Origin: Prevotella sp.
GTDB taxonomy: Bacteria; Bacteroidota; Bacteroidia; Bacteroidales; Bacteroidaceae
Reading direction: 5' to 3'
Assembly (NCBI GenBank): GCA_017554105.1
Contig: JAFZIY010000031.1
Location: 248,001-312,000, forward strand
DNA length: 64,000 bases
The notes under the pieces are model-generated. The model saw only the letters and a list, made by a program, of their open reading frames with translations, searched no databases and was not told where the DNA came from. Below are positions 1 to 64,000 of the stretch, one piece after another (within the stretch, counting starts at the first letter, position 1; each line of letters begins with the position of its first letter). The position numbers and the translations under genes are program-made.

Positions 1-1296
1 CTTGTTCATAGCCATCTCTTGCAACCACTGTCTGTATGCGCCGAAGAAACTTCCTGCCAATGAGGTGTATCCCGAAGTAGTCAGGAAAGAACGCTGTATC
101 TTTGGCATATCGTCAGTATATGCCATCTTGCCGATATCTTCACCAAAGGCATAGGTGAGATACATGAATGCCAGATGGAACTTTATCATCTGACGGTTCA
201 TCACTATGCGGGTGCGCTCACCGAAGTCCATCAGCGAGAGAGACATCTTGTCATTGCGCAGTCCGTACTCCTTGAATGCGGCATTGCGCACACGTCCGTT
301 GTCGGTGCGCAACTTATCATCACCCATAGAGAGGAAGTCAAGAATTGCCGTTGCACCTACATATTCCACGAAATGGGCATCATTGCGCTGTCCGTTCTGT
401 CCTGGGTCGTTCTTATATGGGTTTGACACCACCTCGTCACCGAGGTAATAGCATACATTAACGCTCGAACCCAGCATACCGTCCTTCGAGCCAGTGAGGT
501 TCACACGATAATAGTCGAGCGCCGATTTTGTCTTGCTGATGAAGTCGGCTATCGTTATCTGACTGTTCTTGTCCTGCTCGATATTGAAGTATGGCAGCAC
601 CGTCAGCGCTCCAATCTTGGCATCAACCAACGTTCCCTTATTGGCAATGGTGGCATTGTTTACTGCGTTGCGGATATTCTTCACTATGATGGGATAACCC
701 GCAGCACCCGTACCACCGAAAATACTGCTCACGATGAATACACGGTCGTCGGCACTCAGCACATTAGCAAACTGCTTGAACTCTTCAGAGTCCTTAAACT
801 GGTTCAAAGCCACGCTGCCAATGTTAGGACTACCCACAAAGCCGATGTCCATCTTTGTCTTCAACTGTTCATCACTGAAGAGCATGCTGCACAATGCCTG
901 GTTAGCACTGTCAAGGGTGTTGTAACTTATGAAGTCGCGGAACTCCTTCGAGGCAATGCTCTCCAGATTGAACACAAAGGTGTCGTTAAGCACCGTGTCG
1001 CGGTTAAGGTCGCTCAGCGTTGAAATCTTCGTTGCAAAGAAACCTCTCTCTATCTTGTCACTGCTCACATCACCATAGATGCTCATACGAATGTCCTTGT
1101 ACCATCGCAACAGGTCGTCCGTGCGCTTGAGGTCTTCATTTGCCTTGTGCGGGTCCATGATGATGGGCACTACTTCAAGGTCCTTCATAGGCTGTCCGTC
1201 CTCACCAATGGGGCGAACACCTGCGGCAAACTGCATTATAAGGGGTTTCAGCACTCGTGATCCTGTGCCACCCACTAAAAAAAGAAACAGTCTCAT
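1..1296 (-). CDS. Tubulin/FtsZ-like GTPase, C-terminus beyond the window
   Basis: The frame is open from the ATG at 1296 to the left edge, giving 432 residues with no stop, so the gene is partial. Residues 5-13 read LFLVGGTGS, a glycine-rich nucleotide loop directly at the N-terminus. Residues 193-200 read FGGTGAAG, which resembles the GGGTG(S/T)G signature of tubulin and FtsZ. This two-loop pattern fits the divergent tubulin-like families (Tubulin_2 / FtsZ-like) that are known to sit beside VWA-domain and membrane proteins in proposed membrane-remodelling systems. Here the same neighbours precede it: a VWA-like lipoprotein and a small membrane protein, all on the minus strand. An 86-bp gap with AACTCC-type repeats separates it from the upstream membrane gene. 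GTP binding and polymerisation are inferred; the family call rests on the two motifs and the context. Confidence 0.7.
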   Translation of the reverse strand, partial: MRLFLFLVGGTGSRVLKPLIMQFAAGVRPIGEDGQPMKDLEVVPIIMDPHKANEDLKRTDDLLRWYKDIRMSIYGDVSSDKIERGFFATKISTLSDLNRDTVLNDTFVFNLESIASKEFRDFISYNTLDSANQALCSMLFSDEQLKTKMDIGFVGSPNIGSVALNQFKDSEEFKQFANVLSADDRVFIVSSIFGGTGAAGYPIIVKNIRNAVNNATIANKGTLVDAKIGALTVLPYFNIEQDKNSQITIADFISKTKSALDYYRVNLTGSKDGMLGSSVNVCYYLGDEVVSNPYKNDPGQNGQRNDAHFVEYVGATAILDFLSMGDDKLRTDNGRVRNAAFKEYGLRNDKMSLSLMDFGERTRIVMNRQMIKFHLAFMYLTYAFGEDIGKMAYTDDMPKIQRSFLTTSGYTSLAGSFFGAYRQWLQEMAMNK

Positions 1297-1339
1297 CTAT
1301 TCTAATCTAATTTTGAATTATGAATGTTGAGTTGAGAAC

Positions 1340-1380
1340 AACTCCTAACTCCTCACTTCTAACTCCTAATTCCTAACTCA
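1340..1380. repeat. Degenerate AACTCCTAA-type short repeats
   Basis: The gap between the tubulin-like gene and the membrane-protein gene holds about five imperfect copies of a 7-8 base word (AACTCCT, AACTCCTAA, TAATTCC). The same words recur at 12911-12945, 47700-47790 and around 48360-48435. They look like low-complexity intergenic filler, not a regulatory site. Confidence 0.6.
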
Positions 1381-1382
1381 CT

Positions 1383-1826
1383 CTACTGTGGTATCGGCGT
1401 GTGGCGGCAATTTGAACTCCACCATCGTATCGAGAAAGAGGCAATGATGTAAAGTACCGCCTCAACAACAATGTTAAGCAGAGAGAAGTGAATCAGTTGT
1501 ACGGTGAAATCATAGTCGTACTCGCCAAACACGCTGTTAGGATACACGAAGTCCACTGTCGGAGCAAACAACACGGCGATGCCAAGGAAAATAAGCCAAT
1601 GGTACCAGCGTGCAAAACTCACCGAGTTGATGGCATAATAGTAGATTGCTGCCACAACCCATGCAATGATAGCAGTCACAATGGAAACAACGAGATACAT
1701 GTTATCCTCATACATCGCCTGCGAGAACTCGCTCTCGTAGTAAAGCAGTTCGTAAATCTGCATCGAGAAGATGATATACAGGGCGGTAATGACAAGCCCT
1801 GCAATAAGCAAAATACCGTTCTTCAT
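1383..1826 (-). CDS. Four-helix membrane protein of the tubulin-like/VWA cluster
   Basis: This is a 147-residue protein with about four hydrophobic segments, near residues 4-22, 43-66, 75-92 and 108-131. A short polar loop rich in Tyr, Glu and Met follows the first helix, and the C-terminus is a short basic tail. I recognise no enzymatic motif. It starts 3 bp after the VWA-like lipoprotein stop, so the two are almost certainly co-transcribed, and the tubulin-like gene follows downstream. A membrane anchor or partner of the tubulin-like protein is a reasonable guess from context but nothing in the sequence proves it. Confidence 0.75.
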   Translation of the reverse strand: MKNGILLIAGLVITALYIIFSMQIYELLYYESEFSQAMYEDNMYLVVSIVTAIIAWVVAAIYYYAINSVSFARWYHWLIFLGIAVLFAPTVDFVYPNSVFGEYDYDFTVQLIHFSLLNIVVEAVLYIIASFSIRWWSSNCRHTPIPQ

Positions 1827-1829
1827 TTC

Positions 1830-3332
1830 TTATCTTTTCATTTTCAGTTTCAATTCAAAGTAATATGGCTCTCCGTCCGACAATTTCTTGTAACTGTCAT
1901 AGATGCCTTGCAGCAGGTACTTCAGTCCGAAGGTAGTACTTGCGAAGTCAGCAGCAGCAAGGTTGGTATCGTCGTCGGTCGAACTCGTTGCTATCCATTC
2001 TGGCAGACGGTTAAGCAAACGGATATTCACATCCTGGTCTTGCTTCAGCGCGTCCATCTTCAATGTTATGATATGAGTGGCCTTGTCAAGATACTTCTTG
2101 TTGTTGGAGTTACGGTCGTCGGCAGTGATGGCACGTATAGACTTTATCTCTATCTTGTCATCGCTCTTTACCTGATAGTTCTGCGGATTGGTGAGGTAGT
2201 CGTTTTCTATGAGCATCGAACCAAGGTTCACAGCCACTTCTATCTGCAAGTCAGCAGAGTTGCGGTCAGGCTTCACACTCTCTATACTCGTGATTCGCTC
2301 TGTCTGACCTTTCGTTGGACGGAACGTGCCACGACTCTCCTTGCCCTTCAGCATGATTGTGTAGAAAGGCTTATAGGCATCACTGGCATCGAAGAGATAC
2401 TTATGCTCAAAGCCCTCCAGTTCACCAAACTTCGAGAATGCAGAATACTGCGGGTCGTTGGTAAGTCGTGCTATATCATCGTTGTCGCCGACAATAAGCA
2501 GGTAATAAGGACGCTTGCCATTATAGTTGACACCCTTCGACGGGGTGTTATAAGGATAATAGTTACCAACATAACTGCTCACCATCTTCATTATAAGCAT
2601 CGACTTATGGCTTGCCTTCTCCTTGAAGATGGCATTGGCCACACCCTCAGCCTCGTTCAGCACCTTCTGCTTGTTTACGGTTGTGAGGTCACGCGTAGAG
2701 TAAATCATGTCTGATGCAAGAATACTCAACTCGTTGCGCTCATTCTTGTTCAGTATAGAGTCGAGAATCAGACCGAAGTCAGTGTACTTAGGGTCACCTA
2801 TCCCTTCTGTCGTCTTGAAGATATTGTTGTCAGTGATAAACTCCTTGTACGACTTCGGGTAGTTATAAACAGCGTCGTTCACCACGAATATGATGTTATC
2901 CTCATTTTCAGAAGGCAGAGAGTTCAGCATCTTCACGATGGCCTTCTTGAATTCTCCAGATGTCTGCGGAGAGTCGTAGCTCACCATGCTGCCCGAACGC
3001 TCAAGATAGAACTTCACCGTGAGGTAACGCTTGTCTGCCTTGCCCCAGAATGTAATGTCCTTCTGGTCCTTTCCCTTTGAGAACACTTTCTGGATGTATT
3101 CCTTTACCGCATCCTCATCAAGGCGTCCGTCCTTGTAGAACTCCTTCATGTGAGCCTTATTGGCGTCCATGAAGTCGGCTATCTTCTTCCAATCGTCGCT
3201 GTCAATGGTGGCATCCTTGTCTGCAAGTTCACGCACCAGCGAAGCCAGTTCTTTCTTTGAACCGTCAGAGCAAGCGAAAGCCATCGGGAGCGTCAATGCC
3301 GCCACGAGAGCAATCTTGAAAAATCTTCTCAT
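1830..3332 (-). CDS. Lipoprotein with a von Willebrand factor A-like domain
   Basis: A 500-residue protein. The start at 3332 was chosen because it gives a proper lipoprotein signal, MRRFFK...LPMAFACSDGS, with the lipid-accepting Cys at residue 21; a longer frame upstream would bury it. Residues 106-116 read VKFYLERSGSM, the position of the VWA metal site DxSxS, but with Glu in place of the first Asp. A later LASDMIYS segment matches the usual (T/S)DG strand of the fold. A C-terminal beta-rich part (about 350-480) is unassigned. A TACTTTTG promoter box lies on the minus strand at 3382-3389, so the gene heads its own transcript with the membrane and tubulin-like genes behind it. VWA domains usually mediate metal-dependent protein contacts; the partner here is unknown. 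Confidence 0.7.
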   Translation of the reverse strand: MRRFFKIALVAALTLPMAFACSDGSKKELASLVRELADKDATIDSDDWKKIADFMDANKAHMKEFYKDGRLDEDAVKEYIQKVFSKGKDQKDITFWGKADKRYLTVKFYLERSGSMVSYDSPQTSGEFKKAIVKMLNSLPSENEDNIIFVVNDAVYNYPKSYKEFITDNNIFKTTEGIGDPKYTDFGLILDSILNKNERNELSILASDMIYSTRDLTTVNKQKVLNEAEGVANAIFKEKASHKSMLIMKMVSSYVGNYYPYNTPSKGVNYNGKRPYYLLIVGDNDDIARLTNDPQYSAFSKFGELEGFEHKYLFDASDAYKPFYTIMLKGKESRGTFRPTKGQTERITSIESVKPDRNSADLQIEVAVNLGSMLIENDYLTNPQNYQVKSDDKIEIKSIRAITADDRNSNNKKYLDKATHIITLKMDALKQDQDVNIRLLNRLPEWIATSSTDDDTNLAAADFASTTFGLKYLLQGIYDSYKKLSDGEPYYFELKLKMKR

Positions 3333-3381
3333 TCCTGTTTTTAATTTGGTTTGCAATATAATATGTAGTGCATTCGAGATG

Positions 3382-3389
3382 CAAAAGTA
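3382..3389 (-). promoter_or_regulatory. -7 promoter box of the VWA/membrane/tubulin-like operon
   Basis: The minus strand reads TACTTTTG, matching TAnnTTTG, about 50 nt before the chosen ATG at 3332. I see no good TTTG element at 19-20 bp upstream, so strength is uncertain. Its presence suggests the three downstream genes can be transcribed without the helicase gene. Confidence 0.5.
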
Positions 3390-3453
3390 CAACTTTTACA
3401 AACTAATCACTAATTTCCTCTGCTATTTTTTGTTAAACATCAGGGTTAAATTA

Positions 3454-6400
3454 TCAAGCCAGTGCCACCATTTCGTTGTTCTCAATCACGAGACCGCGTT
3501 TTTTCAGCGTCTCAAGAGCCATGTCGAGAGTTGCCAGCAACTGCTTGCCTCGCAACGCACTGCCCAGAAGATGGGCCACAAGACGCTTCAGTTCTTTCGT
3601 AGGTACACTCACTTGCTGCTCTACGATGTATCTCATGGCATTGGTGAGTTCCTCAATGGGTACCTCCTCAATGCTCCTTCCCTCAAGACTCCGATGTCCT
3701 TCATAGGCAACGCGATCGGCAGCGGTAGCGAAGACGGTGGTCATTCCTATCTCGGGATACTTCTTGCAGTCGAATGATTTTAGCACATCGCTTACGAGAT
3801 ACTGTATTCGCCATGGATTATCCACATGCAGGAGGTCTGCCAGACGGCGCACTATATATGCCTCGGTCACAGGCTGTTCCTCTGTTACAAGTTGCACTAT
3901 AATCTCCTTTATCCTGCGGATAGTCGCTGCATCGGTACTGTACCGCTGTGGCACGTTGCCGAAAGAGGCATGGCGATAGGCTGTACTCTCTGTGTCGGCA
4001 ATGCTTATTTCCTCCTCGTCATCAACATTGAACGCCTTGGGCTTGGTCTCCTCCACTGGCACATCAGGAGGCAGTGTCTTGTTGCGTATCCCTTCTATGC
4101 GTTCCAGAATACGGCTCACCACCTTATCCTTGTTCTCATACCAGTCAACGCTCCACACGCGAATAACCTCCCAGTTCAGGGAGTTCAGGACGTTAGGCTG
4201 CACTATTTCGCGGTCACGAGCGGTTTTTGTCTCATAGTAGTTCTTACCATCACAGAGGATGCCTAACATATAGTCTTGAGAGTTGTCTGGGTCGATAACG
4301 GCGATGTCAATCTTGAAGTTACTCCTTCCGACATTTGTCTGCACCTGATACCCGTGCTCCTCAATCTCCTTCGCCACAAGAGTCACGAGTTTGTTCTCCT
4401 CAACCGACGTCACCGCCGACTGCGGAATGTTCATCGTACCATTAGCAGCATATTCAAGGAATCGCTTCAGTCCCTCCACACCCTTTGCGTTACTGCGCTT
4501 CAGGTCTATCTGCTCAGCACGCATAGTGGAATAGACTATCATCTCATAGCGCGAACGGGAGACTGCCACATTGAGACGGCGCTCGCCGCCCTCGTTGTTC
4601 AACGGACCGAAGTTCATCGACACATTACCGCTCTTATCGGGACCGTAACCCACACTGAAGAGAATAACATCACGTTCGTCTCCCTGCACATTCTCAAGGT
4701 TCTTGATGAAAAGCGGCTCTTCGCTATGGAACGCCTTTGCCTCCAATTCGGGCTGCTTGGCAAGTTCGTCAACGAGAATATCCTCGATAAGGTTCTGCTG
4801 CACCTTACTGAAGGAGACAATACCGATGCTGCGCTTCGACAACTCCGGGTCGGCAAGTCGCCGCAACACCTCTGCTACAATAGCCTCAGCCTCGGCACGG
4901 TTACTACGGGTACGTCCCTTGTCGTATGTACCTTCTATCTGCACAAGGCTAACCTTCCTCTCGCGGTCATCAACAGAAGGGAAGGTAAACAGTCTGCCGT
5001 CGTAGTATTGCTGGTTGCTGAAAGCAATGAGCGACTCATGCTTCGATCGGTAGTGCCATGACAGATAGTGACCTGGCATCGACAGTGTGATGCAGTCGTC
5101 GAGAATGCTGTCCATGTCGTCAATGTCTGCCTCTTCCTCATCAACCTGCTGAGTAGCGAAGAAACTCGTTGGAGGCATCTGCTTCGGGTCACCGACACAG
5201 ATGAGTGCCTTACCACGTGCTATTGCACCAACTGCCTCACTCGTAGGCATCTGCGATGCCTCGTCAAACACCACAAGGTCGAACTTCTCGCCCCCCATGT
5301 CGATGTATTGCGCCACACTGATAGGACTCATCAGCATCACGGGACACAGTTTAGGCAGCAATGTAGGTATCTGGTCGATAATCTTTCGTATGCTCGTGCC
5401 ACGTCCGCCATTCTGTATGTTACGCTTCAGGATGCCCATCTCCGAGTTTGCCGCAGCAGCAACAGTCTGACTCGGTATGCGCGAGGCAAGACGACAGTAG
5501 AGTTCCTTCTTCGTGAGTTCTTGGAAGCCATAGGTTTCCTGACGGTATTTCTCTATTATCTTCTCGAACAACAAACCATTGAACATACGCAGTTGCTCGT
5601 CCTTATCCACCATCTGCATCGTCAGTCGGTGCAACATTCCCTTGCGGAATGCCATCAGCGCATCCTTTGCCGAAGCACGTTTCTGAACGATATAGCGAGG
5701 TATGCAGTGAAGACCCTGAGAGTAGAGCACAGCAGTACGGTCGGTGTATTGACTCCAGTCCTTCAGTTTATCCATATTGGCAAGCCAACGTTCAGAGAGT
5801 TTCGGCACCGCCGTGAGTCGTTCCTTCGTGCCAAACCCTATGGCGACAATCTGCTCTATCGAAGTCATCAAGCCCTTCAATGTGGCATACTGGGCCGAGA
5901 ACGACTTGTAGAGTGGCGTGTGCTGAGCAGTAAGTGGCAAGCCAGTATTGCCATCATTCGTAAACTTGTTGCTCGACAACAGTTGTGACAGACGGGGAGC
6001 ATAGCGCAATGACGGCTCTATGGTGTCCCACTGTTCGTTGTCGGGTTGAGCCATTATTCCGAAGATAGCCTGCATCATTGGCGAAGACGCGGCAGTGTTG
6101 GCGCTCAACTGCTGATACTCCTCCACTTTCTTCAGTGTTGAGGGTATTGTGTCAAACTCTGCCGTAGGACAGTATGTCGCAAACTCCTTCATGAAGTTCT
6201 TCTTGGCGAAATACTTCGGGATGAACCACTTGTCGTTCACCTGTTGCCAGCGTGCCTGCCACTGTCTCATGTCAGCCTGTAACAATGACGGACTGCATGT
6301 CTTCAGCAATGCCGACCGTGCCTCGTCGCGCTTCCGCCCACTATCCACCGCAGCGAGCAATCGCTGGTTTGTCACGGCATCAGCGTTATATTGCAGCAAG

Positions 6401-9171
6401 GCACTGTTTATCACCGGCATGGCAACCACTGTCTTGCCCAGATTGTCAGTCCACTCGAACCATGCATCACTCTCCGCACCTTTCACCGGCAACTGGTTGT
6501 AGGATGAGATGAGGTCGGCATACGCCTTGCGGTATTGCTGCAACAGTTGTTTCAGTCGATCGACATTGTCGAAAGAGTATTGTTTCATTGCGATATCGAG
6601 CAACGGATGGTCAGCAGGGTGCCCAGTAATCTCGAACACCGTGTCAAGGGCTGCGGTCTGTTCACCCCAACTATCCATCAGTTGTCGTGTCACCGTGTTG
6701 CCGTCGGGCAATCCATCGCTGAGTTCCTCGCCGTCAATGGACAGATACTCGGAAATGGTGTCATAGAGCGAATAGCCGTTGGAGTGCTTGCGGTGCAGGT
6801 TCTCCATGTATTTTATCAACTGCTGGCGGTCGGCAAAGAGTTGCTGGCTCGACTGCTCGAAATCCTCCGGCGACTTTATCCTTGTGACGTCGAGAGCCTT
6901 CTGCATCTGCTGAAGGAAATGGGTCTTCGACACTTTATTACTGTGAAGTTCCAGACAGAATGGCTCAAGTCCCACCTTCGCCAGACGACGCTGCACCACC
7001 TCAAGCGCTGCCATCTTCTCTGCCACGAAGAGTACCCGTTTGTCATGATACAGTGCGTTGGCAATCATATTGGTGATGGTCTGGCTCTTTCCTGTTCCAG
7101 GAGGACCGTAGAGAATGAAACTCTTGCCATTGCCACTCTCGATGACTGCTTCAAGTTGTGAGGAGTCAACATCCACAGGAATGGCAAACTCCGATGGCTT
7201 GGTGGCGCGGTCGGCATCCCTTGCGTCAACGGTATTCTCAACATCTGTCAGTTGAACCTTTCCTTCCATGAGCGAGCGCACCACCTCGTTCTCCTTCAGA
7301 TGCTCGGCATTGTTATGGATATCGTTCCACATCACGAACTTATTGAACGAGAACAGTCCCAGCAACGACTCCTCCATGACATCCCAACGAGACATCTCGC
7401 TTACCGACTGGCGCACTGCCGAGAGTATCATCTTCACGTCAACGCCATGCTCATCCTTTGGTAATGGATTGATGATGTTCAGGTTCACCTTGAACTGCTG
7501 TTTGAGCAGTTCAAGCATCGTGATGTTTATTATGATGTCTTCCTCACGCGTCCTTATGACATAGTTGTTCCCTCCTTTGCGAAGTATGTTGACAGGCATC
7601 AGCAATATCGGTGCGAAACGGGGCACCACGCTTTTCTCGTTCTCATACCATTTCAGCATTCCCAGCACAAGGAACAGCGTGTTGGCACCATTCTCTTCGA
7701 GTGAGTTACGGGATGCACGATAGATAAACTTCATTGCCGAGTCGAGTTCTCCCTGACTGTGATAGGATATGAGTCGGCAGTTGTCGCGTGCCTCACTAAG
7801 TGCCATCTCCTCAATGTCGGAAGCCTGCAGGCGCGAGTCATACATGCCCGTCTCCGTCGGTTCTATCTGTTTCTTGGGATAAGGAATGACACTGAAGTCC
7901 TTGCCTTCGAAGACTGCATCCTCGAGTTTGTCGATGCCGAACGACACAAATGGTATCACACGGCGACCGAGACGGCAGTTTATAAGATTGTTGCGAAGCG
8001 AGAAGTCAAGCAGTTTACGCTCCCATATCAGTTGTTTCGTTATCTGCTGCGGAGCCTGATCGAGGTGCAGCGCATAGTGGTCGAAGGTCTGTATCTCGTC
8101 GGTTGCATTGTCATGCTCCACACCCTCGTTGGCCAATACCCAGCCGTTATCGCTCATTATCCTTACTGGCAACGGGCGCACATTGTCGAGACGGCAACGC
8201 CTGATGTCAATGAAACAGCGGAACTGCTGGTCCACACGCAACTTCTTCTCGGCAGAACTGACCGCATCATCGAAGGTCATTGGATAAGACGAGGTTATGC
8301 AGGTGGTCTCCACCATAACGAGGTTGTTCACTCCGTCTGCACTCTGTTTCAGCAGGTAACTGGCATCGTCGCCCACGTCCTGAGAGTAGAACTGCTCGTT
8401 GAGCCATGCACCCACAAAGGCATGTCCGCTCGTTATTACAATAATCGGGAACAGTCCTATTGCCTCAAAGCACGATGCCATGAGAACTGTAGTGTCAAGA
8501 CAGGTGCCCAGTTTCTCTGTCAGTACACGGTCGGCAAGGCGGATGCGCTGTCCACGCTGCTCGAAACTTGCCATTGGCTCGCTATAGACAATGCCCTCAC
8601 CGCGCAATGCCTCATAGATGGAAGCCACCTGCATACGTACGCGGTTGCGGTCTTGTGTCTGATAGGCGTCCATTGCCGACGAACCAGTCCACTTCTCTAA
8701 ATACCGTGCCGCATTGGTTATGACACGCGAGAGCAATGGATGGTTGGGCGTGACGAAGGCAGCAAGCAGTTCGGGCATAATGCCGATACCTGCCCACTCC
8801 TCGTAGGCAAGGAGACGGATGGGGAGTTGTTGATTTACCTGTTCTTCACCAGCGATGCACAGTTTCAGTTCAAATGTAGTGTCGGTGGCTTCGGTAGCCT
8901 TGAGCAAGACATCTTTCTTTGCCTCGATACGCAACTGTTCTATCTGTACCCTACTGCCTGCGGCAATCTTCTCAAGATGTATCTCCGAGAAGTCTATCAT
9001 CTCACCGCCCACCTGTAGCGTGATGTCTTGCCAGTCTGTATCATCACTGTTTTCCACCACACAACTGACACAGGTCTTCACACCTGCCCGTGCCATCGCA
9101 TAGTTTACGCTCGGCAGATACTCGATTTCTATACTGCCCTTTGCTATTCCTGTAAAATCGTATCGTGTCAT
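3454..9171 (-). CDS. Very large SF1 helicase with DUF4011, Vsr-like nuclease and DUF3320 domains
   Basis: A 1905-residue protein. The ATG at 9171 is preferred because a TATATTTG promoter box lies at 9194-9201; the open frame continues 60 codons upstream with non-coding character. Order of domains: beta-rich N-terminus (1-110); a transglutaminase-like region (200-305) with TEKLGTCLD and SGHAF supplying a possible Cys224-His250 pair; DUF4011-type segment starting at IWERKLLDFSLRNNLI (about 380-560); AAA_11 helicase core with Walker A GPPGTGKS (about 689-696), DEAS box near 1303-1306 and GDPKQMPP; the second helicase half with QGDERDVI and RRLNVAVSRSR; a Vsr/MTES_1575-type nuclease (1590-1700) with IDIAV and LGILCDGK; and a DUF3320-like C-terminus. 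COG1112 helicases with this layout are associated with DNA processing and are common in defence islands. It is probably a separate transcript from the VWA operon next door. Confidence 0.85.
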   Translation of the reverse strand: MTRYDFTGIAKGSIEIEYLPSVNYAMARAGVKTCVSCVVENSDDTDWQDITLQVGGEMIDFSEIHLEKIAAGSRVQIEQLRIEAKKDVLLKATEATDTTFELKLCIAGEEQVNQQLPIRLLAYEEWAGIGIMPELLAAFVTPNHPLLSRVITNAARYLEKWTGSSAMDAYQTQDRNRVRMQVASIYEALRGEGIVYSEPMASFEQRGQRIRLADRVLTEKLGTCLDTTVLMASCFEAIGLFPIIVITSGHAFVGAWLNEQFYSQDVGDDASYLLKQSADGVNNLVMVETTCITSSYPMTFDDAVSSAEKKLRVDQQFRCFIDIRRCRLDNVRPLPVRIMSDNGWVLANEGVEHDNATDEIQTFDHYALHLDQAPQQITKQLIWERKLLDFSLRNNLINCRLGRRVIPFVSFGIDKLEDAVFEGKDFSVIPYPKKQIEPTETGMYDSRLQASDIEEMALSEARDNCRLISYHSQGELDSAMKFIYRASRNSLEENGANTLFLVLGMLKWYENEKSVVPRFAPILLMPVNILRKGGNNYVIRTREEDIIINITMLELLKQQFKVNLNIINPLPKDEHGVDVKMILSAVRQSVSEMSRWDVMEESLLGLFSFNKFVMWNDIHNNAEHLKENEVVRSLMEGKVQLTDVENTVDARDADRATKPSEFAIPVDVDSSQLEAVIESGNGKSFILYGPPGTGKSQTITNMIANALYHDKRVLFVAEKMAALEVVQRRLAKVGLEPFCLELHSNKVSKTHFLQQMQKALDVTRIKSPEDFEQSSQQLFADRQQLIKYMENLHRKHSNGYSLYDTISEYLSIDGEELSDGLPDGNTVTRQLMDSWGEQTAALDTVFEITGHPADHPLLDIAMKQYSFDNVDRLKQLLQQYRKAYADLISSYNQLPVKGAESDAWFEWTDNLGKTVVAMPVINSALLQYNADAVTNQRLLAAVDSGRKRDEARSALLKTCSPSLLQADMRQWQARWQQVNDKWFIPKYFAKKNFMKEFATYCPTAEFDTIPSTLKKVEEYQQLSANTAASSPMMQAIFGIMAQPDNEQWDTIEPSLRYAPRLSQLLSSNKFTNDGNTGLPLTAQHTPLYKSFSAQYATLKGLMTSIEQIVAIGFGTKERLTAVPKLSERWLANMDKLKDWSQYTDRTAVLYSQGLHCIPRYIVQKRASAKDALMAFRKGMLHRLTMQMVDKDEQLRMFNGLLFEKIIEKYRQETYGFQELTKKELYCRLASRIPSQTVAAAANSEMGILKRNIQNGGRGTSIRKIIDQIPTLLPKLCPVMLMSPISVAQYIDMGGEKFDLVVFDEASQMPTSEAVGAIARGKALICVGDPKQMPPTSFFATQQVDEEEADIDDMDSILDDCITLSMPGHYLSWHYRSKHESLIAFSNQQYYDGRLFTFPSVDDRERKVSLVQIEGTYDKGRTRSNRAEAEAIVAEVLRRLADPELSKRSIGIVSFSKVQQNLIEDILVDELAKQPELEAKAFHSEEPLFIKNLENVQGDERDVILFSVGYGPDKSGNVSMNFGPLNNEGGERRLNVAVSRSRYEMIVYSTMRAEQIDLKRSNAKGVEGLKRFLEYAANGTMNIPQSAVTSVEENKLVTLVAKEIEEHGYQVQTNVGRSNFKIDIAVIDPDNSQDYMLGILCDGKNYYETKTARDREIVQPNVLNSLNWEVIRVWSVDWYENKDKVVSRILERIEGIRNKTLPPDVPVEETKPKAFNVDDEEEISIADTESTAYRHASFGNVPQRYSTDAATIRRIKEIIVQLVTEEQPVTEAYIVRRLADLLHVDNPWRIQYLVSDVLKSFDCKKYPEIGMTTVFATAADRVAYEGHRSLEGRSIEEVPIEELTNAMRYIVEQQVSVPTKELKRLVAHLLGSALRGKQLLATLDMALETLKKRGLVIENNEMVALA

Positions 9172-9193
9172 AACATAGGTTCGTTTGATTTTG

Positions 9194-9201
9194 CAAATAT
9201 A
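9194..9201 (-). promoter_or_regulatory. -7 promoter box of the giant helicase gene
   Basis: The minus strand reads TATATTTG, a perfect TAnnTTTG, 23 nt before the chosen ATG at 9171. This box is the main reason for choosing the shorter start. No clear TTTG element was found at the usual distance. Confidence 0.6.
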
Positions 9202-9289
9202 CAAAGTTTTTCCAATAACAGTGTTTTGTATGATGAAAAAACTCAATATCTCATAAACTTTTCGTAACTTAGCGGGCGAAATCCAAATA

Positions 9290-10936
9290 ATGACGATGGA
9301 CAACAGGACACATCCTTTGAAAACGGACATTGCACCACCTGAGCGTTTCACCTACCCCTTCTGCTACGAGCCACATGCGCTGTGCAGGGAGGCGGCGGCA
9401 CAGGTGCAGCAATATATCAAGGAGCATGTCGACATACGGGAAGATGCTGACCGCGGCAAGATGTTCGGTGTCCTCATAGTCCAACCCCAAAAACCCACCA
9501 TCCCCCCACCGGGGGGACAAGAGGGGGGCCTTTTCCTCGCCGCATACAGTGGACTGCTGGCAGGACGCAACGACTGGGATTGGTTCGTGCCACCCGTCTT
9601 CGATGCACAGCAGCCCGACGGCAACTTCAAGACCCACGAGGCTGAGATTTCAGCCATCAATAAGCAGATTGAAGACATCGAGAATAATGAGAAGACAAAG
9701 GCACTAAGGGCAGAACTGACACAACGGCGCGAGGAGGAACGGCAAGCGGTGGCACAGTTCAAGGCGATGATGGAGAAGTCGAAGATGATAAGGGACCTCC
9801 GGCGCATGCAACATAACATCGAACCAACCGTCGCTGCCGAACTGATACGCGAGAGTCAGTTCCAGAAGGCCGAACTCCGTCGGTTGCAGAAGGCGCATGG
9901 TGCCTTGGTGGCACGTGCCGAGGAGGCTCTGCGTGAAGTGGAACAGCAGATAGAGTCATTGAAAAACAAACGACGCGAGATGTCCGACGCACTGCAACGA
10001 TGGCTCTTCAGCCAATACCGTATGCTTAATGCGAAGGGCGAGGAGAAAGACCTCGTTGACATATTCCACGACTACAAAGGAACCCTACCGCCTGCGGCGG
10101 CGGGTGACTGCTGTGCACCAAAACTGCTGCAATATGCCTATCAGCACCATCTGAAACCCGTGTGCATGGCTGAGTTCTGGTGGGGTGAGTCGCCACAGGC
10201 GGAGATACGTCATCACCTGGAGTATTACCCAGCATGCCGTAGCCGTTGCCTGCCCATACTGACATGGATGATGCAGGGACTCGAAGTTGACCCTAATCCA
10301 CAGGAGGACTGCCAACATCAGGCGCTACCGATAGTCTATGAAGACTCGAAAATGTGGGTTGTTGACAAGCCTTCGGGCATGCTCAGCGTACCAGGAAAGA
10401 TAAAGCGCGAGTCGGCATACAACATACTGAAGGCACGATGTCGTGAAGACGAAGAACCTCTTGTGGTACACCGCCTCGACATGGAGACCTCAGGACTGCT
10501 CATCTTCGCAAAAGATGGCGATACACAGCGGTGGCTGCAACGTCTGTTTGAGCAACGGAAGGTGGAGAAACGCTATGTGGCACTGGTGGAGGGGACTATC
10601 ACCTCGGGCAGCGGAATCATCGACCTGCCCATGCGTCCCAATCCTCTCGACCGACCACGGCAGGTAATCGACCACGAGAAAGGCCGCAAGGCAGTGACAA
10701 GATATGAGGTAATGAGCATTGAGGACGGTATAACCCGACTGGCACTCTACCCCGTAACAGGACGCACCCACCAGTTGCGAGTCCACTGTGCTCATACCGA
10801 AGGACTCGGAAGTCCCATCGTCGGCGACCGCCTCTACGGCCATCCTGCCGAGCGACTGATGCTCCATTGCCAACACATCAGTTTCGTCTCGCCCACTGGC
10901 GAACGTCTGCAATTCAATTCTGAAGTGCCTTTTTAA
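9290..10936 (+). CDS. RluA-family pseudouridine synthase with a long N-terminal extension
   Basis: A 548-residue protein. The C-terminal third is a classical RluA catalytic domain: IVYEDSKMWVVDKPSGML, then VVHRLDMETSGLLIFAK containing the HRLD motif with the catalytic Asp, then GRTHQLRVH. It should convert uridine to pseudouridine in rRNA or tRNA. Before it lie a conserved region (20-120), a charged coiled-coil (about 125-240) and a segment with spaced Cys residues (CCAPK, CRSRC). Bacteroidetes have RluA proteins of this length, so the extension is normal for the group. Unusual: residues about 65-80 (PQKPTIPPPGGQEGG) are encoded by a copy of the G/C-rich palindromic repeat found between genes elsewhere here, inserted in frame. 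A possible weak promoter, TAACTTAG, lies about 20 bp upstream. Confidence 0.88.
   Translation: MTMDNRTHPLKTDIAPPERFTYPFCYEPHALCREAAAQVQQYIKEHVDIREDADRGKMFGVLIVQPQKPTIPPPGGQEGGLFLAAYSGLLAGRNDWDWFVPPVFDAQQPDGNFKTHEAEISAINKQIEDIENNEKTKALRAELTQRREEERQAVAQFKAMMEKSKMIRDLRRMQHNIEPTVAAELIRESQFQKAELRRLQKAHGALVARAEEALREVEQQIESLKNKRREMSDALQRWLFSQYRMLNAKGEEKDLVDIFHDYKGTLPPAAAGDCCAPKLLQYAYQHHLKPVCMAEFWWGESPQAEIRHHLEYYPACRSRCLPILTWMMQGLEVDPNPQEDCQHQALPIVYEDSKMWVVDKPSGMLSVPGKIKRESAYNILKARCREDEEPLVVHRLDMETSGLLIFAKDGDTQRWLQRLFEQRKVEKRYVALVEGTITSGSGIIDLPMRPNPLDRPRQVIDHEKGRKAVTRYEVMSIEDGITRLALYPVTGRTHQLRVHCAHTEGLGSPIVGDRLYGHPAERLMLHCQHISFVSPTGERLQFNSEVPF
9485..9530. repeat. G/C-rich palindromic repeat inside the pseudouridine synthase gene
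   Basis: The stretch has runs CCCACCATCCCCCCACC and GGGGGGACAAGAGGGGGG, which can fold back on each other. It resembles the intergenic copies at 11111-11140 and 12875-12906. It lies in frame and keeps the gene open. Confidence 0.65.
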
Positions 10937-10952
10937 CGTAACGTAAAGAGTT

Positions 10953-10970
10953 CTCCGCCGAGCGGCGGAG
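10953..10970 (+). terminator. Hairpin after the pseudouridine synthase gene
   Basis: CTCCGCC and GGCGGAG form a perfect 7-bp stem around a GAGC loop, 16 bp after the stop. There is no following T-run, so it may act as an RNA 3'-end or belong to the repeat cluster immediately downstream. Confidence 0.4.
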
Positions 10971-10990
10971 GCATTCCTATGCTTTTGAAA

Positions 10991-11033
10991 AGCAATCCTG
11001 CCAGGATTGGTGAGCAAACCTGGCAGGATTGCT
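10991..11033. repeat. Palindromic repeat with a 15-bp stem (AATCCTGCCAGGATT family)
   Basis: Two 15-base arms (10991-11005 and 11019-11033), exact reverse complements, flank a 13-base loop that contains GGTGAGCAAA. The flanking AATTTCGGCAGAATT at about 11038-11052 is a second, smaller palindrome. The same components occur in the gap at 46170-46252, so this is a dispersed element. Confidence 0.7.
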
Positions 11034-11110
11034 CTGCAATTTCGGCAGAATTACCATTCAAAACGCCACAACCTGCCTTTCTATTCCCTTTCTACCAAGA
11101 GCAAAAAAAA

Positions 11111-11140
11111 CCTCCCCAACAGGGGAGGAAGGGAGGGGGC
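11111..11140. repeat. G/C-rich palindromic repeat after the pyridoxal kinase gene
   Basis: CCTCCCC and GGGGAGG surround a short loop, followed by GGAGGGGG. It sits 5 bp beyond the kinase stop codon on the minus strand and may serve as part of its transcript end. Confidence 0.6.
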
Positions 11141-11144
11141 TTGC

Positions 11145-11957
11145 CTATATCATATTGAGGTAGTTCTCGATGGGTATTCCTCGGTTCTTGTCTTCGTTGT
11201 CCTTGTTAGCCTCTATCAGTTGCGACAACGTATCCATTGCTGCCCTTGTGCTCTTTTTCAGGGATTCTCCGTTGAGCAGATGTCCGATGAGGATGGCAGA
11301 GAACATATCGCCCGTACCAGGGAAATGCACGGGAATCTCCGTGTATGGCAGGCAGAATGTCTCGTCGTTGTTATGGTTATAGCCTATCACCGACGTCTGT
11401 CCGTCAATCTTTATACTTGTAATGAGAGCCGAACGGGTGCCTATCTTGAGAAGTTTGCACAAAATCTCCTTTGCCTCAGCCAGTGTCACGCCATTCTCAT
11501 TGTATGGTGTGTTGGTGAGATATGCCGCCTCAGTATAGTTGGGGAAACACAGGTCGGCCACCCCAAGCATCTCACGCATACACTCCACACGCTCTGGTGT
11601 AACACCATTATACAGTTTCCCCTCATCGCCCATGATAGGGTCGACAAAGATGATGGTGCCATTCTCCGACTGCTCGCGGCAATAGTCCGCCACCATGCGC
11701 GCCTGTCTCTCGCTGCAGATGAAGCCTGTGGCTATGGCATCAAAGGAGAATCCGAGTTGTTTCCAAACGGGGAACACACCCTCCATATAGTCGGTGGTCT
11801 CCATGATATTGAACGTTCCGTAGTCGAGGGTATTGCTCACAAGGGCAGTAGGCAGGTTATACACGGGCAGTCCCATGTACGACAGGATGGGCAGCATCGC
11901 CGCCGTAGCCACCTTGCCATAACCCGCAAGGTCGTTGATGAGTAGTATCTGTTTCAT
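11145..11957 (-). CDS. pdxK: Pyridoxal/pyridoxamine kinase (ribokinase fold)
   Basis: A 270-residue protein of the PdxK/PdxY group, which phosphorylates vitamin B6 vitamers with ATP to feed the pyridoxal phosphate salvage pathway in the cytoplasm. Evidence: the N-terminal INDLAGYGKVATAAMLPIL matches the family opening in which the substrate is bound, FVDPIMGDEGKLY (about 160-172) is the PdxK active-site strand, and FPGTGDMFSAILIGHLL carries the GTGD anion hole and catalytic Asp. Length is as usual for the family. It is a single gene facing the RluA gene and divergent from the PrsW gene; a TAATTTTG box at 11978-11985 on the minus strand is its likely promoter. I use pdxK as a generic symbol; pdxY is equally possible. 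Confidence 0.88.
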   Translation of the reverse strand: MKQILLINDLAGYGKVATAAMLPILSYMGLPVYNLPTALVSNTLDYGTFNIMETTDYMEGVFPVWKQLGFSFDAIATGFICSERQARMVADYCREQSENGTIIFVDPIMGDEGKLYNGVTPERVECMREMLGVADLCFPNYTEAAYLTNTPYNENGVTLAEAKEILCKLLKIGTRSALITSIKIDGQTSVIGYNHNNDETFCLPYTEIPVHFPGTGDMFSAILIGHLLNGESLKKSTRAAMDTLSQLIEANKDNEDKNRGIPIENYLNMI

Positions 11958-11977
11958 TTCTCTTTACAAATGCGCTG

Positions 11978-11985
11978 CAAAATTA
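11978..11985 (-). promoter_or_regulatory. -7 promoter box of the pyridoxal kinase gene
   Basis: The minus strand reads TAATTTTG, matching TAnnTTTG, about 20 nt before the ATG. Confidence 0.55.
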
Positions 11986-12029
11986 TAAAATAATTATGAA
12001 TTATAAATTATGAATTATAAATTATTTCG

Positions 12030-12037
12030 TACCTTTG
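12030..12037 (+). promoter_or_regulatory. -7 promoter box of the PrsW-like gene
   Basis: TACCTTTG lies 22 nt before the ATG at 12060. Just upstream, 11992-12024 is a short A/T repeat (ATTATGAATTATAA words) that would make the upstream DNA flexible. Confidence 0.6.
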
Positions 12038-12059
12038 CGTCCGATTAACAAAGCATGAT

Positions 12060-12791
12060 ATGTTCGACTTCCAGTTAATAATGATTTCCGCACTGACTCC
12101 AGTGGCAGTGCTGATATGGTATTTATACCGTAAGGACAAGGCTAAACCCGAACCGCCGCTGAACCTTGTGCTGGCTTTTGTCGCCGGCATTCTCTCCGTG
12201 TTCCTCTCACTCGCCAAGACCATACCTATGAGTGCTTTAGGTTTCGACTTCAGCGAGAGTGAGTCGATGATAGGACAGGCTTTCGAGGCATTGTTCATGG
12301 CTGCCCTCCCCGAGGAGATGGCGAAACTACTGATGTTCCTCATCGTCATCCACTTCATGAAGAACTTCGATGAGTATATTGATGGCGCGGTGTATTGCGG
12401 CATCGTTGGTCTTGGCTTTGCGGGATTTGAGAATATAATGTATATCGCGGGTGCCGAAGACATGATAAGCACTTCCATCGGCAGGGCCCTGATGTCCATC
12501 CCTGGACACTTCAGTTTCGGCATCGCGATGGGTTATTATTTCTCCCGCTCATGGTTTGACCGCAAGAAGAACTGGCTCTTCTATCCACTTATCATTGTCG
12601 TTCCGGTATTTGCCCATTGGGTTTATGACGCGCTGCTGATGTGCGCCAGCGTTGCACCAGAGGGTGTTGACCTCTTCCTGATGCTCGTCTTCTTCGCCTT
12701 CTTCGCCGTGATGATGGTCATTACCTTCCTGTCCATCCGTCATCTGCAGAAACTCGACAAGACAAGGGAATTAGAGTCAAACATGGTTTGA
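12060..12791 (+). CDS. PrsW-family intramembrane metalloprotease
   Basis: A 243-residue polytopic membrane protein with about seven or eight hydrophobic helices. Signature residues of the PrsW/M82 family are visible: ALPEEMAKLLMFL (paired Glu), GFAGFENIMYI (second Glu), IPGHFSFGIAMGYY (His) and FAHWVYDALL (second His). These Glu and His residues are the proposed zinc ligands. PrsW proteins cleave membrane-bound substrates such as anti-sigma factors; the substrate here is unknown. The gene has its own promoter and no co-directional partner nearby. The C-terminus is a short charged tail (LRHLQKLDKTRELE-like). Confidence 0.85.
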   Translation: MFDFQLIMISALTPVAVLIWYLYRKDKAKPEPPLNLVLAFVAGILSVFLSLAKTIPMSALGFDFSESESMIGQAFEALFMAALPEEMAKLLMFLIVIHFMKNFDEYIDGAVYCGIVGLGFAGFENIMYIAGAEDMISTSIGRALMSIPGHFSFGIAMGYYFSRSWFDRKKNWLFYPLIIVVPVFAHWVYDALLMCASVAPEGVDLFLMLVFFAFFAVMMVITFLSIRHLQKLDKTRELESNMV

Positions 12792-12874
12792 CAGAAAGAC
12801 AGGTTTAAGACATAAAGACACGTTTTAGACAAAAAGACATAAAAACAATTTTTATATAAGAGACATTATACAAA

Positions 12875-12906
12875 GCCCCTCCCTAGGGGGAGGGGTTGGG
12901 GTGGGG
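12875..12906. repeat. G/C-rich palindromic repeat between prsW and the RT island
   Basis: GCCCCTCCC and GGGAGGGGT arms around a CTAG centre, followed by TGGGGTGGGG. It is the most symmetric copy of the family also seen at 9485, 11111 and 55766, and may end the prsW transcript. Confidence 0.65.
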
Positions 12907-12910
12907 TTAA

Positions 12911-12945
12911 TAACTCCACACTCCTAATTCCTAACTCCTAACTCA
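12911..12945. repeat. Degenerate AACTCC-type short repeats
   Basis: About four words of the AACTCCTAA/TAATTCC type directly follow the G/C-rich palindrome and mark the left border of the RT island. Confidence 0.55.
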
Positions 12946-12982
12946 GCCGGTGGGGCTTTTCATAAAGATTTTTGACAACTTG

Positions 12983-13014
12983 TTTGCATATTATAAATAT
13001 TGGTTGTATATTTG
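12983..13014 (+). promoter_or_regulatory. Promoter of the RT island
   Basis: TTTG at 12983-12986 and TATATTTG at 13007-13014, with a 20-bp spacer, make one of the best Bacteroidetes-type promoters in the window. It precedes the 172-residue protein by 42 bp. No terminator-like structure separates that gene from the RT except the structured RNA itself, so one transcript probably covers the whole island. Confidence 0.7.
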
Positions 13015-13056
13015 CAATCAGTAAATCAAATTGCTAACTCATTAAAATTGGAAACA

Positions 13057-13575
13057 ATGGATTTTGGTAAGTTATTCTTTAAAGTTGTGGATCTCGTCAA
13101 GGACAATATCGCGAGTTCAAACAGCAATGAGATACCCAGACAACAATCCCGTCCCGAACAACGTCCTGTTTCCCAGCCAGAGGTGAAAATGGAAGTGGAA
13201 AGGACAGACGCTGAATGGGTAAACTATTTCAAGGAGATTCTGGCGAGTGAATTCCCATTGTACACGATTCGTGAAAACGTGCCGGTGACCGATCTGGCTG
13301 GATACGCCAATGACGAATTCAAACTATACCAGACACGCCCGACACAAGCCTATAAGGCTGAATGGGGACAGCCCTACACATTCGTTCTTGAAACAGGCGG
13401 CAGTGCCAAGGGAGTAGTGATGCTGGGTAATGGCCACAGCCACGACAGCAATGTGAAATACCTGATTGCAAGGAAGTATGCCCAGAAGATGGGACTTCCC
13501 TACATCAACTTCTACACGCAGATGCCCAACGAAAGAGCATACGTAATAGAACGCATTCGCAAGTTTTTGGCTTAA
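13057..13575 (+). CDS. Unknown 172-residue protein upstream of the structured RNA and RT
   Basis: I do not recognise the family. The N-terminal helix (MDFGKLFFKVVDLVKDNI) is followed by a Gln/Pro/Arg-rich linker (about 22-47) and then a compact alpha/beta domain (50-172). That domain ends with a strongly patterned block: GVVMLGNGHSHDSNVKYLIA, then GLPYINFYTQMPNERAY and VIERI. The alternation of hydrophobic strands with conserved-looking His, Asp, Lys, Asn and Arg suggests a nuclease-like or nucleotide-binding fold, but I see no confirmed catalytic motif. No signal peptide or membrane helix. The gene is the first in the RT island, reads in the same direction as the RT and ends 10 nt before the structured RNA. 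Whether it works with the RT or is only a neighbour is open. Confidence 0.8.
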   Translation: MDFGKLFFKVVDLVKDNIASSNSNEIPRQQSRPEQRPVSQPEVKMEVERTDAEWVNYFKEILASEFPLYTIRENVPVTDLAGYANDEFKLYQTRPTQAYKAEWGQPYTFVLETGGSAKGVVMLGNGHSHDSNVKYLIARKYAQKMGLPYINFYTQMPNERAYVIERIRKFLA

Positions 13576-13584
13576 TAACTAATT

Positions 13585-13718
13585 GAAAAAGGGGATGCAG
13601 CCATGCTGCACCTGCAAAGGAGGCAGCCTTATCCACATTTCCACGTTTTGCAGGTAACAGGACAAGGTATCCTCTCGTGATCCGCAATTTTGCGGATTCA
13701 AAATCATTCCCCTTTTTC
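13585..13718 (+). ncRNA. Candidate RT-associated structured RNA, closed by a 13-bp stem
   Basis: The 165-nt gap before the RT folds almost entirely. The ends 13585-13597 and 13705-13718 pair over 13 bp (GAAAAAGGGGATG with its complement) with one bulged T. Inside, in order: hairpin GCAGC-CAT-GCTGC (13597-13609); a 9-bp stem ACCTGCAAA (13610-13618) with TTTGCAGGT (13647-13655) enclosing a 28-nt loop; a small AGGA/TCCT hairpin (13659-13673); and a hairpin at 13681-13696, TCCGCA-ATTT-TGCGGA. Paired ends with stem-loops immediately upstream of an RT is the arrangement of retron msr-msd RNAs and of the ncRNAs of several defence RTs. The msd-like hairpin is short for a retron. The 3' arm ends in a T-rich run, so partial terminator activity is the main alternative. 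Confidence 0.6.
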
Positions 13719-13740
13719 TTTCATATTATTATACGTTTTC

Positions 13741-14970
13741 ATGCAGCCCAAACTTGTTTTCCAAAGCATATTATCACAACTGACACGGCAAGAGGTATGG
13801 GAGGAGTTTCTGGCCTACCGCCTGATGAAAGGCCGTTTCACGTGGCATGAGTTCGACGAAGCCGACAGTTATGTGGAACGGGAAGAATACCTTCCGCTGG
13901 CACAAAGAATCGTGCAGGGAGAAGGTTTGGGCATTCCCAAGAAGAAGATTGTCAACAAGATGGGTACGGGCAAGAAACGGGTGGTTTACTGTTTCGCGCC
14001 CGATGAGATGACGATTCTCAAAATCCTTGCCTTCAAACTATATCATTATGACACGTGGTTCGCGCCCAACTGCTATGCCTTCCGCCGGGGTGTGAAAGCC
14101 AGTGATGCCATCTATGACATCATTCGCGCTATCGGAGACAAGGAAATGTGGGCTTACAAACTTGACATCCACAATTACTTCAATTCCATTTCCGTTGAGA
14201 TCCTCTTGCCGATGCTGGCGGAGATGATGGCCGACGACATGCCTTTGTACCGCTTTTTTGAAAAGATGCTGACCAATGACAGGGTTGTCTATAACGGTGA
14301 GACAATCCATGAAAGCCACGGTGTGATGGCAGGCACGCCCACCTCACCTTTCCTGGCAAATGTTTACCTGAAAGAGGTAGACAAGTATTTCCATGATGCC
14401 CATGTCGTTTATGCCCGCTATTCCGACGATATCATCATTTTTGCGCCTGACCTTGAGACTTTGGAGGAACATAAAAGTCGGATGGAAGGTTTTCTCAGGC
14501 AATACCGACTGGAAAAGAACCCCGACAAAGAAAGGATCTACTCGCCCGATGAAGCCTATGAGTTCCTGGGATTCAAGTGCCACGGTCGTGACATTGATAT
14601 CTCGGAAGCAACCATCAGGAAGATGAAAGGCAAGATAAAACGCACCACCAAGTCGTTGATGCGCTGGAGCAGTAAGAACAACATCGAACCAGAAAAAGCG
14701 ATGAAAGGACTTATCAACCATTTCAACCGTGTGTTCTTTGAGAATGGGGATACAGAGTCGTTGACATGGTCGAGGTGGTTTTTCCCCGTCATCAACAAAA
14801 CCGAAGGATTAAAGGAGATAGACCATTACCTCCAACAGAACATCCGCTTCCTAAGCACGGGAAAACACAATAAAACCAATTACAAAACAGATTACGCCCA
14901 ACTGAAACAATTGGGATATAAAAGTTTGGTGAACGAATACTATAAATATAAAAAAGGTCACGCTTTTTAG
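13741..14970 (+). CDS. Reverse transcriptase of unassigned (retron/UG/group II-like) class
   Basis: A 409-residue protein starting at the ATG at 13741; an upstream in-frame TTG at 13690 lies within the structured RNA and is rejected. Motifs in order: RRGVKASDA (RT2a, about 114-122); KLDIHNYFNSI with the first catalytic Asp142; GVMAGTPTSPFLANVYL (motif B, about 194-210); YARYSDDIIIF with catalytic Asp229-Asp230 in a YSDD box; YEFLGFKCHG (RT7); and a helical C-terminal thumb ending KQLGYKSLVNEYYKYKKG. There is no maturase X domain, HNH endonuclease or integrase. The SP after the glycine motif excludes the SQ signature of diversity-generating retroelements, and the segment after YxDD lacks the typical retron LTFS. 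It is predicted to make cDNA from RNA, perhaps from the structured RNA 22 nt upstream. Stop codon lies inside the terminator shared with enolase. Confidence 0.9.
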   Translation: MQPKLVFQSILSQLTRQEVWEEFLAYRLMKGRFTWHEFDEADSYVEREEYLPLAQRIVQGEGLGIPKKKIVNKMGTGKKRVVYCFAPDEMTILKILAFKLYHYDTWFAPNCYAFRRGVKASDAIYDIIRAIGDKEMWAYKLDIHNYFNSISVEILLPMLAEMMADDMPLYRFFEKMLTNDRVVYNGETIHESHGVMAGTPTSPFLANVYLKEVDKYFHDAHVVYARYSDDIIIFAPDLETLEEHKSRMEGFLRQYRLEKNPDKERIYSPDEAYEFLGFKCHGRDIDISEATIRKMKGKIKRTTKSLMRWSSKNNIEPEKAMKGLINHFNRVFFENGDTESLTWSRWFFPVINKTEGLKEIDHYLQQNIRFLSTGKHNKTNYKTDYAQLKQLGYKSLVNEYYKYKKGHAF

Positions 14971-14984
14971 GGCATGACCTTTTA
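14951..14984. terminator. Bidirectional terminator between the RT and enolase
   Basis: AAAAGGTCA and TGACCTTTT form a stem with flanking A and T runs, so it works in both directions. It overlaps the RT stop codon and lies about 20 bp after the enolase stop. Confidence 0.75.
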
Positions 14985-15003
14985 ATATATGTTGAAGTTT
15001 TGA

Positions 15004-16323
<1,320 letters not shown>

Positions 16324-16366
16324 TTATAGTTAAAAATGATAATTTCTCTTTCTCTTTTTCAACTTG

Positions 16367-16374
16367 CAAAGATA
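16367..16374 (-). promoter_or_regulatory. -7 promoter box of enolase
   Basis: The minus strand reads TATCTTTG, matching TAnnTTTG, 52 nt before the ATG. Confidence 0.6.
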
Positions 16375-16464
16375 AAAAGAAAAAGGCAATAAAATGTGTA
16401 TTGCCTTTCTCTCTTAATCTTTTTTAATATTATAATCAAGTTATTGGAATGTTCAGTTTGCAAA

Positions 16465-16505
16465 AAACACCCAACACCTATCACCTAACACCCATTACCT
16501 AACAC
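16465..16505. repeat. Degenerate ACACCTATC/ACCTAACACC short repeats
   Basis: Several words of the ACCTAACACC type lie between enolase and GH43 and run into the end of the GH43 gene, where they encode its last residues. They are a variant of the AACTCC-type intergenic runs. Confidence 0.5.
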
Positions 16506-17922
16506 CAAACTCCCACCAATCGAAGTTGAACAGTTTCGCTCCCTTGTTGCCGGTGAACACAAGATAGAGATCGTGCTTACCCGTGACATCCTCGGTGATA
16601 TCAGTCTTCAGCACCTGCCACTGCTCCCAACCTCCAGTGCGTGGAACGTCGAGGACGGCAACCTGCTGACCTTCAATGCTGTCGAGGCGCACCTCAATCT
16701 TTCCACCCTGCAAGGCAGAAGCCACGGATGCGGTAAACGTCTTTGGTGACTGCTCGCCAAAGTCCACCTCGCGCACCTTTATATAGTCACCGTTGTTAAT
16801 CTCGCTGATATATACACCGGTCTTATCGTTAGTCTCGCTCTTCACTCCCACCGACCATGCCATAGTCTCTGCCTCGACACGCTGGTATGGGTTAAGCGTT
16901 CCTATTGGGGCTACGCCCTCGTCGGTATGATGGATTATAGGGAAGAGACCGTCTGCCTGATAGGTGAACTCCTCCACTGCCGCACTGCGCCCGAAACCAC
17001 CTCCGCCAGGCAACTTACCCGTGTGGTAGAAGAAATAGGAATGTCCCTTGAAGTCAGCCACACCACAGTGATTGGTGAACGACTTGGTATCCTCCTGCGG
17101 CATGATGTTGCCACGATAGGTCCAAGGTCCTTCGGGGGATGGAGCGGTAGAATAGGCGATATGCTCGGGGATGCCGCCCGCAGCATAAAGGAGGTAATAG
17201 ATACCTGTAGGTTTCTTTGCTTTCTTTCCTTTCTTATCGGTGAGGAACACGTTGCGTTTCATTATCCAAGGACCTTCGACATAACAGTCCTTATACTTCG
17301 TTTCCCTGTTACGTTCAGCGGCATTGGGCGCACCAAAGCCCTCGACGGTCTGGTTCACTGTCTTCACCTCACCATCAAATGATATCATGTCGCGGTTCAA
17401 CTTCGCGTAATATACTACCGGATTACCCCAGAATATCCATGCCTGCCCATCATCATCGATAAACACCGTCGGGTCTATATGGTCCCACTTGCCATCCTCA
17501 TACAAAGGCTTGCCAAGGGCATCACGGAAAGGTCCTGTGGGAGAGTCGGCAACCGCCACTCCTATTGCCATGCCTTTCGATATGTTAGAGTGAGCACAGA
17601 AATACCAATAGAACTTGCCATCGCGCTCGATGGTCTGCGATGCCCATGCACGGTCGTCAGCCCACTGAAACGAACTGAGGTCGATGGGAGAACCGTGGTC
17701 GGTCCAGTTTACCATGTCACTGCTTGAATAAACTCTCCACTCGTACATCCAGAAGAAGTCGGCATTGTCCTCATCGTGGCCTACATACATATAAATCCGA
17801 TCGCCACTGACCATAGGAGCGGGGTCGCTTGTAAACCATGTCTGTACCACTGGATTCTGCGCATTTGCCACCGTCATGGTCATCACCAATGTCACGGCAG
17901 CAGTCATAATTCTTTTAATCAT
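16495..17922 (-). CDS. GH43 arabinosidase/xylosidase with a C-terminal CBM6
   Basis: A 475-residue secreted enzyme. A signal peptide (about 1-21, ending VANAQ) leads into a five-bladed propeller. The three GH43 catalytic acids are visible: Asp in TSDPAPMVSGD (base), Asp in DHIDPTVFIDDDG (pKa modulator) and Glu in DCYVEGPWIMKRN (acid). After about residue 345, VEAETMAWS and the following beta-sandwich match CBM6, a xylan- or arabinan-binding module. It should release arabinose or xylose from hemicellulose side chains in the periplasm or outside the cell. A TAATTTTG box at 17949-17956 is its likely promoter. Exact substrate cannot be read from sequence. Confidence 0.9.
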   Translation of the reverse strand: MIKRIMTAAVTLVMTMTVANAQNPVVQTWFTSDPAPMVSGDRIYMYVGHDEDNADFFWMYEWRVYSSSDMVNWTDHGSPIDLSSFQWADDRAWASQTIERDGKFYWYFCAHSNISKGMAIGVAVADSPTGPFRDALGKPLYEDGKWDHIDPTVFIDDDGQAWIFWGNPVVYYAKLNRDMISFDGEVKTVNQTVEGFGAPNAAERNRETKYKDCYVEGPWIMKRNVFLTDKKGKKAKKPTGIYYLLYAAGGIPEHIAYSTAPSPEGPWTYRGNIMPQEDTKSFTNHCGVADFKGHSYFFYHTGKLPGGGGFGRSAAVEEFTYQADGLFPIIHHTDEGVAPIGTLNPYQRVEAETMAWSVGVKSETNDKTGVYISEINNGDYIKVREVDFGEQSPKTFTASVASALQGGKIEVRLDSIEGQQVAVLDVPRTGGWEQWQVLKTDITEDVTGKHDLYLVFTGNKGAKLFNFDWWEFGVR

Positions 17923-17948
17923 ATTACCTTTTTTCTTGTTTTTGACCG

Positions 17949-17956
17949 CAAAATTA
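17949..17956 (-). promoter_or_regulatory. -7 promoter box of the GH43 gene
   Basis: The minus strand reads TAATTTTG, matching TAnnTTTG, 27 nt before the ATG. Confidence 0.55.
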
Positions 17957-18095
17957 CAAAGGAACCATGAGCAAAAAGAACATTTTTGTCACATGCACTT
18001 TGTGTTATGTTTCACAAAAGGGAAACTGTGGGTGTTTCGCTTGGAAAGAACAAAGATTTCTACATCACTAAGACATTTAATTGGGGAATTTTATC

Positions 18096-18103
18096 TAATT
18101 TTG
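18096..18103 (+). promoter_or_regulatory. -7 promoter box of the sugar-oxidation operon
   Basis: TAATTTTG lies 27 nt before the aldo/keto reductase ATG at 18130. It also decides the start, because the longer frame beginning at 17986 would place the promoter inside the gene. Confidence 0.6.
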
Positions 18104-18129
18104 TACCCAGTAATATAAAAAGACTCTTT

Positions 18130-19080
18130 ATGGTATATAACGAACTTGGAAAGACTGGAATGAAGGTTTCCAACCTGTCTTTCGGTGCCTCGTCACTGGG
18201 TGGTGTGTTTCATGACATCCGCGAGGCGGAGGGAATACGTGCAGTACATGTGGCAATAGACAATGGCATTAACTTCATCGATGTCTCTCCATACTACGGA
18301 CATCTGAAGGCTGAGACAGTACTGGGAAAGGCACTGCGCGAGATTCCCCGTGACAAATATTTCCTGTCAACGAAGGTGGGACGCTATGGCAAGAACGGTG
18401 TGAACACATGGGACTACTCGGCAAAACGTGCCACAGAGAGTGTCTATGAGAGTATGGAACGACTCGGTGTTGACTACATCGACCTCATCAACGTTCATGA
18501 CATCGAATTCCAGGGCGATATGCCCGGGGGACTGCAGAAGGTGGTCGATGAGACATTGCCGGCACTGGTGGAACTGCGCCGTAAGGGTGTCGTGGGACAT
18601 GTGGGAATCACCGACCTGCAGCCAGAGAACCTGAAATGGGTTATAGAACACTCTGAGGAGGGTACGGTGGAGAGTATCCTTAACTTCTGCCATTACTCGC
18701 TTAACGATACACTTATAACAGAATATCTTGACTTCTTCGAGCAGCACGGCGTGGGTGTAATAAACGCCTCGCCACTGTCGATGGGACTGCTGTCACAACG
18801 CGGTGCTCCCGACTGGCATCCTGGCACGAAAGAACTGCGTGAGGCATGCTCACGTGCCGCAGAATACTGCCAGCAGCAGGGTTATCCCATAGAGAAACTG
18901 GCCATACAGTTCTCCACCAGCCTTAACCCTCGCATCGCCACGACACTTTTCAGTAGTGCCAACCCTGACAACGTACTGAAAAACATAGGATATGTAAATG
19001 AGCCGATGGACGAGCAACTGGTGAAAGACGTGCAGCGTATCATTGGTGACCAGATGTTTGTAAGATGGAAGAACAGTTGA
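18130..19080 (+). CDS. Aldo/keto reductase (L-galactose/L-fucose dehydrogenase-like)
   Basis: A 316-residue NAD(P)-dependent TIM-barrel enzyme. Opening ELGKTGMKVSNLSFGASSLG is the family N-terminus. The catalytic tetrad can be traced: Asp and Tyr in DVSPYYGHLKAETVLGKAL, Lys in LSTKVGRYG and His in INVHDIEF. The HDIEF rather than HRPD segment fits the group containing L-galactose and L-fucose dehydrogenases, which oxidise the sugar to a lactone. The next genes encode an amidohydrolase that could open the lactone and a zinc alcohol dehydrogenase, so a non-phosphorylating sugar oxidation route is likely. Translation of the amidohydrolase begins 17 bp after this stop. The sugar itself is inferred. 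Confidence 0.85.
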   Translation: MVYNELGKTGMKVSNLSFGASSLGGVFHDIREAEGIRAVHVAIDNGINFIDVSPYYGHLKAETVLGKALREIPRDKYFLSTKVGRYGKNGVNTWDYSAKRATESVYESMERLGVDYIDLINVHDIEFQGDMPGGLQKVVDETLPALVELRRKGVVGHVGITDLQPENLKWVIEHSEEGTVESILNFCHYSLNDTLITEYLDFFEQHGVGVINASPLSMGLLSQRGAPDWHPGTKELREACSRAAEYCQQQGYPIEKLAIQFSTSLNPRIATTLFSSANPDNVLKNIGYVNEPMDEQLVKDVQRIIGDQMFVRWKNS

Positions 19081-19097
19081 TTCACTGTACCCATAAT

Positions 19098-20033
19098 ATG
19101 AAGAACTTGATAATCGACGCCCACAGTCATTTGTGGCTTAAGCAAGACACATCGTGGAACGGCAAGGTGATACGGTCACTGAAGAACGGTCGCAGCATCT
19201 TCCTTGATGAGGAAGTGCAGATGATTCCGCCATTTATCATCGACGGTAGAAACACCGCCGAGGTGTTCCTGTCGAACATGGACTACGCACAGGTGCAGGC
19301 CGCCGTGGTGGTTCAGGAGTTCATCGATGGACTGCAGAACGACTATCTCAAGGAGGTTAGCACGAAATATCCCGACCGTTTCTTCTGCTTCGGTATGGCA
19401 GACTACCTGCATCCCGGATTCTATGAGGAGGCACAGCGACTGATAAAGGACGGATTCCGTGGACTGGCCATTCCTGCCCATCGTCTTTTAGGTCAACCGT
19501 TGAACGGACAGGAGATGATGGATATGTTCCGTATGATGGAGCAGAATGGTATTATGCTGAGTATCACCCTAGACGACGGAGACAAACAGGTGGACGAACT
19601 GCGGGAGGTCATCGAGGAGTGTCCGCAACTAAAGGTGGCTATTGGTCACTTGTGTATGGCTAATCCGCCTGTCACACCGCCATGGGAGAACCATAGTTGG
19701 CAAGAACAGGTAAAACTGGCACGATACGAGAACGTGATGATAGAGTCGGGTGGCATCACATGGTTATATAACAGCGAGTTCTACCCCTACCCCTCTGCCA
19801 TCCGTGCCATTCGCGAGGCAGCATCACTGGTGGGTATGGACAAACTGATGTGGGGCAGCGACTATCCCCGCACCATCACAGCCATCACCTATCGCATGAG
19901 TTACGACTTCGTGGTGAAGACCACTGAACTCTCCGATGACGAAAAACATCTCTTCCTGGGTGAGAATGCCCATCGTTTCTATGGATTTGAGAATCTTCCC
20001 GAATTACCGTATATTAAGAACATGAGTGAATAA
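19098..20033 (+). CDS. Amidohydrolase-2 family protein, probable sugar lactonase
   Basis: A 311-residue TIM-barrel hydrolase. IIDAHSHLW at the start carries the HxH metal motif, AIGHLCMANPP near 190 a metal-ligand His and MWGSDYPRTI near 260 the catalytic Asp; the GSDYP motif is typical of the COG3618/amidohydrolase-2 group that contains fuconolactonase and rhamnonolactonase. It follows the aldo/keto reductase by 17 bp, which supports lactone hydrolysis of the reductase's product. An upstream in-frame ATG at 19065 overlaps the reductase gene and is less likely. A decarboxylase role is the main alternative for this fold. Confidence 0.82.
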   Translation: MKNLIIDAHSHLWLKQDTSWNGKVIRSLKNGRSIFLDEEVQMIPPFIIDGRNTAEVFLSNMDYAQVQAAVVVQEFIDGLQNDYLKEVSTKYPDRFFCFGMADYLHPGFYEEAQRLIKDGFRGLAIPAHRLLGQPLNGQEMMDMFRMMEQNGIMLSITLDDGDKQVDELREVIEECPQLKVAIGHLCMANPPVTPPWENHSWQEQVKLARYENVMIESGGITWLYNSEFYPYPSAIRAIREAASLVGMDKLMWGSDYPRTITAITYRMSYDFVVKTTELSDDEKHLFLGENAHRFYGFENLPELPYIKNMSE

Positions 20034-20040
20034 GTGAAAC

Positions 20041-20077
20041 GGTAAGAGTTGAGAGTTGAAAGTTGAGAGTTAAGTTA
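20041..20077. repeat. Short AGTTGAGAGTTGAA repeats
   Basis: Imperfect tandem 7-base words (AGTTGAG, AGTTGAA, AGTTAAG) in the 100-bp gap between the amidohydrolase and the alcohol dehydrogenase. Confidence 0.5.
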
Positions 20078-20133
20078 CAATGCCACTTATACTATATGAG
20101 GAAGTGAGGAGTTTATAGCAAGTATTTAAAAAG

Positions 20134-21168
20134 ATGGAAAAAGCAATTAAGATTTTGGCCGAGAGGCAAATGGTGATTGACAGCGTGCCCAAACAGGAGT
20201 TAGGGGCAAACGAGGTAAGGCTGCGCATGCAGTATGTTGGATTCTGTGGTTCTGACCTAAATACCTTTTTAGGCAGGAACCCTATGGTGAAGATGCCCGT
20301 AGTGCCTGGTCACGAGGTGGGTGCCATCATAGAAGAGGTGGGACACGATGTGCCTGAAGGACTGAAGCCTGGCATGGTGGTAACGGTGAATCCATATACC
20401 AACTGTGGCAAGTGTGCCTCATGTCGCAACGGACGGGTGAATGCCTGTCAGTACAACGAGACATTAGGAGTGCAGCGATGGGGCGCGATGCGCGAGACAT
20501 TAGTGCTGCCATGGGAGAAAGTCATTCCCGCCGGACTGCTCACACCCCGCACCTGCGCACTTATCGAGCCTATGAGCGTGGGATTCCATGCCGTGAGCCG
20601 CGCACAGGTCACCGACATCGACGTGGTGGTTGTCATTGGATGCGGTATGGTGGGCATGGGAGCAATCGTCCGCTCTGCTCAGCGTGGTGCCACCGTAGTG
20701 GCTGCCGATATCGACGACGAGAAACTTAAGATAGCCAGTGAGATGGGTGCCAGTTACACCATTAACACGATGACAGAAGACGTACACGCACGACTGCAGG
20801 AGATTACGTCCGGCTTCGGACCCGATGTGATTATCGAGGCTGTGGGTTCGCCCGTGACTTATCAGATGGCGGTTAACGAGGTGGCATTCACCGGTCGTGT
20901 CATCTGTATAGGATATGCCAAGACCGAAGTGTCGTTCCAGACAAAGTATTTCGTACAAAAAGAGTTGGACATCAGAGGCTCACGCAATGCACAGCCAAGC
21001 GATTTCCGTGCTGTGATACACTATCTGGAAAAAGTGAGGTCAGACAATAGTCTCATCGACCGCCTCATCAGTAGAGAGGTGGTTCCTGAAGAGGCATCAG
21101 ATGCCATGCAACAATGGACAGAACAACCAGGCAAGGTGTTCCGTATCTTGGTTGATTTCACCAATTAA
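20134..21168 (+). CDS. Zinc-dependent alcohol dehydrogenase (sugar-acid or polyol dehydrogenase-like)
   Basis: A 344-residue medium-chain dehydrogenase. Catalytic-zinc ligands are in GFCGSDLNTF and PGHEVGAIIEEVG; the structural zinc site is the four-Cys set in NCGKCASCRNGRVNAC. The Rossmann fold begins VVVIGCGMVGMGAI with a basic-free VVAADID, suggesting NAD. The family includes L-threonine, sorbitol, L-idonate and galactonate dehydrogenases. As the third gene after a sugar dehydrogenase and a lactonase it probably oxidises an aldonate or ketodeoxy-aldonate, but no dehydratase is present nearby. The 100-bp gap contains no clear promoter box, so it is likely co-transcribed. Confidence 0.85.
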   Translation: MEKAIKILAERQMVIDSVPKQELGANEVRLRMQYVGFCGSDLNTFLGRNPMVKMPVVPGHEVGAIIEEVGHDVPEGLKPGMVVTVNPYTNCGKCASCRNGRVNACQYNETLGVQRWGAMRETLVLPWEKVIPAGLLTPRTCALIEPMSVGFHAVSRAQVTDIDVVVVIGCGMVGMGAIVRSAQRGATVVAADIDDEKLKIASEMGASYTINTMTEDVHARLQEITSGFGPDVIIEAVGSPVTYQMAVNEVAFTGRVICIGYAKTEVSFQTKYFVQKELDIRGSRNAQPSDFRAVIHYLEKVRSDNSLIDRLISREVVPEEASDAMQQWTEQPGKVFRILVDFTN

Positions 21169-21211
21169 GCATAGTCATGGAATAACAAACCTGACTTGTT
21201 ACATAAGAATT

Positions 21212-21350
21212 ACCAAAACTGCCACTGAGTTTTGGTAATCTCTTTACCAGACGCTTGTAATCACGTCACCAGCCATTGGTAACCGTCTTACCAGATATCG
21301 GTAACAGCGTTACCAGCCGCTTGTAATCACATTACCAGCCGTTGGTAACA
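21212..21350. repeat. Array of five 22-bp period palindromic repeats
   Basis: The core ACCAG begins at 21246, 21268, 21290, 21312 and 21334, exactly 22 bp apart. Each unit is an imperfect palindrome of the form TTACCAGCCGTTGGTAA, some with TTGTAAT as right arm. A sixth related palindrome, TTACCAAAACT...AGTTTTGGTAA, lies at 21211-21239 out of phase. The array lies 75 bp after the alcohol dehydrogenase stop. There are no unique spacers, so it is not a CRISPR. Confidence 0.75.
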
Positions 21351-21550
21351 AGTTAGTGTGACTTTTCCTGATTTCACTAGACACTTTTTCTCTTCATTAA
21401 ATGAAACAGTAGACAGTTGTTTTGTAGTCATACTGTATCGATAGAAACAAGCGAAAAAGCTGTGCTGATTTGGTTGACACTTCTGCCGTTCTGGATATTT
21501 GTTTTTATTAGTCACAATGTTGTCATAGGTTTGGTTTATTGTGCATAATA
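21351..21550. other. Non-coding stretch with no recognised feature
   Basis: A/T-rich sequence between the 22-bp array and the left inverted repeat. I see no open frame with gene-like composition, no promoter box and no RNA structure of note. Confidence 0.5.
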
Positions 21551-21596
21551 AATGCTAATACTCAATGTGGGCAGATTACAAATCCGCCCGAGCGGG
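21551..21596. repeat. Left 46-bp inverted repeat flanking a lipoprotein gene
   Basis: The reverse complement of this segment matches 22443-22488 with three mismatches in 46. It holds a smaller motif, GATTACAAATC, next to CCGCCCGAGCGGG. Similarity continues weakly for about eight more bases outside. Confidence 0.8.
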
Positions 21597-21662
21597 TTTT
21601 CATAGATTCTATTTTAACACGAATAAAGAAATGATAGTTATAGATGATATGGATAGGGTTCA

Positions 21663-22328
21663 TCATGATTTTTTTTTGACTTTAACAATAACATATCCAT
21701 TTAGTATATATCTGTCGATTATACGGTCTGAAATATTCAACCTTGAATTAACGAAATTGTGCTTCAAAAAGACATTATAAGAAGTTGTATCCACAATATC
21801 ATAATTTATACTATCTATTTCAAGGTTATGGCTATCCAATATTTTCGTTATGTCTTTACATATTTCATTCTGAGGAAATATTCTTTTGATGGCTATTGAG
21901 AGTTGGTCTTTCGAAGGTATTGTTCTATTACCTTCTTTTTCCCAGAAATCTTTTGATAAAGATAGTGAAGCATCGCCAAAGTATTGGGTTTCAAACTCAA
22001 TTTGAATATCGTCAAATCCATTATGGGTTACATAATCTATGGCATGTTCTATAAGTTTCATTTCTCTGTTATAAGAAACTAATAATGAACTTGCCGGATT
22101 AAATAAGACTTCGACTGTAACATGTCCAGAATTAGATGCCTTTCCTTGCCATGCAAATACGCTAATGGATGACTTGATTTCTTTTTCTTTGTAATAAAAC
22201 TCTGTTCCATCAAAGCCGTACTCGTTCGTTCTGCAACTTTGATATATTTTGTCATTGATACTATCATTATTATGCAAAGAACATGATAGTAATAAAAGAA
22301 CCGTTAACATTATATATGTAGTTTTCAT
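21663..22328 (-). CDS. Unknown lipoprotein inside an inverted-repeat cassette
   Basis: A 221-residue protein. MKTTYIMLTVLLLLSCSLHN is a lipoprotein signal with the modified Cys at residue 16. The rest is soluble alpha/beta with no motif I recognise; a two-fold internal pattern is not evident. Codon use is strongly A/T-rich (AAA, AAT, ATA, TTA common), unlike the GAC/AAC/CTG-rich genes on both sides. The gene lies alone between two 46-bp inverted repeats, which together suggest recent acquisition as a unit. No clear TAnnTTTG box lies directly upstream. Confidence 0.75.
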   Translation of the reverse strand: MKTTYIMLTVLLLLSCSLHNNDSINDKIYQSCRTNEYGFDGTEFYYKEKEIKSSISVFAWQGKASNSGHVTVEVLFNPASSLLVSYNREMKLIEHAIDYVTHNGFDDIQIEFETQYFGDASLSLSKDFWEKEGNRTIPSKDQLSIAIKRIFPQNEICKDITKILDSHNLEIDSINYDIVDTTSYNVFLKHNFVNSRLNISDRIIDRYILNGYVIVKVKKKS

Positions 22329-22442
22329 ATCTAAATTACATTAGTGAAATACATTTGTAATATGCTTACCATGTGGGGCACCAAATTGTCCGTTGTTAGA
22401 AGCCCATCTATAATTATAAACAACGTCAACGTGACCAGTGAT

Positions 22443-22488
22443 CCCGCTCGGGCGGATTTGTAATCCGCACGCATTGAGTATTAGCATT
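22443..22488. repeat. Right 46-bp inverted repeat flanking a lipoprotein gene
   Basis: Reverse complement of 21551-21596 with three mismatches. Contains two nested palindromes, GCGGATTTGTAATCCGC and the start of GCATTTGTAATGC. Confidence 0.8.
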
Positions 22489-22513
22489 TGTAATGCGATA
22501 AGATATATTCATA

Positions 22514-22594
22514 TCATATTGTTACTGGAACAATAAAATACCGTCTTGCCAGAACATTGTCCAGATGGTCTTTGTTAATTTTTCCATAGGCCAT
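22514..22594 (-). pseudogene. Possible truncated 5' end of a gene next to the inverted repeat
   Basis: A 26-codon frame (MAYGKINKDHLDNVLARRYF...) starts at 22594, 12 nt after a perfect TATCTTTG box on the minus strand at 22606-22613, the usual layout of a real gene start in this genome. It stops at 22514, 26 bp before the right inverted repeat. This could be a gene cut off when the cassette arrived, or a true small protein. I do not recognise it. Confidence 0.35.
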
Positions 22595-22605
22595 GCTTTT
22601 TGCCG

Positions 22606-22613
22606 CAAAGATA
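22606..22613 (-). promoter_or_regulatory. -7 promoter box reading toward the inverted-repeat cassette
   Basis: The minus strand reads TATCTTTG. It could drive the 26-codon frame and possibly the lipoprotein gene beyond. From here to 22740 I see no other feature. Confidence 0.45.
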
Positions 22614-22734
22614 ACAAATTATTTGACAAGTGCAATAGGAGAAGCCATTTTTTTTACGAGTATTCCTCCTCCGTGAGTGTTATTTCAATATGTCATGAAC
22701 TCAACCCTCAACAACTCACGCCCAACGAAGTAAG

Positions 22735-22770
22735 AAAAAGGGGGTGTGCCTATTTTGACACACCCTCACC
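22735..22770 (-). terminator. Terminator of the GH51 gene
   Basis: GGGTGTG and CACACCC form a 7-bp stem with a 10-base loop; on the minus strand a T-run follows (CCCCCTTTTTC). It lies 39 bp after the GH51 stop. Confidence 0.7.
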
Positions 22771-22803
22771 AAATAAAATCCAATGGATTATTCCAACAGT
22801 CTG

Positions 22804-24819
22804 TTACAGTTGGAACTGAAGCATAGTCAGAGAATAAGGTTCGAGCGTGATGGTCTGCTTGCTCTGTGCCTTCACCGTCTCTGTCTTCGGCTCTATTGGC
22901 TGAGCGTCGAAGTTGTTCTCGTCCTCAGGCTGACCACTGATGACCGTCTTCACTGCCTGTTTCTTCAGACCCTTGAAACGACTGAGGTCTATGTTGGCAT
23001 TCTTCGGGCTGTCCGTAGCATTGCACAACTTCACGAAGAGTTGTCGGGTCTTGACATTAAGCACCACCGACTGACCGTAATGACTGTCTTCTACAGGCTG
23101 GCAAACACCTTTTGCATCCCCCTCGAAACTGACACAGTCGCCATAATAGTACTGTCCTGCCGACTGTCCGAACATCTGCTGAACATAGTAACTGCATGTC
23201 AGGAACGGACGGTTGTTATCGAAGTAGATAAGGTCTGGATTCCAGTTAGTTGCGTCTTTGCGCGCGAAAAGCGGCGCATAGCTTGTCATTACCACCACAT
23301 CACCGTTGCGCTCAACATGGAGCAGGTAGATAGCCTCGGCAAGTGCGTCTATGAGTTTCTTGTCCTTTGCAGCATACTCACCCAGATAGACCTTTGTCTT
23401 ACGGTCACGTGGATAACTGTCATACTGACGGCTCTTGAGGAAATAGTCGCGTGGCTCATAGTAGTGCTCATCGAGAATAGGCACTTCCAGTTCCTCAGCA
23501 AGTTTCCAGCCATTGACATAGTCAGGATTGCCAGAATGTGAGCCAGGACCTGCCGTACCGACGATTACTATCTCTGGATGGGCAGCCTTCACCTTATTAT
23601 ATATATAGGTGAAACGCTCAGCGAACTCAGGAGATATGCGTTCCTCGTTGCCAAGACCGAGATATTTCAGTCCGAAAGGAGCCGGATGACCCGCATCGGC
23701 ACGCATCTTAGCCCACTTGGAGGTGGCAGGGTCACCGTTAGCCCACTCGATAAGGTCTAAAGCCTCATCTACCCACTCGTCCATCTCGCTCATAGGCACC
23801 ACGTCCTGTGCCTGCTCTTTCATGCCCCAACCACCGTTGGTACCCTGACATGAAACGCCACATGGGAGAATTGGAACAGGCTGCATGCCCAAGTCCTCAC
23901 AGAACTGGAAATACTCATAGTAGCCAAGAGCCATCGACTGATGGTAGCCCCAGGTGTTCTTTATTCCCTTGCGCTGATGCTTCGGGCCGATTGTTGTCTT
24001 CCAACGGTAGGTGTCCCAGAAACCGTCACCACCGCCATGAACGACACATCCTCCAGGGAAGCGCATGAACTTAGGTTTGAGGTTAGCAAGAGCCTCAGCC
24101 AAGTCACGGCGCAGACCGTGTCCTTTATAGGTGTCTTGTGGAATGAGCGACACGTTGTCAACATCCAGGTCGCCCACTGTAAGCGACAGAATCTGCAGCA
24201 CTGCCTTGTCACTTCCCTCTACGGCACGCAGTGTGGCCTTGTACTGTTGCCACTGTCCAGCATTCACGTCGAATGTCGTATCGGCAATGAGTTTCGGGTC
24301 TCTACCCCATCCCTGCTGTGGCTCGACGAGGGCAATCCTCACCTGTTTCGTCTCATTTCCTACACCACGGAAGAAAGCAGAGAAATCATAAAGTTCGCCA
24401 GCCTTTACGCTGATTCCGTCGAATCCATCGTTCTGGATGCCGAAGCCTTTCCATCCCCTATAGTCATAATACTCCTTGGCACGCTCCGTATGCAGGCGCA
24501 TGTAAGTGGGGTTGTTGGCGTGGACACCATCGGACATACATGGTTGGATGAATCCCAGAGAATGTCCTGGGCGAACTATCTTCCATGCAGTACCTGGTCC
24601 CCAGCCATCACGTTCGGCGGGAGAGTACTCGAACGACCCATTCTGAAGCAGTTCGGCATTGAGTCCACCGTCAGCACTGCTGCTGATATCCTCGAAGAAA
24701 ATGCCTATAAGTTCGTCACTGATAGCCTTGCCTCCCGCAGGAGCCTTCATCGGTTTCTGGGCTTGCATGCCCATCGTTGCTGCCATGAATAAAGCAGCGA
24801 AAATAACTCTTTTATTCAT
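22804..24819 (-). CDS. GH51 alpha-L-arabinofuranosidase with an N-terminal carbohydrate-binding domain
   Basis: A 671-residue secreted enzyme with a signal peptide (MNKRVIFAALFMAATMGMQAQ). After IGIFFEDISSSADGGL, a beta-sandwich insertion of the CBM4/9 type (about 60-220) precedes the TIM barrel. The acid/base Glu is in KYLGLGNEERISPEF and the nucleophile Glu in VYLGEYAAKDK; PGGCVVHGG is the usual substrate-loop motif. The all-beta C-terminus closes the fold. It removes arabinofuranosyl side chains from arabinoxylan or arabinan and pairs functionally with the GH43 enzyme and the CE2 esterase in this window. A weak TACCTTTA box lies about 40 bp upstream. Confidence 0.92.
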   Translation of the reverse strand: MNKRVIFAALFMAATMGMQAQKPMKAPAGGKAISDELIGIFFEDISSSADGGLNAELLQNGSFEYSPAERDGWGPGTAWKIVRPGHSLGFIQPCMSDGVHANNPTYMRLHTERAKEYYDYRGWKGFGIQNDGFDGISVKAGELYDFSAFFRGVGNETKQVRIALVEPQQGWGRDPKLIADTTFDVNAGQWQQYKATLRAVEGSDKAVLQILSLTVGDLDVDNVSLIPQDTYKGHGLRRDLAEALANLKPKFMRFPGGCVVHGGGDGFWDTYRWKTTIGPKHQRKGIKNTWGYHQSMALGYYEYFQFCEDLGMQPVPILPCGVSCQGTNGGWGMKEQAQDVVPMSEMDEWVDEALDLIEWANGDPATSKWAKMRADAGHPAPFGLKYLGLGNEERISPEFAERFTYIYNKVKAAHPEIVIVGTAGPGSHSGNPDYVNGWKLAEELEVPILDEHYYEPRDYFLKSRQYDSYPRDRKTKVYLGEYAAKDKKLIDALAEAIYLLHVERNGDVVVMTSYAPLFARKDATNWNPDLIYFDNNRPFLTCSYYVQQMFGQSAGQYYYGDCVSFEGDAKGVCQPVEDSHYGQSVVLNVKTRQLFVKLCNATDSPKNANIDLSRFKGLKKQAVKTVISGQPEDENNFDAQPIEPKTETVKAQSKQTITLEPYSLTMLQFQL

Positions 24820-24937
24820 ATTTTAGGTTTGATATAATTGCTTTTGATTGTGTAAAGGTACGAAAAAAACGGAAAACGGCGTCCATTTCCTGTAATAAAA
24901 AATGCTATTGTTACAATTCACAAACAACATGATACAA

Positions 24938-24961
24938 AAAAGGCATGTCACCATGCCTTTT
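24938..24961 (-). terminator. Terminator of the tyrosine phosphatase gene
   Basis: AAAAGGCATG, a TCAC loop and CATGCCTTTT form a perfect 10-bp stem with flanking A and T runs, 24 bp after the stop. It may act in both directions. Confidence 0.8.
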
Positions 24962-24984
24962 GAAGTATCAAGAAGAACAGGAAG

Positions 24985-25470
24985 TCAGTCCTTTTCCTCT
25001 TTTATACCGAATCGAACCGCAAGCCTTTCGCACGCGTATTCTATGAGGTCGAGGGCAAGTTCAAAGTCCTCAGCCGTTCCATAGTAAGGGTCGGGAACGA
25101 TGTTGTGCGTGGGATGGTCGGCAAGTATCTCCTCCATGCTCATTATGCGCTTCGCCGCCTCCCGTGAAGGGGCAAGACGTCGCAGGTCACGTTCATTCTC
25201 ACGGTCCATGCCAATGATATAGTCGAAGCGCGAGAAGTCGGCAACGCACACCTGACGCGCACGATGGTCGAAGTGATAGCCACGGCGCTCACCAGCCTTG
25301 CGCATGCGACGGTCGGGCAGGTCACCAATATGCCACGAACCGATGCCAGCGGAATCCACTTCCCATTCTCCTTCCTTCTTCTCCTTATTAATTATCCTGC
25401 GCATGATACCATCGGCTGCCGGACTGCGACAGATATTACCCAGGCATATGAACAACATTCTCTTCTTCAT
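24985..25470 (-). CDS. Low-molecular-weight protein tyrosine phosphatase
   Basis: A 161-residue cytoplasmic phosphatase. FICLGNICRSP near the N-terminus is the C(X)5R P-loop with nucleophile Cys and essential Arg; DPYYG near 130 carries the general-acid Asp. Length is standard. Bacterial members dephosphorylate tyrosine kinases of polysaccharide export or free arginine-phosphate proteins; no kinase is nearby, so the target is unknown. The gene is single, with a TATCTTTG box at 25498-25505. Confidence 0.93.
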   Translation of the reverse strand: MKKRMLFICLGNICRSPAADGIMRRIINKEKKEGEWEVDSAGIGSWHIGDLPDRRMRKAGERRGYHFDHRARQVCVADFSRFDYIIGMDRENERDLRRLAPSREAAKRIMSMEEILADHPTHNIVPDPYYGTAEDFELALDLIEYACERLAVRFGIKEEKD

Positions 25471-25497
25471 TTTTCTTATTCAATCTTGCTATACATG

Positions 25498-25505
25498 CAA
25501 AGATA
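25498..25505 (-). promoter_or_regulatory. -7 promoter box of the tyrosine phosphatase gene
   Basis: The minus strand reads TATCTTTG, 27 nt before the ATG. Confidence 0.55.
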
Positions 25506-25589
25506 AACAAAAACAACGAGGAAAGGCTATGTTTATGTACGTTTTTTCAAAAATAAGGGAAAAAAGAATGCTATTTGATAAAAATGTAT

Positions 25590-25597
25590 TAATTTTG
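25590..25597 (+). promoter_or_regulatory. -7 promoter box of the SGNH/MBOAT operon
   Basis: TAATTTTG lies 53 nt before the SGNH gene ATG. A TTTG element is present at 25574 but only 12 bp away, so the upstream element is unclear. Confidence 0.5.
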
Positions 25598-25650
25598 CAG
25601 CCCGTAACATTTTTAGAGAAAGTGGGTTAAGGGGGAATTAACTTTTTAAT

Positions 25651-27027
25651 ATGAATAATCAACCAGCAAGAACGTTTGTTCTGATTTCTATTATTGTCAC
25701 CATTCTGGTTTATATGCATTTCCTGCCGCATGTTTCCGTGGCCGGAACCCAACTGAGGGATGTCGACATCCTCAGCGAGGTATTGCCCGAGATGGATGGT
25801 GACAAGGAAAACGGCGTGATAGCAAAGCCCGTAGTGCCTGCAGCACCCGTGATGACGGCAAAGAACGAAAAGACCGAGGGCGAGGCGGCTCCCGTGAAGA
25901 AAAAACCTTGTCCTGCAGGGACGACATGCATCATAGACTATTCTGAAGGCGGTGCCCACGGCATGGCATCATTCTACCGTGCTCTTGACAATATCAGCAA
26001 GATGAACCGCCCGGTGAGGATTGCCTATTGGGGCGACTCGTTCATTGAGAGCGACATCATGACCACCGACCTGCGCGCACTGTTGCAAGACAAGTACGGC
26101 GGCAACGGCGTGGGATGGGTTGACTGTGGAAAAACCACCAACAGCGCGCGTCCTACAGTAAGGGTGGCCACAAACGGCTTCACCAGTCATTCGGTGATGG
26201 AGCGCAAGACGTTCACCGCCTCTCTTCAAGGTATCTCGGAGAGGTATTTCACTGTGGCTGGCTCAGCACAGATAACGCTCAATGGTACTACATGGAACAA
26301 GCATTGCGGCTCGTGGAACTCCTCAAGCATGTATTTCAAGACAGGAACACCTATCACCATCACCGCAACGATGAACGATGGCGAAAAGAAGTCGTTCTCG
26401 GTGAACGCCTCACAGCAGGTGCAGTGCGTGACAGTGACGGGGCAGATGACAAAGGTGAACTGGACAGTAAGCGGGGCAGGCAATTCGACACAGTTCTACG
26501 GCACCACCCTCGACCCGCAGAAGGGTGTCGTTGTTGACAACTTCGCCATGCGAGGCAGCGCGGGAATGTCGCTCGCCGGCATACCGGAACAGACACTGAA
26601 GGACATGGCTGCGAAACGACCTTACGACATGTTGGTACTCCAGTTTGGACTGAACGCCACTGGACCGCGAAGCACAGAGAAGTCGCTGCAGAACTACACG
26701 GCACAGATGACCAAGGTGATAAACATGTTTAAGCGCTGCTTCCCCAATGCCACGATACTCATTGTCAGCATGAGCGACCGCGACCAGCGCGTGGCTGGAC
26801 AGATAAAGACCATGAAGGGTGTGGAGGAACTAGTTTCCTATCAGCAGATGATGGCCGCCGACAACAAGGTTGTCTTCTTCAACCTCTGGGAGGCAATGGG
26901 CGGCAATGGTGGTATCAGTAAGATGGCGCAGCAGGGAATGGCAGGCAAGGACTACACCCACATCAACTTCAAGGGTGGTGCATACGTTGCCAAGAAACTG
27001 TTCGACGGCATGATGGCAGTGAAATAA
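25651..27027 (+). CDS. Membrane-anchored SGNH/GDSL hydrolase, partner of an MBOAT acyltransferase
   Basis: A 458-residue protein with one N-terminal transmembrane helix (about 8-28), a Pro/Lys-rich linker and a periplasmic SGNH domain. The catalytic Ser130 lies in AYWGDSFIESD, the oxyanion Asn in LQFGLNATG and the Asp-His pair in DYTHINFKG near the end. A beta-sandwich insertion (about 160-280) separates blocks I and III. Proteins like this move or remove O-acetyl groups on cell-surface polysaccharide, using acyl groups brought across the membrane by an MBOAT protein. Exactly such a gene follows after 17 bp. The acceptor polymer is unknown. Confidence 0.85.
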   Translation: MNNQPARTFVLISIIVTILVYMHFLPHVSVAGTQLRDVDILSEVLPEMDGDKENGVIAKPVVPAAPVMTAKNEKTEGEAAPVKKKPCPAGTTCIIDYSEGGAHGMASFYRALDNISKMNRPVRIAYWGDSFIESDIMTTDLRALLQDKYGGNGVGWVDCGKTTNSARPTVRVATNGFTSHSVMERKTFTASLQGISERYFTVAGSAQITLNGTTWNKHCGSWNSSSMYFKTGTPITITATMNDGEKKSFSVNASQQVQCVTVTGQMTKVNWTVSGAGNSTQFYGTTLDPQKGVVVDNFAMRGSAGMSLAGIPEQTLKDMAAKRPYDMLVLQFGLNATGPRSTEKSLQNYTAQMTKVINMFKRCFPNATILIVSMSDRDQRVAGQIKTMKGVEELVSYQQMMAADNKVVFFNLWEAMGGNGGISKMAQQGMAGKDYTHINFKGGAYVAKKLFDGMMAVK

Positions 27028-27044
27028 GGGCTATAGATTCAAGC

Positions 27045-28529
27045 ATGGAGAATATACTGAATGTTCTGACTTACGACGCAGAGCAACCGATGATTTTCAG
27101 CAGCGGGACTTTCCTGTGGCTGTTCCTCGGTTTCACATTCATATATATGCTCCTGCAAAAGAAGATGACGGCACGACTGGTATTCGTGACGCTCTTCTCA
27201 TATTTCTTCTACTATAAGAGCAGCGGTGTCTATTTCTTCCTGCTTGCCGTAGTGACCGTGAGCGACTGGTTCATAGGAGGACAGATAGGGAAAATCCTCG
27301 ACCGCAACCCTGAGAACAAGGGACGCGCACGATGGCTTCTGGCACTCAGTGTCATCATAGACCTCTCGCTGCTGGCCTATTTCAAGTACACCAATTTCTT
27401 CCTTGGCTCGATATCCGAGATTATCGGCAATAACTTCCAGCCACTCGACATCTTCCTGCCTGTCGGCATCAGTTTCTTCACGTTCCAGAGTCTCAGTTAC
27501 ACCATCGATATCTACCGTAGAGAGATACGTCCGCTGCCGTCATTGCTCGACTATGCCTTCTTCGTATCGTTCTTCCCTCAGTTGGTGGCAGGACCTATCG
27601 TGAAGGCGCGTGACTTCGTTCCGCAGATACGCAAGCCGTTGCAGATAACGCGGAGGATGTTCGGAATGGGTGTTTACCTTATTATAATCGGACTGTTCAA
27701 GAAAGCAGTAATCTCCGACTATATCAGCATTAACTTCGTTGAACGTGTCTTCGACCAGCCCGAAATGTTCAGTGGTCTGGAGGTGCTTCTGGGCATCTAC
27801 GGCTACGCACTGCAGATTTACTGTGACTTCTCGGGATACAGCGACATGGCGATAGGTATCGCGTTACTGCTCGGTTTCCGCTTCCCGATGAACTTCAACG
27901 CTCCTTACAAGTCGGTGTCGGTGACCGATTTCTGGCGTCGCTGGCACATCTCGCTGTCCACATGGCTGCGGCAGTATCTTTACATATCACTCGGAGGCAA
28001 CCGCAAGGGCAAGTTAAGGATGTACCTCAACCTTATCATCACCATGCTTCTCGGTGGTTTGTGGCACGGTGCTTCATGGAACTTCATCCTCTGGGGTGCG
28101 CTCCACGGCGTGGCATTGGCTTGTCATAAGTTCTTCTCACAGGATGTGCTCCACCATGACAGACACTACACCAGTATCGGATGGCGTCGTATTATAGCCA
28201 TTATCATCACTTTCCATTTCGTATGCTTGTGCTGGATTTTCTTCCGCTGCAGCGACATGGAGACAAGCACGACGATGATAACCCAGGTTGCCACGAACTT
28301 CCATCCCGAACTGCTGTGGCAGGTCATCAGCGGATACCCATGGGTGTTCGGTCTTATGGCATTCGGCTTCATCAGTCATTATCTCCCCGACCGCTGGCAG
28401 CAGCATATCGTGGCACGTCTCTCCATGACCAATGTCTTTGTTTGCGCCATTCTCATTACCGCCGTTATATATATCGTCATACAGGTTAAATCCAGCGATA
28501 TACAGCCTTTCATTTATTTCCAATTCTGA
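27045..28529 (+). CDS. MBOAT-family O-acyltransferase (AlgI/DltB-like)
   Basis: A 494-residue membrane protein with about ten to twelve helices. The MBOAT core is clear: FWRRWHISLSTWLRQYLYI followed by LGGNRKG and MLLGGLWHGASWNFILWG with the invariant His in LWHGA. VGISFFTFQSLSYTIDIYR is another hallmark of the AlgI group. It should transfer an acyl group, usually acetyl, from a cytoplasmic donor to a periplasmic acceptor. The preceding SGNH protein completes the transfer pair known from alginate and peptidoglycan O-acetylation. Which glycan is modified cannot be read here. Confidence 0.93.
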   Translation: MENILNVLTYDAEQPMIFSSGTFLWLFLGFTFIYMLLQKKMTARLVFVTLFSYFFYYKSSGVYFFLLAVVTVSDWFIGGQIGKILDRNPENKGRARWLLALSVIIDLSLLAYFKYTNFFLGSISEIIGNNFQPLDIFLPVGISFFTFQSLSYTIDIYRREIRPLPSLLDYAFFVSFFPQLVAGPIVKARDFVPQIRKPLQITRRMFGMGVYLIIIGLFKKAVISDYISINFVERVFDQPEMFSGLEVLLGIYGYALQIYCDFSGYSDMAIGIALLLGFRFPMNFNAPYKSVSVTDFWRRWHISLSTWLRQYLYISLGGNRKGKLRMYLNLIITMLLGGLWHGASWNFILWGALHGVALACHKFFSQDVLHHDRHYTSIGWRRIIAIIITFHFVCLCWIFFRCSDMETSTTMITQVATNFHPELLWQVISGYPWVFGLMAFGFISHYLPDRWQQHIVARLSMTNVFVCAILITAVIYIVIQVKSSDIQPFIYFQF

Positions 28530-28545
28530 TTTTTTCTTTAAAAGA

Positions 28546-28577
28546 TTTGGAACTTATTGCTTTTTTACCTATTTTTG
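28546..28577 (+). promoter_or_regulatory. Promoter of the tandem lipoprotein genes
   Basis: TTTG at 28546-28549 and TATTTTTG at 28570-28577 with a 20-bp spacer. The transcript would have an untranslated leader of about 75 nt. Confidence 0.65.
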
Positions 28578-28658
28578 CAAGCGGTATTAATCAACACATT
28601 ACCAAATTTAAGTATTACCTTATTGAAACACAGTATTAACCATTTAAAATTCAAGAAA

Positions 28659-29078
28659 ATGAAAAAAGTTGTTTTAAGTTTGTTCATCATGATGATGGGC
28701 TTGTGCTTTGTTGCCTGCTCTGGCACAGGAGCAGACCTCAAGTCTGTTGTAGAGAGTGCACAGAAAGACGGCGCTAACTGGACCGAGGCTCAATGGAAAG
28801 ATGCTTTCAAGACTGTTATGAAGGCTGCCAAGCCTATGCTCAAGGACCTGGGTGAACTGCAGAAGAAGGCTGAAGGCGCAAGTGAGGAAGAGCAGATTAA
28901 GCTCCTCGGCGAGATGACTGAGAAGATGAAGACTTATGAGGAAGTAAACAAGCAGTTTGAGGCTTTCCAGAAGGCTGCCGAGTCTACTGAGATTGGCAAG
29001 AAACTAAGCGAGGACAAAGCTTTCCAGGAGGAACTTGCCAAAGATTTGGGATTGGAAGAACTCCTAAAAGATATGTAG
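28659..29078 (+). CDS. Small lipoprotein, first of a tandem duplicate pair
   Basis: A 139-residue protein beginning MKKVVLSLFIMMMGLCFVAC, a lipoprotein signal with Cys20; the longer upstream frame would place this signal internally, so ATG 28659 is chosen. The mature part is highly charged and helical, with the block KDGANWTEAQWKDAFKTVMK and the end LAKDLGLEELLKDM. I recognise no named family. The next gene is a paralogue sharing these blocks and part of the 5' leader, so the pair arose by tandem duplication. Periplasmic or outer-membrane location is expected. Confidence 0.82.
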   Translation: MKKVVLSLFIMMMGLCFVACSGTGADLKSVVESAQKDGANWTEAQWKDAFKTVMKAAKPMLKDLGELQKKAEGASEEEQIKLLGEMTEKMKTYEEVNKQFEAFQKAAESTEIGKKLSEDKAFQEELAKDLGLEELLKDM

Positions 29079-29146
29079 GAGAGTCTTTATCATAAAACCT
29101 TAATTGATTAATGATTCTTAGTATTAACCTTTTAAAAATTGAGAAA

Positions 29147-29641
29147 ATGAAAAAAGTTTTTTTAAGCATGTCCATCATGTTGATGGGAGTATTCTTTGTG
29201 GCTTGTACAGGTTCTGCTCCTAAGGCTGGCGAGGCTGCAGCTGAAGCAGCAACAGAAGTAGCAGCTGAAGCAGCAGACGCAGTTAGCATTGGTGACCTCA
29301 AGGCACTTGTAGAGAAAGCAACGAAAGACGGTGCTAACTGGACAGAGGCAGAGTGGAAAGATGCATTCAAGACAGTTATGAAGGCCGCTAAGCCTATGTT
29401 CTTAGAGATCAAAGAGATGCAAACCAAGGCTGAGAAAGCTACCGACGAAGAGAAGCTCAAGATTGCCGGCGAGATGGTTGACAAAATGAAGGGCTATCAG
29501 GAAGTTTCTGATCAGATTGAGGCATTCGGCAAAGCTGCTGAGGCTACTGAGATAGGTAAGAAACTCAGCGACGACAAAGGATTCCAGAAGGAAATAGAGA
29601 AAGACCTCGGTCTTGAGGAAGGCTTCTTCGACAGCATCTAA
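29147..29641 (+). CDS. Small lipoprotein, second of a tandem duplicate pair
   Basis: A 164-residue paralogue of the gene upstream. The lipoprotein signal MKKVFLSMSIMLMGVFFVAC is followed by an extra Ala/Glu-rich segment of about 25 residues (AGEAAAEAATEVAAEAADA) that the first copy lacks. It then repeats KDGANWTEAEWKDAFKTVMK and IEKDLGLEEGFF. The leader sequence, GTATTAACC followed by an A-rich stretch to ATGAAAAAAGTT, is also duplicated. Function unknown; the helical, acidic character suggests a periplasmic binding or spacer protein. A strong terminator follows at 29664. Confidence 0.82.
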   Translation: MKKVFLSMSIMLMGVFFVACTGSAPKAGEAAAEAATEVAAEAADAVSIGDLKALVEKATKDGANWTEAEWKDAFKTVMKAAKPMFLEIKEMQTKAEKATDEEKLKIAGEMVDKMKGYQEVSDQIEAFGKAAEATEIGKKLSDDKGFQKEIEKDLGLEEGFFDSI

Positions 29642-29663
29642 ACAATTCTCATATAAAACTATT

Positions 29664-29700
29664 CTTCGGGAAGGACAACAAGTCTTTCCCGAAGTTTTTT
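29664..29700 (+). terminator. Terminator of the tandem lipoprotein genes
   Basis: CTTCGGGAA-GGAC and GTC-TTTCCCGAAG form a long stem around AACAA, followed by six T residues. Confidence 0.85.
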
Positions 29701-29703
29701 ATA

Positions 29704-29878
29704 TAACATTGCTATCATAGATAGCGAAATTACTCTATCTCGGCATAAAAAAAGAACAAGTTCTTTTGTTCTGCGCTCGATTTTTTGTAACATTGCTATC
29801 ACAGATAGCGAAGTTACGTGTACTCGGAATAAAAAACAAAAGTTTGTTTTGTTCTTCCCTCGTTTTTCCGTAACTTTG
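29704..29878 (+). repeat. 84-bp tandem repeat leading into the argS promoter
   Basis: Two imperfect copies start at 29704 and 29788, each opening with TAACATTGCTATC, continuing with a hairpin-like AAAGAACAAGTTCTTT-type centre, and ending in CTCGNTTTTT. A third start, TAACTTTGC, lies at 29871 and is the argS promoter box. So each unit begins with a version of the promoter box, but only the last has the proper TAnnTTTG. Confidence 0.7.
29848..29878 (+). promoter_or_regulatory. Promoter of argS
   Basis: TTTG at 29848-29851 and TAACTTTG at 29871-29878 with a 19-bp spacer, 25 nt before the ATG. Confidence 0.75.
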
Positions 29879-29902
29879 CACCCACGTTTAAAAAGGTAAG
29901 AG

Positions 29903-31699
29903 ATGAATATTCACAAGGAAATAACCACTGCCACGCTGAAAGTGGTAAAAGAACTCTACGGTGCAGACCTGCCCGAGAAGATGGTTCAGTTGCAGAATAC
30001 CAAGGAAGGTTTCGAGGGAAACCTGACTCTCGTGGTGTTCCCGTTCCTCAAAATTTCAAAGAAAAAACCGGAGGATACGGCACAGGAGATAGGCGAACGA
30101 CTGATAAATGAGACATCAGTAGTGGCTGCTTTCAATGTCGTTAAGGGATTCCTTAACCTCGTGGTGTCGCAGGAGGCATGGATAGCGTTGCTCAACGACA
30201 TCAATGCCGATGCTGATTTCGGTTATAAGAAGGCGGCAGAGGATAGTCCATTGGTAATGATTGAGTATTCATCGCCTAACACCAACAAGCCATTGCACCT
30301 CGGACACGTGCGTAATAACCTGCTCGGATGGTCGCTTGCACAAATAATGCAGGCGAACGGAAACCGCGTCGTTAAGACAAACATCGTGAACGACCGTGGC
30401 ATACACATCTGTAAGTCAATGCTCGCATGGCTGAAATGGGGCAACGGTGAGACTCCTGAGAGCAGCGGGAAGAAGGGTGACCACCTCATCGGCGACTACT
30501 ATGTGCTCTTCGATAAGCACTACCGCGAGGAGATTAAGGAACTTGTGGCTCAGGGAATGGACGAGGAGAAGGCAAAGCAGGAGGCTCCGCTCATCAAGGA
30601 GGCTCACGAGATGCTGGTGAAGTGGGAGCAGAACGATCCTGAGGTGCGTGCCCTGTGGGAGAAGATGAACTCATGGGTGTATGCCGGTTTCGATGAGACA
30701 TACAAGGCACTGGGTGTCGGCTTCGACAAGATTTACTACGAGAGCCAGACCTACCTTCGCGGAAAGGCAAAGGTGGAGGAGGGACTCGAGAAAGGACTCT
30801 TCGAGCGTCATGAGGATAACAGCGTATGGGCTGACCTCACCAACGAGGGACTTGACCAGAAACTGCTGCTGCGCTCTGACGGCACCAGCGTATATATGAC
30901 ACAGGACATCGGCACCGCAGAGATGCGATTCCAGGACTACCCCATCGACAAGATGATTTACGTGGTGGGCAACGAGCAGAACTATCATTTCCAGGTGCTC
31001 AGTATTTTGCTCGACCGACTGGGTTTCAAGTGGGGCAAGGAACTCGTGCACTTCTCTTACGGAATGGTGGAACTGCCCAACGGAAAGATGAAGAGCCGTG
31101 AGGGAACAGTGGTTGATGCCGACGACCTCATCGCAGTGATGATTGAGGACGCGCGCCGTACCGCCGACGAGGCAGGCAAGAATGCCGACCTCACCGAGGA
31201 AGAGAAGCAGGAGATAGCACGCATCGTGGGAATGGGAGCACTGAAATATTTCATCCTGAAAGTGGATGCCCGCAAGAATATGCTGTTCAACCCCGAGGAG
31301 TCTATCGACTTCAACGGCAACACGGGTCCGTTCATTCAATACACCCACGCACGTATCAAGAGTATCATGCGCAAGGCTGAGGCACAGGGACTGAACATCA
31401 GCGACAGCGCCCTCGGCAGCAATGCAACACTCAACGAGAAGGAGATAGAACTGGTTCAGAAGATGAACAGTTTCGTCGCAGCAGTGGAGCAGGCAGGTAA
31501 GGACTACAGTCCGAGCGGCATAGCAAACTACTGCTACGAACTGACCAAGGAGTTCAACCAGTGGTATCACGACTACAGCGTGCTGAACGCTGAGGACGAG
31601 CAGACCAAACTCACCCGTCTCGTGCTTGCAAAGAACGTTGCTAAGATAATCAGAAACGGCATGGCTCTACTCGGTATCGAGGTGCCTGAGCGTATGTAA
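29903..31699 (+). CDS. argS: Arginyl-tRNA synthetase
   Basis: A 598-residue class I synthetase that charges tRNA-Arg in the cytoplasm. The HIGH motif appears as HLGHVRNNLLG after EYSSPNTNKPL (about 115-140), and the KMSKS-equivalent as GKMKSREG near 400. The N-terminal additional domain (1-100) and the C-terminal DALR anticodon-binding domain (from about 475, FIQYTHARIKSI onward) are both present. Length is normal. The gene is single, with its own promoter and a bidirectional terminator shared with the VanZ-like gene. Confidence 0.98.
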   Translation: MNIHKEITTATLKVVKELYGADLPEKMVQLQNTKEGFEGNLTLVVFPFLKISKKKPEDTAQEIGERLINETSVVAAFNVVKGFLNLVVSQEAWIALLNDINADADFGYKKAAEDSPLVMIEYSSPNTNKPLHLGHVRNNLLGWSLAQIMQANGNRVVKTNIVNDRGIHICKSMLAWLKWGNGETPESSGKKGDHLIGDYYVLFDKHYREEIKELVAQGMDEEKAKQEAPLIKEAHEMLVKWEQNDPEVRALWEKMNSWVYAGFDETYKALGVGFDKIYYESQTYLRGKAKVEEGLEKGLFERHEDNSVWADLTNEGLDQKLLLRSDGTSVYMTQDIGTAEMRFQDYPIDKMIYVVGNEQNYHFQVLSILLDRLGFKWGKELVHFSYGMVELPNGKMKSREGTVVDADDLIAVMIEDARRTADEAGKNADLTEEEKQEIARIVGMGALKYFILKVDARKNMLFNPEESIDFNGNTGPFIQYTHARIKSIMRKAEAQGLNISDSALGSNATLNEKEIELVQKMNSFVAAVEQAGKDYSPSGIANYCYELTKEFNQWYHDYSVLNAEDEQTKLTRLVLAKNVAKIIRNGMALLGIEVPERM

Positions 31700-31719
31700 T
31701 TACCGTACATCACTAAATA

Positions 31720-31761
31720 TTATTTCCCTGCAAAGAGCCGTAGTTCCTTGCAGGGAAATAA
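31720..31761. terminator. Bidirectional terminator between argS and the VanZ-like gene
   Basis: TTATTTCCCTGCAA and TTGCAGGGAAATAA are perfect 14-base complements around a 14-base loop. Confidence 0.85.
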
Positions 31762-31782
31762 CTTTATAGACTAATATAGCGT

Positions 31783-32283
31783 TTAGCCTGTATAAGCCAC
31801 AGGAAACCTGTTCTCCTTGGCTGTAAAGTACTGGTCCACTATCTGTTTAAAGGTAAGGGTATACAATAACACAAAGAGGTAACACACCTTATAAGCCTTG
31901 ATGCGCAATGCACTCATAGACATAAGAATGAGGTTAGCCAGTGTGGCACCTGCAGCGTTAGAGGCAAAGTCGAGCCACTCTCCATTGCGACGGCCATCAG
32001 TGAAATAAGGCTGCAACAGTTCAATGACACCACTGAAGAGGATAGGTGCCAACCATATCAAGAACAATATGTAACGAGGAGGCTCCTGCTTGTAATGACG
32101 CATACATTCTATACGCATACATCCGCCAGCGACAAGATACATGCCGGCATGCACAAATTTATCTATGAATTCTATATGATTCAGTGAAGTATGTGGAACC
32201 TTACAGAAACATGCAACGCAAATACCTGCCAACAGCAAGGTAAAGAAAGGATAGCACCTTAAAAAACTAATTAATTGCTTCAT
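31783..32283 (-). CDS. VanZ-like membrane protein
   Basis: A 166-residue protein starting at MKQLISFLRCYPF; the upstream frame lacks gene-like features. Four hydrophobic helices are visible. HTSLNHIEFIDKFVHAGMYL (about 35-54) matches the start of the VanZ-like domain with its DK-xxH motif, and FTDGRRNGEWLDFASNAAGATLA matches the conserved R-x-x-x-x-D-x-x-x-N segment. VanZ relatives are linked to envelope glycan or teicoplanin response, but the function in Bacteroidetes is unproven. It is single and convergent with argS. Confidence 0.82.
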   Translation of the reverse strand: MKQLISFLRCYPFFTLLLAGICVACFCKVPHTSLNHIEFIDKFVHAGMYLVAGGCMRIECMRHYKQEPPRYILFLIWLAPILFSGVIELLQPYFTDGRRNGEWLDFASNAAGATLANLILMSMSALRIKAYKVCYLFVLLYTLTFKQIVDQYFTAKENRFPVAYTG

Positions 32284-32417
32284 ATTATTTGTTTTTGTGT
32301 CAATTTGACTGCAAAACAACTAATTAATTTTCATATTCTTCATTTTTATAGTGTTTATAATTGTAAATTTACACGTTTACTTGATATAAAGTAAGAAAAC
32401 AAGTATACAAAGACTAA

Positions 32418-32459
32418 AAAAGAGGACATAAAGGTCGTTTTTCCCTTCATGTCCTCTTT
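32418..32459 (-). terminator. Terminator of the GH97 gene
   Basis: AAAGAGGACAT and ATGTCCTCTTT form an 11-bp outer stem with a further AAGG/CCTT inner stem. It lies about 25 bp beyond the GH97 stop, with A/T runs on both sides. Confidence 0.8.
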
Positions 32460-32481
32460 CATTCGTTATAATCATCAAGCA

Positions 32482-34443
32482 TTACTTTATCAATGCTCCT
32501 GACATTGGTGCGAGTTTCAGTTTCACTTTCGTGCTCTTCATCGCATTATAGTTCTTTTTGCTACCATCAGTATAGAGCGTGAAGGCAGCGCCGTCGAGCA
32601 TGGGCAACGAGAGGTCGAGCGACAACGGCTCTGGCGTTCCGTTCAGTGCAGCGACATACCAGCGGTCGGCATGGCGACGCGCCATAACCACATAACGACC
32701 GGGATAACCATCGATGAAGCGTGTCTCATCCCATTGCGTGGGCATGGTCTTCAGCAGTTCAATCTCCTCTGCCGGCAGTTCACCTAGGTTGTTGGGCTGC
32801 ATGGCGATGCAATTCACCTCGCTCTGGTTGGTAATAGCCGTGGCTATCTCAAACATATCGCTTGTGGCACGCTTGTGACGACTCTTGTTGTCACGGCTGA
32901 TATACTTGTTCATGATGACGCCTCCCCAGTCCATGCTCGCCACAGCATTGCGGATAAAGGGGTGAAGAGTGAGTTCGACACCCTCGTTCTTAGCATGATA
33001 AGGGTTAAAGAACACGTTCTCCGAGGCAAGGACCGCCTCACTTGCCACGAAGTTCGGATACATGCGCTCCCATCCCCTGGGCAACGTACAGCCATGGAAA
33101 ATCACCTGCAGTCCATAGAGGTTGGCATCGGCAAGGATATCCTCATAGAGTTGCATCGTCTGCTGCTTGTCACCACCGAAGAAGTCAACCTTTATTCCCT
33201 TCACTCCAATGCTCCTGAGCCATGCCATCTCATGGTGTCTTGCTATCGAGGTGCTCATGCAGTCGCGCGGTGTCTGCGGTGCATCGTTCTCGCTGCCGTT
33301 GCTGTTATACCACAACAACAGCGACACACCACGATCCTGAGCGTAGCGACTGAGTTCGGCAATGCGCTCACGTCCGATGCGTTCATCCCACCAGTTGTCA
33401 ACCAGTGTGTACTCGAATCCCATCTTCGAGGCAAGGTCGATGAACTGCACCTGGTCGTCGTAGTTTATCGACTCGTCCTGCCAGATGAGCCAACTCCATG
33501 TATATCGTCCGCCCTTATATGCTATGCTGGGTGAATAGAGCGGCTTCACAAGGTCGTAAGCCACCGTCGTCTCCACTATCGGAGCAAGTGTAGTGCCCAT
33601 AGTAATGGTGCGCCATGGTGTTGAAGAAGGCAATGTTACGGAAGGTGCCACCGAGCCACTGCCGTTGTTCTCTCCCTCATGCGGGAAGGCGATAGTGTAT
33701 CCTTCGGCTGCACTATAGTCATTAAGATGAGAGCCGCAATACTGGCTTGTCACCCCTGTCTCGCTAATGAGCATCCAGTAATTGTTGCCACTCATCGGTA
33801 TCCTGAACAGGCACGGGAAGGTATAGCCCTGCCCGTATTCCGATTTGACAGCCATCTCCTGGTCCAGAACATACCGCTCCTCATAACTCGGTTTCGTATG
33901 TTCCCATCCTGACTCTGGACCTATCTGCGGACAGAGGAATGTCTTTGTGCCGCCGACAGGCTTGAATGCCGACAGTTCGGAAAGCACACGGGTGCGCTTG
34001 GTGTCGCCATCCTTGCCCTGGCGCTCAAGCAGATAGCGGAACGCCACGTCACGGTTGCTCACACAGAACTGCACCGCAAACTGCTGTCCTTCAGCATTCC
34101 TGACCTTTAGTGTCAGTTCGTTGGCACAATAATACACATGCGATGCCTTGGTGTTTCGCATCTTATAGGTCTCGGTGATGCTGCGTGTCTCATCGCCCAC
34201 CACCTGCAAGCCTTTGGAGAAGTCGCCCGCAGTGGTGCGCAATCCGAGGGCCGACGGCTCCAGCATCTGCTGTCCTTCAAGGCACACCTCATATTTCAGG
34301 ATCCCTCCTTTGTCGCTGATGCCAACCACAATCATCCCATCGGGCGATGCCACGTTATACTCCTCGGCAGAAACCGCGGTAGCACTGGCAACGGCAAACA
34401 GCGCCATCACAGTCCTCACTAAAGACGAAATACGAAATATCAT
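32482..34443 (-). CDS. GH97 glycoside hydrolase (SusB relative, probably alpha-galactosidase type)
   Basis: A 653-residue secreted enzyme with a signal peptide ending about residue 26 (VSAEE). The N-terminal beta-supersandwich, catalytic TIM barrel and C-terminal beta domain of GH97 can be traced; YTWSWLIWQDESINYDDQ marks the entry to the barrel. IKVDFFGGDKQ (about 400) places an Asp where retaining GH97 alpha-galactosidases have their nucleophile; inverting alpha-glucosidases of the SusB type lack it. The ASEAVLASEN segment follows. It therefore more likely acts on alpha-galactosides than on starch, though this is inference from one position. It is not inside a SusCD locus in this window. 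Confidence 0.88.
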   Translation of the reverse strand: MIFRISSLVRTVMALFAVASATAVSAEEYNVASPDGMIVVGISDKGGILKYEVCLEGQQMLEPSALGLRTTAGDFSKGLQVVGDETRSITETYKMRNTKASHVYYCANELTLKVRNAEGQQFAVQFCVSNRDVAFRYLLERQGKDGDTKRTRVLSELSAFKPVGGTKTFLCPQIGPESGWEHTKPSYEERYVLDQEMAVKSEYGQGYTFPCLFRIPMSGNNYWMLISETGVTSQYCGSHLNDYSAAEGYTIAFPHEGENNGSGSVAPSVTLPSSTPWRTITMGTTLAPIVETTVAYDLVKPLYSPSIAYKGGRYTWSWLIWQDESINYDDQVQFIDLASKMGFEYTLVDNWWDERIGRERIAELSRYAQDRGVSLLLWYNSNGSENDAPQTPRDCMSTSIARHHEMAWLRSIGVKGIKVDFFGGDKQQTMQLYEDILADANLYGLQVIFHGCTLPRGWERMYPNFVASEAVLASENVFFNPYHAKNEGVELTLHPFIRNAVASMDWGGVIMNKYISRDNKSRHKRATSDMFEIATAITNQSEVNCIAMQPNNLGELPAEEIELLKTMPTQWDETRFIDGYPGRYVVMARRHADRWYVAALNGTPEPLSLDLSLPMLDGAAFTLYTDGSKKNYNAMKSTKVKLKLAPMSGALIK

Positions 34444-34470
34444 AGTAGTTATGGTTTTTTATTATTCTAT

Positions 34471-34537
34471 CTTTCTAGATTATTCTAGAATTTTCTAGAT
34501 TATCTAGAGTTTTCTAGATTCTTCTAGAAAGTCTAGA
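34471..34537. repeat. Seven TCTAGA motifs spaced 9-10 bp apart
   Basis: CTAGA starts at 34475, 34485, 34495, 34504, 34514, 34524 and 34533, giving spacings 10, 10, 9, 10, 10, 9. Each lies in a TTCTAGAnT context. The run covers the 3' end of the four-helix-bundle gene, whose stop TAG is one of the CTAGA motifs, and reaches to about 30 bp before the GH97 start. Confidence 0.85.
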
Positions 34538-35182
34538 TACCTCTTTCTCAAGTTCGGCAATTCTTCTTTTGGCAGCTTCCAATTCATGCTGCAGGCGGGC
34601 AATCTCATCCTTCTGGTTGGTGCGATATCCCAGGCGGGCGGCTGTCATACGCTCCCTGATGCCTCCCTCAGTGACAAACTCCCGCTCTAGTTTCTTCTGA
34701 TAAGATGTCATCATCTTGTCCACCATGTGGCATAACGTCAGAGCCATATTTGCCAATTCCTCATCATTCATCTTGCCAACAAAAGGCGCGTATGCCTCCC
34801 ATTGATTATTCTTTCGACAGAACTCCAGCATGCTTTCATAGCGATCATGCCCTGAAGTCCATCGGGCAAGATGTCTCGATGCCAGATAATCCTCATAGTC
34901 CTCGCGCAACTCGTGAATACTACTGCGTGCCACGTTCATCAACTTTATCTCCATTTCCATTGACGTAGCACCGTCCTCGGCACCCTCAACGATGTTTTGC
35001 TTTCCCGAACGGGCAGCCTGTACCATCTGGTCTATTGTCCTGTCGCCCTGATGCAGATAGCGTTTCGCGAAATCGAACGTCAGAAGATAAAGCACATTTG
35101 TCTTCTGATAGAAGTACAAATCACTCCATCGCGTCTGGCTTCTCAGTACCCGGTATTGTCTTTCAAGCGTTTCCTCGTTCAT
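34514..35182 (-). CDS. Four-helix-bundle protein with coiled-coil suffix
   Basis: A 222-residue protein from ATG 35182 (MNEETLERQYRVLRSQTRW). Residues about 20-120 form the S23/four-helix-bundle fold, with FAKRYLHQGDRTIDQMVQAARSG and NIVEGAEDGATSMEMEIKL typical of the family found in bacterial ribosomal-RNA intervening sequences and as stand-alone genes. The C-terminal half carries an extra domain ending in a Leu/Arg coiled coil (LEKEVSRLSRRI), matching the four-helix-bundle-suffix type. Function is unknown. Its last codons lie in the TCTAGA array, so the protein terminus is made by the repeat. Confidence 0.82.
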   Translation of the reverse strand: MNEETLERQYRVLRSQTRWSDLYFYQKTNVLYLLTFDFAKRYLHQGDRTIDQMVQAARSGKQNIVEGAEDGATSMEMEIKLMNVARSSIHELREDYEDYLASRHLARWTSGHDRYESMLEFCRKNNQWEAYAPFVGKMNDEELANMALTLCHMVDKMMTSYQKKLEREFVTEGGIRERMTAARLGYRTNQKDEIARLQHELEAAKRRIAELEKEVSRLSRRI

Positions 35183-35286
35183 CACTTCTGCACATTTAAG
35201 TCGCTCGATATTGTCCTTTTGGTTTCCTACTTGTATCGAATGGCTTAACAATGTTTGTATCCTCTTGGAAAACAAGTAGATACAAA

Positions 35287-36561
35287 TCACTTTATTTTAC
35301 TGATTTTTTCGGTGTAGTAATTGCGGAAATCAGACCATTTATAATAAGGTGCGCAGGTGGTGGGAACAGGCAACGTGGCCTCCACTCCGTTCAGAAGACA
35401 CTTCACGAGGATGTCGTCCTTGCCCTTCTTGCCACGGTAGAACACCAGTTGTATGTTGCTCGCCTTGCATGTCTCCCAGTTCTGATAGCAGTTCTTCACC
35501 TCGAATGGGTCCTCCGGGTCGAGGTCGGCACCGTTGATGCCCATAAGAACGGTGAGCGGTCCGAGGTAAGAGTCGTGACCGAAACGCAGGTCGGCCACAC
35601 GGTCGTTGGTGCCTGCGAACTTCGCGTCTGCCTTGCTTATGATGTCCTGCAAGATTGGTATTACCTCATATTGCGGTCCGAACACCCATTCATATGAACC
35701 CAGATTTGAACGTTCCCACATGCTTATTATTTCATCATCGGTAATGATGTTGCCCATCATTCCCTCGTGGCCGATGTTCGGCAGCGAGGTATATAGATTT
35801 ATAAGGTTGCTTCCTATATGGTGAAGTCTGCCTGGCAGTCCCTCGGTACTTGTGAACACACGGTTGATAAACCTTTCACGCAGCGTGCTGTCTTCCGGTA
35901 TCTTGTCCCAGTTCTTCACGAAACGCGGCTTTGCCTTTGGGAACGAGCGCTTATTGGGGTTCTGCCTGTCGTCGGGCACTACGGCATCGAGGGTGAAGCG
36001 CGACGACTGTTCACGTATCTCTATCTTTGGATTGCACTGCACCAATTCCTGACAGAAGGCCGACATGCTGAGCACGCAGCGACCCGAGAGCGACGATACG
36101 GCAAGTACATTACCGCCTTTCTTAAACACCTCGGGGAAGTTGTTATACATGATGCGTGCGATGCGCTGGTGCTGTTCCCATCCCAACTGCGTCAGTTCAC
36201 TCACACCTGTGGAGAGCTCCTGCTTGCAATCCATGAAGTTGCGATAGAACTTCTCGCCCTCTGCCGTCAGTTGCTGTCGGTTATGCGCTGTGGTCAGCAG
36301 GGAGTCAAGTTCCCTGTAAAGAAACGCGTTCCAGTAATAGCGCGAGCCATGACGTCCATAATGACTGATGTAGAAAGCCTTGTAGCCACGCGGTGCTTTC
36401 GTGAGTTTGACATTGTCAAAGGGATAGGGACAGTCTGTTCCATATGCCTTCTTGGGGTTAGCCTTCATTTGTTCAAATGCGTTGCTTCCCTGTGCCACTG
36501 CCATCAGCGTGAACAAAGACAGCAAAAACGAAGTAAGGATTCTTTTTCTTGTAGTTTTCAT
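35287..36561 (-). CDS. Secreted histidine-type acid phosphatase
   Basis: A 424-residue protein with a signal peptide (about 1-23, MAVAQG). FYISHYGRHGSRYYW carries the RHGxR phosphate-binding motif with nucleophile His, and ADLRFGHDSYLGPL carries the HD proton-donor pair. Members of this branch include acid phosphatases and inositol-polyphosphate phosphatases, so phytate or organic phosphate release in the periplasm is likely, but the substrate is not proven. Single gene; a TATCTTTG box lies at 36604-36611. Confidence 0.9.
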   Translation of the reverse strand: MKTTRKRILTSFLLSLFTLMAVAQGSNAFEQMKANPKKAYGTDCPYPFDNVKLTKAPRGYKAFYISHYGRHGSRYYWNAFLYRELDSLLTTAHNRQQLTAEGEKFYRNFMDCKQELSTGVSELTQLGWEQHQRIARIMYNNFPEVFKKGGNVLAVSSLSGRCVLSMSAFCQELVQCNPKIEIREQSSRFTLDAVVPDDRQNPNKRSFPKAKPRFVKNWDKIPEDSTLRERFINRVFTSTEGLPGRLHHIGSNLINLYTSLPNIGHEGMMGNIITDDEIISMWERSNLGSYEWVFGPQYEVIPILQDIISKADAKFAGTNDRVADLRFGHDSYLGPLTVLMGINGADLDPEDPFEVKNCYQNWETCKASNIQLVFYRGKKGKDDILVKCLLNGVEATLPVPTTCAPYYKWSDFRNYYTEKISKIK

Positions 36562-36603
36562 AAGTTTAATTCGTAAGTTTGGAGGTTTCCGTTAAAGATA
36601 TTG

Positions 36604-36611
36604 CAAAGATA
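36604..36611 (-). promoter_or_regulatory. -7 promoter box of the acid phosphatase gene
   Basis: The minus strand reads TATCTTTG, 42 nt before the ATG. Confidence 0.55.
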
Positions 36612-36702
36612 GGAAAAAAAAAGGACACTCCCCACCTTTGTTCAAGAAAAAGTTATCCTATACCTTAATAATATATATAAACGTATCAGATATGACAAAA
36701 AG

Positions 36703-36749
36703 AATTCACGGCTTACACTGTCATAAAAGACCTGTGCAAGCCGTGAATT
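36703..36749 (-). terminator. Terminator of secDF
   Basis: AATTCACGGCTT and AAGCCGTGAATT are perfect 12-base complements; on the minus strand CTTTTTG follows. It lies 20 bp after the secDF stop. Confidence 0.85.
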
Positions 36750-36769
36750 ACCTATATAAGTAAGGATGA

Positions 36770-39700
36770 TTACTTCTTTTTCTCCTCTACTACCTCTGCT
36801 TCGTTAATCTTGCGGCCCATAACGAGGTATGCCACAGGCGATGCAATGAAGATTGAAGAAAGTGTACCGAAGATTACACCGAGAATCATCGCGAATGAGA
36901 ACGAACGGATGCTGTCGCCACCAAGGAAGAAGATACAGAGCAGAACGAGCAACGTAGAAACTGAGGTGTTCACTGTACGTGCCAGAGTCTCATTGATAGA
37001 GTTGTTGAAGTTCTCCTGAGTGTCACGCTTCTTGTAAAGTCCGAGGTTCTCACGGATACGGTCGAATACCACCACCTTGTCGTTGATAGAGTAACCGATA
37101 ACGGTAAGGATAGCACCGATGAACGTCTGGTCAATCTCAAGTGAGAAAGGAACGATGTTATAGAGTGCCGAGAAGAATCCTATCACGATGATGGTATCAA
37201 CAGCCAGAGCGACGATAGAACCTACCGAGAATGCCACGTTGCGGAAACGGAACAGGATGTAAAGGAAGATTGCTATCAAAGCCACGATGAGTGAGAAGAT
37301 TGCATTGTAAGTGATGTTCTTAGCGATGCTTGGTCCCACCTTGGTACTACTGATAATAGAACCACCCTCGCGGATATCCGGGTTCTTGAACGACTCAACG
37401 TTGGCCTGGCTGATGAAGCCACCCTTCTTCAGTGCCTCGTAAAGTATTGTCTCTGCCTTGTCGTCCTCGTCAGGTGAGTTGCTCTCGATGTTGTAGTTGG
37501 TAGAAACGCGGATGGTCTTACCATCTGTTCCAAGAGCGATTACATTGGTGTTAGCGGGCTTGCCTGCCTGATCACCAACGGTGTTCTGGAACGCACCGTC
37601 AAGAGCCTTGCGCACATCCTCTACATGGGTTGCCTTATTCAATGTAACAACATAGTTACGTCCACCTGTGAAGTCGATAGAACGGCTCAGACCACGAACA
37701 GCGAAGCTGATGAGGAAGAGGAGCACTACGATACCGAAGAAGATGAACGACTTCTTGTACATTGACATGAACTTGAAGTGAGTGTTCTGCAAGAGGTTTT
37801 TTGAAAGCGGGGTGAAGAACTTGAGGTTCTGCCAACGACCCTTGTTCAACTGATGCTCGTAAACCAGACGTGTAAGGAACACTGCGGTAAAGAACGAGCA
37901 GCAGATACCGATACCCAAGGTGATGGCGAAGCCGCGGATAGGACCTGTACCGATGACGCCGAGGATGATAGCGGTAATCAATGACGTAAGGTTAGAGTCG
38001 AAGATAGCAGAGAATGCGTTACTATAACCCAGATTCACTGCCTCCTTCATGCCCTTGCCCTTGCGGAGTTCCTCCTTGATGCGCTCATAGATAAGCACAT
38101 TGGCATCCACAGCCATACCGAGCGTCAGCACAATACCCGCAATACCAGGCATTGATAGTGCCGACTGGAACGACGCCATGATACCCAACGTGAAGAAGAG
38201 GTTGATGAGCAGGGCGCAGTTTGCAAGCATACCAGGGATGACGTTGTACATCGCAATCATGTAGATCATCAGAAGGATGAACGCCACGATGAATGACATA
38301 AGACCCTGCTTGATTGACTGAGCACCAAGACTAGGACCAACAACCTCCTCCTGTACGATACGTGCAGGTGCCGGCATACGACCAGACTTCAGGGTGTTGG
38401 CAAGGTCCTTGGTATCCTCGATGGTGAACGAACCGGTAATCTCAGAGTTACCGCCAGAGATCTGGTCGTTAACGCGAGGTGCAGAATAAACCACATTGTC
38501 GAGAACGATGGCGATAGCCTTGCCCACATTGGCCTTCGTAAGTTCTGACCAGCGACGTGCACCGTCGGTGTTCATCTTCATACTTACGCATGGACGGCCG
38601 GTAACAGGCTGGAAGTCGTCCTTGGCATCGGTGATAACGTCACCCTCCAGAGGAGCGCGGCCGTTGGTACCTGTTGCCTTCAGGGCGAAGAGTTCGAACA
38701 CGTTCTTTGTTCCGTCAGCAGGCTTTGCACTCCAGAGGAGTTTCAAGTCGCCAGGGAATATCTGCTTAGCGGTTTCGCTATAGATAATCTTATTGATTTC
38801 TGCGGTGTCGCGGAGGTTAGCATAACCCACTGTAGCGAGGGCACCGCGTGGAGCCAACTGAAGGATTGCCAGAAGCGGGTTCTGCTTCTTTGCAGCCTCA
38901 AGTGCAGCACTTGCAGTAGCCTTCTGTGCAGCATCCTGTGCAGAAGCGGCATCGTCTTTCTTTATCTGGAACTTCGGCTGGTTCTTAGCCTCTGCAGGCT
39001 TCTCAGCCTGTGCCACCTGCTTTTGAGCCACTGTGTCCTGCTTTGTTGAGTCGGCAGCCTCATCGGTAGAGGCGCCAGTAGCAACGCGGCGGTCGAGTTG
39101 TGAGAGCAGCGGAGTGATTTCCTCGCTGTTATATGTCTCCCAGAACTCAAGGTTTGCAGAACCCTGAAGGAGTTTACGGATACGCTCTGGCTCACGAACA
39201 CCAGGCATCTCCACCATCAGTCGTCCCTGCTGTCCTTCCAGTTCCTGGATGTTTGGCTGAACAACACCGAATTTGTCGATACGAGTACGTACCACATTGA
39301 ACGAGTTCTTCACAGCATCGTCAACTGCTGAACGCAGTGCCGACTCCACTTCTTTGTCTGTGCTCTGTGTAGAAACCTTGCCCTTAAGTTGCTGTGTGGC
39401 AAAGATCTCTGCGAGGCGATGGCCTGGCGCAGCCTTGTGATAGGCATCGATGAAGAGAGAGATGAAATCGCTCTGACTTGTCTCCTCCTCCTTCTTAGCC
39501 TCTTCAAGAGCCTTGCGGTAGGCAACGTCCTGCTTGTGGTCAGCGAGAAGGTCAACCACGTCGGGCACTGAGATTTCGAGAATCACGTTCATACCACCCT
39601 TAAGGTCAAGACCGAGACCAATCTGAGTCTCAAGACACTCCTGATAGGTGTAACCGTCATTGATACCGAATGGCAGCTTAAGGTAGCGGACAGAGTCCTT

Positions 39701-39841
39701 GTAGTCCTGCTGCGCAATAGGGTCTGAGATTTTAGCAGCCTGTCCGTCATAATAACTTGTTGCTACCGAGAATGACAAGTAGAAGATGCTTGCCAAGGTC
39801 AGCAGAATGGCTACTGTAATTACAATTCCTTTGTTTTGCAT
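36770..39841 (-). CDS. secDF: SecD-SecF fusion protein translocase subunit
   Basis: A 1023-residue inner-membrane protein that uses the proton gradient to help pull exported proteins through SecYEG. The SecD half has the N-terminal helix, QIGLGLDLKGGMNVILE (D1 motif) and a large periplasmic domain containing an Ala/Gln/Lys-rich linker (about 245-305), then six helices with DANVLIYERIKEEL. The SecF half begins about residue 690, with SIDFTGGRNYVV and SINDKVVVFDRIREN. Twelve helices in total. SecD and SecF are commonly fused in Bacteroidetes. Single gene with a TATCTTTG box at 39890-39897. Confidence 0.97.
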   Translation of the reverse strand: MQNKGIVITVAILLTLASIFYLSFSVATSYYDGQAAKISDPIAQQDYKDSVRYLKLPFGINDGYTYQECLETQIGLGLDLKGGMNVILEISVPDVVDLLADHKQDVAYRKALEEAKKEEETSQSDFISLFIDAYHKAAPGHRLAEIFATQQLKGKVSTQSTDKEVESALRSAVDDAVKNSFNVVRTRIDKFGVVQPNIQELEGQQGRLMVEMPGVREPERIRKLLQGSANLEFWETYNSEEITPLLSQLDRRVATGASTDEAADSTKQDTVAQKQVAQAEKPAEAKNQPKFQIKKDDAASAQDAAQKATASAALEAAKKQNPLLAILQLAPRGALATVGYANLRDTAEINKIIYSETAKQIFPGDLKLLWSAKPADGTKNVFELFALKATGTNGRAPLEGDVITDAKDDFQPVTGRPCVSMKMNTDGARRWSELTKANVGKAIAIVLDNVVYSAPRVNDQISGGNSEITGSFTIEDTKDLANTLKSGRMPAPARIVQEEVVGPSLGAQSIKQGLMSFIVAFILLMIYMIAMYNVIPGMLANCALLINLFFTLGIMASFQSALSMPGIAGIVLTLGMAVDANVLIYERIKEELRKGKGMKEAVNLGYSNAFSAIFDSNLTSLITAIILGVIGTGPIRGFAITLGIGICCSFFTAVFLTRLVYEHQLNKGRWQNLKFFTPLSKNLLQNTHFKFMSMYKKSFIFFGIVVLLFLISFAVRGLSRSIDFTGGRNYVVTLNKATHVEDVRKALDGAFQNTVGDQAGKPANTNVIALGTDGKTIRVSTNYNIESNSPDEDDKAETILYEALKKGGFISQANVESFKNPDIREGGSIISSTKVGPSIAKNITYNAIFSLIVALIAIFLYILFRFRNVAFSVGSIVALAVDTIIVIGFFSALYNIVPFSLEIDQTFIGAILTVIGYSINDKVVVFDRIRENLGLYKKRDTQENFNNSINETLARTVNTSVSTLLVLLCIFFLGGDSIRSFSFAMILGVIFGTLSSIFIASPVAYLVMGRKINEAEVVEEKKK

Positions 39842-39889
39842 TTTTGTTATTTTGTTTTGATTTTGTTATTTCTCGCTCATAATAGGGTG

Positions 39890-39897
39890 CAAAGATA
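39890..39897 (-). promoter_or_regulatory. -7 promoter box of secDF
   Basis: The minus strand reads TATCTTTG, 48 nt before the ATG. Confidence 0.6.
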
Positions 39898-39946
39898 ATT
39901 ATTTTTTCACATTTGGAAAAATTTCAGGCTGAATATTATGCATTTT

Positions 39947-41035
39947 TTATGGTTTAGGCCCTTTTTTGAGCCAACAAAGCAACGGATAATGGTCTGAAGC
40001 AACCAAATTATCAACCACTTCGCAACGATATGGCGTCCAGTCGGATGAACAGAAAATATGGTCGATGCGGAAGTGCATGCCATTCTGCTCGAACGTGAAT
40101 CCTGGTCCGGTGGCAGTTGATGAGTAGCAGTCGGTGAGCCGTTTCTCCATCTGGTGATGCGAGTACGAGATGGGCGGTTCGTTGAAATCACCACAGAGCA
40201 GGACACTTCTTCCCCTCGCCTGTATGCTGTCAAGATAATGGGTTACGGCGTTCACCTGTGGCGCACGGAAGCGTATCGACTCCACAACCTTCGAAACAAG
40301 CAACTTGTTATCTTTACTTCTGATGTTCTTGGAGCCTTTTCCGTCAATCATCTTCTCCACATTCGAACGTTCTGCCTTGCTCAGGCGTATGCTCTGGAAG
40401 TGATTGACTATCAGTGTCACTGTGTCCTTGTCTATGAGCAGATGGAATGCGGCACTGAGGTTGCCTGGCGACTTGAACATGATGCGTTCCTTCCCTATTA
40501 TGGGGTAGCGACTCATCACGAAAAGAACGTTCCCTTTGTTGTTGTTTACGTTATCGCTGTATTTGCCCATGGCACCCAGTTGGTTCATCTTCTCCCGGAA
40601 AGGAGGAACCTCCTGAAGACACACGATGTCAGGTTGTGTCTTATCTATGAAACGCGACACTGTCTTGAACGCATCGTCATTGTTCTTCGGAACGGAGTAA
40701 TTGAAGTACATCACGTTCATTGTCAGCACCTTAACAGTATCCGACGGTTTTTTCTGCGGTATGTTGAAGGGACAGAAGGCACGCATGGGGAAATAGCACA
40801 ACACGAAACCTATGATAGGTATTATGATGCCACGCCACCAGAAGAACACCCAGAACAGCAAGAATGCCGCATTCAACAAAGCGAAGAAAGGGAACAGCAT
40901 GCCCGAAAAGGATAACAAAGGATGGGCTGCAGCGTCGAAACGGTCGCTGTAGCCCAGTAGGATTGCTATCAATATGGTGGCGATGTTGGCGCCTCCTATT
41001 ATCTTTATAAGAAAAGACTTTACCTTGAATTTCAT
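39947..41035 (-). CDS. Endonuclease/exonuclease/phosphatase-family protein with membrane anchor
   Basis: A 362-residue protein from MKFKVKSFLIKII. Three hydrophobic helices occupy about residues 8-105, then the catalytic domain of the DNase I-like fold: VLTMNVMYFN, DIVCLQEVPPF (metal-binding Glu), LLCGDFNEPPISYSH (catalytic Asp and Asn) and VASDHYPLLCWL (Asp-His). The family includes nucleases, sphingomyelinases and phosphoinositide phosphatases; membrane-anchored bacterial members mostly have unknown substrates. It is 77 bp downstream of the rhomboid gene, same strand, and probably co-transcribed with it. Confidence 0.87.
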   Translation of the reverse strand: MKFKVKSFLIKIIGGANIATILIAILLGYSDRFDAAAHPLLSFSGMLFPFFALLNAAFLLFWVFFWWRGIIIPIIGFVLCYFPMRAFCPFNIPQKKPSDTVKVLTMNVMYFNYSVPKNNDDAFKTVSRFIDKTQPDIVCLQEVPPFREKMNQLGAMGKYSDNVNNNKGNVLFVMSRYPIIGKERIMFKSPGNLSAAFHLLIDKDTVTLIVNHFQSIRLSKAERSNVEKMIDGKGSKNIRSKDNKLLVSKVVESIRFRAPQVNAVTHYLDSIQARGRSVLLCGDFNEPPISYSHHQMEKRLTDCYSSTATGPGFTFEQNGMHFRIDHIFCSSDWTPYRCEVVDNLVASDHYPLLCWLKKGPKP

Positions 41036-41111
41036 CCGACCTTTTCTTTGCCTCGGCATAGTTGATGCGAGCATCACTCTGCTCTCGGCTGAGTGAAAAC
41101 GTTCTTCAGCA

Positions 41112-42005
41112 TCACTTCTTGCTGTTATCGAACAACCTGCGCTTCTCCTCAGCGGTCAGGCTGTCGTAACCAGAGCGTTTTATCTTGTCGAGGATACTAT
41201 CTATTTCCTCGTCATTCTCTTTCTTTCTGGAGTTGTATTCCCAGTCAGGATTACTGTCTTTATGGGTGTCCTTGCCCTTGCGCCGCTCCCAGTTGCGCCG
41301 CAGGTTGTCAAAGAACTGCTCTCCCCTGCCCTTGTCATAACCCGAGCCGGGATGATGCTTCCAGTAGAGTATTATCAGCCAGCCGAACAACATACCTCCG
41401 AGGTGGGCGAAATGGGCCACGCCGTCGCCTGTCGTCCCAAGTGCCGAGAAAAGTTCTATGGCAACATAAATCAGCACAAACCACTTAGCCTTGATGGGCA
41501 CTGGCAGAGGGAAGATGAAGATGCGCTGATTGGGATAGAGCAGACCGAAGGCAAGCAGGATGCCATAGACAGCACCCGAAGCACCCACCGTGTTCCAAAG
41601 GTTGAGGTAGTCGCCCATAGGAATTATGCCGTCAGCAGTGCGCACGCTGTCGTATGCCGCCAGACCTTCTATAATATAATGACTATACTGTACCAACTCC
41701 TGGACGATGCCCGCACCAATACCGCACGCGATATAGTAGAAGAGGAACTTCTTGGGGCCCCATGTGTTCTCAACAACGACACCGAACATCCACAGCGCGA
41801 ACATATTGAAGAAAATATGTTGGAAGCCACCGTGCATGAACATATATGTTATCAACTGATAAATCCTGAAGTCACTCGCCATGAAGAAATGGAGACCGAG
41901 ATAATCACTCAAGTCAATACCCTTCATCTCGAACACCCATGTCGCAATGAACATGAGAACGTTGATAATCAACAGATTTTTTGTTACCGTTGGAATGCTG
42001 CGCAT
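41112..42005 (-). CDS. Rhomboid-family intramembrane serine protease
   Basis: A 297-residue protein with six helices. The catalytic Ser is in TVGASGAVYGILLAF (GxSG), the catalytic His in VAHFAHLGGMLFGWL, and the oxyanion-side HGGFQHIFFNMFALW is present. The C-terminal cytoplasmic tail (about 210-297) is highly charged, with a final DKIKRSGYDSLTAEEKRRLF segment that recurs in Bacteroidetes rhomboids. Substrate unknown. A TAATTTTG box at 42035-42042 precedes it; the EEP-family gene follows in the same direction. Confidence 0.93.
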   Translation of the reverse strand: MRSIPTVTKNLLIINVLMFIATWVFEMKGIDLSDYLGLHFFMASDFRIYQLITYMFMHGGFQHIFFNMFALWMFGVVVENTWGPKKFLFYYIACGIGAGIVQELVQYSHYIIEGLAAYDSVRTADGIIPMGDYLNLWNTVGASGAVYGILLAFGLLYPNQRIFIFPLPVPIKAKWFVLIYVAIELFSALGTTGDGVAHFAHLGGMLFGWLIILYWKHHPGSGYDKGRGEQFFDNLRRNWERRKGKDTHKDSNPDWEYNSRKKENDEEIDSILDKIKRSGYDSLTAEEKRRLFDNSKK

Positions 42006-42034
42006 ACTAAAACTGTTTTACATTAAAATCGGGG

Positions 42035-42042
42035 CAAAATTA
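42035..42042 (-). promoter_or_regulatory. -7 promoter box of the rhomboid gene
   Basis: The minus strand reads TAATTTTG, 30 nt before the ATG. Confidence 0.55.
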
Positions 42043-42124
42043 CTAAAAAATCCCGTCAAATAACACAAAAATGGGCCTTTAGACACTTTTTTTCATTTTT
42101 TTCTTCATTTTTTTCTGTTTTTTG

Positions 42125-42155
42125 TTTGTATTCTAAAAGGTTTGGAGTATATTTG
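42125..42155 (+). promoter_or_regulatory. Promoter of the HU gene
   Basis: TTTG at 42125-42128 and TATATTTG at 42148-42155 with a 19-bp spacer: a textbook Bacteroidetes promoter, 54 nt before the ATG. Confidence 0.8.
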
Positions 42156-42208
42156 CGGTGAAAATTAGAAAACTATCCTTAATTTTAATAATTTAATCAA
42201 CCAAAGTT

Positions 42209-42481
42209 ATGAACAAAACAGAATTAGTAAAGAAGATTGCTGAAGGCGCTGGTATCAGCCAGGTTGAAGCAAAGAAGGCTCTTGACGCAACAATCGCTGC
42301 AGTTAAGGATGCATTGGCAAAGGACGACAAAGTTGCTCTCGTAGGTTTTGGAACATTCAGCGTTGCTGTACGTCCAGCACATGAGGGTATCAACCCCGCA
42401 ACAAAGCAGAAGATTAAGATTCCTGCAAAGAAGGTTGCTAAGTTCAAGGCAGGTGCAGAACTCGCAGATGCTCTGAAGTAA
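42209..42481 (+). CDS. hup: HU-family nucleoid DNA-binding protein
   Basis: A 90-residue histone-like protein that bends and compacts DNA as a dimer. MNKTELVKKIAEGAGIS is the usual helical N-terminus; VGFGTFSVAVRPAHEG and INPATKQKIKIPAKKV span the beta-arm with its conserved NPxT turn, and FKAGAELADAL closes the fold. Length is exactly standard. Strong promoter and codon bias fit very high expression. A bidirectional terminator separates it from kduD. Confidence 0.97.
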   Translation: MNKTELVKKIAEGAGISQVEAKKALDATIAAVKDALAKDDKVALVGFGTFSVAVRPAHEGINPATKQKIKIPAKKVAKFKAGAELADALK

Positions 42482-42495
42482 TTAAATGAATCGGA

Positions 42496-42541
42496 AAATA
42501 AAATAAGGGAATTTCCAATCGGAGATTCCCTTGTTTTATTT
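42496..42541. terminator. Bidirectional terminator between HU and kduD
   Basis: AAATAAAATAAGGGAAT pairs with ATTCCCTTGTTTTATTT with one internal mismatch around a 12-base loop; A- and T-rich flanks on both sides. Confidence 0.8.
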
Positions 42542-42560
42542 AATGTCCCGTAGAAATAAA

Positions 42561-43361
42561 TCACGGCTGCTTGCCAATGTAAGCAAGGATGCCACCGTCT
42601 ACGTAGAGGATGTGGCCGTTCACTGCATCTGAGGCGTGTGAGGCAAGGAATACAGCGGGACCAGCGAGTTCTGACGGGTCGAGCCAGCGGCCGGCAGGTG
42701 TCTTGGCGCAGATGAACGAGTCGAAAGGATGACGACTACCATCTGCCTGACGCTCACGCAGCGGTGCTGTCTGAGGTGTCGCGATATAGCCGGGACCGAT
42801 GCCGTTGCACTGTATGTTATATCCGCCATACTCCGAGCAGATGTTACGGGTGAGCATCTTCAGTCCACCCTTTGCAGCAGCATACGCCGATACTGTCTCA
42901 CGACCGAGTTCGCTCATCATAGAGCAGATGTTGATAATCTTACCCTCACGGCGCTCCATCATCTCGGGGATAACGGCCTTGGCACAGATGAACGGCCCCA
43001 CAAGGTCGATGTCAATGACCTGCTGGAACTCCTCGCGCTTCATCTCGTGCATCGGGATGCGCTTAATTATTCCCGCGTTATTCACCAGAATGTCTATTTG
43101 TCCGAGGTCCTGATGTATTTGTTCCACAAGTCGCGTCACCGCTTCCTCGTCAGTGACGTCGCAGATATAACCGCGTGCGTCGATACCCTTTGCCTTATAG
43201 TCGGCAAGAGCCTGGTCGAGATTCTTCTGACTACGACAGTTGAATGCTATGCGTGCACCGGCACCAGCCAGTGCTTCGGCGATGGCGAAGCCTATGCCAT
43301 AGGCGCCACCAGTGACGAGAGCGTTCTTGCCCTCAAGTGAAAACATGTTGTTCATAGCCAT
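42561..43361 (-). CDS. kduD: KduD-like 2-keto-3-deoxy-D-gluconate (5-keto) dehydrogenase, SDR family
   Basis: A 266-residue short-chain dehydrogenase. TGGAYGIGFAIAEALAGAG is the Rossmann TGxxxGxG motif, LVNNAGII the NNAG motif, and SAYAAAKGG the catalytic YxxxK. It begins 5 bp after the kduI stop, and this pairing identifies it: KduI isomerises 5-keto-4-deoxyuronate and KduD then reduces 2,5-diketo-3-deoxygluconate to 2-keto-3-deoxygluconate in pectin breakdown. In isolation it could be called gluconate 5-dehydrogenase. The C-terminal VDGGILAYIGKQP is typical. Confidence 0.92.
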   Translation of the reverse strand: MAMNNMFSLEGKNALVTGGAYGIGFAIAEALAGAGARIAFNCRSQKNLDQALADYKAKGIDARGYICDVTDEEAVTRLVEQIHQDLGQIDILVNNAGIIKRIPMHEMKREEFQQVIDIDLVGPFICAKAVIPEMMERREGKIINICSMMSELGRETVSAYAAAKGGLKMLTRNICSEYGGYNIQCNGIGPGYIATPQTAPLRERQADGSRHPFDSFICAKTPAGRWLDPSELAGPAVFLASHASDAVNGHILYVDGGILAYIGKQP

Positions 43362-43366
43362 GAGAT

Positions 43367-44209
43367 TTATTTAAGGTCTGTTATCTTAGAGAAGTCCTGA
43401 TCGCCATAGTCGAGGTTCTCGCCACCCATGCCCCAGATGAAGGTGTAGTTGTGCGTTGCGGCGGCAGAGTGGATGCTCCATTCAGGAGAGAGAACTGCCT
43501 GGTCGCCTTTCATCCAAAGGTGACGTGTCTCCTCCACCTCGCCCATGAAGTGGCATACTGCCTGGTCCTCGGGCACCTCGAAATAGAAATAAGCCTCCAT
43601 GCGACGGCTGTGAACATGTGCCGGCATGGTGTTCCACACCGAGCCGGGAGCCAGTTCCGTCATACCCATCTGCAACTGACAGGTGGGCAGCACCTGGTTG
43701 ACAATCATCTTATTGATGTCGCGCTCGTTGCTCATCTCGAGGCTTCCCATGTGTGCCACCACTGCGTCTGCCTTTGTTATCTTGCGGCAGGGATACTCCT
43801 TGTGTGCTGTGGTGCTGTTGATATAGAACTTCGCAGGCTTGGCTGCATCATCACTAAGGAAAGATACATTGCGGTCACCACGCCCGATATAAAGTGCTTC
43901 CTTATAGTCAAGATGGAACTCCTCGTCGCCCACTTTCACCGTTCCACTACCTCCGACGTTGAAGATTCCTATCTCACGGCGTGTAGTGAAGAACGTAGCC
44001 TTCAACGGGTCGATAGCCTCAAGCAGCAGTTCCTCGCCCACGGGCTTTGCACCGCCGACTACCATGCGGTCGTACATCGAATATACAAGGTTCACCTCAT
44101 TGTCAGCAAATACACGCTCAATGAGGAAGTCACGGCGAATACGTGCGGTGTCATAGTGCTTTGCGTCCTCGGGATGAGACGCATAGCGGATTTCATAATT
44201 TGTTTTCAT
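43367..44209 (-). CDS. kduI: 5-keto-4-deoxyuronate isomerase
   Basis: A 280-residue cupin enzyme that isomerises 4-deoxy-L-threo-5-hexosulose uronate, the product of unsaturated galacturonate, in the cytoplasm. The zinc site is visible in MPAHVHSRRMEAYFYFE (two His and a Glu), with a further His near SIHSAAATHNY. Opening MKTNYEIRYASHPEDAKHYDT is the family N-terminus, cut by one residue at the limit used here. It is the first gene of a two-gene operon with kduD, driven by a TAACTTTG box at 44252-44259. Indicates pectin or other uronan use. Confidence 0.95.
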   Translation of the reverse strand: MKTNYEIRYASHPEDAKHYDTARIRRDFLIERVFADNEVNLVYSMYDRMVVGGAKPVGEELLLEAIDPLKATFFTTRREIGIFNVGGSGTVKVGDEEFHLDYKEALYIGRGDRNVSFLSDDAAKPAKFYINSTTAHKEYPCRKITKADAVVAHMGSLEMSNERDINKMIVNQVLPTCQLQMGMTELAPGSVWNTMPAHVHSRRMEAYFYFEVPEDQAVCHFMGEVEETRHLWMKGDQAVLSPEWSIHSAAATHNYTFIWGMGGENLDYGDQDFSKITDLK

Positions 44210-44251
44210 TGTTTCTTAAGTGTTTGTTTTCTGTTTTCGTTTTCTAATCGG

Positions 44252-44259
44252 CAAAGTTA
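44252..44259 (-). promoter_or_regulatory. -7 promoter box of the kduI-kduD operon
   Basis: The minus strand reads TAACTTTG, 42 nt before the kduI ATG. Confidence 0.6.
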
Positions 44260-44308
44260 CACAAAAAAACAATTATAACCAAAAACAAATAAAACATTGT
44301 GGTTTTAT

Positions 44309-44339
44309 TTTGCTGTCTCTGCGAAAAAAAGTACCTTTG
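44309..44339 (+). promoter_or_regulatory. Promoter of rbfA and the LolE-like permease
   Basis: TTTG at 44309-44312 and TACCTTTG at 44332-44339 with a 19-bp spacer, 24 nt before the rbfA ATG. Confidence 0.75.
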
Positions 44340-44363
44340 CACAAAATAAAAAAAGAAGAAGAA

Positions 44364-44699
44364 ATGCAAGAGACAAGACAAAACCGCATAGCACGACTGC
44401 TGCAGAAGGAACTGAGCCTCATCTTCCAGAGTCAGACGCGCATGATGCACGGCGTGATGGTGAGCGTCACAAGGACGAAGATAAGTCCCGACCTGAGCAT
44501 CTGCACCGCCTATCTGAGCATCTTCCCAAGCGAGAAAGCCGAGGAACTGCTGAAGAACATCACGGCAAACGAGAAGACTATTAGATATGAGTTGGGCACA
44601 CGTGTGCGCAATCAACTACGCATCATACCCGAACTTAGGTTCTTCATCGACGACTCACTCGACTATATCGAGCGCATAGACGAACTGCTGAAAAAGTGA
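44364..44699 (+). CDS. rbfA: Ribosome-binding factor A
   Basis: A 111-residue KH-fold protein that assists maturation of the 30S subunit. ETRQNRIARLLQKELSLIF opens the domain and the central VSVTRTKISPDLSICTAYLS and LRIIPELRFFIDDSLDY strands are typical. The ATG at 44364 fits both family length and the promoter; the upstream frame is non-coding. The last bases overlap the GTG start of the permease by 4 bp, so the two are translationally coupled. Confidence 0.92.
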   Translation: MQETRQNRIARLLQKELSLIFQSQTRMMHGVMVSVTRTKISPDLSICTAYLSIFPSEKAEELLKNITANEKTIRYELGTRVRNQLRIIPELRFFIDDSLDYIERIDELLKK

Positions 44700-45928
44700 A
44701 CTTCCCATTCTACATAGCACGGCGTTACCTGTTCTCGAAGAAGAGCACCAACGCAATAAACGTCATCAGTTTCATTTCGATGGCGGGTGTTGCCGTGGCT
44801 TCGATGGCACTTATCATAACGCTGAGCGTGTTCAATGGCTTCCACGACCTCGTGGCATCGCTATTCACGGCAATGGACCCGCAACTGGTGGTGATGCCTA
44901 AGGAGGGAAAAACAGTTCCTTCCGATGACCCGTTGCTCGACAAGATACGCCAGTTGCCCGAAGTGGAGGTGGCTATGGACTGTGTGGAAGACAATGCGCT
45001 GGCAGTCTTTGGCGACCGTCAGGCTATGGTGAAGATAAAGGGAGTGGAGGACAACTTCACCGAACTGACGCATATCAACGACATTCTCTATGGCGACGGT
45101 GAGTTCTCGCTGCATGCCGCAAACCTGCAATATGGCACCATCGGCATACGTCTCGCCGAGACGCTGGGCACCTCTGCCCGATGGGACGGATTCATGAAGA
45201 TTTATGCACCGAAGCGAGAGGGACAACTCGACATGGCAAACCCCACCGAGGGTTTCGTCGAAGACTCGCTTGTGTCACCGGGAGTGGTGTTCTATGTCAG
45301 GCAGGCCAAGTATGACGCCAGTTACATCATAGTGCCCATTGCCTTTGCCCGTAACATCTTCGACCAGCAGGGAATGGTGTCGAGTCTTGAACTGAGGCTG
45401 AAGGATGGCACCAGTATCGACCGCACCAAAGCAAACATAAAGAAAATAGTAGGCGAGAAATATGACGTGCTCGACCGTTACGAGCAACAGGAAGACACGT
45501 TCAAGATAATGGTGATTGAGAAACTCATCGCCTATATCTTCCTAACATTCATCCTCGCCGTGGCATGCTTCAACATCATCGGCTCGCTGTCGATGCTTAT
45601 CATTGATAAGAAAGACGACGTGGTGACGCTGCGCAACCTCGGTGCCACCGACAAGCAGATAACGCGCATCTTCCTGCTCGAAGGCAGGCTTATTGCTGCC
45701 GTGGGAGCCGTGGTGGGCATCATCCTCGGACTCCTCCTGTGTCTCGCCCAGCAGACGTTCGGACTGGTGAAACTTGGAAGCAGCAGCGGATCGTTCATCG
45801 TCGATGCCTATCCCGTCAGCGTTCACCCGTGGGACATCGTACTGGTCTTCGTCACCGTGCTCGTGGTTAGTTTCCTCGCCGTATGGTATCCCGTGCATTA
45901 TTTCTCGCGAAGGTTGCTGAAAGGCTGA
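44696..45928 (+). CDS. LolC/LolE-type lipoprotein-releasing ABC transporter permease
   Basis: A 410-residue inner-membrane protein with an N-terminal helix (about 20-45), a large periplasmic domain and three C-terminal helices. FYIARRYLFSKKSTNAINVISFISMAGV is the standard opening (shown only in part here as ARRYLFSKKSTNAIN). It starts with GTG, overlapping the rbfA stop in GTGA. The family extracts lipoproteins from the inner membrane for delivery to LolA; no LolD ATPase gene is next to it, so the ATPase must be encoded elsewhere. The rbfA-permease pairing is common in Bacteroidales. Confidence 0.9.
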   Translation: MNFPFYIARRYLFSKKSTNAINVISFISMAGVAVASMALIITLSVFNGFHDLVASLFTAMDPQLVVMPKEGKTVPSDDPLLDKIRQLPEVEVAMDCVEDNALAVFGDRQAMVKIKGVEDNFTELTHINDILYGDGEFSLHAANLQYGTIGIRLAETLGTSARWDGFMKIYAPKREGQLDMANPTEGFVEDSLVSPGVVFYVRQAKYDASYIIVPIAFARNIFDQQGMVSSLELRLKDGTSIDRTKANIKKIVGEKYDVLDRYEQQEDTFKIMVIEKLIAYIFLTFILAVACFNIIGSLSMLIIDKKDDVVTLRNLGATDKQITRIFLLEGRLIAAVGAVVGIILGLLLCLAQQTFGLVKLGSSSGSFIVDAYPVSVHPWDIVLVFVTVLVVSFLAVWYPVHYFSRRLLKG

Positions 45929-45986
45929 CACATTTTATTTAATGTGAGTTTGTAGAAAACGTTCCCAAACAACATGTACACCATTT

Positions 45987-46084
45987 TGTAGGGGCGAACC
46001 CCTGTGATAGCCCTCCAAAATAGCAGATAACGTGATAAAATGTTATTGTGATTATACGGGCTAACACAGGGGTTCGCCCCTACA
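45987..46084. repeat. 98-bp element with 27-bp inverted repeats
   Basis: TGTAGGGGCGAACCCCTGTG at 45987 and its complement ending at 46084 match over 27 bases with one mismatch, enclosing 44 bp. It lies after the permease gene and could be a small non-autonomous mobile element or a strong terminator. The GTAGGGGCGAACCCC core is a repeat type met in many bacteria. Confidence 0.75.
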
Positions 46085-46169
46085 TAGAATTCGTCGAACA
46101 CACGTTTAATTATATGTTTTTGTCGAAGTCACGTTGTTTAACCCACCAATTTAATATGTTTTGGAAAGT

Positions 46170-46252
46170 AATTTCGGCGAAATTGGTCAGCAAAACTGCC
46201 GAAATTGGTTACCAATCCTGGCAGGATTGGTCAGCAAACCTGGCAGGATTAC
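46170..46252. repeat. Composite palindromic repeat (AATTTCGGC and AATCCTGGCAGGATT units)
   Basis: Palindromic units AATTTCGGCGAAATT, then AATCCTGGCAGGATT, are each followed by GGTCAGCAAA and a complementary arm. The second unit is nearly the same as 10992-11033. It lies just 35 bp after the murI stop on the opposite strand. Confidence 0.7.
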
Positions 46253-46286
46253 TTTTCGGTTGAGTACAAAATGAATTGCTGAAAGG

Positions 46287-47129
46287 TTATCCCAACGAAA
46301 CATTCTCCACGCTTACATCCTCGCGGAGGAACACTCGGGCACACTCCTTGAAGCGTTCGGGATTCTCTGTAGTAAGATAATGGCACGTGCCTCCCTGCGT
46401 TATGCGTGCCTGCATGTCAGGATGGCGCTCGATGTACTGTGCCAGACTATTGGCAACATACTCGCCCTGTGGCACCACGCGCACGCCACGGGGAACATAC
46501 TTGAGTATGGTATTCAGCAGCAAAGGATAGTGGGTGCAGCCCAGAATGATAGTGTCTATCTCGGGATCGCGGCGCAACAGTTCGTCGATACGCTTGCGCA
46601 CGAAGTAGTCGGCACCGGGACTGTCTGCCTCGTTTGCCTCCACGATGGCAGCCCACAGCGGACATGCCTGCCCTGTAACCACGACATCGGGAGCCTGATG
46701 GGCAATCTCCAACTCGTAACTGCGACTGCGTATAGTGCCCTCGGTGGCAAGGATGCCCACATGGCGCGACTTTGTCAGCGAGCCGATATTCTCGGTTGTA
46801 GGACGTATCACGCCAAGAACACGACGGTCAGAGTCGAACTTAGGCAGGTCCTCCTGCTGCAAGGTACGCAGTGCCTTTGCCGAAGCGGTGTTGCATGCGA
46901 GAATCACCAGATGGCAGCCCATGGAGAAAAGCTTCATCACCGCCTCACGGGTAAAGCGATAGACAACGTCGAACGAGCGTGGGCCATATGGCGCACGGGC
47001 GTTGTCTCCGAGATAAAGATAGTCGTACTGTGGGAGCATCTGGCGCATCTGATGCAATATCGTCAGACCTCCATAACCGCTATCGAAGACTCCGATGGGT
47101 CCTGGTGATGAAGGCATAGGTATGTTCAC
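46287..47129 (-). CDS. murI: Glutamate racemase
   Basis: A 280-residue cytoplasmic enzyme making D-glutamate for peptidoglycan. GVFDSGYGGLT, LACNTASAKALRTL (catalytic Cys) and ILGCTHYPLLL (second catalytic Cys) are the two-Cys signatures; APYGPRS binds substrate. It starts 1 bp after the third skp-like gene and is the last gene of the envelope cluster running from 53168 downward. Confidence 0.97.
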   Translation of the reverse strand: MNIPMPSSPGPIGVFDSGYGGLTILHQMRQMLPQYDYLYLGDNARAPYGPRSFDVVYRFTREAVMKLFSMGCHLVILACNTASAKALRTLQQEDLPKFDSDRRVLGVIRPTTENIGSLTKSRHVGILATEGTIRSRSYELEIAHQAPDVVVTGQACPLWAAIVEANEADSPGADYFVRKRIDELLRRDPEIDTIILGCTHYPLLLNTILKYVPRGVRVVPQGEYVANSLAQYIERHPDMQARITQGGTCHYLTTENPERFKECARVFLREDVSVENVSLG

Positions 47130-47130
47130 T

Positions 47131-47667
47131 TTATCGCAGTGCGTCTTTTACGATGGTTGTAATGTTGTCGGCTATGGTGGTATCGATGTAAGGGCATGCA
47201 TCGCTGTCGGTGTTCAGAATCACCGCATAGCCACGTTGCTTGCCGATGTTCTGCAATGCCGTGCTCATCTTTTCCTTCACCGAAGCCATAGCATCCTTCT
47301 CAGCCTGTGCGAGCAAGCGCTCTGCCTCAGCCTTGAAAGCGATGTTCTTCTGCATCAGTTCCTGCAGTTCGGCCTGTCGCTTCTGCAAAATCAATGGTGC
47401 GAAGTCGTGCTGGCCGTCGAGGAACTCCTCGTATTTATTGTTGAACTCATCCTCTGCCCGCTTCATCTCAGCGCTGTATTTCGAGCGCAGCGAACTGATG
47501 TTCTTCTGCGCGGTGACATACTCCGGCATCGACTTCAATGCCTCGTCATAACTGAAATATGCGATTTTGTTCTGTGCATTTGCCGTCATCGGGGCAAATA
47601 CCAAAAGGCACAAGGCAAGCAGTGCGTAAAGTATCGTTGCCTTACTCTTGTTTTGTTTCTGTCTCAT
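47131..47667 (-). CDS. OmpH/Skp-family periplasmic chaperone, copy 3
   Basis: A 178-residue exported protein with a signal peptide (about 12-32, ending ANAQN). The mature part is the Skp fold: KIAYFSYDEALKSMPEY, a long helical hairpin rich in Ala, Glu and Lys, and VILNTDSDACPYIDTT at the end. Skp holds unfolded outer-membrane proteins on the way to BamA, which is encoded in the same cluster. This copy directly precedes murI and is the most divergent of the three. Confidence 0.88.
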   Translation of the reverse strand: MRQKQNKSKATILYALLALCLLVFAPMTANAQNKIAYFSYDEALKSMPEYVTAQKNISSLRSKYSAEMKRAEDEFNNKYEEFLDGQHDFAPLILQKRQAELQELMQKNIAFKAEAERLLAQAEKDAMASVKEKMSTALQNIGKQRGYAVILNTDSDACPYIDTTIADNITTIVKDALR

Positions 47668-47699
47668 ACCGCTTCCTTTCTGTCTTTTTTAGGGGTTCA

Positions 47700-47790
47700 A
47701 CGTATTAATTTAGTTAAGGAGTTAAAGGAGTTAAGGAGTCATATCACGAACTGATATCCTAACTCCTTAACTACATAACTCCTTAAGTTC
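47700..47790. repeat. AACTCC-type repeats forming a hairpin between two skp genes
   Basis: GTTAAGGAGTTAAAGGAGTT on one side and CTCCTTAACTACATAACTCC on the other can pair, with GATAT/ATATC inside. It fills most of the 140-bp gap, so it could act as an attenuator or RNA-processing site in the cluster. Confidence 0.5.
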
Positions 47791-47807
47791 TATAGCGAAG
47801 AATAATA

Positions 47808-48308
47808 TTACTTCAACTTGTTCAGCTCAGCCTTAACCTCTGCTGTTACGTCCTTGCTCAGTGTATCGCTGATGTATGGGATTCCGGCTGACTTGTCCAT
47901 GATATAAACATAACCGCCTGCCTTGCCTACATTGCTAATGGCATTGAGGACCTTGTTCTGGATAGGCTGGAATTTCTCCTGCTGCATCTTAGCAAGATCC
48001 TGCTGGTGGGCCTGATAAGTCTGCGAAATTTTCTCGTTCATCTGCTGAAGCTCTGTCTCTACTTCCTTGCGCTTTGTATCATTCATGGTGCTCACGTTCT
48101 TTTCGTACTCCTCGACCCTGGTCTGAAGTTCTTTTTGCATGCCTTGAATTTCATTCTCATACTCCTTGGCCTTAGCTTCCAATTCACCACTTACCTTGCT
48201 TACTTCTGGCATTCCCTGAATGATAGCCTGTGAATCAACATGTCCGAACTTCTGTGCGAAAAGCGACATTGGTGCGAACACCATCAACATAATGATAATC
48301 TTTTTCAT
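47808..48308 (-). CDS. OmpH/Skp-family periplasmic chaperone, copy 2
   Basis: A 166-residue exported protein with a signal peptide (MKKIIIMLMVFAPMSLFAQ). FGHVDSQAIIQGMPEV opens the Skp fold, followed by a helical arm of about 80 residues and GGYVYIMDKSAGIPYISDTL at the end. Family length is normal. It is the middle of three adjacent copies, separated from its neighbours by 140 and 127 bp of repeat-containing gaps. Confidence 0.9.
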   Translation of the reverse strand: MKKIIIMLMVFAPMSLFAQKFGHVDSQAIIQGMPEVSKVSGELEAKAKEYENEIQGMQKELQTRVEEYEKNVSTMNDTKRKEVETELQQMNEKISQTYQAHQQDLAKMQQEKFQPIQNKVLNAISNVGKAGGYVYIMDKSAGIPYISDTLSKDVTAEVKAELNKLK

Positions 48309-48435
48309 TTTCTTTCTTAGTTTTATTATTGTTTTAATACCTAATTACTTTTTAAACTCCTAACTCCTCGCTCGGCTCCAACGGAGACGCTTTCATAGCG
48401 AAAGCGGAGAAAGAACTCGTAACTCCTAATTCAAA

Positions 48436-48948
48436 TTAGTTTGAGTAGCCAAGTTTCTGGAGCACCTCGTTGCTGATGTCTATCTTCGGAGAACCAAAGA
48501 TTATGGCACCGTTGCTGGCACGGTCGAGCACGAGTGAATAGCCACGAAGGTCCGAGATGTCCTTCACCGCACCATAGATCTCCTCCTGGATAGGTGTCAT
48601 CAGAGCCTCACGCTTCTTGAAAAGCTCGCCCTCAGGACCGAAGTACTTACGCTTCAGATCGCTGGCTTCCTTCTCTTTCTGCATTATGGCTTCCTGCTTT
48701 GCCTTCTTCTGCTCCTGAGAGAGGAACACCACCTCGTTCTGATAGTTCTTATACATTGTCTGTGCCTCGGTGTTCAGAGCCTCAATCTCAGCCTGCCATT
48801 TCTTGGAAACCTGATTAAGCTGCTCGTTAGCACGCTCGTATGCGGGCACATTCTTCAGGATATAATCCATGTCTATCAATGCGAATTTCTGCGCATTAGC
48901 CGCCAGCGCAACTATTGCCATAACGGCTATCATCAATAGTTTCTTCAT
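48436..48948 (-). CDS. OmpH/Skp-family periplasmic chaperone, copy 1
   Basis: A 170-residue exported protein with a signal peptide (ending ALAANAQ). FALIDMDYILKNVPAYERA is the N-terminal strand-helix of the family; the helical hairpin contains SQEQKKAKQEAIMQKEKEA and the end YSLVLDRASNGAIIFGSP matches the last strand. It follows bamA by 88 bp and is the copy closest to it, so it is the best candidate for the main BamA-linked chaperone. Confidence 0.9.
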   Translation of the reverse strand: MKKLLMIAVMAIVALAANAQKFALIDMDYILKNVPAYERANEQLNQVSKKWQAEIEALNTEAQTMYKNYQNEVVFLSQEQKKAKQEAIMQKEKEASDLKRKYFGPEGELFKKREALMTPIQEEIYGAVKDISDLRGYSLVLDRASNGAIIFGSPKIDISNEVLQKLGYSN

Positions 48949-49036
48949 CTTCTTTACTTAAAAATTTAGTCTATTAATTGACGGCAAGTCGCCTTTTTAG
49001 TTTAAATCACGATACTTTTTCCGACATTCGGGACAA

Positions 49037-51652
49037 TTAGAACTCCTGACCGAGAACGAAGTGGAACTGCGAGCCACCCTTTGTTCCGAATACCTTGTCG
49101 AAACCGTATGCCCAGTCGATACCCATCATGCCAACCATCGGGAGGAAGATGCGCACACCGACACCGGCAGAACGCTTCATGTCGAATGGGTTGAACTTGC
49201 TTGTGTCTGTCCATGCATTACCTGCCTCGGTGAATACAAGACCATAGATGGTAGTGTTTCCGAGCAGTACAGGATAGCGCAACTCAAGCGTTAGGCGGTC
49301 GTAGGCATAACCCTCGCTGTAGTATGGTGTCAGCGAACCATTGTCGTAACCACGCAGTCCGATGGTTTCCTGAGCGTAGCCATTGCTGTATCCGCTCATT
49401 CCATCACCTCCCATATAGAATGTCTCGAACGGAGACTTCTTGTCTTTGTTGTAAGAACCGAGCAGACCTAACTCCACGCGAGTCATCAGCACGAGACACT
49501 TCTGGCCATTGGTGAGGGCGGTATAGGTGCGTGCCTTGAACTTCCACTTGTGGTATTCTATCCAACGATACTTCTCCTGCTGTTCCTGAACGTATGTCGT
49601 TGACATCGGGTCGGTGGCAAGATTCTTGTAATCCTTCTTCTCGAACTTGCTCCATGGCGGAGTGAGTGTCACCGAAGCAGTGAACTCTGAACCGCGACGC
49701 GGGAAGAGTTGGTTGTCGGTAGAGACACGCGAGAGAGTGATACCGAGGTTGAGGTTGTTACAGTTACCTGTGGAAACGAGGAAGTAACGCCAGTTCTTCA
49801 GCATGTAACGGGTGTATGCCAACTCAACACCGAGCGAGAAATAGTCGTCGGGCCAGCGCAGACGGGTACCCCATCCGATGCTCGCTCCGATAAGACGCAC
49901 GTATTTGTCGGGGTCGTAATAGTTCTCGTAACTGTTATAATAACTGCTTCCGACACCGTACAGGTAATTATAATAGTTGTTCATGTAGGCACTATTATAA
50001 TAGTTGCTTGACACGTCGGTCTGCTTGCTATAGTAAGCACCCACGGTGAACTGTATCGGACGTTTGCCTCCGAACCAACTTGTGGAGTAACTTGCATTGT
50101 ACGACTGGTAGTAAGTACCGTTGGTCTGGGCACCTATAGAGAGCACCTCACCGTCACCGATAGGCATTATTCCGCGGTGTTCCTTGTTCTTGTTGAACAG
50201 GTTTGCCATCGAGAAGTTGTTCAGTTTCAGTCCTACACGACCGATGACACCTGTCTGTCCCCATCCGAGTGAGAACTCTATCTGGTCATTGGACTTCTGA
50301 ACAAGGTTCCAGTTGATATCCACGGTACCGTCATCGTAGTTCGGCTTCACGTCAGGGTTCACCTGCTCAGGGTCGAAGTGTCCCATTGAGGCAAGTTCAC
50401 GGGCAGAGCGCTGGAGCGCGTCTTTCGAGAAGAGGTCACCGGGCTTTGTACGCAACTCACGGCGTATCACATTCTCATAGAGACGGTCGTTTCCGTTGAT
50501 GCGTACGCGGTTGATGTGTGCCTGCGGACCTTCCAGGATGCGCATCTCAAGGTCAATGGAGTCGCCTACTATGTTTACCTCCGTCGGCTGCAGGTTATAG
50601 AAGAGGTAACCGTTGTTCCAATAGAGGTTTCCTACAGCGTCATCGTCTTCAGAGAGGCGTTTCTTCAGGAGTTTCTGGTTATAGACATCGCCTTTATCCA
50701 TGCCAAGAACCCTCGACAGGTTGTCGGTAGGATAAATAGTGTTTCCTACCCAAGTGATGTTACGGATGAAGTATTTCTTTCCCTCATCCACCTTGACGTA
50801 GATGTTTACATGCTTGTCGTCAAAGTTCCACACCGAGTCCTCGAGGATGGTGGCGTCGCGATATCCCAGTTCGTTATACTTTTCAATGAGGTTCACCTTG
50901 TCCTCCTTGTATTTCTCAGGAGTATATTTCTTCGTCTTGAAGATGTTCGACAGTTTGCCTGCCTCATGTGTCTTGGAGAACGCTCCCTTGCTGAACAGGC
51001 CACCCTTTATCTTCTTGTCTGACAGTTTATCGTTGCCGTCAATGATAATCTCGTGTACCTTTATCTTCTCTTTCTTGTCAACCGAGACGTCGAGTATCAC
51101 CTGATTCTTTGCCGTCACGTCGTCACGCTGGGTTATTTGGATTTCTGCGTTCTTATAACCCTTGTCGTCGAAGTATTTCTTTGCCAATATCTTGGCACGG
51201 TCTATCATGTTAGGAGTAATCTGATTGCCCCTCAACAGACCCAGTTTCTGCTCCATGTCCTCACGCTCGCTCTTCTTCAGACCGATGTAGTTGATGACGC
51301 TCACGCGCGGACGTACGGCGAGATGGAAGTGCAGATATGCCTTGTCACCTACGATGGAGTCGGCAGTTATGGCAACCCTTGAGAACAAACCGTGTTTCCA
51401 GTAACGCTTCACCGCATCGGTGACTTCGTTTCCCGGCAGTGTGATATGCTGTCCCACAACAAGTCCGGAGATGCTTGTGAGCACATAGTCTTCATATCCT
51501 TCCACGCCTGAAACGGTAATGCCGCCGATGACACAGTCGCGGGGATTGCCCGCGTATGTGATGTCGGGGTTTATGATTTTCTCTTGAGCACCGGCAGTGA
51601 CGCTTATCATCATTGCCACTATCAGGAGTACTTTTCTTATCGTCTTATTCAT
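49037..51652 (-). CDS. bamA: Outer-membrane assembly factor BamA
   Basis: An 871-residue protein with a signal peptide (about 2-22, VTAGAQE), five POTRA domains (about 30-430) and a C-terminal 16-stranded beta-barrel. It inserts beta-barrel proteins into the outer membrane. LRGYDNG and the terminal GSQFHFVLGQEF with its final Phe fit the family. A Tyr/Asn-rich loop (SSNYYNSAYMNNYYNYLYG) is unusual and probably surface exposed. It is preceded by uppS at 57 bp and followed by three skp genes, the standard Bacteroidales order. Confidence 0.95.
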   Translation of the reverse strand: MNKTIRKVLLIVAMMISVTAGAQEKIINPDITYAGNPRDCVIGGITVSGVEGYEDYVLTSISGLVVGQHITLPGNEVTDAVKRYWKHGLFSRVAITADSIVGDKAYLHFHLAVRPRVSVINYIGLKKSEREDMEQKLGLLRGNQITPNMIDRAKILAKKYFDDKGYKNAEIQITQRDDVTAKNQVILDVSVDKKEKIKVHEIIIDGNDKLSDKKIKGGLFSKGAFSKTHEAGKLSNIFKTKKYTPEKYKEDKVNLIEKYNELGYRDATILEDSVWNFDDKHVNIYVKVDEGKKYFIRNITWVGNTIYPTDNLSRVLGMDKGDVYNQKLLKKRLSEDDDAVGNLYWNNGYLFYNLQPTEVNIVGDSIDLEMRILEGPQAHINRVRINGNDRLYENVIRRELRTKPGDLFSKDALQRSARELASMGHFDPEQVNPDVKPNYDDGTVDINWNLVQKSNDQIEFSLGWGQTGVIGRVGLKLNNFSMANLFNKNKEHRGIMPIGDGEVLSIGAQTNGTYYQSYNASYSTSWFGGKRPIQFTVGAYYSKQTDVSSNYYNSAYMNNYYNYLYGVGSSYYNSYENYYDPDKYVRLIGASIGWGTRLRWPDDYFSLGVELAYTRYMLKNWRYFLVSTGNCNNLNLGITLSRVSTDNQLFPRRGSEFTASVTLTPPWSKFEKKDYKNLATDPMSTTYVQEQQEKYRWIEYHKWKFKARTYTALTNGQKCLVLMTRVELGLLGSYNKDKKSPFETFYMGGDGMSGYSNGYAQETIGLRGYDNGSLTPYYSEGYAYDRLTLELRYPVLLGNTTIYGLVFTEAGNAWTDTSKFNPFDMKRSAGVGVRIFLPMVGMMGIDWAYGFDKVFGTKGGSQFHFVLGQEF

Positions 51653-51708
51653 TATCAACGTCTGTTGTTTTCCTTTTGTTTATATCTCATTGACAAACGA
51701 GAACATTC

Positions 51709-52458
51709 TCACTTCTTCTCCTCCACCTGCTCACCGGTCTTTCCGAACCGTCGTTGTCTGCTCTGATAGTCGATTATCGCCTCATGCAGTCCCTGCTCGT
51801 CAAAGTCTGGCCAATAGGTATCTGTGAAATAGAGCTCGGAATATGCTATTTGCCAAAGCAGATAGTTGCTCACTCGCAGTTCTCCTCCGGTGCGGATGAG
51901 CAGTTCTGGGTCTGGCATGAAGTATGTCTCGAGGTGTTTCGATACTGTCTCCTCTGTTATCTCGTCTGGGTCGATGGTAGTCGGAACGAGGTTGTTCTTC
52001 TTTATCTCCCACACGATATCGCGCACGGCCTGGGTTATTTCCCAACGAGATGAGTAACTGAGAGCCACCACTACCGTCATGGCGTCGTTGTCGGCGGTGT
52101 GCTCGATGGTCTGCCATAGTTTCTCACTAACCTCCTTAGGCAGTCGGTCCATGTCGCCGATGACACGCAGACGCACGTTATGCTTCATGAATATCTCGTC
52201 CTCCAGCGATGTGAGCACAAGCCCCATAAGAGCCGACACCTCGTCAGCCGGACGGTTCCAGTTCTCTGTTGAGAATGTATATAGCGTGAGATACTTCACT
52301 CCTAACCTTACACACTCGGCAGTAATCTTGCGCACTGTCTCTACACCTGCCTTGTGGCCGTAGGTGCGCTCATGCCCATGCTCCTTAGCCCAGCGACCAT
52401 TGCCATCCATGATAATGGCGATGTGCTGCGGGATTCGGTTCTTATCCAGTTGTTCCAT
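51709..52458 (-). CDS. uppS: Undecaprenyl diphosphate synthase (isoprenyl transferase)
   Basis: A 249-residue cytoplasmic enzyme that extends farnesyl diphosphate to the C55 carrier for cell-wall synthesis. [20 protein letters not shown] holds the catalytic Asp and diphosphate-binding Arg; [14 protein letters not shown] and [18 protein letters not shown] are further hallmarks, followed by [13 protein letters not shown]. Length is normal. It is 2 bp after the DUF6089-type gene and 57 bp before bamA, so all are probably one operon. Confidence 0.96.
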
Positions 52459-52460
52459 AA

Positions 52461-53168
52461 TCAGTATCTATCGTTATGACATGTTCTGCACTTCGGCATA
52501 AAACTGTAGGTCAGCGTCACCTGAAGTGTGTGATAGCAATCTGTATTCTTGAAAGCACCGCTGCTCTTCACCATATATGGGTCCTTCACCCCGTCGAGTT
52601 CGTCGCTCAGGGAGAAGTGGACTGCCCACTCGAAGCCAAGATTCAGTCGCGGTGCTATCTTGTATTTCACGCCCAGTCCCACAGGAAGGTTAGCCGTGAA
52701 GACATTCTTTTCGGCTCCCTTGACGAACGTTCCACCGAGTCCTATCATAAAATAAGGTGTCAGTGGCTTGGCTCCACGATACTCCCTTCCCGTGCCATAA
52801 GGCCAGAAATTGTATTCGTAGGTAACGCTTAAGTCAACGAGCGTATTGTCAAACTCATAGTCTGTGCCTTCGTATTCAGGATAGAAGGTCTCGACGTCAG
52901 ACGCCTTTCCCTTCATTTTGCCGTATCCCAACTGTGCCTTCAAACCCATGTAAGGGTTGAAATAACGGCGCAGCACGATGCTTGCCGATGGCTGCAGGTC
53001 CTTGGTAAGGCTGGGATTGAAGTCACCAAGATAGCCTGTCACACCGATGCCTCCACCTATCTCCATGCGGTACTCCTCGTCTTCCTGTGCCCACATACCG
53101 AGCGAGGAGACCAGCATTATCACCATCAGGGAGAATCGCATCATAGGATTGATTGCTTCTTTCTTCAT
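52461..53168 (-). CDS. DUF6089-type outer-membrane beta-barrel protein
   Basis: A 235-residue protein with a signal peptide ending about residue 28 (GMWAQ). [18 protein letters not shown] and a series of alternating strands ([53 protein letters not shown]) describe an eight-stranded barrel. The C-terminal CRTCHNDRY is typical of DUF6089 proteins, which sit upstream of uppS and bamA in Bacteroidales. Exact role is unknown; a structural or assembly role in the envelope follows from the operon. Confidence 0.85.
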
Positions 53169-53224
53169 TCCTGTTACCTTATATATATTATGCGTACGCG
53201 TAAGTAAACAGACACTTCAGCAGT

Positions 53225-54634
53225 CTATTTATTCAACTGCCATCCCATGCTGTTCAACCTGCCGCGCCATACCTGACCTGTACCGGCACAGATTATCCAC
53301 AGATGATACTTGTCATCCGTCACCATAGCCATCGACTTCGCCGACTTGTTGATATTGTCGGGCAACTGGATGCCGGCCTCATCATGCCATGTCAGACCGC
53401 CATCAATGCTACTGTATATCTGACTGTACGCTGCCTTCGTGCACTTTCCAATGCCCTTGCCACCCAAGGCCACCATATAGTCGCCGTATGTCGTCATGGA
53501 AATATTCGCAAGTCGTGGCAACGTGTATTTGCTCTTGGAGTCAATTGTATAGTAAGCCCACGGCAAGTTGACTGCATAGTTGCCTGTGTCGTCGAGTTTG
53601 TTCCATATCACTGCCGTGGTGTCTGCCTCATAGGTGGAAACGTCGCGGTTACCTATCAGCACCACCCTTTCAACGTCGTTGTTGGTACGCAACACGCTGC
53701 AAGAGTAGTTGATATCGGTAGTAGGCAACAGGGAAACGTCGCTGTCGATACCGTCTGCGGTCCATGTAGCACCGTCATTGCTGCTCTGTATCTCGCCGCT
53801 ATTGTCGTAAGCATAGAGTTTATCGCTTGAAGCGGCAACCAATTGCTTCATCTCTGTAGAACCCTCCTCATCCCATGCGGAACCATCTGCTGAAGAAAGG
53901 AGTTTGCCATTGAAAATCATATACAGGCGATCGCCTTTCTTAACGATTTGCTGATACATGTCAGCGGGCAGAAGACCGTTGAAATTAAAGGTTACAGGTT
54001 CCCACGAAGAACCATCAGAAACGCTTGTCTGCATTGCCGTGGTATTGGTGCCATCGCTACCGAAAGCCACTATCTTATCGTCAATGGCGAAGGCCCTGAA
54101 TGCCTCGAAGGAAGCCATCTGAGTATTTGTTCCAAGCAATGTCCAGCAGAAGTCATCGCCATTCTGCTTGTGAATGTTTACCTTTACGGTGTATTCACGA
54201 GAATACTTGCCGTCGCTACTACGCACCACGAGAGTACGCGGAACGGAGAAATCGAGTGAATCGGTCCCAGATATAGCGGTGACAGTTGTTCCCACAAGAG
54301 CCTTCAGTCCTGCCACTCCGTTGTTCACGGTGCTCACACTGACAAGCACTTTCGTGCCGTTCGTACCATAGGGAAGTGAGTCGGGATTGTAAATCTCACG
54401 CTTGTCCTGATCGATATAGAAAGTGTATGAGGATGCACTTTGTGACACAGTATATGTGCTGTCCGTACCTTTGGACGACTTGGTGGTCTTCTCCACGACA
54501 ATATTACTCACAGCGAAACTGCTGATTGCTGTGTCACTATAGTATGTGGTGTTGTCGTCGTCACCCTTAAGACACGACACCAACGTTGAAGCTGCAAAAA
54601 GTATAATTAAAAAAGGCGCAATAATCCTTCTCAT
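53225..54634 (-). CDS. DUF6242-type surface lipoprotein
   Basis: A 469-residue lipoprotein; signal MRRIIAPFLIILFAASTLVS, lipid Cys in SCLKGDDDN, followed by an acidic stretch that often marks surface-exposed lipoproteins in Bacteroidetes. About 35-160 is an N-terminal Ig-like part, and 160-460 contains repeated Kelch/BNR-like blades (DGSSWEPVTFNF, NDGATWTADGIDS, DGGLTWHDEAGIQ). I assign DUF6242 by its layout and the CLKGDDD start; function is unknown. Separated by 56 bp from the DUF6089-type gene and with its own TACTTTTG box at 54660-54667. Confidence 0.75.
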   Translation of the reverse strand: MRRIIAPFLIILFAASTLVSCLKGDDDNTTYYSDTAISSFAVSNIVVEKTTKSSKGTDSTYTVSQSASSYTFYIDQDKREIYNPDSLPYGTNGTKVLVSVSTVNNGVAGLKALVGTTVTAISGTDSLDFSVPRTLVVRSSDGKYSREYTVKVNIHKQNGDDFCWTLLGTNTQMASFEAFRAFAIDDKIVAFGSDGTNTTAMQTSVSDGSSWEPVTFNFNGLLPADMYQQIVKKGDRLYMIFNGKLLSSADGSAWDEEGSTEMKQLVAASSDKLYAYDNSGEIQSSNDGATWTADGIDSDVSLLPTTDINYSCSVLRTNNDVERVVLIGNRDVSTYEADTTAVIWNKLDDTGNYAVNLPWAYYTIDSKSKYTLPRLANISMTTYGDYMVALGGKGIGKCTKAAYSQIYSSIDGGLTWHDEAGIQLPDNINKSAKSMAMVTDDKYHLWIICAGTGQVWRGRLNSMGWQLNK

Positions 54635-54659
54635 TTTTCCGTATTTTTATTTTTACGTG

Positions 54660-54667
54660 CAAAAGTA
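54660..54667 (-). promoter_or_regulatory. -7 promoter box of the DUF6242 gene
   Basis: The minus strand reads TACTTTTG, 25 nt before the ATG. It may also drive the genes down to murI. The rest of the 290-bp gap to the patatin gene shows nothing further. Confidence 0.55.
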
Positions 54668-54884
54668 ATGAGAATTCCGCAAATACCACATCTTTTATCA
54701 GTATTATTATTTAAAATAATGATTTCAAGTGCATTTTTTAAGTTTTTTTTTCTCACAAGTCACTTTCCAACGACCTTTTAAGGTGTAAAACGAGTATTCT
54801 AAAGGCGGTTTTCATGCCATTACGAACAAAAATGCCTTTTAGGCATATGAAGAAGAAGCGCTGTAAAGATTATTACAGGGGATT

Positions 54885-54916
54885 ATTGCAGGATTAAGAT
54901 ATTATTTGTATTTTTG
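54885..54916 (+). promoter_or_regulatory. Promoter of the patatin-ribD pair
   Basis: TATTG at 54884-54888 and TATTTTTG at 54909-54916 with about 20 bp between. The ATG at 54925 is only 8 nt after the box, so the leader is very short or absent. Confidence 0.55.
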
Positions 54917-54924
54917 CAGGTGTT

Positions 54925-55803
54925 ATGAAAACAGGACTTGTACTTGAAGGTGGCGCCATGCGAGGGTTGTTCTCGGCAGGAATTATCGACGTGCTGATGG
55001 AGAACGACGTGCAGTTCGACGGCATCGTGGGTGTCTCGGCAGGTGCCGCGTTCGGCTGCAACATGAAGAGCAGACAGGCGGGACGTGCCATACGCTATAA
55101 CACCAAGTATGCGAAGGACTGGCGCTACTGCTCTCTGCGTTCGCTTATAACCACCGGTGACATCTTCGGAGGAGAGTTCTGCTATCATTACTTGCCCAAG
55201 CATCTCGACATCTTCGACAATGAGGCATTCAACCAGAACCCGATGGAATTCTTTGCGGTATGCACCGACGTGGAGACGGGAGAACCGATATACAAACGGC
55301 TGATGAAGGCAGATGACGAGTGTTACGAGTGGATCAGGGCGTCAGCAAGCATGCCGCTGGCCTCGAAGATAGTAAATATCAACGGGCAAAAGGTACTCGA
55401 CGGAGGCATCAGCGACAGCATACCTCTGAAATTCATGCAGCAGCAGGGATACGAGAAGAATATCGTGGTGACCACACAGCCGGCTGGTTACGTGAAGGAA
55501 AAGAACTCTTTCCTGCCTCTGATGCGACTGCAACTGCGTCGCTATCCACGTTTCCTCGATGCCGTTGCCAACCGACATGAGATGTATAACGCACAACTGG
55601 AATATGTTGCGGAGCAGGAACGGCAGGGCAAAACACTGGTGTTAAGACCTGAGTCGGCACTCACAATAGGCCACATCACCCATGATGCTGACAAGATGTG
55701 GGAGACATACAACATTGGTAGAGCGCTGGCAGAGAAACGACTGGAGGAAATAAAGGAGTATGTTGCACCCCCCTTATCCCCCCTAAGGGAGGAAATTATG
55801 TGA
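54925..55803 (+). CDS. Patatin-like phospholipase
   Basis: A 292-residue cytoplasmic or membrane-associated lipid acyl hydrolase. LVLEGGAMRGLFSAGI is the oxyanion glycine loop, IVGVSAGAAFG contains nucleophile Ser38 in GxSxG, and KVLDGGISDSIPL the catalytic Asp in the DG(G/A) motif. The YjjU-like length and opening fit. Oddity: the last residues, PPLSPLREEIM, are encoded by a copy of the G/C-rich palindromic repeat, so the natural C-terminus has probably been replaced. ribD begins 8 bp downstream. Confidence 0.9.
   Translation: MKTGLVLEGGAMRGLFSAGIIDVLMENDVQFDGIVGVSAGAAFGCNMKSRQAGRAIRYNTKYAKDWRYCSLRSLITTGDIFGGEFCYHYLPKHLDIFDNEAFNQNPMEFFAVCTDVETGEPIYKRLMKADDECYEWIRASASMPLASKIVNINGQKVLDGGISDSIPLKFMQQQGYEKNIVVTTQPAGYVKEKNSFLPLMRLQLRRYPRFLDAVANRHEMYNAQLEYVAEQERQGKTLVLRPESALTIGHITHDADKMWETYNIGRALAEKRLEEIKEYVAPPLSPLREEIM
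55766..55795. repeat. G/C-rich palindromic repeat forming the end of the patatin gene
   Basis: CACCCCCCTTATCCCCCC followed by TAAGGGAGG. It matches the 5' half of the family seen at 12875-12906 and supplies the codons for PPLSPLREE. Confidence 0.6.
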
Positions 55804-55811
55804 ATTAGTTT

Positions 55812-56810
55812 ATGGACCAAAGACAAAAAGATGAGATGTACATGCGGCGCTGCATGCAACTGGCGCGCTGCGGAGAGTTCTTCGCAAAGCCGAACCCGAT
55901 GGTAGGTGCGGTGATTGTTGCCGATGGAAGAATCATCGGCGAGGGCTATCATGTGCGTTGCGGAGAAGGACATGCCGAGGTAAATGCCTTCGCATCAGTG
56001 AAGAGTGAAGACGAGCGTTTGCTGCATGAAGCGACCATTTACGTCAGTCTGGAGCCATGCTCACACTGGGGAAAGACACCGCCTTGCGCAGACCTTATCA
56101 TCGAAAAAGGCGTGAAAAGAGCCGTTGTAGGATGCATCGACCCCTTTGCCGAGGTACAGGGACGAGGCATTAAGAAACTGCGAGACGCGGGAATAGAGGT
56201 GGAAGTGGGCATTCTCGAGGACGAGTGCCAACGACTGAACAAGCGATTTTTCACCTTCCACAGTCTGAAACGACCGTTCATAACACTGAAATGGGCACAG
56301 ACAGCCAATGGTTTCATCGACAATGACGGCAAGGCATTGGCCATATCGACACCCACCACACTGATGCTGATGCATAAGATGAGGGCAGAGAACGATGCTA
56401 TAGTGGTGGGAAAGACCACTGAAGAACGTGAGCACCCGCAACTGACGGTGCGCCACTGGGCAGGACCGTCACCGGTGAAGATGGTGCTCTCCCACGGTAC
56501 CGACCCACTGCCAGGCATCGAAGGAAAACTCTCTGACGAACAGGTACTTAGGGTTCTGATGAAAGCGGCACACGACAGTGGCGTGCAGTCGATGATGGTG
56601 GAAGGCGGCAGGCACACCCTGCAGTCGTTCATCGACAACAACCTCTATGACGAGATACGGGTGGAACAGTCGCAGCAACTCGTTGCCAGTGGGACAAAAG
56701 CACCCATCCTACCCACTGACATCGAAGAAGTGGAGCGGAAAGTGATAACAGGAAACACCATAACACTATACCGCCGGACAGCACAAAAACAACCTACTGC
56801 AATCCCATAA
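55812..56810 (+). CDS. ribD: Bifunctional riboflavin deaminase/reductase RibD
   Basis: A 332-residue cytoplasmic enzyme for two early steps of riboflavin synthesis. The N-terminal cytidine-deaminase-like domain has GHAEVNAFA (zinc His and catalytic Glu) and EPCSHWGKTPPC (two zinc Cys). The C-terminal reductase begins about residue 150 with PFITLKWAQTANGFI and has MMVEGGRHTLQSFI. Length is slightly short but complete. Probably co-transcribed with the patatin gene. Confidence 0.95.
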   Translation: MDQRQKDEMYMRRCMQLARCGEFFAKPNPMVGAVIVADGRIIGEGYHVRCGEGHAEVNAFASVKSEDERLLHEATIYVSLEPCSHWGKTPPCADLIIEKGVKRAVVGCIDPFAEVQGRGIKKLRDAGIEVEVGILEDECQRLNKRFFTFHSLKRPFITLKWAQTANGFIDNDGKALAISTPTTLMLMHKMRAENDAIVVGKTTEEREHPQLTVRHWAGPSPVKMVLSHGTDPLPGIEGKLSDEQVLRVLMKAAHDSGVQSMMVEGGRHTLQSFIDNNLYDEIRVEQSQQLVASGTKAPILPTDIEEVERKVITGNTITLYRRTAQKQPTAIP

Positions 56811-56864
56811 AAGACCTGTCGGGAAACGAGAGAAGCCCAACTGCACAAAAAAGGGAGTGAAAAA

Positions 56865-56896
56865 TTTGGCAGAAGAGCAAAAAAAGCGTACCTTTG
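56865..56896 (+). promoter_or_regulatory. Promoter of tRNA-Gln
   Basis: TTTG at 56865-56868 and TACCTTTG at 56889-56896 with a 20-bp spacer, 10 bp before the tRNA. Confidence 0.75.
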
Positions 56897-56906
56897 CACC
56901 CGCTAT

Positions 56907-56977
56907 TGTCCTATGGTGTAATGGTAGCACAACAGGTTTTGGTTCTGTTTGTGGTGGTTCGAATCCGCCTAGGACAA
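56907..56977 (+). tRNA. tRNA-Gln (UUG anticodon)
   Basis: The acceptor arms TGTCCTA and TAGGACA pair over 7 bp. The anticodon loop TTTTGGT places TTG at the centre, the arm ACAGG/TCTGT closes it, and GGTTCGAATCC forms the T-arm. No CCA is encoded. A terminator follows at 56985. Confidence 0.95.
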
Positions 56978-56984
56978 CGCAAAA

Positions 56985-57020
56985 GCCGCGCTGGAATCAC
57001 TTCCCACGCGGCCTTTTTTT
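56985..57020 (+). terminator. Terminator of tRNA-Gln
   Basis: GCCGCG with a GGAA/TTCC inner stem and CGCGGC, followed by seven T residues. Confidence 0.88.
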
Positions 57021-57147
57021 GTTTTTAAACCACTTTCTTGTTCTTATTTTTGCATATCATTTGTGTTGGGTCTAATCAGTCCGTATCGGTTCTCAATCAA
57101 AATATTTATCATTCTACAGCTATTATAAAACTTAATCTTCAATCGGT

Positions 57148-57930
57148 CTAATAACCTCCGAAGCCATGTGCAAGTTGCTGGATGTTGGTAGGATAGAAGT
57201 AGTCAAACTTCCCGTCGCCATTAGAATCATAACACCAAATGGTATTCTCCTTTGGAGACGACTGCTTGGATGACTGAATCCTTAAAACCAAGGCATCCTT
57301 CGATGCGGTGTAACTTCTATTGGAGAGTTCTATAGTCATTGTGTAAGGTGCTCTTGTACTGTCGAAATACGTCAGGACAGACTCCATGTAGTTGGGGTTT
57401 ACCTTGCTGTTGCAGTACTGGTCTATCTGAGAATACTGCGAAGCAATGTTCAATGACTCCGGCTTTCCCGTACCCAGGTTCTTCTGTCTTCCGATATATT
57501 CGATCATTGCCTTGCCCACTGCCTTGTTCTTGGAGTACTGATAAAGTGCCGCCACGTAAAGAGGAAGCAACACATAAGGACTCTGATGGATGTCTGTCAT
57601 GCGGTTCGGAAGGTTAATGGTGCGCAGGTCTTCAACGCTTTCCGGCAACTTCGATAATGTGACAATCACGTTTCCTACATACGCGTTGGGGTAGGAGTAA
57701 TAGTCAAACTCGCCGTCGCCCACCGTCACATTAGTCTTTTTGAGTCCACGGGTATTCATGGATACCGTCACCGCTCCCTTGCCCGAGCCGGTCACCATTG
57801 CCTCTGTTCCCTGACCATTTAACACGGATGTCAGGATGTTGGTCAGTTGTTCGCCCCCACCACAAGAGTAAGTCACGAATGCCAGAAAGACAATCATCAA
57901 ACCCGTAATAATCGAAGTCAACTTTTTCAT
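57148..57930 (-). CDS. Unknown lipoprotein
   Basis: A 260-residue protein from MKKLTSIITGLMIVFLAFVTYS, with the lipid Cys in SCGGG. Residues after 40 carry a Gly/Val/Thr-rich beta part (SGKGAVTVSMNTRGLKKTNVTV), then an alpha-helical region. Near the end, YDSNGDGKFDYFYPTN resembles an EF-hand-like calcium-binding loop (DSNGDGKFD). I do not know the family. It follows the 71-residue gene by 51 bp on the same strand. Confidence 0.75.
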   Translation of the reverse strand: MKKLTSIITGLMIVFLAFVTYSCGGGEQLTNILTSVLNGQGTEAMVTGSGKGAVTVSMNTRGLKKTNVTVGDGEFDYYSYPNAYVGNVIVTLSKLPESVEDLRTINLPNRMTDIHQSPYVLLPLYVAALYQYSKNKAVGKAMIEYIGRQKNLGTGKPESLNIASQYSQIDQYCNSKVNPNYMESVLTYFDSTRAPYTMTIELSNRSYTASKDALVLRIQSSKQSSPKENTIWCYDSNGDGKFDYFYPTNIQQLAHGFGGY

Positions 57931-57981
57931 AATTAGACGTTTTAAAGATTTACTGCACTCCGCGGTGATTCTCCGCATCAT

Positions 57982-58197
57982 TCATTTTAGCGACATCCTT
58001 TCTGCTATTTTCTTTAACAATGAGACTCTTTCTTCTTCTCCCGTGCCATACTTGGTATGCAGCACTGTGTTGTTCTTCCGTTCTTCCTCATCTACATTGT
58101 TGATAAATTCTTCAATCTCACTGTTCACTTTTTCATAGGCAGATGGATTCAATTCATCTGATTTGTTATGTGTTGCTTGAGGGCATTGGTTCATCAT
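57982..58197 (-). CDS. Unknown 71-residue charged protein
   Basis: A short, soluble, very charged protein with a helical middle (YEKVNSEIEEFINNVDEEE) and a C-terminal VSLLKKIAERMSLK helix. No signal, helix-turn-helix or zinc motif is visible. It lies between the hybrid regulator and the lipoprotein gene, all on the minus strand, and probably shares a transcript with the lipoprotein. Its size and lack of homology cues limit the call. Confidence 0.55.
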   Translation of the reverse strand: MMNQCPQATHNKSDELNPSAYEKVNSEIEEFINNVDEEERKNNTVLHTKYGTGEEERVSLLKKIAERMSLK

Positions 58198-58408
58198 ATT
58201 TTCTTATATATATTGTAATAGCGTTGGCAGTTGAATGTTGACGCTGCAAAGTTGCGAACATTTAGCAATAAACCTTGTCACGATGCGGACAAAATGTATA
58301 ACAAATAAGACATTTTACCCATCATTGATTGTAACTATAAGGACAAAACGAAAAGCAAGTGATTGAATAACAATCACTTGCAAATTTTCCAAAAGACAAA
58401 TGGTATTA

Positions 58409-61117
58409 TCAGAATCCTCTGTTCTTTTTTCTGTATTCCGTAGGTGTCATTCCCACCGACTGCTTGAAGATTTTCGAGAAGTAAGAAGGCGACTCGAAAC
58501 CGCATTGCACATAGATGTCGGTTATCGAACTGTCGGTATTCTTGAGCATCTGCTTTGCAAAGAGAATACGGAACTCACGGATATAGGTTGCGGTATCAAC
58601 GTTCGTCAGCATCTTCACCTTGCGGTTCAACTGACGCTGACTGATGAACATCTTCTCGGCTACGAGAGTGGAACCGAGAGCGGCGTCACCCATGTTTGCC
58701 TGTAATATCTGATGGAGTTGCGCCATGAATTTCTGGTCGGCGGCAGTGGTGTCTATCTGCTCCACACTGTCATCGAGCAGTGCCTTGGCGTATTTCTCTC
58801 GCAGCAGTCGTCGCTGTTGCAACAGTTTCTCCACGCGAAGCATCAGTTCCTCACTGTTGAAAGGCTTGGTGATATAGGCGTCAGCACCCGCCTCGAAGCA
58901 ACGGATGCGGTCGGCTGCCTCGTCACGTGCCGTCACAACAACTACCGGCACATGGTTTAACAGAGCACTCATACGTACCTCACGGCACAACTCACAACCG
59001 TTCTTCTCAGGCATCATAAGGTCTGTCAGGATGATGTCAGGCACATATTCAAGAGCCTTTGCCAGTGCCTCCTTACCGTTAGGAGCATACATCACGCGGT
59101 ATTTCTCACTCAATATCTCACGCATGTAACGCGCCACCTCGGCATTGTCTTCCACCAACAACACCTGTGCCCTACTCTCATCGGCGGGATCATCAGTGAT
59201 GTCATCCGTGATTGTCTGCTTTTTGTCGTTGACTCCTGGCTCCACGATGGTACTTCCTGGCGAGAGTACCGACGGTATCCAGCGAGGCAGTTCACGGTTA
59301 GAATGTCTCTTCGGGATGGTGATGATGAACAGAGTTCCCTTGCCCTCAATGCTCTTCACCTCAATGGTTCCCTTCATGGTGAGTACCATCTGCTGGGTGA
59401 GCGACAGCGAGATGCTCGTGCCGAGGTTTGCTTCCGTATTACTGCTATTATACGACAGGTCGAAGATATGCGGTAGGTCCTTCGGTGCAATGCCAATTCC
59501 TGTGTCGGCGATGTTTATCATTACCTTGTCGCCTTCCTCCTTCATTGTCACGATAATCCTTCCTCCACGTGGGGTGAACTTCAAAGAGCAGGAAATCAGG
59601 TTGCTCATTATCTTCTGCATAAACTCAGGGATGAAGTCAGCGTCTATTTGCTGCTGTTTCGGTTCGAACTCCGTCGTTATGAGTTTCTCCGCAGCATGTA
59701 CCCTGAGACTTTCTATCACCATTCGCGTCAGTGCCACCACATCTCCCGTTCGCCACACATTACTTTCTGCGTCAGTATGTACCTTTGTGACATCGAGCAA
59801 CTGGTTGATGAGGTTAAGCAACACGTCCGACTGTCCCATTATGGTGTTATATCCCTTCTGTCGCTGCGGGTCGCTCTCCTGTTGCTTCATGCGACTTGCC
59901 TGACCGTGAATGACGGTGAGAGGGGTGCGGAACTCATGGGCGAGGTTGGCATAGAACTCTTGTCGTTTGTTATTCATCAGTCCCACCTTACGGTGTTGCT
60001 GTGAGCGCAAGCGCACAATATAGAACAACGCTCCACTGAGGAAGAGCAACAGCAATACCAGACCCAGACCGCCCCACATCATTACCCTGCTGTTGAAGAG
60101 TTGTGATTTCTGCTCTTCTATGGTGTCTTGTTGCTTTGCCACCTCGAACATGGCGGCATAGTGCTCCTTCAGTTCGTTGGTGCGGTCATTGTATATGCTG
60201 TCTTTCAGTGCGTTAGCCTGTTGCATGTAACTGACGGCAAGTGCCGGCTGTTGTGTCTTGTATATGTCAGCAAGTGTCTCGAGGTCTTGTTGCAGGATAT
60301 ATCTCACGCCCATGCTGCGTGCCATCTGCGTGCTCTTCTCCAGCGAGTTCACCGCCTCGTTGCGCTTACCCATCTTCAGATAGAGGTTGCCCAGTTGCTT
60401 CATGTTGATGCACACCGACACGTTTCGGGGCTGACTTGCCATCATCTGGTTAGACTCTATGTATCTCTTCTCGGCATTGGGGTAGTCGCCCATGGCGGAA
60501 TAGACATCAGCCATCTGTGACAGTCGTCGGCCCATCTTCAGTGAGTCGTTTGCCTCCTTGTCCTTCTCGAATGCCAAAGTGGCAAACTGTAAAGCCTCAT
60601 CGTAGAGTCCGAGTTTGTTATATACCTCACAGGCGATGCCAAGATGCACCGATGCACTCTTTGCATTACCCGCAAGACGGTCCATCTCAAGCGAGCGGTC
60701 GATGAATCTCCGTGCGTTATCCGTGTCTTTAATCGATAAATAGACAGCAGCGATGTTGTTATATTCCGAGCCCATCGCCTCGTAGTCGCGATGCAGACTG
60801 TCGATGTGCAATGCCTTAAAGCCCATGGTGAGGGCTTTCTCTGCATCGCTCGTCCGCATGTAACAAGCGCAAAGATGGGTGTAGCAGTCGCGTACGTTTA
60901 TCGTGTCCTCGGCTTCCAGATATATCGCGAGAGCCTTCTCGCCATACTCCTGCGCCTTGGCAAAGTCGTTGGAGTCGAAGGCATCGTAAGCGGCATCGAG
61001 CAGCGTGTCGGCACTTGCCAGACCCGCCGTCTTGAACATCTCTCTTGAGCCGTTGCCGTTACAGCCACAGAGTACCAATAAAAAGACAGTAAGGAAAATT
61101 ATTGTTAGACGTTTCAT
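58409..61117 (-). CDS. TPR-containing hybrid two-component regulator with AraC output
   Basis: A 902-residue inner-membrane protein. A lipoprotein-like signal (LVLCGCNGNG), about seven TPR repeats (30-330) as sensor, one transmembrane helix (345-370), HisKA with YANLAHEFRTPL (His394), HATPase with IADTGIGIAPKD, receiver with LLVEDN, Asp699 in ILTDLMMPEK and Lys in YITKPFN, and an AraC-type helix-turn-helix (about 800-900, ending VGMTPTEYRKKNR). Such hybrids usually switch on polysaccharide or stress genes. Odd: the ATPase N-box reads NLISCSLKFT with Cys510 where the Mg-binding Asn is expected, and the G2 box reads GTSISL not GTGIGL. Kinase activity may be weak or lost. Regulated genes are not obvious here. 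Confidence 0.9.
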   Translation of the reverse strand: MKRLTIIFLTVFLLVLCGCNGNGSREMFKTAGLASADTLLDAAYDAFDSNDFAKAQEYGEKALAIYLEAEDTINVRDCYTHLCACYMRTSDAEKALTMGFKALHIDSLHRDYEAMGSEYNNIAAVYLSIKDTDNARRFIDRSLEMDRLAGNAKSASVHLGIACEVYNKLGLYDEALQFATLAFEKDKEANDSLKMGRRLSQMADVYSAMGDYPNAEKRYIESNQMMASQPRNVSVCINMKQLGNLYLKMGKRNEAVNSLEKSTQMARSMGVRYILQQDLETLADIYKTQQPALAVSYMQQANALKDSIYNDRTNELKEHYAAMFEVAKQQDTIEEQKSQLFNSRVMMWGGLGLVLLLLFLSGALFYIVRLRSQQHRKVGLMNNKRQEFYANLAHEFRTPLTVIHGQASRMKQQESDPQRQKGYNTIMGQSDVLLNLINQLLDVTKVHTDAESNVWRTGDVVALTRMVIESLRVHAAEKLITTEFEPKQQQIDADFIPEFMQKIMSNLISCSLKFTPRGGRIIVTMKEEGDKVMINIADTGIGIAPKDLPHIFDLSYNSSNTEANLGTSISLSLTQQMVLTMKGTIEVKSIEGKGTLFIITIPKRHSNRELPRWIPSVLSPGSTIVEPGVNDKKQTITDDITDDPADESRAQVLLVEDNAEVARYMREILSEKYRVMYAPNGKEALAKALEYVPDIILTDLMMPEKNGCELCREVRMSALLNHVPVVVVTARDEAADRIRCFEAGADAYITKPFNSEELMLRVEKLLQQRRLLREKYAKALLDDSVEQIDTTAADQKFMAQLHQILQANMGDAALGSTLVAEKMFISQRQLNRKVKMLTNVDTATYIREFRILFAKQMLKNTDSSITDIYVQCGFESPSYFSKIFKQSVGMTPTEYRKKNRGF

Positions 61118-61159
61118 TATTTGTCTGTTTATTTGATTTAAGAGAAGGAAAGGACTTTG

Positions 61160-61591
61160 TCACGGCATGCCTATCGTGAAATGATGATAGAGATTTAATG
61201 CCTCGGCAACTATCTCGAAGATGGCGAAAGGCACTATGAAACTCCATCGTCTCGTGACCTTTTCGGCCAGTCTCAGCATCTTTATCTGGATGTTCCTGCC
61301 CGTAACCAGTCCGATAATGCCAGCCACAGGGAACGCTATATATAAAGGAATAAGGAAGAACACATTGATATTCATATGAAAAGCCTCGGCAAAGCGCCCA
61401 TGGGCAGAGAGCAGGAAGGCCCGCGTCACGCCACATGTGGGACACGGTATTTGCCACACCAGTTTGGTGGGACACACCGTGATGGTTTCCCTGTAGCCGT
61501 CTTCCGTCCACCCCACGGCAAGCCACGCCAGCAGAGCAAACCACATAAGGTTGCATAGCCAAAGGTTCTTCTTTTCCTCCTTCGTCAACAT
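61160..61591 (-). CDS. DUF2752 membrane protein
   Basis: A 143-residue protein with three hydrophobic helices. WQIPCPTCGVTRAFLLSAHG carries the CPxCGxTRA motif that defines DUF2752. Function is unknown. The ATG at 61591 overlaps the stop of the TM2 gene upstream (TGATG), so both are translated together; DUF2752-TM2 neighbours are common in Bacteroidetes. Confidence 0.87.
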   Translation of the reverse strand: MLTKEEKKNLWLCNLMWFALLAWLAVGWTEDGYRETITVCPTKLVWQIPCPTCGVTRAFLLSAHGRFAEAFHMNINVFFLIPLYIAFPVAGIIGLVTGRNIQIKMLRLAEKVTRRWSFIVPFAIFEIVAEALNLYHHFTIGMP

Positions 61592-61926
61592 CAGAGCAGT
61601 TTCAACAGTTCTTCTATGTTCTTTTGCTTTGTCGCCTGCATTATCAGGAACCAGTCGATGATAGTCCATATACCCATACCACCGCATGTGAGGAGTTTAA
61701 GAACACCCATCGTCGTGTCGCCAATGTAGAAACGGTCGATGCCATAGACGCCCAGGAACAATGACAGGAGCAATGATATCAGCGGACTCTTGAGGTTTGT
61801 CGTCATCAGCAGCACATCTCTGTCATCGTCCATTGCCTCCAGGCGCTCGCGCAAGACATACACATACTCTGACGGTATCTTGTCCTGTACGGAAAAAAGG
61901 AAAGTACTGACTTTATTTGAATCCAT
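61591..61926 (-). CDS. TM2-domain membrane protein, copy 1
   Basis: A 111-residue protein from MDSNKVSTFLFSVQD. Two helices form the TM2 domain with GVYGIDRFYIGD (the conserved DRF-like turn) and LLTCGGMGIWTIIDWFLI. The N-terminal 40 residues are charged and helical. Overlaps the DUF2752 gene by the TGATG junction. TM2 proteins are of unknown function in bacteria. A paralogue lies 131 bp upstream. Confidence 0.87.
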   Translation of the reverse strand: MDSNKVSTFLFSVQDKIPSEYVYVLRERLEAMDDDRDVLLMTTNLKSPLISLLLSLFLGVYGIDRFYIGDTTMGVLKLLTCGGMGIWTIIDWFLIMQATKQKNIEELLKLL

Positions 61927-62057
61927 AGTCGATAATTGTTTGTTATTGAGTCTTATCCGGTCTCGCAGCATGAAAAAAGACTAAATGCAACGCTTTGTTT
62001 CACGCTGCAAATAGTCTTTGTGATTGAATTAGGGAACGGACAAAATCCGAGATGGGA

Positions 62058-62396
62058 TTATCCGAGAACCTCCATGATCTTCTTGTAGTTGTAATCCTTG
62101 GTCATGTCACCGATCTTGAACCAGTCGATGATAGTCCAGATACCGCAACCACCACAGGTGAGCAACTTGATGATACCGTTAGTGGTGTCACCCAACATGA
62201 AACGATCAACACCATAGCTACCGAGGAAGATAGAGATGATGAGCATCATTGTCTTACCCTTCAGCGAAATAGCATTGAGAAGGTTTGCCTTGTTGTCGTC
62301 TGCGTCTGCGAGCAGTTCGCGAAGTTCGTTGATTTTTCCCTCAGGAAGATTCTCACTGTTCAGTGCTAGAAACTGATCAATCTGATTTGCGTCCAT
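62058..62396 (-). CDS. TM2-domain membrane protein, copy 2
   Basis: A 112-residue paralogue of the downstream gene: GSYGVDRFMLGD and LLTCGGCGIWTIIDWFKI are shared. The N-terminal helical region (MDANQIDQFLALNSENLPEG) is related but more diverged. It heads the TM2-TM2-DUF2752 group; a TATCTTTG box lies upstream at 62505-62512. Confidence 0.88.
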   Translation of the reverse strand: MDANQIDQFLALNSENLPEGKINELRELLADADDNKANLLNAISLKGKTMMLIISIFLGSYGVDRFMLGDTTNGIIKLLTCGGCGIWTIIDWFKIGDMTKDYNYKKIMEVLG

Positions 62397-62504
62397 AATT
62401 TTATTTTAAATTTTAGATTAATAATAATATTATCTTTTGGTATTTTTTCTACTTTTAATGTCGGCCATTGTTAATAGACGAGAGCCATTATTTCAAATGT
62501 GATG

Positions 62505-62512
62505 CAAAGATA
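62505..62512 (-). promoter_or_regulatory. -7 promoter box of the TM2-TM2-DUF2752 genes
   Basis: The minus strand reads TATCTTTG, about 110 nt before the ATG. The remainder of the 307-bp gap (62397-62703) shows no gene I can support. Confidence 0.5.
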
Positions 62513-62703
62513 AAGATTTTACTTTACACTGCAAACATTTTTTAAGATTTTTTCTACAAAATGGCAGATTTTCTTCGTTTTACTGTTAAAAAACATGCGC
62601 CCAATGGCATATTTCCACCATTTGTATTGCTTATCTTCCAAGATATGAGGTCATTAGACACCAAGCCTTCTGCCGACATCATCCTAACCCCCATGAACAA
62701 GTC

Positions 62704-63795
62704 CTACCACCCCATAAGTTTCTGGAGGTAGGAAGTGAGTTCGCGGGCCATCTGTTCGTGCTGCGCAAGACTCGGATGCCAGTCTGCTCCATAGCCGAGA
62801 CTGCCTGTCTGCGGTGTCATGTCGAAGCGATACACCTCTTTGTCACCTGCCTTAAGAGCGTGGTTGCGGGTGTTGTCAAGGGCTTGCTTCACGATGTTCA
62901 GTTCCTCTCCGTTAAGCATCGAGCCGGTCAGCAGCACTATTTTAGCCTTTGGATAATAACCGCGCAGTGTTTTCAGGAAGTCGTAATAGGCTGACTCCAG
63001 CCTTGCCTGATTGGTAATGCCCGTCGAGGTGTCGTTGGTACCGAGGTTAAGGCACACAACCTGTGGGGTGAAACGTGAGAAGTCCCATAGTTGCGACTTG
63101 TCGTGATAGCATGTGTAAGGGTATTCTGCCGGCATGCAGTCTTCGCTTCCTGTCTCGGGTCCGTCATAGTTGCGATAGATGCCGATGCCGCTTCTGCACA
63201 CCGCCTGATACTCGGCACCCAGTGCACGGGCTGTAAGTGCCGCATAACTGTAGTAGTGGTTCTCCGAGTCATAACTGTAATGCTCGTTCTTATCATCGTT
63301 CTCGTTGCCGTAACCGCATGTGATACTGTTGCCGATGAACTCGATGCGACGGTCGGGACGCTCTGGAAGACGCATCAGCGCACCGTCCTCGTCAAGGATG
63401 AATCCCCAGAACTCAGCCCTCAACTCATAACCCTCAATGATATAGGTGAGTTTCACGTGGTGCTCGCCGTCTGGCAATGCCGTTGCCAACTGCACTATAC
63501 TGTCCTGTCTGCCCATGAACGACACCTTGAAAGGCTCGGCTTGGTCTATCTCTGCCATGAAATATCCGCTCCCCGGCTTCGCCATCATACGCAGTGACGT
63601 TCCCGTGAAAATAGCCTCTATCTGTGCACTGGGATAGACAAACATCGGACGGAACGGGTCGTTGATGTTTATGCGCCCGGTGTATCGTATGTTAATGTCC
63701 GTAGGCAGTATCACGGTGCCCTTTGGCTTCACTGGCGATGCATCCATGGCGACGCATGCCACCAGTAATGCGAGGAACAGGATTATTCTTTTCAT
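62704..63795 (-). CDS. CE2-type SGNH acetyl-xylan esterase
   Basis: A 363-residue secreted enzyme (signal MKRIILFLALLVACVAMDAS). The N-terminal jelly-roll domain (about 25-140; INDPFRPMFVYPS, FTGTSLRMMAKPGSGYFM) and a C-terminal SGNH domain match carbohydrate esterase family 2. FIGNSITCGYGNEN holds the catalytic Ser, LNLGTNDTS the Asn, and DWHPSLAQHEQ the catalytic Asp-His. It deacetylates xylan or mannan. TACTTTTG box at 63827-63834 is its promoter. Confidence 0.9.
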   Translation of the reverse strand: MKRIILFLALLVACVAMDASPVKPKGTVILPTDINIRYTGRININDPFRPMFVYPSAQIEAIFTGTSLRMMAKPGSGYFMAEIDQAEPFKVSFMGRQDSIVQLATALPDGEHHVKLTYIIEGYELRAEFWGFILDEDGALMRLPERPDRRIEFIGNSITCGYGNENDDKNEHYSYDSENHYYSYAALTARALGAEYQAVCRSGIGIYRNYDGPETGSEDCMPAEYPYTCYHDKSQLWDFSRFTPQVVCLNLGTNDTSTGITNQARLESAYYDFLKTLRGYYPKAKIVLLTGSMLNGEELNIVKQALDNTRNHALKAGDKEVYRFDMTPQTGSLGYGADWHPSLAQHEQMARELTSYLQKLMGW

Positions 63796-63826
63796 CTATT
63801 GTTGCAGTTTTGGTTATTTTGAGATG

Positions 63827-63834
63827 CAAAAGTA
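63827..63834 (-). promoter_or_regulatory. -7 promoter box of the CE2 esterase gene
   Basis: The minus strand reads TACTTTTG, 31 nt before the ATG. Confidence 0.55.
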
Positions 63835-63882
63835 CATAATAAATTTTTAAGAACCAAATTTTGTCATCTAAAGAATAATCCG

Positions 63883-63890
63883 TACTTTTG
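63883..63890 (+). promoter_or_regulatory. -7 promoter box of the gene running off the right edge
   Basis: TACTTTTG, 36 nt before the ATG at 63927. Confidence 0.55.
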
Positions 63891-63926
63891 CAGATATTTA
63901 TCTTGAAAAAAGAGAAAACTACGATT

Positions 63927-64000
63927 ATGAAAAGACTCTTTGCTGTAATTATTTTTGCTGTTACTGCCCTTTCCGGTATGGCTAAGAGCGTTGTAAACGA
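63927..64000 (+). CDS. 5' end of an exported protein, truncated by the window
   Basis: Only 24 codons are present: MKRLFAVIIFAVTALSGMAK and VVN, a clear signal peptide with a likely cut after GMA. The promoter box and start agree with a real gene. The family cannot be told from this fragment. Confidence 0.7.
   Translation, partial: MKRLFAVIIFAVTALSGMAKSVVN

Follow-up and report, generated by a model that had tools for sequence, protein, structure and literature searches.

The window, a 64,000-nucleotide stretch of Prevotella sp. DNA, carries on its forward strand one cassette (12983-14984) in which a gene for a 172-residue protein is followed by a 134-nt structured RNA and then by a gene for a 409-residue reverse transcriptase (RT). 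The RT belongs to the UG26 group and has the RNA as its partner, an assignment and a partnership that we regard as close to certain. Nothing sets this RT apart from known UG26 RTs; what is new is the constant RNA beside UG26 RTs, together with the partner protein. We somewhat favor reading the cassette as a UG26-type, defense-like system whose RT would be templated by RNA in the manner of DRT systems, and we consider a putative antiphage role likely.

The three-part layout given in a preliminary description of this DNA was borne out by the open reading frames and by the RNA, whose length was confirmed between the ends of the closing helix. That description also placed a promoter ahead of the cassette and a terminator at its end. 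The motif TTTG-N20-TATATTTG is present at the first site, and we take it to match the Bacteroidetes promoter consensus; a 12-pair hairpin indeed lies at the second. Neither call gained from scanning: a sigma-70 scan found 7 sites against 7.5 in shuffled sequences and a terminator scan 6 against 5.6, no excess over chance, and both features were called by eye and position.

Features of the cassette, with positions in the window
Feature	Position	Strand	Basis or remark
Likely promoter	12983-13014	+	TTTG-N20-TATATTTG, read by eye and position
172-residue partner: predicted amphipathic N-terminal helix, linker, conserved domain (about residues 50-172)	13057-13575	+	Open reading frame, alignment
Structured RNA, Rfam RT-5 (RF03026)	13585-13718	+	Rfam match 13606-13710, covariation, fold z-score
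Closing helix P1	13585-13595/13708-13718	+	11 bp, joins RNA ends
Hairpin P2	13597-13609	+	
Pseudoknot helix, six pairs	ACCTGC 13610-13615 with GCAGGT 13650-13655	+	Covariation
Second stem	13620-13623/13671-13674 and 13627-13634/13660-13667	+	Covariation
Hypervariable loop, candidate template	13635-13645	+	Lowest identity in RNA alignment
Hairpin P5	13680-13697	+	
UG26 RT, 409 residues, motif YSDD, conserved C-terminal Tyr (candidate protein primer)	13741-14970	+	PADLOC RT_UG26
12-pair hairpin, terminator-like	14952-14983	+	Overlaps RT stop codon; scan listed minus strand

Initially left unassigned, the RT can now be placed in UG26, an "unknown group" (UG) of the defense type. Against the PADLOC profile RT_UG26 (PDLC03764) it scored 534.1 bits, residues 9-405 aligning with positions 2-397 of 398, compared to 115 bits for the second-best PADLOC model and 109.6 for the UG17 model. 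In a tree of 29 rows (14 of them UG26), which took in no DRT9, DRT10 or UG27 rows and no class 2 UG references, the RT fell inside a UG26 clade with support of 100/100, nesting in neither the retron nor the group II rows sampled; the clade was also separate from the sampled DGR-type RTs. DRT10 and DRT9 rows had been sought in 158 genomes each and none was found, the control genomes giving no match either. DRT9 and UG17 profile scores gave no sign of kinship, a group II RT outscoring ours on both. Profile scores, motifs and tree thus agree with the initial view that this is neither a group II nor a retron nor a DGR enzyme. As a group II intron RT it reached 126.9 bits on TIGR04416 against a cut-off of 300, and Pfam returned RVT_1 alone, with no maturase or endonuclease domain. 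The YSDD and SP motifs are present as first described; DGR RTs carry SQ in place of SP, and this difference together with the position of the RT outside the DGR-type rows argues against a DGR identity.

YSDD is found in all 58 distinct UG26 RTs, and the catalytic aspartate is invariant across the 45 RTs aligned (of 47 distinct). All 54 tails that could be parsed among the 58 RTs carry the conserved C-terminal tyrosine, as do three of the remaining four by eye. The fourth RT is truncated.

The RNA, first described as a folded intergenic RNA, proved to be a member of a listed Rfam family, RT-5, scoring 79.8 bits (E 4.5e-14) and passing the gathering threshold of 45.7 bits. That it is folded was upheld: its fold z-score is -5.5, 0 of 200 shuffles folded equally well, and pairing and covariation both exceed 500 shuffles. 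As covariation shows, the RNA is a closed helix that encloses a pseudoknot. The six-pair pseudoknot helix is 100% paired both in 33 near RNAs (picked for spread from 59 distinct ones) and in 12 divergent ones, and three of its pairs show compensatory changes. This helix is new, being absent from the RF03026 structure line, and we doubt the inner hairpin which that line contains. Within the second stem, both sides of the eight-pair helix have changed at six of eight pairs among near RNAs and at seven of eight in the analysis covering divergent RNAs.

RF03026 was searched for independently of the RT and was found in 36 of 398 genomes of the window's genus, the window's own included. Of the 36 loci, 34 have an RT downstream of the RNA and the remaining two lie on contigs that end 2 and 26 nt past the RNA; a partner gene lies upstream in all 36, one of them cut by a contig end. 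An RNA model, R1, matched all 32 UG26 loci searched (10 of which contain an R1 seed RNA and match by construction), where the RTs are 31-100% identical, and none of 41 other loci, controls that include 10 of the 15 viral loci with distant RTs described below. Five RNAs (L092, L094, L095, L096 and L097) fall below the RF03026 threshold yet match R1; four of these are R1 seeds, and L097 gives a weak match (28.6 bits, E 0.0025). Related loci therefore keep the RNA and mostly also the 172-residue gene, the co-occurrence on which the preliminary description had staked its reading. In the deep branch L093-L096, no partner homologue was found in the stretch examined. Two loci have unusual layouts. 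L098 contains two RT-5 RNAs, each behind a partner gene, and a single RT; in L089 partner and RNA are together, and two genes, Trk-like by eye, lie between the RNA and the RT. With its two partner-RNA pairs to a single RT, L098 suggests that partner and RNA may form a unit.

The 172-residue protein is a conserved partner of the RNA and RT. Its N-terminal helix is predicted from its moment to be amphipathic, and one relative has four hydrophobic segments. Profile searches with PADLOC, Pfam and NCBIfam gave no SLATT match.

The hypervariable loop is flanked by the pseudoknot stems and has a pairwise identity of 30.0%, compared to 60-98% elsewhere in the RNA (33 chosen RNAs). Its position between these stems and its variability suggest that it is the template, which, from sequence comparison, we think fairly probable. 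Together with the last stem bases the loop reads CCAC-ATTT-CCAC (13633-13644), an A-B-A' pattern, and repeated copying of it would give (GGAAATGT)n as single-stranded DNA, a weakly supported prediction for the window; that such loops are copied into tandem repeats is possible but on the doubtful side. With words of at least 3 nt, 19 of 45 loops had an A-B-A' pattern where tail swaps predicted 12.2 (p 0.0035 under the most favorable of 12 whole-set settings, p 0.005-0.073 under the rest). The same test showed no enrichment for words of at least 4 nt, as in the window (3 against 2.5), or of 2 nt (36 against 35.4). Against shuffled loops, with ten far loops bounded by hand, the count was 29 of 55 versus 22.8 (p 0.05), and summed word length was not enriched (p 0.24). 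Both tests were run without the 36-nt loop of L016. The loops of close relatives such as L007 have no 3-nt repeat. We rejected A-B-A' as a family-wide rule, given its weakness under tail swaps and loop shuffles, and also a DRT9-like poly-U template, as the stretch ahead of the pseudoknot varies (GUUUU, GUCUU, GCUUU, AUUG, AUAG).

We propose that partner gene, RNA and RT lie on one likely transcript. The RT would bind the cassette RNA, since the RNA and UG26 RTs constantly co-occur, and would copy the loop that the two stems of the pseudoknot flank; because the C-terminal tyrosine is conserved, DNA synthesis is probably primed from it. By analogy with the SLATT partner of DRT10, the partner may be an effector or regulator that, probably acting at the membrane, senses the cDNA or the complex of RT and RNA; infection by phage may tip the balance to growth arrest. 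Partner and RNA would travel together, and L089 and L098 suggest that the RT can serve them in trans. A bolder version, which we consider rather unlikely, is that UG26 systems are interchangeable partner-plus-template cassettes, in which each effector would have its own pseudoknotted RNA, the variable loop of that RNA would write a repeat DNA private to this effector and recognized by it, and one tyrosine-primed, telomerase-like RT would serve one or several pairs in trans.

The cassette has the layout of RNA-using defense RTs, as initially suggested. In the part of PMC12632851 consulted, the template of DRT10 is a poorly conserved loop by a stem, a C-terminal serine or tyrosine primes, and A-B-A' patterns are reported at 85-95%. 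Like DRT10 as described there, the cassette has an RT, an ncRNA (137 nt in DRT10, 134 here) with a poorly conserved loop by a stem and placed like the DRT10 template, a separate partner gene and a C-terminal hydroxyl residue on the RT. Unlike DRT10, its RT is UG26 rather than UG17, its partner is not SLATT, its order is partner-RNA-RT whereas in DRT10 the ncRNA precedes the SLATT gene, and A-B-A' is only weakly enriched in UG26 loops. As in DRT2 and DRT9, the RT has a cognate ncRNA, and that of DRT2 contains a pseudoknot of five pairs (PMC12596737, part consulted) where ours has six. The universally conserved poly-U template of DRT9 is missing from the cassette RNA. A long template region, found in the DRT2 ncRNA, is also missing. 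Conserved cognate ncRNAs encoded in cis are shared with the class 2 DRT systems (DRT2, 3a, 9 and 10).

According to PMC12632851, DRT RTs turn small RNAs into unusual DNA, and a large share of the UG family has yet to be studied; the part of PMC10504277 consulted labels RTs from viral contigs UG26. Our literature search, outside which lay a 2017 paper on RNA motifs and a 2022 survey of UG and Abi RTs, found nothing on UG26 function, on RT-5 or its link to UG26, or on RTasCOG2852. UG26 now gains a defined RNA partner whose fold includes an extra pseudoknot, along with a partner protein and candidates for the template and the primer residue, and the cassette opens such putative RNA-templated DNA makers to direct test. 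The two-RNA locus L098 suggests that one RT may read several templates, a description that we did not meet in the parts of the DRT literature consulted and which bears on the spread of telomerase-like repeat synthesis.

The RNA could instead be a cis-acting leader for RT translation or mRNA decay, serving an Abi-like RT with no template of its own. Its closing helix stops 22 nt ahead of the RT start codon and it adjoins the RT nearly always; however, in L089 it stays with the partner, two genes away from the RT, the second RNA of L098 does not adjoin the RT, and the pseudoknot around a variable loop is left unexplained, so that we judge a leader quite unlikely. It is very unlikely that the RT is retron-like, priming on its own RNA to make one fixed msDNA with the partner as toxin of a tripartite unit. 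The gene make-up is similar and the RNA ends are joined by an 11-bp helix resembling that of retron a1 and a2, but the best NCBIfam retron model gave 67.3 bits (cut-off 235) and another gave 23.3 (cut-off 600), and both retron RTs in the tree fall outside the UG26 clade. If the partner were a COG2852-like nuclease that attacks phage DNA with the RT product as its guide or switch, this would account for its weak match to PADLOC RTasCOG2852 (26.7 bits) and for a predicted helix and strand order that resembles the PD-(D/E)XK fold by eye. Against this distinctly improbable reading, none of the 37 invariant columns among 45 aligned partners (of 47 distinct) is D or E, with D86, E87, E102 and E159 nearly invariant at most; L019-type copies vary where the ExK motif would sit, and no relative was found among solved structures.

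A domesticated host function, for example repeat DNA for regulation or repair rather than phage defense, would suit L093, L094 and L096, loci from three genomes of one genus in which RNA and RT share a chromosomal site, flanked by a YggS-like gene (by eye) and a lysine-exporter gene (so named by Pfam in one of these genomes). Among the 25 neighbor families listed of 96, most are metabolic or transport, and a PADLOC scan of 93 of 175 eligible neighbor ORFs, run with no background set for comparison, matched 12 families by one protein each, few neighbors looking like defense genes. We nonetheless think a host function unlikely: presence in the window's genus is patchy, none of the genes prsW, eno and pdxK turned up in 27 related loci, RTs of families f155 and f164 nest inside family f1, and a PDC-S37 candidate defense gene lies about 4 kb from the cassette.

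Acquisition of the UG26 cassette is better supported by this patchy presence, the unshared flanks and the cross-family nesting of RTs than by the dispersed repeats that had been taken as its mark. A repeat does border the cassette upstream, the side examined, but the genome matches this 111-bp stretch at 48 places, its own included, which makes it uninformative. The module is absent at the eno locus in nine relatives, but those five that have long flanks do not carry prsW next to eno, so there is no clean empty site. Phage and plasmid searches gave no close copy, all matches being below 60% (for plasmids, among the 5000 records listed), nor did two RT-query scans and one RNA-pattern scan of viral contigs. 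An alignment-based RT scan of viral contigs found 15 distant RTs, with 23-31% identity in the best segment.

Reading the sequence and its open reading frames again, we recovered the layout claimed in the preliminary description: a partner gene, an intergenic RNA and a reverse transcriptase (RT), with promoter and hairpin. Both the RT family (UG26) and the RNA family (RT-5) are already catalogued. The PADLOC profile RT_UG26 scores 534 bits across 397 residues of the RT, which in Pfam carries the RVT_1 domain alone and on which no NCBIfam model exceeds its cut-off. RT-5 (Rfam) scores 79.8 bits on the RNA, its sole match in the 3.12-Mb genome. The 172-aa partner matched only RTasCOG2852 (PADLOC), weakly, at 26.7 bits. 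A literature search, with two likely sources beyond its reach, returned no paper explaining the UG26 RT or RT-5, or connecting them. New within the reach of our searches are an added pseudoknot, a variable loop, a partner family that includes a membrane form, and a locus with two RNAs. Upstream of the cassette lie short repeats; counting themselves, the genome contains 48 matches to them, mostly of about 33 bp.

Coordinates of the cassette, its RNA elements and the related loci discussed
Feature	Sequence	Position	Remark
Helicase-like protein gene	window	3454-9351	minus strand
Short repeats	window	12855-12965	
Cassette	window	12983-14984	promoter, 172-aa gene, 134-nt RNA, 409-aa RT, hairpin, in this order
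RT-5 RNA (RF03026)	window	13585-13718	
Added helix	window	13610-13615/13650-13655	
Crossed stem	window	13627-13634/13660-13667	
Variable loop	window	13635-13644	separates the two pseudoknot stems
Long-loop RNA	L016	5808-5984	
Tandem locus	L098	2735-5128	partner gene and RT-5 RNA each present twice, in tandem; single RT
First tandem RNA	L098	3469-3570	
Second tandem RNA	L098	5006-5109	
Split locus	L089	2799-7187	

Recurrence of the RNA and partner gene together in related genomes had been suggested as a check, and they largely do recur. Across loci L001-L062, which include some systems fetched twice, BLAST found the RNA in 62/62 and the RT and the partner in 60/62 each. The RT is missing at L039 and L060, where the contig stops right behind the RNA; for the partner the exceptions are L003, where the contig begins within the RNA and no partner is present, and L019, where it takes a fused form. 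All ten divergent loci (L088-L097; RT identity 31-72%) keep the RNA, weakly in L097. Twelve divergent members were used to build an RNA model, which matched all 32 UG26 sources in the search (10 contain a seed of the model) and 0/41 control loci (other RTs or eno regions). No partner homologue was found in the stretches fetched for the deep branch L093-L096 or for L097; L092, its contig start too near, stands outside this tally. Thus RNA and RT form the core and the partner is a trait of one branch. About 170 extra bases separate RNA from RT at L014 and L040, and at L009 and L031, apparently one same system, the RT stops early (349 aa).

We aligned 33 near RNAs, chosen for spread from 59 distinct ones. 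The 41 supported pairs were paired in 94.9% of cells, against 86.4% in shuffles; 19 pairs changed on both sides (12.1 in shuffles) and covariation was 0.268 (0.116), each value being reached by 0/500 shuffles. The added helix is absent from the structure line of RT-5 in Rfam. It is fully paired in the 33 near RNAs, but because four of its six pairs are invariant there, the evidence for it lies in the divergent set, where all six positions pair in 12/12 RNAs, as GCCTGC/GCAGGC, ACCTGC/GCAGGT, GCCTTC/GAAGGC and GCTTTC/GAAAGC. As this helix crosses a second stem, the two form a pseudoknot.

The loop between these stems has a mean pairwise identity of 30.0% in the 33 RNAs, compared with 59.9% to 98.0% for the remaining segments, and no two of the 33 loops are alike. 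Since 61 loci hold 46 different arm-plus-loop strings and sister RNAs can have a loop in common (L036, L038, L043), the loop is variable without being in constant flux. At L016 it reaches about 36 nt; in the 33 chosen RNAs it spans 7-12 nt.

In DRT10, a known defence RT system, the template is reported to be a poorly conserved loop that adjoins a stable stem and carries a repeat of the form A-B-A' (PMC12632851). Together with two stem bases, the loop of the window spells CCAC-ATTT-CCAC; similar layouts occur at L006 (CTAT-ACTT-CTAT), L009 (CAT-AGA-CAT) and L018 (ATT-ACG-ATT). We swapped loop tails among RNAs and also shuffled loops, excluding the 36-nt loop from both tests. After swapping, a common word of at least 3 nt was found in 19/45 loops against 12.2 expected; across 12 whole-set settings p was 0.0035 at best and otherwise 0.005-0.073, taken singly, one of the two subfamilies gave p 0.03-0.14 and the other p 0.12-0.49, and words of 2 nt or of 4 nt showed no enrichment. 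Shuffling gave 29/55 against 22.8 (p 0.05, or 0.03 with stem bases held), with p 0.24 for summed word length and flat mirror and reverse-complement controls. The A-B-A' pattern in RT-5 loops is suggestive, and much weaker than what is reported for DRT10.

The RT had been described as fitting none of the classes that could be tested by eye. In a tree of 29 rows covering UG26, group II, retron and DGR-type RTs, UG26 forms a single clade (support 100/100) on a long stem, apart from the other three. We take the YMDD row or rows to be DGR-type. Scores against the UG17 and DRT9 profiles say nothing on UG class, because on both a group II RT has the higher score. All 58 distinct RTs carry YSDD. The C-terminal motif could be parsed in 54/58, with a tyrosine 6-9 residues on in 54/54; of the other four, three show a tyrosine by eye and one is truncated. 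According to published accounts, a C-terminal Ser or Tyr primes in DRT10, and Tyr in DRT9 and DRT3b (PMC12632851, PMC12483538, PMC13174585). RTs of two other families, f155 (L088; support 90/79) and f164 (L089; 97/97), group with those of the window's family, and prsW, eno or pdxK flanks occur at 0/27 related loci; these are signs that the cassette has moved horizontally.

Forty-five partners align over their length, with 37 invariant columns at residues 58-166. Over the N-terminal 18 residues, 45/47 listed partners show a moment of 0.42-0.65 (raw values, no control set), and L028 and L059 a lower one. At L098, a longer fetch of L019, both partner genes encode a CxxC pair; one has the domain in two copies as well as four hydrophobic segments, the other has a single copy; Pfam zinc-ribbon matches in the L098/L019 partners fall under cut-off. 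From sequence, we infer that the partner may be a membrane-linked effector or regulator. Each L098 RNA lies directly behind a partner gene, their loops differ, and the RT follows the second RNA. At L089, partner and RNA are adjacent, and the RT of this otherwise normal cassette lies beyond two intervening genes that by eye are of the Trk potassium-uptake type. On these two loci we boldly propose that the RNA could act in trans and belong with the partner.

UG26 profile searches (limit 1e-40) matched 10/399 genomes of the window's taxonomic family and 10/374 in an order-wide spread, its own included in both, 2/44 of another genus, one known beforehand, and 1/395 phylum-wide, the window's own. 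RF03026 was found in 36/398 genomes of the genus, own included. Among named relatives with this cassette (16 loci), rumen-type assemblies of Prevotellaceae and Bacteroidaceae predominate.

PADLOC files UG26 under DRT, and about 4 kb from the cassette lies a gene for a large helicase-like protein matching the candidate defence family PDC-S37 (1165 bits) and Hhe (528 bits). A scan of neighbours in related loci covered 93 of 175 eligible proteins. It counts against a defence setting that 12 PADLOC families were matched by one protein apiece, and that the neighbour Pfam families listed, 25 of 96, belong for the most part to metabolism, transport and sugar degradation. One of these neighbour proteins matches RT_UG29, another DRT RT profile, and one matches RTasDnaG-like.
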